Positions 1-39,674 of a stretch of 39,674 nt of DNA are shown in pieces. The stretch is from the NCBI GenBank assembly GCA_002726445.1, contig PBSZ01000091.1, positions 1-39,674 of the forward strand. The letters run 5' to 3'. The notes below the pieces were generated by a model that saw only the letters and a program-made list of their open reading frames with translations, was not told where the DNA came from and searched no databases. How positions within the stretch are numbered: the first letter of the stretch is position 1; each line of letters begins with the position of its first letter. The stretch comes from Cellvibrionales bacterium (GTDB lineage: Bacteria; Pseudomonadota; Gammaproteobacteria; Pseudomonadales; UBA7434). Both the position numbers and the translations under genes were made by a program.

Positions 1-497
1 AATTAAAACCTTTTTAAAACTATTTGCACTACCGTGCGCGCTTGATGTTAATGTCGAACAGCTTTTTTCAAGCTCAACTGCTATTGAAGATTATTGAGCC
101 CACCGACGACGACTCGAGACACCGGCCAAACTGGCCAAGGCCGTAGCAAATAATAATAAAAAAATATCCATTACTTAATCGTCTTGAAGTCCCTCTTTTG
201 GGTTTTTTCAAATCAATTAGAAAGAACATCGTCCTCTCATAAGATCAATGCTTGGGTGTCTCTCAATGCTCGTTGCGACCTTATTTAAATCAAACGCTCT
301 AATCAATAGCTATACGGCCTAAACTCATTTCACCCACCGACTGTGACGATGACTGCCAAAAGAGGTAATGTTCCAAACCAAAAATTACCGAATACCATAA
401 CGCTAAGCGATTGAAAAACATTAATTTTGTAGTAACCTTAGCGTTCTGTTATATCGCTTAATAACCGGCAATTAATGCCCCTATCGTGTGAAGTATT

Positions 498-2141
498 ATG
501 AAAGAAAATCCAGAGCAAGCCATTCCGGAAGTCTTTGAATCGCTGAAGAAATTCCCTTTACCCAGCAGTCAAATGAATGATCTAAATTTCTCGATGGACG
601 ACAGTCATTCTCATGCAAGACTGACCGCCGCTGGTTTAACTATCGATTTTTCACGGGCTCGCATCAGTCAAAAGGTGTTAAATGAGCTGCTTTCGATCGC
701 CGAATCTAAACATTTAAGCGAGCAAATTCAATTACTTATTAAGGGAGCTGAGCTCAATAATACTGAACAGCGAGCGGCCCATCACACAGCTCTAAGGCTG
801 CCCGAACAGCAACAAGATCGTGTTGAGGTAACAGCAACACAACACGAGATTAAGCGCATTAGCGATCAACTAAGAACTCAACAATGGCGTGGTCGAAGTG
901 ATACAACGATTACGGATATTGTTAATATCGGCATCGGCGGCTCAGACCTCGGGCCAAGAATGATTAGCCATGCACTGGCAAACTATGCCGATGGTCCCAA
1001 GGTGCATTTTGTCGCCAATGTTGACCCGCGCGACCTTGAGTGCACCTTACAAGCTCTATCGCCGTCAAATACCTTAATCATTATTTCATCGAAGTCGTTT
1101 AACACCACGGAGACACTGGAAAACGCCTTATCGGCGAGGCAATGGCTGCTTACTGAAATGACCGATGATGACTTATCAAAACACGTTATTGCCGTGTCAT
1201 CTAATATTGAAAAAGCCGTTGAATTTGGCGTTGCACCTGAAAATATCTTACCCATGTGGGATTGGGTTGGGGGTAGATACTCACTTTGGTCGGCGATTGG
1301 CCTGCCCATTGCCATTGCCACAGGTTACCAAAATTACTGTGACTTACTGGCCGGCGCGCACAGCATGGATCAACATTTTGCGCAAAGCCCACTGAGCACT
1401 AACCTACCAGCATTGTTGGCGTTATTAGAAATTTGGTATATCAACCGCGGCAATGCCAACAGCATCGCCGTACTTCCCTATAGCCATGAACTGCGTCTGC
1501 TGCCTGACTACCTGCAGCAACTTGTCATGGAGAGCAATGGTAAGCAGGTCGATAAACAAGGGAGCCCGGTGGGTCATCGAACTTGCGCAACCATCTGGGG
1601 CAGTGCCGGTACGATTGGCCAGCACTCCTTCCATCAATTACTTCATCAAGGCACAGAAAATATTCCGGTTGATTTTATATTGCCGTTAAGCAGCCACTCG
1701 GATAACGAACATAAACAAGCGCATTTAGTTGCCAATTGTTTAGCCCAAAGTAAGGCCTTGACGGAAGGAAAAACCATTGCTGCCGCTGAACAGGAATTAC
1801 TTGATAGTGGCGCTTCAACTGAGGAAGCCCAGCGACTCGGCAGTCACAAAGCAAGCCCAGGCAATCGGCCTAATACGATCATTACCATGGAAAAACTCAC
1901 CCCCAGTCATTTAGGCGCACTGGTGGCACTTTATGAACATAAGGTTTTCGCCCAAAGTGTGATATGGGGCATTAATGCTTTTGATCAATGGGGCGTCGAG
2001 TTAGGCAAGCAGCTAAGCAGTCCAATTCTAGCCGCATTAAAGGGTAACACTGAAGACAGTCAAGCACCTATCGATTCACCTACCGATGCAACCACCGCCT
2101 ATTGGTGCGAGCAATTCATTGAAATACATAAAGACGGTTGA
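498..2141 (+). CDS. pgi: Glucose-6-phosphate isomerase
   Basis: 547-aa ORF with PGI motifs (NIGIGGSDLGPRM, SSKSFNTTETLENA, WDWVGGRYSLWSAIGLPIA, GSAGTIGQHSFHQLLHQGT). Confidence 0.97.
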   Translation: MKENPEQAIPEVFESLKKFPLPSSQMNDLNFSMDDSHSHARLTAAGLTIDFSRARISQKVLNELLSIAESKHLSEQIQLLIKGAELNNTEQRAAHHTALRLPEQQQDRVEVTATQHEIKRISDQLRTQQWRGRSDTTITDIVNIGIGGSDLGPRMISHALANYADGPKVHFVANVDPRDLECTLQALSPSNTLIIISSKSFNTTETLENALSARQWLLTEMTDDDLSKHVIAVSSNIEKAVEFGVAPENILPMWDWVGGRYSLWSAIGLPIAIATGYQNYCDLLAGAHSMDQHFAQSPLSTNLPALLALLEIWYINRGNANSIAVLPYSHELRLLPDYLQQLVMESNGKQVDKQGSPVGHRTCATIWGSAGTIGQHSFHQLLHQGTENIPVDFILPLSSHSDNEHKQAHLVANCLAQSKALTEGKTIAAAEQELLDSGASTEEAQRLGSHKASPGNRPNTIITMEKLTPSHLGALVALYEHKVFAQSVIWGINAFDQWGVELGKQLSSPILAALKGNTEDSQAPIDSPTDATTAYWCEQFIEIHKDG

Positions 2142-2161
2142 ATCACTGCGTTTACTCAAAG

Positions 2162-3526
2162 TTACTGAATCTTAGCCAACAGCTCTTCGGTTTTTGCTTG
2201 CATCAATGCCATATCACCCCGCGACTCAACATTGAGTCGCAGCAATGGTTCAGTGTTAGATTTTCTAATATTAAAGCGCCAATTATCAAAGCTAACACTG
2301 ACCCCATCGGTATAATCAACATCAATCGCCGATGCTTGATAGTCATCAAGGATTGATGAGATTACCGCATCAGCATCAGCAACGGTTCGATTGATCTCAC
2401 CGCTAACGGGATAATTGCTGATCATTTCACTGACTAAACTCGATAAGGGTTGACCTTTTTTAGCCACTAACTCAGCAATCAATAACCAAGGAATCATGCC
2501 ACTATCGCAATAAGCAAAATCACGGAAATAATGATGGGCGCTCATTTCGCCGCCATAGACAGCATCTTCTAGCCGCATGCGTTCCTTAATAAACGCGTGG
2601 CCTGTTTTACTCATAATAGGCTTGCCGCCTAATTGATTGACGATGTCACAGGTATTCCAAGTGAGTCGTGGGTCATGCACCACCGCTTGGCCTGGCGTTT
2701 TTTGTAAAAATGCCTCCGCTAGCAAACCTACGATATAATAGCCTTCAATGAACTGGCCCTTTTCATCAAAGAAAAAACATCGATCAAAATCACCGTCCCA
2801 GGCAATGCCAAAATCAGCATTGGCCTCGATAACAGCATCAATGGTTGGCTGTCGATTCTCAAGCAGCAGTGGATTAGGAATGCCATTCGGAAAATTACCA
2901 TCAGGCTGATTAAATACCTTGGTAAATTCGATGGGCAGTAATGGCTCGAGTGCATCGATCACTAATCCTGCACCGCCATTACCGGCATTACAGGCAATTT
3001 TGAGTCCCGCCAATGCGTCAACATCAATATAACTTAATAAGTGCTTTAAATAAGCCGGTCGGCTCTCTAAGGGAGTAATGCTAGCAGCAGAATCAGAGCT
3101 GTTAAAATCTCCCGACTCCGCTAAAGCCTTAATGTCCAGCAAGCCCGTATCACCACTAATAGGCTGACTGCCACGTTTCACCAATTTCATGCCGTTATAA
3201 TCGATGGGGTTGTGACTGGCGGTTACAACCACCCCACCATCAACATCATTATTAAAGGTGGCAAAGTACATTTCTTCTGTACCCGACATACCAATATCTA
3301 ACACTTCTGCACCAGCATCATTAATTCCGCGAGCAACGGCTTGGGAAAATTCAGGGCTGGTCAAGCGAATATCATGACCAAGACAAATACGCTTGGCACC
3401 TAGGTATTGGGCAAAAGCTCTACCGATGCGATAGGCAATCTCTTCATTTAATTGATCAGGAATACGGCCGCGAATATCATAAGCTTTGAAACAACTGTAA
3501 TTTGAAATTTTCTTATCTCCTATCAA
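2162..3526 (-). CDS. manB: Phosphomannomutase/phosphoglucomutase
   Basis: 454 aa; [11 protein letters not shown], active-site [13 protein letters not shown], metal loop DGDFDR, C-terminal [14 protein letters not shown]. Confidence 0.93.
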
Positions 3527-3528
3527 GC

Positions 3529-4356
3529 CTATTTTTTATAGACATGGTCATAGCAATAATTGGTTGCATCGATAAAGCCTTCTATGCTGCCACAGTCAAA
3601 ACGCTTACCCTTAAATTTATACGCCATCACACAGCCTTTTTTAGCTTGCTGTAACAAAGCATCGGTGATTTGAACCTCGCCATTCTTTCCTGGTGGGGTG
3701 TCACGAATAATATCAAAAATATCCGGCGTTAAAATATAACGACCAATAATCGCTAAATTAGTTGGCGCATCTTCAGGTTTAGGTTTTTCTACCATATCGG
3801 TTACCCGATATAGATCGTCTCGAATCATATCACCCGCAATGATACCAAATTTTTCAACCTGATCTGCCGGTACCTCTTCAATGGCAACGATAGTGCATCG
3901 AAACTGTTTATACATCTCGACCATTTGGCTCAAAACACCATCATATTCCTGACCGAAACAAAGGTCATCGGCTAACACAACGCCAAAGGGTTCATCGCCT
4001 ATTAATGTCTCACCTGTGAGAATGGCATGACCCAAACCCAACATCTCACTTTGCCGTGTCGTTGAAAATGTACCGCGATCAATCACATCACGAATATCAC
4101 TCAACAGTGCCTCTTTACCACTACCGGATATCTCATTCTCTAGCTCATAGTTAGTATCAAAATAATCATTTATCGCGCGCTTATTCCTGCCGGTCACGAA
4201 ACCAATTTCAAACAAGCCCGCATCTAGCGCCTCTTCAACACCGTAGTGAACCAAAGGCTTATTGACAATAGGCAACATCTCTTTGGGCATGGCCTTCGTC
4301 GCCGGTAAAAACCGGGTGCCGTAGCCTGCCACTGGAAACAAACACTTTTTTATCAT
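3529..4356 (-). CDS. galU: UTP--glucose-1-phosphate uridylyltransferase
   Basis: 275 aa; [61 protein letters not shown]. Ends 2 nt before manB. Confidence 0.96.
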
Positions 4357-4423
4357 CTTTACGCTAAACCCTGTATAAATATTAAAATTACAGTCTTTTT
4401 TGATCTGCTCAGATAATCATTGG

Positions 4424-5854
4424 TTATTCATGCCGGCCATAATCATCGTCAAAGCGAACGATATCATCTTCACCAAGGTAAGCGCCAGACTGAATTTCAA
4501 TTAATGTTAACGGTATAGAACCGACATTCTCTAATCGATGCTTTTGTCCAAGTGGAATATAGGTTGATTGGTTTTCAATTAAAGTGAAGACCTCGTCGCC
4601 GCAGGTGACTTGCGCCTCACCAGAGACCACCACCCAATGTTCTGCCCTGTGATGGTGCATTTGCAGCGAGAGTTTTTGTCCGCAATGCACAACAATTCTT
4701 TTAACTTGAAATCGCTCACCCTGACAAATAGTTTCATAACTACCCCAGGGTCGAAACACTAACTGATGCGCCGACCCTTCGCTACGATGACTCAGCTGCA
4801 AGGCAGTGACAATTTTTTTGACGTCTTGAATTGCATTTTTATCCGCCACCAAAACCGCATCACTGGTTTCGACAACGACGGCATTTGATAACCCTAGCGT
4901 CGTGACGAGACGATGATCACTCATCACCAAGCTATTAGTGCTGTCCTGCATAAGGACATCGCCAATAGCCACATTGCCTTGCTCATCTTTATCGGAAATA
5001 TCCCATATCGCCTGCCAGGAGCCGACATCGCTCCACTCTGCGGCTAAAGGCACCATGGCTCCTTTAGCCGTATGTTCCATGACAGCATAGTCAATGGAGT
5101 CGCTAGGACAGCCAGCAAAACATTCTTCATCAACACGGATAAAATCAAGATCGCGATATGCCCGTTTAAATGCTTGCTGACTGGCCTGATAAATTTCTGG
5201 CGCATAAGCAGCTAACTCAGCCAGAAATTGATCGGCGCGAAAAAGAAACATACCGCTGTTCCAACTGAAATTTTGATCGGCAATATAACTTTCAGCCGTC
5301 TGCTTATTTGGCTTTTCAACAAACCGCTTTATAGAAAAAATAGACGCTTCAGTAGTATTTATTAACAGAGGCTCTCCTCGCTCTATATAGCCATAGCCTG
5401 TCTCTGGAGCGTCGGGCACAATACCAAAGGAAACTAAATAACCTTGTTCTGCCGCATGTGTAGCCTGACTTACCGCATTTGAAAAAGCCTGTTCATTTTT
5501 AATATTGTGATCAGCTGGCAAAACAAGCAACACGGCATCTGGATTGATTTCTAAAGCCGAGAATGCCGCAATGGCTACGGCTGGGGCTGTGTTTCTTGCC
5601 ACAGGCTCAAGAATGATATTTGCAGGCTGAACACCTAACTGCTGAAATTGCTCAGCCACAAAAAAACGATTTTCATGATTGCAAATTGCAAGAGGAGCAG
5701 CCACATCATTGAGACTTTTTAATCGCAGCGCTGTCGACTGCAGCATTGAATAGCCGTCATCTAAAACATCAATAAATTGCTTCGGGTACGACGCTCTTGA
5801 TAAAGGCCATAATCGACTGCCTGAACCACCGCATAAGATGACAGGAAAAATCAT
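4424..5854 (-). CDS. manC: Mannose-1-phosphate guanylyltransferase / mannose-6-phosphate isomerase
   Basis: 476 aa; PVILCGGSGSRLWPLSRASYPKQF, FVEKPN, C-terminal cupin RPWGSYETICQGERFQVKRIVV...HHHRAEHWVVVSG. Confidence 0.95.
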   Translation of the reverse strand: MIFPVILCGGSGSRLWPLSRASYPKQFIDVLDDGYSMLQSTALRLKSLNDVAAPLAICNHENRFFVAEQFQQLGVQPANIILEPVARNTAPAVAIAAFSALEINPDAVLLVLPADHNIKNEQAFSNAVSQATHAAEQGYLVSFGIVPDAPETGYGYIERGEPLLINTTEASIFSIKRFVEKPNKQTAESYIADQNFSWNSGMFLFRADQFLAELAAYAPEIYQASQQAFKRAYRDLDFIRVDEECFAGCPSDSIDYAVMEHTAKGAMVPLAAEWSDVGSWQAIWDISDKDEQGNVAIGDVLMQDSTNSLVMSDHRLVTTLGLSNAVVVETSDAVLVADKNAIQDVKKIVTALQLSHRSEGSAHQLVFRPWGSYETICQGERFQVKRIVVHCGQKLSLQMHHHRAEHWVVVSGEAQVTCGDEVFTLIENQSTYIPLGQKHRLENVGSIPLTLIEIQSGAYLGEDDIVRFDDDYGRHE

Positions 5855-6069
5855 AACTATCCTTTTAACTGTATATTAAAATGTACTGTGATTAGGCAAC
5901 GTCCAAAGAGGCTCGTAATTAATAGTTTAGTTTTCTAGCTTGAAACGTCACATTTAACTATTGCTACTGGACTTAACCATGATAATCGCTAAAATGACGC
6001 TCCAGTCAACGCTTAACAACAGTTAGCCTTGGCTCTCTATCTTATTATAACCTTATTAGGCCACGAAAC

Positions 6070-6576
6070 ATGACAATCACTCAAAATTCTTTCTCTAAAG
6101 AAGAATTAATTGCCTGTGGCCATGGTCACATTTTCGGTCCTGGCAATGCGCAATTACCCATCGATAATATGCTCATGTTAGACCGTATAACCAAAATCAC
6201 CGACCAAGAAGGCGATTTTAATAAGGGTTATATTGAAGCCGAACTTGATATACACCCAGAGCTTTGGTTTTTTGACTGTCACTTTCCTGGTGACCCAGTG
6301 ATGCCGGGCTGCCTTGGCCTCGATGCACTTTGGCAGCTAATTGGCTTCTTTCTAGGCTGGAAAGGTAATGAAGGACAAGGTCGCGCATTAGGCTGTGGCG
6401 AAGTGAAATTCACCGGTCAAGTCACTCCCGAGGCGAAACTCGTCAGCTATAAAATTCATTTAAGTCGACTCATTGAGCGAAAATTAGTAATGGGTATCGC
6501 CGATGCCACCATGGAAGTCGATGGCAAGGTCATTTACACCGCAAAAGACCTTCGTGTCGGCCTATTTAAGAAATAA
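6070..6576 (+). CDS. fabA: 3-hydroxydecanoyl-ACP dehydratase/isomerase
   Basis: 168 aa; [53 protein letters not shown]. Confidence 0.97.
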
Positions 6577-6600
6577 CCGCTCACCGAAACCCCTCACTTT

Positions 6601-6644
6601 TTAAAACGTTTTAATTTCCGACAATAATGATTTCATCGTATAAT
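6601..6644 (+). promoter_or_regulatory. Candidate fabB promoter (TTCCGA-17-TATAAT) with a 14-bp perfect palindrome abutting the -35
   Basis: Palindrome TTAAAACGTTTTAA at 6601-6614; TTCCGA 6616-6621, 17-nt spacer, TATAAT 6639-6644; fabB ATG at 6683. Confidence 0.45.
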
Positions 6645-6682
6645 TACGGTTTAATCATTGAGTATCAGTAAAGGCATCATTC

Positions 6683-7900
6683 ATGAGAAGAATCGTTGTT
6701 TCAGGTATGGGTATCACTTCTTGTTTAGGGTCAACCACAGAAGCTGTTACAGCTGCCCTTAAACAAGGCCTATCAGGCATTAAGTTTAACCCTAGCTACG
6801 CCGAATTAGGCATGCGCAGCCACATTGCAGGCATGATTGATCTTGATCTCAGCGAGCTGATTGATCGAAAACTGTTGCGATTTATGGGGAGCGCCGCGGG
6901 CTTCGCCTATCTTTCAATGGCTGCCGCCATTGCCGATGCCGGTCTTGAGCCAGTCGAGCTCTCTCATCCACGCACCGGCATCATCGCAGGCTCAGGTGGC
7001 GCATCATCAGCCAGCCAAGTCGCGGCGGCAGAAATCCTAAAACAACGGGGCATTAAACGTGTGGGGCCCTACCGCGTCACACAAACCATGGGCAGTACGG
7101 TATCCGCTTGTCTCGCCACAGCCTTTAAAATTAAAGGCATCAATTATTCTATTTCTTCTGCTTGCTCAACCAGTGCGCACTGCATCGGCAATGCATTGGA
7201 GCAAATTCAACTCGGCAAGCAAGATATTGTTTTTGCTGGCGGCGGCGAAGAAGAACACTGGACGATGAGCTGCCTTTTTGATGCCATGGGTGCATTGTCA
7301 TCAAAATACAATGACACGCCAGAATTAGCCTCTAGAGCTTATGACCGCGATCGAGACGGCTTTGTTATCGCCGGCGGCGGTGGCATGTTAGTGTTAGAAG
7401 AACTGGAGCACGCAAAAGCCCGTGGTGCAAAAATTTATGCTGAAATCGTCGGTTATGGCGCGACTTCAGACGGCGCAGAAATGGTCGCACCCTCAGGAGA
7501 AGGAGCCGTTAGAGCCATGCAGTTAGCCAGCGCCAATCTCGACGGTAACATTGACTATATCAATGCACACGGCACTAGCACCCCCGCGGGCGACATGGTC
7601 GAGCTCGCCGCGATGAAAACGGCTTTTGGTGAAAACATCCCCTCGATCAGCTCAACAAAGTCTTTATCGGGACACTCTCTGGGTGCCGCTGGCGTTCAAG
7701 AGGCGATTTACAGTTTACTGATGTTACAAAACAACTTCATTGCAGGCTCTGCCAACATACATCAGCTTGACGACGCAGCTAAGGGCTTACCGATTATTGA
7801 AAAAACCATTGAAGGGCTTGAATTAAATCGCGTCATGTCAAACAGCTTTGGTTTTGGCGGCACCAACGCCAGTTTAGTGTTTCAACGCTATACAGGCTAA
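6683..7900 (+). CDS. fabB: 3-oxoacyl-ACP synthase I
   Basis: 405 aa; [30 protein letters not shown] (catalytic Cys), [34 protein letters not shown]. Follows fabA. Confidence 0.97.
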
Positions 7901-7906
7901 CACGAG

Positions 7907-9145
7907 CTAAATTTTTAACTCACCAAAACATGATAGCGGTAAAATAGTGCAGTGATCACCTGCCGTTAATTTCTGGCCAGCGGCCATAGGGATTAAAATA
8001 TTGGCCGCAGAGATCGACGACAATACACCCGAGCTTTGATTATCAAACAAGTCAGCAATCACTTGACCTTCTTCATTAATACGAGCAACACCCCGTAAAA
8101 AATCTAATCGGCGACCGCGATTATACCATTCAAAGTTCGCCGTGGCTGAATAGCCTGTCAGACTAGCATTGGCAAGATCGATATCAACTAAGTTGGCCAG
8201 CCCCATAGATTTCAATAACCACGGCCTAACCAATAAATGAAACGTCACATAGGCAGACACCGGGTTACCAGGCAAGCCAAAAAAGGCTGTACCTTGAAGC
8301 TGGCCAAAGGCAACTGGCTTACCAGGCTTGATAGCTAATTTCCAAAAATCAATAAAGCCTAGGGCTTCTACTTGTTGACGAACATAATCTTCTTCGCCAA
8401 CCGACATACCACCGGTCGTAATCACGCAATCGGCTTGCTCAGCAGCCTGCAGTAAAAATTGCGCTGTCGATGCCGCATCGTCAGGGCATCGGCCTAGATC
8501 AAGCGGAATAGCGCCGCATTCAGCTATTTTAGCGGCTAAAAAGTAACGGTTAGAATTGTATATTTGCCCAGGCTCAAGCGCCTGCTCAGGGTCTTTAAGC
8601 TCATCACCGGTGGAAAAGAAAGCGACCGTTAATGGCCGATAACATTGTAATTTGCTAACCCCGACCGAGGCCAACAAACCAATATCTCCAGCACTGAGTC
8701 GATGCCCTTTGGCAACCACCTCTGACTGGTATCGTATATCTTGTCCTGCTAATCGAATGTGCTGGCCTAGAGAAGGTGTTTCCGAGAAAGTTACCTGATT
8801 ACTGTCAACCAGCGACTGACTGTCTTCTTGGAGTATGACGGCATCGGCACCTGCCGGTATCATCGCGCCGGTAAAAATTCGCGCTACCGACACTGGCTCT
8901 AACGCAAGGGCCAAATCCCCCGCGGCAATTCGCTGCGATACGGTAAAGGTGTTACCCCGCGCAAAATCAGCACAACGAACGGCATAGCCATCCATAGCAC
9001 TGTTATCAACCGATGGCACATCGATAGCGGCTATTTTCTTCGCGGCGGTTATACGACCTAAGGCCTGATTCAGCGATATTGATTCAACCTCAGGCTCTAG
9101 CGATTTAGCTAAGACCTGAGCAAGCCCTGTCTCGAACGCTATCAT
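7907..9145 (-). CDS. moeA: Molybdopterin molybdenumtransferase
   Basis: 412 aa; DVPSVDNSAMDGYAVRCADF, IFTGAMIPAGADAVI, TGGMSVGEEDYV, KPVAFGQLQGTAFFGLPGNPVSAYVTF. Confidence 0.95.
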   Translation of the reverse strand: MIAFETGLAQVLAKSLEPEVESISLNQALGRITAAKKIAAIDVPSVDNSAMDGYAVRCADFARGNTFTVSQRIAAGDLALALEPVSVARIFTGAMIPAGADAVILQEDSQSLVDSNQVTFSETPSLGQHIRLAGQDIRYQSEVVAKGHRLSAGDIGLLASVGVSKLQCYRPLTVAFFSTGDELKDPEQALEPGQIYNSNRYFLAAKIAECGAIPLDLGRCPDDAASTAQFLLQAAEQADCVITTGGMSVGEEDYVRQQVEALGFIDFWKLAIKPGKPVAFGQLQGTAFFGLPGNPVSAYVTFHLLVRPWLLKSMGLANLVDIDLANASLTGYSATANFEWYNRGRRLDFLRGVARINEEGQVIADLFDNQSSGVLSSISAANILIPMAAGQKLTAGDHCTILPLSCFGELKI

Positions 9146-9669
9146 TGATCGTTTTTTTGGTGCTGAAGCACGCCATGGAAGTTACAGGGTCGATGGCGAC
9201 TGTCGAGTTGCTCAGACAAAATCGCCTCCCATGCTAGCTGACAAGCACCGGTCGAACCGGGCATGGCAAAGATCACCGTTTGATTAGCAAAGCCTGCCAA
9301 GGCGCGTGATTGAATGGTAGATGTGCCAATGTCGGCATAAGACAGCTGCCTAAACAGCTCACCAAAACCGTCAATTTCTTTATCGAACAGAGGGCCGATC
9401 GCCTCGGGAGTGGAATCACGGCCACTAAAACCAGTCCCGCCAGTAATCAACACCGCATCGACCGCTGCGTCAGCAATCCAAGCCGAAATAGTGGCACGAA
9501 TAGCGTAGATATCGTCTTTAACGATATGACGCTGGAATAAATGATGACCTGCTGCTGCGATTGAATCGACCAAATAATCACCTGAAGTATCATTTTTGTC
9601 CGTTCGCGTGTCAGAGACCGTTAATACAGTCACCGTTAAGGGCTGAAAAGTAGCGGAAGCTTTAGACAT
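9142..9669 (-). CDS. moaB: Molybdenum cofactor biosynthesis protein B (MoaB family)
   Basis: 175 aa; VLTVSDTRTDKNDTSGDYL, LITGGTGFSGRDSTPEA, FAMPGSTGACQLAWE. ATGA overlap with moeA start. Confidence 0.93.
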   Translation of the reverse strand: MSKASATFQPLTVTVLTVSDTRTDKNDTSGDYLVDSIAAAGHHLFQRHIVKDDIYAIRATISAWIADAAVDAVLITGGTGFSGRDSTPEAIGPLFDKEIDGFGELFRQLSYADIGTSTIQSRALAGFANQTVIFAMPGSTGACQLAWEAILSEQLDSRHRPCNFHGVLQHQKNDQ

Positions 9670-9776
9670 AGAGGCGTTTTACCTGTTTTTATGAGTGAGA
9701 CCATTTAAAAACCCCTTTTATTGCCAAATACTGCAATTTCGGATGGTTTTCTCTATTTTCACTGTTTATACAGCTA

Positions 9777-9805
9777 TTGACAATCACCTTACAACTCTGA
9801 ATAAT
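9777..9805 (+). promoter_or_regulatory. Candidate sigma70 promoter of rpsT
   Basis: TTGACA (9777-9782), 17-nt spacer, AATAAT (9800-9805), 46 nt upstream of the rpsT TTG start. Confidence 0.6.
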
Positions 9806-9851
9806 CGGCGGCCTTAAATTTAAGCCTTAATATGCACTATTGGAGATAATC

Positions 9852-10118
9852 TTGGCCAATTCGCCCCAATCAAAAAAACGCGCACGACAAGCTGAAAAAC
9901 GTCGTAATCACAATGCAAGTATGCGATCTATGGTTCGTACTTATTTAAAACGCGTTATTGCTGCCATCAGCAGCGGTGATGCTAGCGCCGCTCAAGCCGC
10001 GTATAACGATGCTGTTCCGGTCATTGACCGCATGGCCGATAAAGGCGTTATTCACAAGAACAAAGCCGCACGCCATAAATCACGTCTTAATGCCCAGGTT
10101 AAAGCCCTCGCAAGTTAA
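9852..10118 (+). CDS. rpsT: 30S ribosomal protein S20, TTG start
   Basis: [35 protein letters not shown]...[21 protein letters not shown]-like GGAGAT at 9842-9847 supports TTG at 9852 rather than the ORF-track TTG at 9840. Confidence 0.94.
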
Positions 10119-10174
10119 GCTGGCTCATTATATACTAAGTTATTGATTTTAATTGTTTATTTTTCCAATCAAGC

Positions 10175-10198
10175 AGGCGTATAGGCGCCTTTTTTTTT
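10175..10198 (+). terminator. Rho-independent terminator after rpsT
   Basis: AGGCG-TATAGG-CGCCT stem-loop followed by a T run. Confidence 0.65.
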
Positions 10199-10274
10199 AT
10201 GTTTAACCAAAATCGCTCCGTTAAGCAACGATAAACTGTTAACCCCTCTACCCCTTATTTTTGCTAGCAACTTC

Positions 10275-10465
10275 TGCCAAAAAGATATACCACGACCTCC
10301 GGTAAGTCGACATTTTTGGCAATCTACTCAATCGCAATAAGCTACTGTGAGAATAAATACCCCTTAAAAAGCCGATGAATCCTTGTCTCAACCGGCAAGA
10401 TGGCTTATTATTCGCGGCCTTTTTTGGGGTAATTGATTTATCCTTTATTACGAGCCAAAGGGCTC
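10275..10465 (+). promoter_or_regulatory. Candidate structured leader / small RNA region upstream of rplU
   Basis: Inverted repeat TGCCAAAAA (10275-10283)/TTTTTGGCA (10313-10321); nested AAGCC...CTTG...CAAG..GGCTT near 10369-10406; hairpin GAGCC-AAAG-GGCTC (10452-10465). Confidence 0.3.
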
Positions 10466-10542
10466 ATTACCGTTGCCAGACTCGCCAATAAAAATAGCGT
10501 GTTAATCCAAAAGCAAAGTTTGGCCGCAATACGGAGAAAAAT

Positions 10543-10854
10543 ATGTACGCAGTTGTTGAAAGTGGTGGTAAACAACACCGAGTGATAGAAGGTGAAACCC
10601 TGAAAGTCGAAAAACTTGACCTTGCCACTGGCGAGTCACTCACTATCGATCAAGTCTTGATGGTCGGTGAAGGTGAATCGGTTAAAATTGGCGCACCTTA
10701 CGTTGCGGGCAGTTCTGTCACTGCAGAGGTTGTGTCACATGGCCGCCATGAAAAAGTGACCATCGTTAAATTTCGTCGACGCAAGCATCACCGCAAACAG
10801 ATGGGCCATCGACAGTGGTATACCGAATTAAAGATCACCAGCATTGCTGGCTAA
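10543..10854 (+). CDS. rplU: 50S ribosomal protein L21
   Basis: 103 aa; [48 protein letters not shown]. Confidence 0.98.
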
Positions 10855-10898
10855 GGTTTTCGATCAACAAACAGATTAGATAAATTTTGGAGTAAATC

Positions 10899-11153
10899 AT
10901 GGCGCATAAAAAAGCTGGTGGTAGTACGCGTAACGGACGCGATTCAGAGTCAAAGCGATTAGGTGTTAAATGTTTTGGTGGCGAGGCCGTCAAAGCAGGC
11001 AATATTATTATTCGTCAGCGCGGCACTAAAGTTCACCCTGGTGTCAATGTTGGAATGGGCAAAGACCATACCCTCTTTGCAACTGGCGATGGCTTTATTA
11101 AGTTTGAGCAAAAGGGTCCAAAAAATCGAAAATACGTAAACGTAGTTTCGTAA
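10899..11153 (+). CDS. rpmA: 50S ribosomal protein L27
   Basis: 84 aa; [48 protein letters not shown]. Confidence 0.98.
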
Positions 11154-11173
11154 ACACGGCTTTTATGAACCCC

Positions 11174-11202
11174 AAAGCCCTGTCTTACGACGGGGCTTTT
11201 TT
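11174..11202 (+). terminator. Rho-independent terminator after rpmA
   Basis: AAGCCCTGTC-TTAC-GACGGGGCTT (10-bp stem, one G-U pair) followed by a T run. Confidence 0.85.
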
Positions 11203-11261
11203 GTATCGGCCTCATATTTAAATGTGACCAATATAATCAGTTACTGTTGGCCAACCATTGA

Positions 11262-12473
<1,212 letters not shown>

Positions 12474-12523
12474 ACACGGTGAGCTTGCGTAAGTGAAGCA
12501 TAAAATTAACAACTGATCGTGAA

Positions 12524-13657
12524 ATGAGTCCGACCATGACATCGATAAGCACAGACAAAAAAATCTGCTGGGTCATTAAGATTGGCAGCGCACTACTGAC
12601 AGGTAATGGTCAAGGTTTAGCGGTGGACGCTCTCGATCACTGGGTCGAGCAGATAGCCAAATTAAAAGCCATGGACTATGACATCGTCATCGTCTCTTCA
12701 GGCTCGGTTGCCGAAGGCATGACTCGGCTAGGGCTTCAACAACGCCCTACCGCGCTTCATCAATTACAGGCCGCCGCAGCGATCGGCCAAGCTGGCTTAA
12801 TTCAAGCCTATGAAACACGCTTTAAAAAGTTTGATTTACTAACCGCGCAAATTTTATTGGTGCACGACGACTTATCTTCACGCACTCGCTACCTTAATGC
12901 GAGACAAACACTGCAAAGTCTACTCGATTCCAATGTTATTCCTATTGTCAATGAGAATGACACCGTAGCAACCGATGAAATTCGTTTTGGCGACAATGAT
13001 ACCTTAGCCGGTCAAGTTGCCAATTTGGTCGATGCTGAACGCTTAGTCATTCTAACCGATCAGCAAGGCGTGTTTACCAAAGATCCTAGAAAACATCGTG
13101 ACGCCACATTAATTCAAGAATGTGACGTGAATGACAAGACACTCGATGCAGCCGCGAGTGGCAGCAGCGGCAACCTAGGTCGCGGCGGCATGAGCACTAA
13201 AATAAAAGCCGCACGGTTAGCGGCCCGCTCTGGTGCAGACACCGTTATCACGGATGGATTAACGAATAATGTCATTATTCGACTGGCCAACAATGAGTGT
13301 CTAGGCACGCGACTAAGCAGTATAGATAGCCCTATTAGCCAGCGAAAACAGTGGCTTTCAGGCAGTCTGGCAAGCTGCGGGCAATTAATTATCGATCAAG
13401 GCGCCGAAAAGAAACTACTCGAATCAGGCAGCAGCTTATTACCCATCGGTGTAACTGGGGTAAATGGAGAGTTTTCTAGAGGTGACCTGGTTAGTTGTGT
13501 TAGCACTGACGGGCGAGAAGTGGCGCGCGGTTTAACAAACTACAGCAGCGAAGAAGCTAATAAAATTGTCGGCCAAGCCAGTGATCAACTTAGCGCACTG
13601 TTAGGTTACGGTGGTGACGAAGAGCTCATACATCGCGATAATCTTGTATTAGTCTAA
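12524..13657 (+). CDS. proB: Glutamate 5-kinase
   Basis: 377 aa; WVIKIGSALLT, VIVSSGSVAEGM, PIVNENDTVATDEIRFGDNDTLAGQVA, GRGGMSTKIKAARLAARSG; C-terminal PUA-like region present. Confidence 0.95.
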   Translation: MSPTMTSISTDKKICWVIKIGSALLTGNGQGLAVDALDHWVEQIAKLKAMDYDIVIVSSGSVAEGMTRLGLQQRPTALHQLQAAAAIGQAGLIQAYETRFKKFDLLTAQILLVHDDLSSRTRYLNARQTLQSLLDSNVIPIVNENDTVATDEIRFGDNDTLAGQVANLVDAERLVILTDQQGVFTKDPRKHRDATLIQECDVNDKTLDAAASGSSGNLGRGGMSTKIKAARLAARSGADTVITDGLTNNVIIRLANNECLGTRLSSIDSPISQRKQWLSGSLASCGQLIIDQGAEKKLLESGSSLLPIGVTGVNGEFSRGDLVSCVSTDGREVARGLTNYSSEEANKIVGQASDQLSALLGYGGDEELIHRDNLVLV

Positions 13658-13667
13658 ATCGAAACAC

Positions 13668-16600
13668 CTATTTCACAGAAAGCAAAATATCGCCGTCATC
13701 TAAGCCGGGACGATTAAGCTCGCCCTGCGATTTAATCTTCCCTGGCGGATCATTAATGGTTTCTGTCAACTCAGCAGCACAATAAGAGGCATCGACCTGC
13801 GCTTGCGGGGCTTCGTTATAGCAAGTTTTTCGTTGCTTAGGCAGGCGTGCTAAGCGACGGATCATTGCATCCATCTGTGAAGGAGGCATTTCTTGACCAT
13901 GCTGAGCACCGGCCGAGCGGGTAATCGTTTCATTCATTAATGTACCACCTAAATCGTTAGCACCCGAATTTAAACAAGCTGCCACGCCCTGCTCGCCCAT
14001 TTTGACCCATGAGGCTTGAATATTATGAATTTGGCCGTGCAAGACAAGACGAGCGACGGCGTGCATCAATACGGCCTCACGAAAAGTTGGCCCTTTACGT
14101 GACAGGCCTTTTAAATACATCGGCGCTTCTTCAGGCACAAAAGGTAATGGAACAAATTCAGTAAAACCACCCGTCTTAACTTGCAGCGCTCGCAATCTCA
14201 ATAAGTGGCGCGCCCAATGAGTAGGCGTTTCTATGTGGCCATACATAATCGTGGATGTGGTTTTCATGCCTAAGCTATGTGCCGTTTCCATGACATGCAA
14301 CCACTGCTCAGTACGGATTTTTTCAGGACAGAGCGTGTCGCGCACTTCGTCATCTAATATCTCTGCCGCGGTGCCAGGCAAGGTTGATAAACCCGCTTCA
14401 ATTAACTGCTGCAAGTAGGTTTTAATATCTAGGCCTAAGGTTTTCGCCCCCTGCCAAATTTCTAATGGCGAAAAAGCATGGATATGCATATCGGGAGAGG
14501 CTTGTTTAATCGCATGGCAAATATCAATGTACGTCTGGCCAGTATAGCCAGGGTGAATACCACCCTGCATACACACTTCAGTCGCACCGCGATCCCAAGC
14601 TTCGCAGGTTCGACGCTGAATTTCTTGCTCGCTTAAATCGTAAGGCCTGCCACGTAAGTTTTCACTCATTTTGCCCTTAGAAAAGGCACAAAATTGGCAT
14701 TTAAAATAACAAATATTGGTGTAGTTAATATTGCGATTAACCACGTATTTAACCGTATCTCTATTCACTGACTGTCGAAGTGAGTCTGCCGCATGACAGA
14801 CATGCCAAAAGTCATCGTTACGCGCCGAAAAGAGTTGCGCCACTTCTTGTTCTTCCAGCACTTCGCCAGCTGAAGCCTTGGCTGTAATCGCAGCGATCGC
14901 GCTTGAAGCAACCGGCCTTGCTTGGTCATCTTTTTGTGCTTGCCACCAAGCAGGGATCGTATTCGAAATGCCCGCCACCCAGTTGTCTGTTCGCGGCCAA
15001 CCTTCACTATCGATCATGGCAAGCACCTTAGCCTGCATAGTGGGTTCTACCCAACGACAAGTGTCGCTCGCATAGTCAGGGTAGATGGTTAGTCTTTCAT
15101 GCAGGTACTTACCCGTCGCACGAGTTTGAGATGCCAACTGATCAACATGAGGCCATGGGGCCTCTGGATTGACATGATCTGGGGTCAGTGGCGATACACC
15201 ACCCCAGTCATCGATGCCTGCTTGAACAATCTTTTCTAGCTCGCCCGGGCTCAAATTAGGCGGCGCTTGAATATGCATCGCAGCACCAAAAATAATACGC
15301 GCGACTGCAATAGTCCAAAGTAATTCTTCGACGCTGGGATCAGGCGCCTGAGCCATTTTAGTATCAGGCTTGGCTCTAAAGTTTTGAATGATCACTTCTT
15401 GCAAGTGGCCATACTGCTCATGTAAATCACGCAGCGCCAACATTGATTCAATACGCTCGCGGCGCGTTTCACCAATGCCGATTAGAATGCCCGAAGTGAA
15501 CGGCACATTTAATTCACCGGCCAATCGAATTGTCTCTAAACGAACAGCAGGGTCTTTATCAGGCGAACCGTAGTGCGGCATACCTTTTTCGGTTAAGCGC
15601 TCGGAGGATGACTCGAGCATGATCCCCATTGAAGCCGACACTTTTCGCAATGCTTTAATCTCGTCAGCATCCATACATCCGGCATTAATATGCGGCAGTA
15701 GAGAGGTCTCCTCTGCGACCCGTTGAGCAACATGTGTCACGTATTCTAACGTGGTACTGAAGCCCATCTCAGCCAAAGCCTCGCGCGCCACTCGATAGCG
15801 CAACTCTGGCTTTTCGCCCAAGGTGAAAAGCGCTTCTTTGCAACCCTGTAACTCACCTTGCTTAGCTAAAGCAACCACTTCATCAGCCGTCATGTAAATA
15901 GCGTCGAGGTGTCTTGGTGTGGTGGCGAAAGTACAGTAGTGACAAACATCACGACACAAATGGGTCAGCGGAATAAATACTTTTCTCGAATAAGAAATCA
16001 GCGAACCATGCCCAGCATCTCGCAAGGCCGATGCCTGTTTCATTAATGCCACTAAATCATCATTATCAGCTAATGCCAAGGCCTGACTCTGCGACGGTCG
16101 ATCAAGCAGACTGTAATCAAGTGATGTTGAAGCCTGCGCATCGATTATCGAACTCGGCTCAACCTCTTCAACCTCTAGCATCCACATCATTTGTAGGCGT
16201 TGGGCAATTGCACTGTCACGACAATATTCAGAGGTGTGTGAAGCGGTATGCAAAGCCTGAACTGACACCGTATCCGATGACAGTGAATGTGATTGATTAA
16301 GGCCAAGAATAAAGGCCATTAAATCACTGGGGGTATCAATATCTGCGGCAATCGCCCTTGAATAAAATCGTTGGATCAACATGTCTTGCGCGGCAAATGA
16401 TTCCTGATGAAGCGCAAAACTATTGCGCCCAAAGTGAAATAGCTGCCGATTTAATGTTTGTCGTTGCTGAATTTTAAGCGGTAAGAATTGGCTGCTGTGC
16501 AATACCATTGTATTGGTGCCGGTTTGATGACGGTCAGAGACTAAGGTCACTGAATCGCGCCGCACTGAAGAGGATAAATCATCTCGCTGTTGCGCAAGTC

Positions 16601-16982
16601 GTTCTATCTCAGCGATCGACAACTCGGGCAGATCGGCATGTAAAATACAGATATCGGTATCGTCAGCTAATTGTAAAACATGCTCACAGCCAGCATTAAT
16701 AGCCGCATTCAATGGAGAAAAAAGCGTGTTCAATTTTGAATGTACTTGAGCGCCTTGTTCTGGCTCAGAGATTAGCGTCACGCCATGGTGCTTAGCCATT
16801 AAAGCGGCAGTTGGATCATCAGACACTATCACAATGCCGTTTATTGAGGGTGCCTGAGTTAATACTGACAATACATCTTCAACCATCGCATGAAATAAAC
16901 GATGGCGCTCAGCAGCCGATAACACGCCAGAAAGACGCTGCTTGGCACTGACAAAATCTTTAAGTGGTAAGACTGCCCACAT
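13668..16982 (-). CDS. Trifunctional CofC-CofG-CofH fusion (2-phospholactate-type guanylyltransferase plus Fo synthase CofG and CofH radical-SAM domains)
   Basis: 1104-aa uninterrupted ORF. Residues ~1-225 CofC-like (WAVLPLKDFVSAKQRLSG, HADLPELS, TGTNTMVL, FHFGRNSFALHQ, DIDTPSDL). CofG CxxxCxxC at residues 343-350 (CRDVCHYC). CofH CxxxCxxC at 758-765 (CYFKCQFC, in NRNINYTNICYFKCQFCAFSKGK). Confidence 0.92.
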   Translation of the reverse strand: MWAVLPLKDFVSAKQRLSGVLSAAERHRLFHAMVEDVLSVLTQAPSINGIVIVSDDPTAALMAKHHGVTLISEPEQGAQVHSKLNTLFSPLNAAINAGCEHVLQLADDTDICILHADLPELSIAEIERLAQQRDDLSSSVRRDSVTLVSDRHQTGTNTMVLHSSQFLPLKIQQRQTLNRQLFHFGRNSFALHQESFAAQDMLIQRFYSRAIAADIDTPSDLMAFILGLNQSHSLSSDTVSVQALHTASHTSEYCRDSAIAQRLQMMWMLEVEEVEPSSIIDAQASTSLDYSLLDRPSQSQALALADNDDLVALMKQASALRDAGHGSLISYSRKVFIPLTHLCRDVCHYCTFATTPRHLDAIYMTADEVVALAKQGELQGCKEALFTLGEKPELRYRVAREALAEMGFSTTLEYVTHVAQRVAEETSLLPHINAGCMDADEIKALRKVSASMGIMLESSSERLTEKGMPHYGSPDKDPAVRLETIRLAGELNVPFTSGILIGIGETRRERIESMLALRDLHEQYGHLQEVIIQNFRAKPDTKMAQAPDPSVEELLWTIAVARIIFGAAMHIQAPPNLSPGELEKIVQAGIDDWGGVSPLTPDHVNPEAPWPHVDQLASQTRATGKYLHERLTIYPDYASDTCRWVEPTMQAKVLAMIDSEGWPRTDNWVAGISNTIPAWWQAQKDDQARPVASSAIAAITAKASAGEVLEEQEVAQLFSARNDDFWHVCHAADSLRQSVNRDTVKYVVNRNINYTNICYFKCQFCAFSKGKMSENLRGRPYDLSEQEIQRRTCEAWDRGATEVCMQGGIHPGYTGQTYIDICHAIKQASPDMHIHAFSPLEIWQGAKTLGLDIKTYLQQLIEAGLSTLPGTAAEILDDEVRDTLCPEKIRTEQWLHVMETAHSLGMKTTSTIMYGHIETPTHWARHLLRLRALQVKTGGFTEFVPLPFVPEEAPMYLKGLSRKGPTFREAVLMHAVARLVLHGQIHNIQASWVKMGEQGVAACLNSGANDLGGTLMNETITRSAGAQHGQEMPPSQMDAMIRRLARLPKQRKTCYNEAPQAQVDASYCAAELTETINDPPGKIKSQGELNRPGLDDGDILLSVK

Positions 16983-17010
16983 AAAAAAACCTATTTATAG
17001 TTGAGTGTTA

Positions 17011-17973
17011 TTACGCCGTTGAAGAATACAGTTGTTCAGTAAACTGCAAACATTGCTCAGCTAAATTTATCTTATCTTGCTCGCTGTGCATCACCGTATC
17101 GGTTATTTTTACCTTGATGCCCATCGTCTCAATTTCAGCGGCTCGATCAGAATCGCTGCGATCAATAACCAGGCCGTCAATGATATCACTATAGTAACTA
17201 GCAACACCGCTCACCGAGACTGGCATTTCAAGCCCCTGCATCATATTTGCGGTTGGTCCCTTGATCGCCATGCCATTCACAATAGGCGATACTGCAATAA
17301 TAGGTGCCCGACATCGCTTAAGTTTTGGTAATACCGACGGTATTTTTAAGATCGGGTCGACACTGACAAAGGGGTTCGACGGGCAAATAATAATCGCCTT
17401 TGGCTCAGCCGCTATGGCCATCTCGAAAGCGTCGCTAGGAGTCGCTGATGACATGCCGTTAAAACGAATCTCGCTGATCGGGGGTTGGCACTGCTGGCCG
17501 ACAAAATAGTCTTGGAAGTCAAGCCAACCCTGTTCAGTTAGCACCTGTGTCGCAACGGCGTCGTTGGTCATGGGAATCAGCTGTTGTTCGACCCCTAGCG
17601 CTTGACATAGCTTGGCTGTGACCTGCTCTAAACTGAGGCCCTGCTCAAAATATTGGCGCCTACGCGTATGTGTGGCGAGATCACGATCGCCCAATCGAAA
17701 CCAGGTCTCGCCGCCAAGCGCCGACATAGCATCCATAAACTGCCACGTTTCATTGGCCACTCCCCAACCCTGCTCGACATTACTTAAACCCGCCAAGGTA
17801 TACATCACGGTATCGAGATCTGGCGAAACAGGAAATCCTAAATGACAGAAGTCATCGGCAGTATTAGCAACAATAGTCAACTGTTTTGCCGACAGTGATC
17901 GCGCCAAGCCCAGCGCTAATTTCGCACCGCCAACACCGCCTGAAAGGGCTAATATATTTGCTTGCTCTATCAT
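17011..17973 (-). CDS. cofD: 2-phospho-L-lactate transferase-like CofD/FbiA
   Basis: 320 aa; NILALSGGVGGAKLALGLARSL, VANTADDFCHLGFPVSPDLDTVMYTLAGLSN, GLVIDRSDSD. Confidence 0.94.
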   Translation of the reverse strand: MIEQANILALSGGVGGAKLALGLARSLSAKQLTIVANTADDFCHLGFPVSPDLDTVMYTLAGLSNVEQGWGVANETWQFMDAMSALGGETWFRLGDRDLATHTRRRQYFEQGLSLEQVTAKLCQALGVEQQLIPMTNDAVATQVLTEQGWLDFQDYFVGQQCQPPISEIRFNGMSSATPSDAFEMAIAAEPKAIIICPSNPFVSVDPILKIPSVLPKLKRCRAPIIAVSPIVNGMAIKGPTANMMQGLEMPVSVSGVASYYSDIIDGLVIDRSDSDRAAEIETMGIKVKITDTVMHSEQDKINLAEQCLQFTEQLYSSTA

Positions 17974-17988
17974 TCTATAATCACTTGG

Positions 17989-18762
17989 CTAACGAAACAG
18001 ATCGGCTTTTTTGTCACGGATCAATGCGCTAGCATCCTGTTCGCTGGCCTGCCAATCCCAACCTCGAATAACGACCGCTGGAACCGATTCACCACCCTGC
18101 CCCATCAATAGCGAAGCGGCCGATGCCAGTTCGTCTGCGTCAGCCATTTCGGTAACTTCTAGCGGCCGACCGAATAAATCAGAGGCGCCAATCGCTGAGC
18201 GCAATGCCGGCACGGCAGCACTGCCTATAGCAAAACCGGTAATGCCATTACGCCATGCTCGACCCGCACTGTCACTGATAATGATACCTATTTTTAAGCC
18301 TTGCCGAGCAAAATAATCGGCAAGCTGTTTCGCACTCAAATTGGCATCAATGGGCAGTAACAAGACCCGTTCACGGCCCTCAAAATCAGTAATATTAGAC
18401 CGATCAATACCAGCATTAGCATGCACGTATCCACAGCGATGCTCGACAATCATAACGCCTGGGCGATGCCTAACCACTTCTTTTGACTCGTCTAGAATCA
18501 ACTGCACTAAGCGAGGATCTTTATCCACTTCTGCGGCCCATTGCAGCGCCTCGGCAGAAGGCTCAATTTCGTCCAGTAAGGCATAGCGACCTTCAGATTT
18601 TGAAATAATTTTTTGTGCGATAACCAGTATATCGCCATCCACGAGTTTGAACTCAGCGGCAGCTAAAGCGACATCGATTAAGGCTGACAAATCATCGCCA
18701 ACCTCGATCAAAGGTAATGTTTTCAGTGCGGTTAGGGAAAGATCCACAGGCGCGACTGGCAA
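17989..18762 (-). CDS. cofE: Coenzyme F420-0:L-glutamate ligase, single-domain CofE (TTG start)
   Basis: 257 aa; VDGDILVIAQKIISKSEGRYALL, DKDPRLVQLILDESKEVVRHRPGVMIVEHRCGYVHANAGIDRSNI, GIIISDSAGRAWRNGITGFAIGSAAVPAL. TAATTG junction with the upstream gene. Confidence 0.94.
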   Translation of the reverse strand: MPVAPVDLSLTALKTLPLIEVGDDLSALIDVALAAAEFKLVDGDILVIAQKIISKSEGRYALLDEIEPSAEALQWAAEVDKDPRLVQLILDESKEVVRHRPGVMIVEHRCGYVHANAGIDRSNITDFEGRERVLLLPIDANLSAKQLADYFARQGLKIGIIISDSAGRAWRNGITGFAIGSAAVPALRSAIGASDLFGRPLEVTEMADADELASAASLLMGQGGESVPAVVIRGWDWQASEQDASALIRDKKADLFR

Positions 18763-19443
18763 TTAAGCCTCTGGAATGCCCGTTATGGCAAGCCCAGCAT
18801 GACACTTGTATTGCTTGTTAATAAAAATCAGCACCGAGGTGAGGGCTTCAACCGCCGCGGCATTTGCGATTGAACCACCGTGGTAGCCCTTCATGCCCGC
18901 CGCCTCAACAAGCTTGATCACTTCTTCTCGGGCCGCTTTTTTATTGCCGCAGACAATAACGTCACAGGTTAAGTCACTGCCCGCTTGTAAATGCACAGCA
19001 GCGACATTTTGAAATGCCGATACTACTTGAACATTTTCACCAACGATCTCCTGAGCGATTTGACCTGCTGAGCCCTGCTCTGGCAATTGGACACGCGCTA
19101 CTTTAGGTGGCACTAATGGCACCGTTACATCAATTAAAATTTTACCCTCAAGCACATCTTTAACTGACTCTAAGGTGCTGGCATGGTGGGCAAAAGGAAC
19201 CGTCATTGCAACGATATCGGCCGCACTGGCAGCCGCATGGTTATCCATTGCTTCGGCAGCAGAATCAGCAATGCCTCGCTCTTGCATCAAGCCTTGTAAG
19301 GCATCGACCGCTTGTTGCGCTTTTTCTTGGGTCCGCGAGCCAATGATGACGCGATAGCCGGCCTGTGCCCAACGACGAGCTAAACCGGTACCAAGATCAC
19401 CAGTACCGCCTAAAATGGCAACAGTGGGTAGTAAATCACTCAT
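18763..19443 (-). CDS. npdG: F420:NADPH oxidoreductase (Fno/NpdG family)
   Basis: 226 aa; VAILGGTGDLGTGLARRWAQAGYRVIIGSRTQEKAQ, DIVAMTVPFAHHASTLESVK; contiguous with cofE. Confidence 0.88.
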   Translation of the reverse strand: MSDLLPTVAILGGTGDLGTGLARRWAQAGYRVIIGSRTQEKAQQAVDALQGLMQERGIADSAAEAMDNHAAASAADIVAMTVPFAHHASTLESVKDVLEGKILIDVTVPLVPPKVARVQLPEQGSAGQIAQEIVGENVQVVSAFQNVAAVHLQAGSDLTCDVIVCGNKKAAREEVIKLVEAAGMKGYHGGSIANAAAVEALTSVLIFINKQYKCHAGLAITGIPEA

Positions 19444-19655
19444 AGCAATTCCTTATTGTAATTGTGGATTAAATTGTCGGCCAACGGTCATCGTTGAACG
19501 AAGTCAATGAACCAAAACAGGTTTACGGTTATTATACGCTGAAATCACCTTTAAAGATGAGTGGCAATAACCGCCACCCTAGCAAGGCATATTTCCCTTT
19601 TAAATCAAGATGCAGTTACAATAAGCGGAAATAAGCAATTAAACAATTCGCTAAC

Positions 19656-19676
19656 ATCGAGCCTAACTCGATTTTT
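19656..19676 (+). terminator. Terminator-like hairpin 38 nt upstream of the SDR start
   Basis: ATCGAG-CCTAA-CTCGAT followed by TTTT within the npdG/SDR divergent intergenic region. Confidence 0.4.
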
Positions 19677-19714
19677 AGCATCCGATCGGCATCACTAGTA
19701 ATGCGAATGGAATT

Positions 19715-20539
19715 ATGGCTAACAACGATAATACGCAAGACAACGCTACCAATACGAGACTTTGCTTCGATAACGCTGTGGTATTGGTGACCGGCGGCGG
19801 CAAAGGGGTGGGGCTAGGGATAAGTCTGCGCTTTCTTGAGGCAGGTGCAACTGTCTATATTTGCGGCCGATCCGCACCAGAATCGCTGCCATCGGCATCG
19901 ACTAAAGACGGCAGTAATGTCGCACAATTTATTAACGCCGATGTCCGCGATCTGGATCAGACACAAGCCATGTTCGATCAAATCAAAACCGAATCGGGTC
20001 GTTTAGATGTGTTAGTCAACAATGCTGGCGGCGCACCTCCGGCTGAAGCGGCAACGGCATCACCGCGTTTTTCAGCATCAATTATTAATCTGAATTTGCT
20101 TGCGCCGATTAACCTTGCTCAAATGGCCAATGCCATCATGCAAAATCAAGCCTGTGGCGGAAGTATTATCAATATTGCCAGTGTTAGCGTCATTCGGCCT
20201 TCTCCGGGCACGGCCGCTTATGGCGCTGCCAAGGCAGGCATGGTCAACTTTTCCTCATCAGTCGCGGTAGAATGGGCGCCAAAGGTCCGTGTTAATGCGG
20301 TTATCGCAGGTTTAGTGAGAACCGAGCAAGCGGAATTACATTACGGTGATGAAGCCGGCATCGAGGCGGTGGGGCGTACGATTCCTCTGGGTCGCATGGC
20401 GCAACCTCAGGACATTGGTGATGCCTGTTTATTTTTAGCTTCATCACTGGCAAGCTATGTATCTGGCTCAACGGTAACCGTTCATGGCGGCGGCGAAGCA
20501 CCCGCCTTTCTGTCCGCTTCTAACGCAAATAACGAGTAA
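19715..20539 (+). CDS. SDR-family oxidoreductase
   Basis: 274 aa; [48 protein letters not shown]. Confidence 0.9.
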
Positions 20540-20546
20540 GTCACTT

Positions 20547-21686
20547 ATGTCTTCACATTCTCCAACGGTCGACCTTGCCATGCAGCTAATGGCCTGTCGC
20601 TCGGTGACACCTATCGACGATGGCTGCCAAGATATTATGATTGCTCGATTGCAAGCCATCGGCTTTAAAATTGAGCGTTTACGGTTTGATGACGTGGATA
20701 ATTTCTGGGCGGTTCATGGTGACAGTGGCGATATCCTGGCCTTTGCTGGCCATACCGATGTCGTGCCAGCTGGTGACGAAAGCCAATGGCAGTACCCACC
20801 TTATCAGCCTCGTGTCGAACAAGGCCAGTTATGCGGTCGTGGTGCTGCCGATATGAAAGGCAGCTTAGCCGCGATGGTTACCGCCACCGAGGCTTTTATT
20901 TCCGCACACCCTAATCACCCCAACCGTCTGGCTTTTTTAATCACCAGCGATGAAGAAGGAATCGCCATTAATGGCACTGTTAGGGTAATGGACTATTTAG
21001 CCGATCAAAATGAAACGATTCGTTGGTGCGTGGTAGGTGAGCCCTCTAGCACCGCATTAACCGGCGATACGATTAAAAATGGTCGTCGCGGATCACTGGG
21101 GCTGAAATTGACTATCCACGGTGTTCAAGGTCATGTCGCCTACCCCCATTTAGCGGATAATCCCATTTTTAGTTTTTCTCCCGCTCTGGCCGAGCTGAAT
21201 CAAACAGAATGGGATCGAGGCAATGATTTCTTTCCTACCACGAGCTTTCAAATTTCTAATATACAAGCCGGCACAGGGGCGACTAACGTTATCCCTGGTG
21301 ACTTACACATCATCGCTAATTTTCGCTTTTCAACTGAGCTGACAGTCGACGACATTAAACAACGGCTAACTGCCATTCTTGATCGGCATGGTTTGCAGTT
21401 TAGTATTGAATGGCACTTGAGCGGACTGCCGTTCATCACTGAGCGAGGCGAATTAATTGACGCCAGCGTGACGGCTATCGAACAAGTGACCGGCTTGCAT
21501 ACAGAGTTGAGCACCGCTGGCGGCACATCGGACGGGCGCTTCATTGCGCCAACCGGCGCCCAACTGGTGGAACTCGGCCCTGTGAACAAGACTATTCATC
21601 GAGTCAATGAACGGGTGAATGCAGCTGAACTCGACCAGTTACAGGCAATCTATGAAAAAATAATGACCGCATTACTCAGCGACTAA
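20547..21686 (+). CDS. dapE: Succinyl-diaminopimelate desuccinylase
   Basis: [102 protein letters not shown] at 20547 preferred over the ORF-track start 20484, which overlaps the SDR. Confidence 0.94.
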
Positions 21687-21690
21687 GACC

Positions 21691-21939
21691 ATGATGCAAG
21701 CCAGCAAAAGCAAACTGGCAAGACTCTTTCGTGATGATCGACAGCGAATCACGCATTTCGCTATTAGTGGGCTTATCTTTTTTCTCAGCTATGCCCTGCT
21801 CTACTGGTGCGAAACCAATATAGCGCCATCACTGCGACAAGAGCTGATTTCACTCGCGTGTCTTGTTATTGGTGGCTTAGCGTTTTGCTGGGCGATGCTG
21901 ATGCAAATACTGTTTATTTTATCGCGAATCTTTAAATAA
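21691..21939 (+). CDS. Small hypothetical membrane protein
   Basis: 82 aa, two hydrophobic segments (ISGLIFFLSYALLYW, SLACLVIGGLAFCWAMLMQILFIL); fits tightly after dapE. Confidence 0.6.
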   Translation: MMQASKSKLARLFRDDRQRITHFAISGLIFFLSYALLYWCETNIAPSLRQELISLACLVIGGLAFCWAMLMQILFILSRIFK

Positions 21940-21945
21940 ACGTTG

Positions 21946-22491
21946 CTAAAAAATCAAACCCAGCGTCGGCACATCAATATTAGCGTAATCCATAATAACC
22001 TCTCGATCAGCGATTTTAAAATTCCCATCAATCATTAATAATTGATCATTACGCTGGCCGCTATAGATAAAATTATCACTGCCGGGTCTAGCAAAAAATA
22101 AATGGAAGTTGCTCCGCACGCGAACACTTTCATCACTGTGGTCAAGCACCTCAACATTGCCAATAATACGACGCGTTCTAGCCGGTGGGTTGTCGGCCCA
22201 AGAGTTCATCTTATAGGCTCTGTCTACTCGGACAAAAAGGTGGGCATAACTCTCTTCACGAATCGGGCAGCCCAAACCATCGCTACCCTCAAGTTCATTA
22301 TCTATTGCAATCATAGCCTCTTCACCGCGCTGACGATTATTGACTAAGGCATTGACTCTTGCAGGCATTACATAGCGAATACTTTCACTAACGAGGGATA
22401 ACCACTGCTGATATTGACGGCCATCTAACAAGCTAGCTTCGCGGTAGTAGAACTGCTCGATCGCATATTGTCTTTCAATATCAGATATCAT
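21946..22491 (-). CDS. Aromatic-ring-hydroxylating dioxygenase, beta subunit
   Basis: 181 aa; IEQFYYREASLLDGRQYQQWLSLVSESIRYVMPARVN, SNFHLFFARP; follows the alpha subunit with 11-nt overlap. Confidence 0.9.
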   Translation of the reverse strand: MISDIERQYAIEQFYYREASLLDGRQYQQWLSLVSESIRYVMPARVNALVNNRQRGEEAMIAIDNELEGSDGLGCPIREESYAHLFVRVDRAYKMNSWADNPPARTRRIIGNVEVLDHSDESVRVRSNFHLFFARPGSDNFIYSGQRNDQLLMIDGNFKIADREVIMDYANIDVPTLGLIF

Positions 22492-23803
22492 CAGCGCTTA
22501 CCTGTTTGGAACTGGCGATTAATTCACGGCTATCATTCACTGCTTCTAATGCAGATCGCCATCGCGAAAAGAAAGCACGGGCATAATATTCATTGGCCGT
22601 TACACTGAGCATGCCGGGAAGATCCGGGTGCGGCTTTTCCTCCCCTAAACCTAAGCCATAGAAATAAGGTTTATCGTCTGCAAAATCGATATTACTGCCT
22701 AAATACTGTTGCATCCATGCTTCTGAATCTTCTTGTTCAAGAATGCCACCCGGACCAAAAAAAGAACTGTAGTTAGTACGGAGTATTTTTTTAATCGCAT
22801 CGGGGGCATCGGCAGGCACCACTGCCCACGACCAATACTCGACTTTATTCGGCCCTCGAGGATGCGACACTTTGAACGAAGTATTCGACCATAAAAAGGA
22901 TAAATTGGGATAAACACCATAGGTTAGACCTTTCATACGCGAGCGAATGTTGCCAACCCGCTCAGCGGCTTTGGCCTGAATCTCAAACAGATACTCCTGT
23001 ATTTCAGCGCCCCCTAAAATGGCACCCATGCCTTCCATACCCCATGCCACATGTGCGTTATCAGTCCCCTCTGGCATGAGTCTAAAGGTAGCACCGTGAC
23101 CGGGCTCAGGAACAGCACTCCAACCGACTGAAAATATTTCTTCATTCGCTTCCGCTGGTATTACTGCACTGTGTAAAAACGGCCCATGATTCACATCACC
23201 TAACTGGTTCTCCATCGGCAATTTCCAGTTAGCGTTAATTGTCCAACGATGAGGCGCGCCAATAAACTCTATACCATTGTCAAAGCGTTCAAAAAAAGCA
23301 TCTAAGTAAAATCGCATATCACCGAGATAACTGTCGAGCGACTGAACTGACTCATCGAAACAACCAAAAATCATTCCACGCCACGACTCCACTCTAGGCA
23401 CAGCTTTGAGACCCAATACGGACTTGTCAGGCTTGTTGGTTAATAATTTTTCTTGGGGTATAGCCACTAAGCTGCCGTCAACACGGTAGGACCAGTTATG
23501 ATACGGGCAAAGGAAACGCTTGGTGTTGCCATGGTCAGCACGACAAACCGGTAAGCCACGATGGGAGCAGCTATTAATAGAAGCGTAAATTTTACGGTCT
23601 TCGCCGCGGGCTAAGATAATTGGCGTTTCACACATATAAGCTTGAACAAAATCACCTGGGTTTTTAATTTGACTTTCATGCCCTAAAAAAAGCCAAGCTT
23701 TAGCAAAGATACCCTTTTTCTCAAGTTCATAAACGCGCTGGTCGGTCCAAGCCTTGCGACTCACATAAGCGGCATCATCACTGACTAAATCACTTATCTT
23801 CAA
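22481..23803 (-). CDS. Rieske non-heme iron ring-hydroxylating dioxygenase, alpha subunit
   Basis: 440 aa; Rieske motif CSHRGLPVCRADHGNTKRFLCPYHNWSY; NWKLPMENQLGDVNHGPFLH consistent with the catalytic domain. Confidence 0.94.
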   Translation of the reverse strand: MKISDLVSDDAAYVSRKAWTDQRVYELEKKGIFAKAWLFLGHESQIKNPGDFVQAYMCETPIILARGEDRKIYASINSCSHRGLPVCRADHGNTKRFLCPYHNWSYRVDGSLVAIPQEKLLTNKPDKSVLGLKAVPRVESWRGMIFGCFDESVQSLDSYLGDMRFYLDAFFERFDNGIEFIGAPHRWTINANWKLPMENQLGDVNHGPFLHSAVIPAEANEEIFSVGWSAVPEPGHGATFRLMPEGTDNAHVAWGMEGMGAILGGAEIQEYLFEIQAKAAERVGNIRSRMKGLTYGVYPNLSFLWSNTSFKVSHPRGPNKVEYWSWAVVPADAPDAIKKILRTNYSSFFGPGGILEQEDSEAWMQQYLGSNIDFADDKPYFYGLGLGEEKPHPDLPGMLSVTANEYYARAFFSRWRSALEAVNDSRELIASSKQVSADDI

Positions 23804-23839
23804 GGCCAGACCCCCAGCTTAACAACACCTTTAATGTCG

Positions 23840-24718
23840 TTAGAGTTGTGGTATTTCTGCTAGGTTTAATGGCAACTCAGACTTATTATAACAATCGGCA
23901 CGGAAACTTAACGTTTCGGCGGCTTGATCAACATTGATCATGACCACAAAACGCTGCTCGCGAATACCGTCTAATAAATATTGTGCCAACTCATCTAAAT
24001 CTTGAAACTGTAATTCCATACCCGCCGCTTCAGCTGCTTGCTTAAAGTCCTCAACCGAAGGCACAGGATCATAAGGTTTTTCACGCGCCAAATCAGCAGG
24101 CCTATTTCTATCGGTGGTCCAAATACCCGTATCTAGCACACCGCCCGAGGGGTAAAACAAGCTGGCGCGGACATTGGTTTCTTCAGTAATTAACTGCGCT
24201 GCGAGGCACTCGGTAATAATCGATACAGCCGCTTTACTCGACGCGTAAACCGATTGATAAGGCAATGGTGAGATACCACCATCACCGGATGAAGTATTAA
24301 TCACATGGCACTCATCACCCGAAGCAATCATTTTAGGTACAAACGCTTGAATGCCGTGAATGACGCCCATTACATTAACACCATGCACCCACTTCCAATC
24401 ATTAATCGTGGTTTCCCAAACATTGCACGAAGGGGCAGCCACACCGGCATTATTAAATAATAAATGACAGCCACCATGATCGGCATACACTTGATCTGCT
24501 AGCGCATTAACTGAATCGGGGCTGGATACATCAGTCTGGATGCCGCTTAAGCTTGCATCATCAGCACCTAATTCAGCAATTACGCTGTCGATAGCGCTCT
24601 GCTCAACATCGGCAATCACTACCTTAGCGCCCTCGGCTAATAAAGCGCGCACTATCGCTTTTCCGATACCACTAGCACCGCCTGTCACAACCGCTACTTT
24701 ATCTTTAAACTGTTTCAT
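23840..24718 (-). CDS. SDR-family oxidoreductase (possibly dioxygenase-associated)
   Basis: KVAVVTGGASGIGKAIVRALLAEGAKVVIADVE, NNAGVA, YASSKAA; ATG at 24718 with upstream GGA preferred to GTG at 24730. Confidence 0.88.
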   Translation of the reverse strand: MKQFKDKVAVVTGGASGIGKAIVRALLAEGAKVVIADVEQSAIDSVIAELGADDASLSGIQTDVSSPDSVNALADQVYADHGGCHLLFNNAGVAAPSCNVWETTINDWKWVHGVNVMGVIHGIQAFVPKMIASGDECHVINTSSGDGGISPLPYQSVYASSKAAVSIITECLAAQLITEETNVRASLFYPSGGVLDTGIWTTDRNRPADLAREKPYDPVPSVEDFKQAAEAAGMELQFQDLDELAQYLLDGIREQRFVVMINVDQAAETLSFRADCYNKSELPLNLAEIPQL

Positions 24719-24748
24719 GATGAATTCCACTCTTTGTCATTATTAATA

Positions 24749-24772
24749 CATGCAGGCAGAATTTCCTGCGTG
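24749..24772. repeat. Inverted repeat upstream of the SDR/Rieske genes; candidate operator or hairpin
   Basis: CATGCAGG-(8 nt)-CCTGCGTG, 8-bp arms with one G-T mismatch. Confidence 0.4.
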
Positions 24773-24852
24773 ATGAATACACAGGGATATGATAACTGGA
24801 CTAATGGCCCAAAAAGATTACCGATGTGAGAACAATCGTCGAGGAAACAGCC

Positions 24853-25674
24853 TTAACGACGGCTTGGCTTTTTATTTTTAGCGGGGCGGCTTTGATCGCG
24901 TGAGGCAGGATCTGATTTTTCAGGGTTTGAATCCACCGGTTCTAAGCCCGCTAAATTGGCTAGGCTCGCCACCTCGGCTGAACTTAATTCGGTATATTTT
25001 CCCGCCTTAAGTGACGAGGGGATAAAAACATTACCATAACGAACGCGTTTTAAACGACTGACTTGAAGCTCTTGAGATTCCCACAATCGTCGCACTTCAC
25101 GATTCTTGCCTTCCATCAATACGACATAAAACCAACTGTTGCTGCCGGTGGCATTTCGACCGCGCTGTATATCCGTAAAGCGGGCGATACCATCTTCAAG
25201 TAATACACCTTCACGTAAGATTTGTAAGGTCTCATCCTCAACCACACCTTTTACACGAACAGCATACTCGCGGTCGATCTGATTGGAGGGGTGCATTAAC
25301 GCATTTGCTAAAGTGCCATCGTTGGTAAATAACAGTAATCCGCTGGTGTTAATATCTAAGCGACCTACAGCAATCCAACGCTCGCCTTTTTTAGCCGGCA
25401 GTCGATCAAATACGGTTTTTCGACCCTCAGGATCAACGCGGGTCGACACCTCTCCTTCAGGTTTATTATAAATAATGACTCTTGTTTGTTCGGCTTTTGA
25501 TGACAACCTTAGACGCTTTCCGTCAAGCTCAATGACATCTCCAAGCGTGGCTTTAGCACCCAAGCTGGCAACTTCACCGTTAATTGTTAAACGACCGGCA
25601 ACGATCCAGCGCTCAATTTCTCGACGTGAACCCAAGCCTTCTGCAGCCAACACTTTTTGCAAACGTTCAGACAT
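24853..25674 (-). CDS. rluB: 23S rRNA pseudouridine synthase B
   Basis: 273 aa; S4 domain SERLQKVLAAEGLGSRREIERWI, GRLDINTSGLLLFTNDGTLANALMHPSNQIDREYAVRVKG, EGKNREVRRLWES. Confidence 0.94.
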   Translation of the reverse strand: MSERLQKVLAAEGLGSRREIERWIVAGRLTINGEVASLGAKATLGDVIELDGKRLRLSSKAEQTRVIIYNKPEGEVSTRVDPEGRKTVFDRLPAKKGERWIAVGRLDINTSGLLLFTNDGTLANALMHPSNQIDREYAVRVKGVVEDETLQILREGVLLEDGIARFTDIQRGRNATGSNSWFYVVLMEGKNREVRRLWESQELQVSRLKRVRYGNVFIPSSLKAGKYTELSSAEVASLANLAGLEPVDSNPEKSDPASRDQSRPAKNKKPSRR

Positions 25675-25747
25675 ATCGCTATCTTTTGTTCATATTAAGG
25701 AAGGGGTTAGCCTTGGGGCTAACACAGAGTATTGCAATCAATGACGA

Positions 25748-26632
25748 TTAAATGGCTGATTCATTCACCGCTTTCAGCTCAGTCGCTGCAAAGTCAGGCT
25801 GATCATCGTGTTGCGACTCAATCACATTATCAGCTTGATCATTATTATCGAGCAACTCATCTTCGATCCAACTTTCAAGCGCAACCGTCTCTTCAAGACT
25901 ATCACTGACTTGCTGATCGGTATCCATCAAATCATTATTCAACGACTGTGCTTCGTCGTCCAATGACTCAACTGGATTATCGCTCTCTGTCGATGCAACC
26001 GCCGCTTGTTGGTCATCACCTTCTTCAAGCGTTTCATCATTGGCAGAAGTCATCGTTTCTACCGGTAATTCAATATTTAATTCGCGGCTGATGGTATTTA
26101 AATCTCGCACCTCTGCCAAAGGTGGCAACTGATCGAGACTCTTCAGATTAAAATAATCTAAAAATTGTTTAGTGGTGGCATAAATAGTGGGTCTGCCAGG
26201 GACATCTCGATGACCTACTGATTTTATCCACTCACGCTCAAGTAAGGTTTTAATGATTTGACTACTGACAGCAACCCCTCTGATCTGTTCAATCTCTCCT
26301 CGGGTAATGGGTTGACGATAGGCGATGAGAGACATCGTTTCTAATAGTGCACGGGAGTAACGCGGGGCTCTTTCTTGCCAGAGTTTATTAACCCAACGTG
26401 ATAAATCTTGTTTAACCTGATAACGATAACCACTTGCCACCCGCTTTAATTCAAAGCCTTTGTGTTCACAATCGGCCACTAAATCTGTCAACGCTTGATC
26501 AATTAAACTGTCTTCAGGCTGTTCTAAATCATCAAATAAGGCGGTTAAATCGCGTCGCTGAAGGGGTTTATCAGCCGCCATTAAGGCGCCTTCGAAAATG
26601 CGTTTTATTAGCTCTAAATCATCTATTTTCAT
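25748..26632 (-). CDS. scpB: Segregation and condensation protein B with long acidic C-terminal tail
   Basis: ALLETMSLIAYRQPITRGEIEQIRGVAVSSQIIKTLLEREWIKSVGHRDVPGRPTIYATTKQFLDYF; ~100-aa D/E/Q-rich tail. Confidence 0.94.
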   Translation of the reverse strand: MKIDDLELIKRIFEGALMAADKPLQRRDLTALFDDLEQPEDSLIDQALTDLVADCEHKGFELKRVASGYRYQVKQDLSRWVNKLWQERAPRYSRALLETMSLIAYRQPITRGEIEQIRGVAVSSQIIKTLLEREWIKSVGHRDVPGRPTIYATTKQFLDYFNLKSLDQLPPLAEVRDLNTISRELNIELPVETMTSANDETLEEGDDQQAAVASTESDNPVESLDDEAQSLNNDLMDTDQQVSDSLEETVALESWIEDELLDNNDQADNVIESQHDDQPDFAATELKAVNESAI

Positions 26633-26678
26633 GGCGTTTCATTTCTCTTAATAGACTAAACTGCTGTAAAAAATATTA

Positions 26679-27662
26679 TTATTGGCCTTCTTCAGCGCTC
26701 GCTACTTTTGCTCGTATATGGATCGGTGCAAAAGGTTCCGCTTGCACGATATCGATTAATGACTCTTTAATTAATTCCATTATCGCTAAGAAGGTCACCA
26801 CCACACCGGCCCTGCCTTCACTGGCCGTAAAAAAAGCAGCAAATGAAACAAAACCCTCACCGCCGTGTAACTGATCTAATACTCTACCCATTCGCTCGCG
26901 CGTCGACAAAGGCTCTAAATGCACTTTATGGCTTTCGAACATGTCAGCGCGATGCAGTACATCCCCAAGAGCAATAAGTAGTTCTTTTAAATCGACATCG
27001 GGTTGAGGGCGCTCGCGCTCATCCTCAGGCGGCTCAATTTCAGCAATAAAAATATCACGCTCGACTCGTGGCATGACAGCAATGTCCTCAGCAGCTTTTT
27101 TAAAGCGCTCATATTCTTGCAAGCGTCGAATGAGCTGGGCCCGAGGGTCCTCTTCGTCATCATCAATTTCTTGCGAGCGGGGCAATAACATGCGCGATTT
27201 AATTTCTGCCAGCATGGCCGCCATCACTAGATACTCAGCCGCTAACTCAAATTGCATGGTGTCCATCAAGCGCACGTAGTGCATGTACTGCTCGGTTAAT
27301 TCAGCAACGTTAATATCGAGAATATCGAGATTTTGCTTTTTAATTAAATACAGCAGAAGATCAAGCGGCCCCTCAAAGGCATCGAGAAAAACCTCTAGGG
27401 CTTTGGGAGGAATATAAAGGTCTACCGGTACTTCGGTCAGCTCTTCACCTCGCACGATTGCAAAAGGCAGCTCTTGCTGGGCATCCCCACCTGCTGAGGG
27501 TTCGGTTGGGGCTCGACCTCTCAACTCTAATAGCCTAGGTCGACTGACTTGGCTATTGGTTTTCAATGCAATAACAGACTCACCGGAGGCCTCTAGGCCA
27601 CTGGTTTCTATCGAAGCCAGGGTTTCTGTGGAAGCTAGGGTTTCAGCAGAGTTATCAGTCAT
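26679..27662 (-). CDS. scpA: Segregation and condensation protein A with N-terminal extension
   Basis: FEGPLDLLLYLIKKQNLDILDINVAELTEQYMHYV, EYLVMAAMLAEIKSRMLLP; precedes scpB. Confidence 0.94.
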   Translation of the reverse strand: MTDNSAETLASTETLASIETSGLEASGESVIALKTNSQVSRPRLLELRGRAPTEPSAGGDAQQELPFAIVRGEELTEVPVDLYIPPKALEVFLDAFEGPLDLLLYLIKKQNLDILDINVAELTEQYMHYVRLMDTMQFELAAEYLVMAAMLAEIKSRMLLPRSQEIDDDEEDPRAQLIRRLQEYERFKKAAEDIAVMPRVERDIFIAEIEPPEDERERPQPDVDLKELLIALGDVLHRADMFESHKVHLEPLSTRERMGRVLDQLHGGEGFVSFAAFFTASEGRAGVVVTFLAIMELIKESLIDIVQAEPFAPIHIRAKVASAEEGQ

Positions 27663-27833
27663 AAATGACGATTTTCCTATTAATATGCGCTACTTAAAGT
27701 ACTTATAACAGCATTGAATAGCCACCATTATAGCGATAAATCGGATGATAAAAACAGTAGTATTGACGAAATTTAGAACACTTCTCGCAACCGCCGCTAC
27801 TCAACAAAGAATGGGCTTTAGCATGGAATAAAA

Positions 27834-28457
27834 CTAAAGTCGAAATTCTTCGACTGAACCGGCACCTTCTCGCAAAATAATCGGCTCATCATTGCTGAGA
27901 TCAATTACACTGGTTGCTTCCATGCCGCAATACCCGCCGTCGATGATGAGGTCGACTTGATTCGCTAACAGGTCTCTAATTTCGTAAGGATCCAATAATG
28001 GCAGCTCATCTCCGGGTAAAATCAGGGTCACGCTCATCATTGGCTCAGTCATTGCTGCCAATAAACTCTGAGCAATACGGTTATCCGGAACACGAATACC
28101 AATCGTCTTGCGTTTGGGCTGTTTTAGGCGCCGCGGGACCTCATTAGTCGCATGTAAAACAAAGGTATAGGGGCCTGGGGTATGATTCTTGATGGCGCGA
28201 TAGGCAATGTTATCGACCTTAGCATAGGTCGCAATGGCTGATAAATCGCGGCACACTAGGGTGAAATTATGCTTATCATCGAGCTGGCGAATACGACGAA
28301 TCCGCTCAACTGGTTGTTTTTCATCCAGCTGACAACCTAAGGCATAGCCGGAATCAGTGGGGTAAACCACCACTCCGCCTCGCTCAATCACCTCAACAGC
28401 CTGCGAAACAAGCCTAGATTGGGGGGTTTCAGGATGAATTTGCAACATTTGGCTCAT
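27834..28457 (-). CDS. yciO: Sua5/YciO/YrdC-type protein
   Basis: MSQMLQIHPETPQSRLVSQAVEVIERGGVVVYPTDSGYALGCQ, KNHTPGPYTFVLHATNEVPRRLKQPKRKTIGIRVPDN. ATG 28457 in a TAATG junction with the upstream PHP gene, so the ORF-track start 28511 is too long. Confidence 0.92.
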   Translation of the reverse strand: MSQMLQIHPETPQSRLVSQAVEVIERGGVVVYPTDSGYALGCQLDEKQPVERIRRIRQLDDKHNFTLVCRDLSAIATYAKVDNIAYRAIKNHTPGPYTFVLHATNEVPRRLKQPKRKTIGIRVPDNRIAQSLLAAMTEPMMSVTLILPGDELPLLDPYEIRDLLANQVDLIIDGGYCGMEATSVIDLSNDEPIILREGAGSVEEFRL

Positions 28458-29341
28458 TATTTCACTGCCCCCTCTGCCGCTAAACGGCTCGCTATTTGCG
28501 GCAACTGCCAAACCGGCAATGCCGTTGCGGGGAGAGCTTTATGACAGCCAACATCCGACCAATGCTGCTCGGGCGTATGGAAATCGCTGCCCATCGAGCA
28601 GGCAAGCTCGAATTTATGCGAAAGCCGCAATAAATAATCCGTCACACGCCCATCTTGATGGCCACTGATCAACTCGAGGCCGTCACCGCCGACGGCTTTG
28701 AAGGCGGCGAGCGTGTCACGCAGCCGAGTCTTGGTTAAGCCGTATTTATCAGGATGGGCAAAAATCGCTAAACCACCCGCTGCATGTATCACCGATACTG
28801 CCTCAGAGGCTGTCGGCCAATTCATTTTCACATCGCCGGGTTTACCCTTCCCCAACCAACGCTTATAGGCTTGCTGAAGCTTATCGCAATGCCCTTGCTC
28901 AAGCAGATACTGGGCAAAATGCGGGCGACTAAGACTGGCGCCAGCGGCAATTTTTTTCGCCCCTTCTAATGCGCCAGTGATCCCTAACCGCTCCAATTTC
29001 AGCCCCATCATTTCACCCCGCCGGTCTCGTAAGCTTCGTTGCTGAGCCAAAAAGTCTTTTAGCACTGGTGTCGCAGGATCCAACCATAGACCGACAATAT
29101 GATAGGGTTGCTGGTCAATACTGGCGCTAATCTCAACTCCCGGCACTAAATAAATGGGCCAACGGGATTTAAAAGCAGCGACATTCTGCAACTGCTCGAC
29201 ACCCGCCATCGTGTCATGGTCGGTGAGTGCTAAATGCGACACACCGTTATTCACCGCTCGATCAAGTAGTTGTTCTGGGGACAAATGACCGTCCGATGCG
29301 GTGCTGTGGGTGTGCAGATCAAAAATCATAGGGGCTTTCAC
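28457..29341 (-). CDS. PHP-domain phosphoesterase (RNase AM / TrpH family)
   Basis: FDLHTHSTASDGHLSPEQLLDRAVNNGVSHLALTDHDT, GVEIS, FAHPDKY, GSDFHTPEQ. Confidence 0.92.
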   Translation of the reverse strand: MKAPMIFDLHTHSTASDGHLSPEQLLDRAVNNGVSHLALTDHDTMAGVEQLQNVAAFKSRWPIYLVPGVEISASIDQQPYHIVGLWLDPATPVLKDFLAQQRSLRDRRGEMMGLKLERLGITGALEGAKKIAAGASLSRPHFAQYLLEQGHCDKLQQAYKRWLGKGKPGDVKMNWPTASEAVSVIHAAGGLAIFAHPDKYGLTKTRLRDTLAAFKAVGGDGLELISGHQDGRVTDYLLRLSHKFELACSMGSDFHTPEQHWSDVGCHKALPATALPVWQLPQIASRLAAEGAVK

Positions 29342-29500
29342 TCAACTGTGTATGCTTAGTATCGCTTAAAAAATTATTAAAAGATATTCACCGATAGGGA
29401 TTTATAACTACTCATTGGGGGTCGAATTCAGGTAAAATCAACTGATTAACGAATTAGCCAGACTGTAATATTTTATTTACCAAGACAAGACGACTCTTAG

Positions 29501-30088
29501 ATGCGACAAATACTCGATTTAATCCCACTTATCTTATTCTTCATCGCTTACAAAATGGATGGCCAATCACTGGAATTACTGGGCTATTCACATACCTTCG
29601 ATGGCATTTTCTCTGCTACAGCGGTGTTGATGATTGCATCGACTGTACAAGTTGCCATGATCAAGTTATTCACTGGCACTGTCGAGAAACAATTACTCTG
29701 GTTATTTGCCGTTGTTGTGGTTGCCGGTTCGGCAACGTTAATACTTCGCAACGAATTGTTCATTCAATGGAAACCCACTGTCTTTAATTGGGGAATGGCG
29801 ACAGTATTACTCGCCAGTCTATTTATTGGTAAGAAGAGCTTACTTGAACGCATGTTGGGTCAGCAACTACAGTTACCTAAGCCAGCCTGGCTTCGGCTTA
29901 ATCAACTTTGGATTACCAACTTCACGGTCGTAGGTGCGCTGAATATTTACGTCGCTTATAACTTTTCACAAGCCGCATGGGTTGACTACAAACTCTATAG
30001 CGCGTTTGGTTTTACCTTACTATTGATGATACTCACAATGGTGATTATTTTTCCACATATCAAAGATCAACCTGACGATGCTAACTGA
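29501..30088 (+). CDS. yciB: Inner membrane septation/intracellular septation protein A family
   Basis: 195 aa; MRQILDLIPLILFFIAYKM, polytopic, NQLWITNFTVVGALNIYVAYNFSQAAWVDYKLYSAFG. Confidence 0.9.
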   Translation: MRQILDLIPLILFFIAYKMDGQSLELLGYSHTFDGIFSATAVLMIASTVQVAMIKLFTGTVEKQLLWLFAVVVVAGSATLILRNELFIQWKPTVFNWGMATVLLASLFIGKKSLLERMLGQQLQLPKPAWLRLNQLWITNFTVVGALNIYVAYNFSQAAWVDYKLYSAFGFTLLLMILTMVIIFPHIKDQPDDAN

Positions 30089-30119
30089 GCAATAGTCAGC
30101 AGAGGAATATTACCACCAT

Positions 30120-30419
30120 ATGTTATATGCCATTATCAGTGAAGATGTTGAAAACAGCCTAGCCTTGCGACAACAAGTTAGAGACCAGCACTTAGCGCGA
30201 TTAACTCACCTCAAGGATCAAGGTCGGTTGGTACTAGCAGGTCCTCATCCCGCCATCGATACTGAAGAGCCCGGCACATCAGGCTTCACCGGCAGTTTAA
30301 TCGTTGCCCAGTTTGACAGTCTGCAGGCAGCCGAACAATGGGCAAAACAAGACCCTTATATTGCCGCCGGTGTTTATCAACAGGTCACTGTTAAGCCGTT
30401 TAAAAAGGTTTTGCCTTAA
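30120..30419 (+). CDS. yciI: YciI family protein
   Basis: 99 aa; MLYAIISEDVENSLALRQQVRDQHLARLTHLKDQGRLVLAGPHP, FDSLQAAEQWAKQDPYIAAGVY. Confidence 0.92.
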   Translation: MLYAIISEDVENSLALRQQVRDQHLARLTHLKDQGRLVLAGPHPAIDTEEPGTSGFTGSLIVAQFDSLQAAEQWAKQDPYIAAGVYQQVTVKPFKKVLP

Positions 30420-31141
30420 TGAAGAAAAACGACTTTAAGTTTTGCGCTCACCTAACAAGCCTACCCCTACTGCTTGCTTGCTGTGTCATGACAGCCTTGT
30501 TGCTCACCCCTATTGAGATCCAAGCTGAGCAAACAACGGTTTATGTTAGCGATGTTTTTTATGTGCCGCTACGCAGTGGCAACTCAAACAAACACCGCAT
30601 CATTCATCGCGGTCTTAAATCGGGCACGCCATTAACACTCATCGAATCTGACCTTGAAACAAAGCTAAGTCGGGTAACGACCAGCACCGGCATCGAGGGT
30701 TGGATACAAAGCCAATACCTTAGCGAAACCATGATTGCCCGAACACAGCTTCAAGATATACGCGCAACTGATAAATCCTTACGCCGTGAACTGCAATCTC
30801 GAACAGCCAATGAAACTCAACTGACTGAAGCGATAAGACAATCACAGCAAACACTCAAGCAATTGAAAAAAAATAATCAAGCACTTGAAACTGAATTGAG
30901 CCAGATAAAAAAACTCTCGGCTAATGCGATAAATTTAGATAATAACAACCGCAAGTTGTTACAGAATAACGAAATGCTCAAAATTGAAATTGCCGAACTA
31001 CAAGCCAACAACGCTAGACTGGCTGATAAAAGTGATAAAGAATGGTTTTTACGGGGCGCTTTCGCGGTTTTTATCGGTGCAATATTAGCCATAGCCCTGC
31101 CCCGCTTAAAAATAAAATCTCGAGCCAAAGAATGGTCTTAA
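30419..31141 (+). CDS. TIGR04211-type SH3-domain protein, membrane-anchored
   Basis: 240 aa; YVSDVFYVPLRSGNSNKHRIIHRGLKSGTPLTLI...GWIQSQYL, coiled coil, C-terminal TM; TAATG overlap with yciI. Confidence 0.85.
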   Translation: MKKNDFKFCAHLTSLPLLLACCVMTALLLTPIEIQAEQTTVYVSDVFYVPLRSGNSNKHRIIHRGLKSGTPLTLIESDLETKLSRVTTSTGIEGWIQSQYLSETMIARTQLQDIRATDKSLRRELQSRTANETQLTEAIRQSQQTLKQLKKNNQALETELSQIKKLSANAINLDNNNRKLLQNNEMLKIEIAELQANNARLADKSDKEWFLRGAFAVFIGAILAIALPRLKIKSRAKEWS

Positions 31142-31165
31142 CGTGATAGCAACGATGGAGAAAAT

Positions 31166-31822
31166 ATGATGAGCATATCCTCACAGACTATTCAGTCGAT
31201 TAGAAAAATTATTAGCTGCTGGGCATTTTTCATGGTAACAGCTTGTTCGGCTGAAAAATCCAGTATCGACCAACCCTTAGTGGCAGAATTAGATGCCAAT
31301 CCAGTAGCCGCTAACATCGATGTCGTCATTGTCACCAATCAGGGCGATATCAGCCTCAGCTTAAACGCCGAGCAAGCGCCCCTTTCGGTCGCCAACTTTC
31401 TTAGTTATGTCGATAGCGGCTTTTACCAGCAAACTATTTTTCATCGCGTGATTGATAACTTCATGATTCAAGGCGGCGGCTTCGACCCAGCCATGAAAAA
31501 GAAAACTACTCAAGCGGCGATTAACAATGAAGCGGATAATGGCCTATTCAACGCTATCGGGACGATTGCCATGGCAAGAACTAATGCGCCTCACTCTGCG
31601 ACTAGTCAATTCTTTATCAATGTCAACGATAATGCCTTTTTAAATCACCGTGGCAAAAATGCTGCCGGCTGGGGTTATGCGGTATTTGGTCAAGTTACCG
31701 CAGGAATGGATGTCGTTAACGCCATAAAGAGCGTACCAACGGGTCGCCTCAACGGCATGGGCGATGTTCCCAATACGCCCATTATTATTGAGCGTATCAG
31801 CCGAATCAGCAACGCCGAGTAA
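31166..31822 (+). CDS. Peptidyl-prolyl cis-trans isomerase, cyclophilin type (probable lipoprotein)
   Basis: Signal peptide with Cys (FFMVTACSAEKS); FHRVIDNFMIQGGGFDP, AMARTNAPHSATSQFFINVNDNAFLN, GYAVFGQVTAGMDVV. Confidence 0.95.
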   Translation: MMSISSQTIQSIRKIISCWAFFMVTACSAEKSSIDQPLVAELDANPVAANIDVVIVTNQGDISLSLNAEQAPLSVANFLSYVDSGFYQQTIFHRVIDNFMIQGGGFDPAMKKKTTQAAINNEADNGLFNAIGTIAMARTNAPHSATSQFFINVNDNAFLNHRGKNAAGWGYAVFGQVTAGMDVVNAIKSVPTGRLNGMGDVPNTPIIIERISRISNAE

Positions 31823-31839
31823 GACAGGCAAATAGCCTT

Positions 31840-32664
31840 ATGAAAAAAAATCATAGCCCGATAGCACTCAGCGTCAATTTAAATAAAATTGCCCTGATTA
31901 GAAATTCAAGGCCGGGCAATAATCCCGACCTTTTGGCCTACGCCAGACAATTACTGATTGCTGGCGCCAATGGCCTCACTGTTCACCCACGCCCAGACCA
32001 GCGGCACATACGACCCGAAGATTGCTATCAAATAAAAGCCATGCTTGACGAACTCAATCACAGTCGTGACCAATCAATGATTGAATTTAACATTGAGGGT
32101 AATCCATTTACCGAGTTTTGTGCCGCACCAAGAGATGACTTTAACGACTATCCCGGCTTCATAGAAATACTCGCCAAAGCTCAGCCAGACCAAGCCACAC
32201 TCGTGCCTGACAGCGATAGCCAGTTAACCTCTGACCATGGGTTTGATCTTAGTGGTGAAACCACTGCATTAGAAAATATAATCGCAAAAATCCATCAGCT
32301 TGGTTGTCGCGTCAGTTTGTTTATGGATCCAGACCCAGAACAGATTCGCCGCGCTAAGGATATTGGCGCCGATCGCATTGAGCTCTATACGGGGCCATAC
32401 GCTGACGCCTTTACTGAAGCGTTACTCAGTGGTAACACTCGCCACGCAGACAAATTATTTAAGCAACATGTTAGCGCTGCTGAGCAAGCGGAAAAACTAG
32501 GCCTAGGTGTTAATGCAGGCCATGATTTAAATTTACACAACCTTCCCCAATATCAGCAACTGCCACAATTACTCGAAGTGTCGATCGGTCACGCATTGAC
32601 GATTGACTCACTGGAGTTGGGCTTAGAAAAAGCCATCAAAGCCTACTGCGATATTCTTCGCTAA
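31840..32664 (+). CDS. pdxJ: Pyridoxine 5'-phosphate synthase
   Basis: 274 aa; LSVNLNKIALIRNSRPGNNPDLLAYARQLLIAGANGLTVHPRPDQRHIRPEDCY, VNAGHDLNLHNLP, SIGHALTIDSLELG. Confidence 0.92.
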   Translation: MKKNHSPIALSVNLNKIALIRNSRPGNNPDLLAYARQLLIAGANGLTVHPRPDQRHIRPEDCYQIKAMLDELNHSRDQSMIEFNIEGNPFTEFCAAPRDDFNDYPGFIEILAKAQPDQATLVPDSDSQLTSDHGFDLSGETTALENIIAKIHQLGCRVSLFMDPDPEQIRRAKDIGADRIELYTGPYADAFTEALLSGNTRHADKLFKQHVSAAEQAEKLGLGVNAGHDLNLHNLPQYQQLPQLLEVSIGHALTIDSLELGLEKAIKAYCDILR

Positions 32665-32684
32665 GTACTGATTATCACTAATTA

Positions 32685-33272
32685 CTAGTCATTATCAGGC
32701 AAATAAGCCGATAGGGACTCCACTATCGATGCTAATTCAGGCTTGTATTGAAGTAATTCTTGTCGGCTTAAGCCTTGTATTTCGTGCGGAAAAACCAACC
32801 ACTGATCGGTTTCATAAAGATAAAAATCAGGCCGAGTAGCAGACTTTATATGACTCGGCTTAAAATAAGGGGTGGCTATTTTTATTGTCGCGGGTGCATT
32901 ATCCGCGCAGCCTAATTGCAACTGCTTAATGACCTCAGCAATACTCAAACCAGAATCGTGAACATCATCGACAATCAGTAATTGATCATGAGACTGAATA
33001 TGCCGAACCAAATATTCAAGTCCATGCACCTCGACTTGACGTTGCTGATGACCTGAAGCGGAATAAGAAGAAGTGCGGATCGCAATATGATTAGTGCTAA
33101 TACCACAACACTCAAAAAGTTCTTGAACTGCAATACCGATAGGCGCTCCGCCACGCCAAATACCGACAATAAAGGTGGGCTTAAAACCACTGGATAAAAT
33201 TTTACTCGCTAATTTAAATGAATCTTCTAATAACTCACTGGCAGTGATGAATTGCTTAGTCACTGATTGCAT
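32685..33272 (-). CDS. Phosphoribosyltransferase (hypoxanthine/xanthine-type)
   Basis: 195 aa; FIVGIWRGGAPIG, PRPP-binding LLIVDDVHDSGLS. Confidence 0.85.
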   Translation of the reverse strand: MQSVTKQFITASELLEDSFKLASKILSSGFKPTFIVGIWRGGAPIGIAVQELFECCGISTNHIAIRTSSYSASGHQQRQVEVHGLEYLVRHIQSHDQLLIVDDVHDSGLSIAEVIKQLQLGCADNAPATIKIATPYFKPSHIKSATRPDFYLYETDQWLVFPHEIQGLSRQELLQYKPELASIVESLSAYLPDND

Positions 33273-33275
33273 CGA

Positions 33276-35516
33276 TTAATGCTCGCTAGTACTGACCGAC
33301 AATTTCACCGGCACTGATTTAAACGCAGGCGTTTGACTACGCGCGTCTCTCGCTGAGCCAATCAACACATTGGCTTCGGGATAATACGCCATAATATCAC
33401 CGTCAGGTAAGTCAAACGGATAAACAGTCACCGCTTGCATATGACCATGGGCCGATTGAATATCAAGCTTATCACCGGCTTGAATACCCAATTGAGAAAT
33501 TTGCCTAGGGTTCATCATCACCGCCCAGCGTTGATCAACACGGCGATAGCTGTCTTTTTCTTCATAGATAATTGAATTGAATTGGCCCTCACTGCGAACG
33601 CTCATCAAACGAAATGGGAACGCCGCATCACCTAAGGCCTTAGGTAAGGGATGAACAACAAACTTAGCTTTACCGCTTTCTCGCTTAAATTCTGGGGTGT
33701 GCAGCAATCGCTGGCCAACGTGAAATTCTTGTTTAGCGATGTCGATGGTCTTTAACTGCGCCATGCCGGGCACCACAGCCGCAATCGTTTCGCGAATAGT
33801 GCGATGCGAGCGAAATACAGAAAAATCAAACGTCGGCGATAGACTTTTCTTATCACTGCGCCGGGCCATTAACTGCTCGGCAAAATGCGTCAAAATGGCA
33901 ACTTCAGAACGCACATTGCTTAGGCGGTCAATACCACCCTCGCTATAGCGAACAAAGTTAAACATTGACTCTTGCGTCGTTGGCTCTGGCTCTTCATCAC
34001 GCGCAGCTACCGGTAAAATAATAGCCTCGCTATTGTTAATGCCGTGAAGATGGCCTTTATTCAAAGTGGTGGTGAGATAAACTTTACACGCAATTTTATC
34101 AAATGCTTGTTCTGCCCAGACAGAATTGGGCGTTGCCTGGAACAAGTTACCTCCCATGATTAATGCGGCATCTATTTCACCACGATCAGCCGCCTCTAAG
34201 CAGGCCAAGGTATCGAGTCCAGGCGAGTCTTTTTTATCGGGCAAGGCAAGGCCTAACTGCTGCTCAATATTATTGAGCACCTCATCGGCCAACACAGGCT
34301 TAACGCCGATGGTACCTATTCCTTGGACATTACTGTGTCCTCGTAACGGCAATAAACCCGCAAACGGTTTTGCGATCATACCTCTGAGCAAGGCTAAATT
34401 TGAAATATACTCGACGTTTGCTACGCCGTGCTGATGATGCGTCACGCCCATACCCCAAGCAAACACGGCGTTTTTTGATTGGCTATACACTTTCGCCACC
34501 GCCTCTAATTCACCGCGAGAAACACCCGACAGCGATTCAATTTCCGACCAAGCAGTAGCGGCAATATCGTCGATAAATGACTGATAGTCTTCCGTGTGTT
34601 GCAATAAAAAATCACTGGCCACGGCGCGTCTTTCAATGACCGCTTTAGCTATACCCTTGAATACTGCTATATCAGTGCCAATATGTGGCTGCAGATAATG
34701 CGATGCAATTTCATCGCCACCAATAATCAAGGAGCGAGGACTTTTAGGTAAAGCAAAACGCACGAGGCCTGGCTCCTTAGCCGGGTTAATGACCACCACT
34801 TGGCCACCGCGAGCACGGCAGGCCTGCAGTTTATGAACAAATCGAGGATGATTCGAGGCAGGATTAGCGCCAATGACAAATATACAATCACAACCATCGA
34901 GGTCAGCTAACTCGACAGTAGAAGTCCCCACGCCAATAGTTTCTGACAGACCTACACCGGTCGCTTGGTGGCAATAGTAAGAGCAATTATTGACATTATT
35001 GGTGCCGTAGACACGCGCCAATAATTGCAGAACAAACCCCGCCTCATTAGACGAGCGACCTGAGGAATAAAAGAAACTGCGTTCAGCAGGCGTATGAGAA
35101 AAATGTTCGGCTGCCTGCTCAATAGCCCAATCCCATTCAACGGTTTCAAAATGCGTCGCATTTTTAGCTTTATATAAAGGTTTGTCTAGCCGTCCTAAAT
35201 GCTCTAATTGATGGGCGCTCAGTTCCCGGAGTTCGGCTAAGGAGTGGGTGAAAATTTCTGAAGGAATGGGAGGTTGAATATCAGTTGACTGAGCCTGAAC
35301 GCTTTTATTGCAGACCGAAGGAAAATCACCTTGCTCATTGGTCATGCCGCCCTGTTGGCCGCCCATGCCTAAACCACAAGCCTTACAGGCATTTTTAGCG
35401 GTTAACGCCTTCGCTGAATGATTCAGGCCTATGCGATTGACCGTTTTTAGGGTGTAGAGAATCTTTTTAGCGCCACCGCCAACCGCTGGTTTGACCGACT
35501 TGTCCGATGTTCCCAT
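33276..35516 (-). CDS. FdhF/YdeP-type molybdopterin oxidoreductase
   Basis: 746 aa; N-terminal CKAC...C resembling the YdeP cluster region; FFYSSGRSSNEAGFVLQLLARVYGTNNVNNCSYYCHQATGVGL, GANPASNHPRF, AWGMGVTHHQHGV, molydopterin-binding C-terminus. Confidence 0.88.
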   Translation of the reverse strand: MGTSDKSVKPAVGGGAKKILYTLKTVNRIGLNHSAKALTAKNACKACGLGMGGQQGGMTNEQGDFPSVCNKSVQAQSTDIQPPIPSEIFTHSLAELRELSAHQLEHLGRLDKPLYKAKNATHFETVEWDWAIEQAAEHFSHTPAERSFFYSSGRSSNEAGFVLQLLARVYGTNNVNNCSYYCHQATGVGLSETIGVGTSTVELADLDGCDCIFVIGANPASNHPRFVHKLQACRARGGQVVVINPAKEPGLVRFALPKSPRSLIIGGDEIASHYLQPHIGTDIAVFKGIAKAVIERRAVASDFLLQHTEDYQSFIDDIAATAWSEIESLSGVSRGELEAVAKVYSQSKNAVFAWGMGVTHHQHGVANVEYISNLALLRGMIAKPFAGLLPLRGHSNVQGIGTIGVKPVLADEVLNNIEQQLGLALPDKKDSPGLDTLACLEAADRGEIDAALIMGGNLFQATPNSVWAEQAFDKIACKVYLTTTLNKGHLHGINNSEAIILPVAARDEEPEPTTQESMFNFVRYSEGGIDRLSNVRSEVAILTHFAEQLMARRSDKKSLSPTFDFSVFRSHRTIRETIAAVVPGMAQLKTIDIAKQEFHVGQRLLHTPEFKRESGKAKFVVHPLPKALGDAAFPFRLMSVRSEGQFNSIIYEEKDSYRRVDQRWAVMMNPRQISQLGIQAGDKLDIQSAHGHMQAVTVYPFDLPDGDIMAYYPEANVLIGSARDARSQTPAFKSVPVKLSVSTSEH

Positions 35517-35548
35517 CTCAGCCTCGCTAATCGCGACTCTTCGTTTAC

Positions 35549-36415
35549 CTAAACTAGACCCTGCTGCATTTTAGCAGCCGCTACTGTGTTATACATTAAA
35601 CAGGCGATCGTCATTGGGCCCACGCCACCCGGTACGGGTGTAATCGCTGAGGCTACTTCGCTGACTGCATCGAAGTCAACATCACCGACTAAACGACTTT
35701 TACCGTCTTGTTCAATCCGATTAATACCCACATCAATCACTACAGCGCCGGGCTTCACCCAGTCAGCTTTCACAAAATGCGGGCGACCGACCGCAGCGAC
35801 TAAAATATCTGCTTGCTGACACAGTGCTTCAATATTTTTTGTCCGTGAATGTACAATCGTGACGGTGCAACTTTGTTGCAATAGCAACAGTGCCATCGGC
35901 TTGCCGACGATATTGGAGCGTCCGATAACCACCGCATGCTTACCGCTCAAATCACCGAGTCGGTCTTGTAACATCATCAGAGAACCCAGTGGCGTACAGG
36001 GAACCATTTGATTTTCACCAACGGTTAAAGCACCGACGTTTTCGACATGAAAACCGTCGACATCTTTAGCCGGCGAAATAGCTGCTAACACGGCTTTATC
36101 ATTAATCTGCTCCGGCACCGGCAGTTGCACAAGGATACCGTGCACTGCACTGTCGTTATTCAGCTCATCAATTAAGGCCAATAGCGCTTCTTCAGTGGTA
36201 TCGTCACCGAGGCGGTGCTCGATGGAGCGAATTCCTAATTGCTCACAACGCCGTACTTTATTACGAACATAAACTTGGCTGGCGGGGTCTTCGCCGACTA
36301 GCACTACAGCAATACAGGGCAATAACTGATGCTGGGCCTCTAATTCACTGACTTCAGCTTTTAATTTCTCACATAGGTCATCGGCAAACTGCTTACCATC
36401 AATCACACTCGACAC
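35549..36415 (-). CDS. folD: Methylenetetrahydrofolate dehydrogenase/cyclohydrolase
   Basis: 288 aa; [78 protein letters not shown]. Confidence 0.96.
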
Positions 36416-36623
36416 AGATCAACTCCAAAAATTAGTTAGTTTATTCATCAAATACACAGCTACTGTAGCCAACAGAGACAGTTTACCTTGAATTCAGACC
36501 CACATAAACCACAATCAAGCCATGGCCCAAACTTAATGCAAATTAATCCTTTAAATCTCTCGCTCAGGTATGTTGGAGGTCAAACGATTGGGGCATCAAT
36601 CGACAGCTTCGAGGGCAATACTG

Positions 36624-38015
36624 ATGGATAACCAGACGATCAAGCAAGACAAAGCTGAACTGAACGCGGCTTGGGACGAGTTAATCGCTGAACTTCAATG
36701 TGCTAGGCAGGCCATTGATGATCCAGCGCTATTCCCTCCAGAGGCAAGCAGTCGCGTATTGGCCGAGGGCTATCGCTACCTAGCCGGATTTTTACACCAT
36801 GGGGTGGAGCGAACCTTTCACGAAGACGCGGATTTTCCTGTATTTCGCAATGCACTGTCAGTCATTAATAAATCCACCATTGAAAACCCCGATGCGATTT
36901 ATTTTTATGCCCCTATTGATGGCCGACAGCAATACGAAGTGACTGCGCAGTTAGACAATTTTGATCACTGGCAAGGCAAGCCCCGCGCCGCTGACCAAGT
37001 GCAGGCGCCGCAATACCTGATCTTTGAAGTGGCCGATGGACCGATGTCGGGTGACACAGGTGAATTAACAGAACTGGCAAAGGGTTTTAGAACCAGTTTT
37101 GGTCGGCTAGATAATGCCGACTTAATCGTCAGTGATGAGGGCGAGTTAAGAATTTTATTAGGCCCTGAAAAACCGGCCGGCTATGAAGGCAACTTTATCT
37201 GCACGCGTAAACCGCCCAATCAATACAGCAAAGACGGCCTCGATCGCTTTGCCACTTATATTAGCGGCAGGCAATTATTTTATGATTGGAAAAATGAGCA
37301 ATCAGTGGCCTTATCGATTCAGTCTATCGATCATATTGGCCAGCACCCCGCGCCCTTAACGCCGGTTAAAACGGCCGATCATTTGCGCCGCATGGGGGCC
37401 GTTATTCGTGGCCAAATGCACTTTTGGCTAAACTTTTACGACAAGGTATTAAATGTACATGGCAGTCATGGGCAACCCGAAGACGGTCGATTTTTCTTTC
37501 CCGTCAATGGCTATAACCGACCCAATGCCGCGTCGGGCGACACAGGCGGCGGCATGAGCACCAATGTCTATGCCGGCGGCATGTACGAATTAGCCGATGA
37601 CGAAGCACTCTATATCGAGGCAACTTACACAGGCTCGCCGATTTATGTCAGCGTTCATTTAGGAAATTTATGGGGCGAATCGCCTGATTATGCCAATCAC
37701 CAAAGTAGCCTTAATTTATTTCAGATGTACATGGGTGATGATCGTGTGCAACGTTGGATTGTTTCACACCGCGATCCAGGTATTCAAAACTGGCTAGACA
37801 CGACCGGCTTGCCAAAAGGGTTTTTATCGCATCGCTGGGCGTATTCAGAGATTCCACCCGAGAGTGAATGGCCGGTTATTGAGGCGAAAAAGATAAAACT
37901 CACTGACGTCGATCACTATATTCCTGCTGACATGCCGCGATTAAGCAAAGCCGAACGCGGGCAATCGATTGGCATTAGACAAGCGCATGTGCAACGTCGT
38001 TATCGATCGTTTTAA
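36624..38015 (+). CDS. DUF1214-type domain protein
   Basis: MDNQTIKQDKAELNAAWDELIAELQ; EGYRYLAGFLHHGVERTFHEDADFPVF; DADLIVSDEGELRILLGP. GAGGG SD at 36611-36615 supports ATG 36624 rather than 36570. Confidence 0.75.
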   Translation: MDNQTIKQDKAELNAAWDELIAELQCARQAIDDPALFPPEASSRVLAEGYRYLAGFLHHGVERTFHEDADFPVFRNALSVINKSTIENPDAIYFYAPIDGRQQYEVTAQLDNFDHWQGKPRAADQVQAPQYLIFEVADGPMSGDTGELTELAKGFRTSFGRLDNADLIVSDEGELRILLGPEKPAGYEGNFICTRKPPNQYSKDGLDRFATYISGRQLFYDWKNEQSVALSIQSIDHIGQHPAPLTPVKTADHLRRMGAVIRGQMHFWLNFYDKVLNVHGSHGQPEDGRFFFPVNGYNRPNAASGDTGGGMSTNVYAGGMYELADDEALYIEATYTGSPIYVSVHLGNLWGESPDYANHQSSLNLFQMYMGDDRVQRWIVSHRDPGIQNWLDTTGLPKGFLSHRWAYSEIPPESEWPVIEAKKIKLTDVDHYIPADMPRLSKAERGQSIGIRQAHVQRRYRSF

Positions 38016-38896
38016 TCGCGCAAGCGATCAGTAAAGCGGCAGATACTTTTCCATGCCGCTGCTGCCTCAGGCACGCCAGCACTAATTAACCCGTGCCAAC
38101 CGTGAATCATCGACGGCCAACTTTCGACGATGACTGAAACGCCTGCCAAGGTCGCGCGACTGGCCAGCCGCAAGGCACTCGGCGCCATGGTGTCGTATTG
38201 CCCCACCTGTAAAAACAGCGGCGGCAACCCGTTTAATTCGGCATAACAAGGCGAAATACGCGGATCGTCTAAGGGCATTTGCTGACCGACAAAATCTCGC
38301 CCTCTATTTTGCACCCACTCAGGGGTAAGAAATGGATCGCGCGAGGTGGGATAGTCACTGACACTTAAATCAAACCAACCGGTCACTGAAACAAATGCCG
38401 CCGGCATCGCTAAACCACGATCACGCGCAGCCAATAAACTGCCTATTGCTAAACCGCCGCCACAGGATTCCCCCACCACAATAATTTTTTCAGCCGCAAC
38501 CCCTTGCGCCAGCAACGCCTCGTAAACCGCTAGGCCATCATTGTGCGCCGCGGGATAGGGTTGTTCTGGCGCCAAACGGTAATCGGGCATAATGGTACGA
38601 ATGTTTAATTGCCGGCAGATAATCTCGGCATAAAAATGGTAGTCCGACAACGGGCATGAAACCAAGGCACCACCATGAAAATACAGAGCAATAAAACCAT
38701 CATCGCGAAAATCCTGTAGATGATAGTCACCACAATTAACACCGCCATAAACTTTGATGGTTTGTTCAACATCGTCACCAACGGCATGGCCATGAAACGG
38801 CGCCATAGTTTTTCTGACACTGAGATAATCCGCTTGCGGATCGGCAAAGTCGGCAGGCACACTGCGAATAATCTGTTGGATAATGTCACTGGCCAT
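38012..38896 (-). CDS. Alpha/beta hydrolase (HSL-like esterase)
   Basis: 294 aa; YFHGGALVSC oxyanion region, DYRLAPEQPYPAAHNDGLAVYEAL, nucleophile GESCGGG, C-terminal His in MIHGWHG. Confidence 0.92.
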   Translation of the reverse strand: MASDIIQQIIRSVPADFADPQADYLSVRKTMAPFHGHAVGDDVEQTIKVYGGVNCGDYHLQDFRDDGFIALYFHGGALVSCPLSDYHFYAEIICRQLNIRTIMPDYRLAPEQPYPAAHNDGLAVYEALLAQGVAAEKIIVVGESCGGGLAIGSLLAARDRGLAMPAAFVSVTGWFDLSVSDYPTSRDPFLTPEWVQNRGRDFVGQQMPLDDPRISPCYAELNGLPPLFLQVGQYDTMAPSALRLASRATLAGVSVIVESWPSMIHGWHGLISAGVPEAAAAWKSICRFTDRLRD

Positions 38897-38928
38897 AAGA
38901 TCTCTCGACTCGGGTATCAGCGTATTAA

Positions 38929-39342
38929 CTAGGATTCATTCATAGGCGGTGTTTCAGCATGATGCTCTAAAATTTCCACTTGGTAACCGTCCGGATCTGC
39001 GACAAACGCGGCCGTGACTGGCCAGCCGTCTAATCTCACAGGCGCAGAAATCGATTCAACGCCCTGTTCCATGCAGCGCTGGTAAAGCCCTTCACAGTCA
39101 TCGGTATTAATATAAAATTTCCATAGGGCATTGCCGTGATCGATTGGGCCAGTCTCGTCATGGTGACGGGCGATTTGCAGCCTAAAACCATTTTCGCCTT
39201 CGAATAACACCTCGGTCACATTCATACCGCCAGGCTGCTCTAAGCGATGCGTAATGGTAAAGCCCAGCACCGTTTCATAAAAATGAATCGACGCGTCTAA
39301 GTCACTCACGTTAATACAAAATTGATCAAAACTGGTTTTCAT
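38929..39342 (-). CDS. VOC/glyoxalase family protein
   Basis: 137 aa; FCINVSDLDASIHFYETVLGFTITHRLE, VADPDGYQVEILEHH. Confidence 0.9.
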   Translation of the reverse strand: MKTSFDQFCINVSDLDASIHFYETVLGFTITHRLEQPGGMNVTEVLFEGENGFRLQIARHHDETGPIDHGNALWKFYINTDDCEGLYQRCMEQGVESISAPVRLDGWPVTAAFVADPDGYQVEILEHHAETPPMNES

Positions 39343-39374
39343 ATGATCTCCTTTATTATTGATTATTTTTAAAC

Positions 39375-39674
39375 TTATACCGCTAAAACGCCGCCGTTAA
39401 CAACCAAGGTTTGGCCTGTCACCCACGACGCCTGCTCATCGATTAAGTACTGCACTGCGTGGGCTACATCAGCACCGGAGCCCAATCGTCCCGCAGGTAT
39501 GCCGCGTATTAAAGGTGCGGCAAACTCTTCGGGCACATTATCCATTAAACCCAAGGCAATCGAATTAGCCGTCACGCCATCAGCACCGACTTCACGTGCA
39601 AGATGCCGCATAAAATGCGCAGCGCCGGCTTTCGCTGTGCCGTAAAGCGATACGTTAATATCCAGACCCTGTCG
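39375..39674 (-). CDS. SDR-family oxidoreductase, C-terminal part, truncated by the window edge
   Basis: Frame stays open to 39674: RQGLDINVSLYGTAKAGAAHFMRHLAREVGADGVTANSIALG...ASWVTGQTLVVNGG, containing the YxxxK motif. Confidence 0.9.
   Translation of the reverse strand, partial: RQGLDINVSLYGTAKAGAAHFMRHLAREVGADGVTANSIALGLMDNVPEEFAAPLIRGIPAGRLGSGADVAHAVQYLIDEQASWVTGQTLVVNGGVLAV

Follow-up and report, generated by a model that had tools for sequence, protein, structure and literature searches.

A complete F420 operon encoding a single-domain CofE and no linked dehydro-F420-0 reductase in a Cellvibrionales draft genome

Which C3 acid enters coenzyme F420, and whether the resulting intermediate needs to be reduced, has been settled experimentally for very few Proteobacteria. 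A cof operon on a 39,674-nucleotide stretch of Cellvibrionales DNA (hereafter the window), the contig C91 in a draft assembly of 1.56 Mb estimated to be 70% complete, raises both questions. The initial annotation had reported a CofE lacking the C-terminal domain of mycobacterial FbiB, with no reductase gene nearby, and had proposed that the operon may produce 3-phosphoglycerate-derived F420 (3PG-F420) or a 2-phospholactate-type F420, or that the reductase lies elsewhere in the genome. The comparisons described here make it quite probable that neither 3-phosphoglycerate (3-PG) nor a reductase of the FbiE type takes part. The operon genes are as follows.

18763..19443, minus strand: npdG, leading the operon and encoding an NADPH-dependent F420 reductase (Fno; TIGR01915 score of 193.9 bits, exceeding the cut-off)
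17989..18762, minus strand: cofE, encoding a single-domain F420-0:gamma-glutamyl ligase of 257 aa if translation starts at TTG (matches to TIGR01916, PF01996 and PDB entries)
17011..17973, minus strand: cofD, encoding a 320-aa member of the 2-phospho-L-lactate transferase family (TIGR01819 score of 282 bits, exceeding the cut-off)
13668..16982, minus strand: cofC-cofG-cofH triple fusion, 1104 aa (NF006687 CofGH, 1155 bits; TIGR03552 CofC, 108.8 bits)

All of these genes score above the curated NCBIfam cut-offs, the CofC domain by a thin margin (cut-off 105). CofD retains the metal-site motif PDLDT, and the fusion protein has two radical-SAM motifs (CxxxCxxC, residues 343 and 758). We infer a complete and ordinary proteobacterial pathway in which FO would be made by CofG and CofH, a C3 acid would be activated with GTP by CofC and then moved onto FO by CofD, and glutamates would be added by the single-domain CofE. 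The C3 acid would be phosphoenolpyruvate (PEP) or 2-phospho-L-lactate (2-PL) rather than 3-PG, a dehydro-F420-0 reductase of the FbiB-C/FbiE type is probably truly absent rather than just unlinked, and the product is likely classical F420.

The same genes in the same order are found in the npdG-cofE-cofD-cofC-cofGH operons of Beta- and Gammaproteobacteria, exemplified by plasmid p3 of Paraburkholderia sp. PGU19, whose CofE is likewise stand-alone (57.8% identical to that of the window by tblastn) and whose operon has no adjoining reductase either. PGU19 differs in that its CofC is unfused and its plasmid also encodes a nitroreductase of the FbiE type (140 bits), whereas the window displays the CofC-CofG-CofH fusion and its genome yielded no FbiE. 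The PGU19 nitroreductase lies about 28 kb from the cof operon, across the record start (L161, at about 25.7 kb of NZ_AP023183.1). Within the order, 18 CofC-CofG(H) fusion ORFs were encountered, in families f1, f13, f16, f30, and f41, and no mention of a CofC-CofG-CofH fusion was found in the F420 literature cited here. A divergent gene for an SDR oxidoreductase (window 19715-20539, plus strand, best model NF005893) adjoins the F420 operon in several families.

The absence of an FbiB-type C-terminal domain from the 257-aa CofE ORF was confirmed. The protein scores 256.7 bits against TIGR01916 (F420_cofE; cut-off 180.65), with residues 10-257 covering essentially the whole model (positions 3-244 of 244) and no second domain. 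PF01996 is its sole Pfam match (232 bits), and the two-domain model NF009810 is aligned over only the first 243 of its 449 positions. The C-terminal FMN/nitroreductase-like domain described by TIGR03553, which defines FbiB, is lacking from the protein, and the closest solved structures are those of stand-alone CofE enzymes (2phn, 2g9i, and 7uld, ~172 bits). Because an in-frame ATG/GTG start five codons after the TTG is common to same-genus relatives, the sequence suggests that CofE is more likely 252 aa long (17989-18747) and that the TTG at 18762 is probably unused.

The second part of the earlier description, that no nitroreductase-like gene lies near cofE, also stood: a nitroreductase profile detected no gene of this fold in any window ORF, and PF00881 returned zero matches on the window's contig. 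What did not survive is the implication that this arrangement is odd. Across 392 genomes of the window's order, CofE occurs in 104, and the cof loci examined encode single-domain CofE in two operon layouts. Neither a fused nor a nearby nitroreductase was detected in about 100 of these loci or in the window with the same profile, a negative that rests on the nitroreductases other than Thermomicrobium roseum FbiE in that profile; its single match was the Rhodococcus FbiB control. Similar operons in Paraburkholderia, Aromatoleum, and Paracoccus likewise have no linked reductase, and a single-domain CofE without one is the rule in the order as well as in the alpha- and betaproteobacterial operons examined. 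The missing fused or linked reductase is therefore real and yet not exceptional, being the normal state in the order. A 236-aa gene 3′ of cofGH in several relatives was considered as a linked reductase and set aside, as it reads by eye as a uracil-DNA glycosylase. The second layout, with separate cofG and cofH, resembles that of Paracoccus and is seen at L049, L052, and L055, with an LLM-like gene adjoining in L049. F420 synthesis is patchy within the window's own genus, where five genomes encode CofE and seven do not.

An unlinked reductase was sought with TIGR03553, the model of the FbiB C-terminal domain. As controls, the plasmid nitroreductase of T. roseum, which we take to be its FbiE, scored 163 bits, and the FbiE-like gene of the PGU19 plasmid 140 bits. 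The best score among the 392 order genomes was 75 bits, below these controls, and the window's own genome, 70% complete, gave at most 28 bits in a genome scan and 51 and 22 bits for its two nitroreductases as whole proteins, nothing comparable to the T. roseum protein. The order matches are spread over 52 CofE-positive and 80 CofE-negative genomes, and those in the window's genome and in the order were rejected as FbiE, being generic nitroreductases that are present in CofE-negative genomes too. In a tree with several long branches, the sequences of T. roseum, PGU19, and Variovorax group together, and no nitroreductase from the order falls in their clade. A fingerprint derived from five FbiE/FbiB sequences (YPDxxRxxxExxM) produced 12 matches in 384 genomes, the only one in a CofE-positive genome falling in a frame of 837 residues that does not encode a nitroreductase; another marker, CAPLFC, was dropped because it is missing from actinobacterial FbiB. 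From these searches we conclude that an FbiE orthologue is apparently absent from the sampled order, and it is probably absent from this single draft genome as well. Any reduction would be the work of an unlinked enzyme other than an FbiE orthologue.

Two stand-alone nitroreductases do exist elsewhere in the window's genome.

G000:C98:5583-6161, own genome: C98-type nitroreductase-fold gene
G000:C43:31005-31544, own genome: C43-type nitroreductase gene (L003)

The idea that the reductase lies elsewhere in the genome thus holds in so far as these genes are present, and fails in so far as they are not FbiE orthologues and the 392 order genomes yielded no such orthologue either; both fall outside the FbiE clade in the tree, which contains long branches. 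They are also the only nitroreductase types found in a CofE-positive genome of the same genus that is 91% complete (G166). The favoured, if tentative, reading is that PEP is converted to dehydro-F420-0, which would then be reduced by an unlinked nitroreductase other than FbiE, with these two genes as candidates. Such an arrangement would resemble that of T. roseum: CofE stands alone in both, and use of PEP would add an unlinked reductase to the likeness. It would depart from the mycobacterial PEP route (FbiA, FbiB, FbiC, and FbiD), to which the window's CofC specificity residues correspond, in that CofE lacks the C-terminal reductase domain and CofC is fused to CofGH.

Within the genus, the C98 type accompanies CofE in all five CofE-positive genomes and in none of the seven CofE-negative ones; the C43 type does so in 5/5 and 1/7. 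Order-wide, 55 of the 72 genomes carrying the C98 type are CofE-positive, and this type, nearest to the nitroreductase NfnB (2wzv, 175 bits), was rejected as the sole reductase given its NfnB-like nature and its 17 CofE-negative carriers. The C43 type occurs together with CofE in 29 of its 30 carriers (the lone CofE-negative one being 78% complete). When stratified by four families, the association gives a CMH p of 2.6e-4, to be read with the caveats that related genomes are not independent, that the per-family counts were hand-tallied from printed tables, and that the tally omits G041, a CofE-negative genome of f41. Full-length matches to the C43 type occur in eight plasmid records, every one of them actinobacterial. 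Because 75 CofE-positive genomes do not contain it, the C43 type cannot serve as reductase throughout the order, and a role as an enzyme that uses F420 is just as conceivable. Neither type occurs in 36 of the 104 CofE-positive genomes, and no tested nitroreductase family is common to all of them, and a single shared alternative reductase is therefore less likely. A separate reductase, termed CofX, had already been expected in archaea and some bacteria by Bashiri et al. (PMC6450877); the reduction step is thus a known question, which the present analysis extends to one more bacterial order. That the F420 makers of this order employ such a CofX, non-orthologous to FbiB-C/FbiE and with the C43 type as one candidate, seems rather doubtful.

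Next in plausibility, and still a serious contender, is an archaeal-type route in which CofC and CofD would take 2-PL directly and yield F420-0 without reduction, so that no reductase would be needed. The lack of FbiE among 392 order genomes, 104 of them encoding CofE, fits this route, as does the finding that none of the nitroreductase families tested is shared by all CofE-positive genomes. Published work on the substrates of these enzymes (Hasan et al., PMC8764529) indicates that use of PEP and use of 2-PL cannot be told apart from the sequence of CofC and that CofC does not discriminate between them in vitro, whereas CofD does. The window's CofD scores higher against Methanosarcina mazei CofD (199 bits) than against mycobacterial FbiA (150 bits), and its CofE matches archaeal CofE structures, which points weakly toward 2-PL. 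CofD phylogeny was discarded as a substrate guide: the window's clade includes both Mycetohabitans, a 3-PG user, and the FbiE-positive PGU19, and the tree is therefore non-discriminating. Nearly all CofC enzymes tested in vitro with Methanocaldococcus jannaschii CofD preferred 2-PL, although the archaeal CofD may have produced this preference artefactually (both from PMC8764529). In animal cells, pyruvate kinase is known to form 2-PL as a by-product (PMC6904873). Against the route stand its need for a putative 2-PL-supplying enzyme and the FbiE-like gene on the same plasmid as the related PGU19 operon, which argues for PEP in that clade.

Far less probable is that dehydro-F420 itself serves as the working coenzyme of the lineage. 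FbiE is missing throughout the order sample, and M. tuberculosis (Mtb) FbiB glutamylates dehydro-F420-0 in vitro (PMC6450877); dehydro-F420 is, however, reportedly the less stable of the two forms compared with F420 (PMC8498797 and PMC8764529), and no report was found of any organism with dehydro-F420 as its final coenzyme.

Both PEP and 2-PL are consistent with the specificity residues of CofC, which were compared by profile alignment to 7p97, 6bwg, and 2i5e and in a 105-sequence alignment.

16284..16982, minus strand: CofC domain of the fusion, residues 1-233 (aligned with 7p97, 6bwg, 2i5e, and 101 other CofC sequences)
16428..16430, minus strand: codon of CofC G185, the 3-PG-diagnostic position, equivalent to Mycetohabitans CofC Ser162 and Mtb FbiD Gly163 (PMC8764529)

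In Mycetohabitans CofC, a Ser/Thr at position 162, aided by M91 and C95, sets the use of 3-PG, and H145 matters in an engineered enzyme (Hasan et al., PMC8764529). The catalytic residues D117, D214, and D216 and the carboxylate-binding serine S188 are kept in the window's CofC. Its specificity positions are G185, L91, I95, and T154, all as in Mtb FbiD, in place of the S, M, C, and H/Q of Mycetohabitans; Gly thus replaces the Ser/Thr, and Leu and Ile replace Met91 and Cys95. The two Mycetohabitans sequences included (L093 and L094) carry the expected Ser, which verifies the alignment register. Among about 100 order CofC sequences, none has Ser/Thr at this position, which is mostly Gly, with Asp in ten and Asn in one. 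These Asp/Asn sequences belong to family f40 (L046, L190, L193, L196, L201, L204, L209, L212, L216, L220, and L240), and no description of such a class was found in the part of PMC8764529 drawn on here. CofC proteins of the window's genus contain ~13 extra residues just before the substrate loop (about residues 170-182; window 16437-16475, minus strand) that are absent elsewhere and could change specificity. An AlphaFold model of the CofC domain from three input sequences was discarded (pLDDT 41).

The initial proposal that the operon makes 3PG-F420 is not supported, since all four CofC specificity positions are of the FbiD (2-PL/PEP) type. In its favour, the window's operon has no reductase, CofE stands alone in the Mycetohabitans (Paraburkholderia) rhizoxinica pathway too, the CofD proteins of both group in one broad proteobacterial clade, and a single-sequence PDB search with the CofC domain ranks the Mycetohabitans 3-PG enzyme 7p97 first (48 bits, versus 37 for FbiD). 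The window's CofC nevertheless lacks equivalents of S162, M91, C95, and H145, the four residues implicated in 3-PG use, and each S162 replacement tested, Thr excepted, moved the preference to 2-PL (PMC8764529), leaving 3PG-F420 a very improbable product. Just as improbable is a true FbiE in the missing 30% of the genome: with drafts 70% complete for this species and 73-91% complete for its CofE-positive congeners, and with unlinked FbiE-like genes known in other Proteobacteria, a gene could have been missed for this species alone, but nothing above 75 bits was detected in four same-genus CofE-positive genomes or the 392 order genomes, and the fingerprint search was negative.

The window thus encodes an ordinary proteobacterial F420 set that starts from PEP or 2-PL, and its reading as a 3PG-F420 operon is disfavoured. 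An entire order, with about 100 sampled predicted F420 producers, displays neither the 3-PG signature nor any FbiE orthologue. The question is thereby narrowed to 2-PL versus a reductase other than FbiE, for which two candidate genes can be named.
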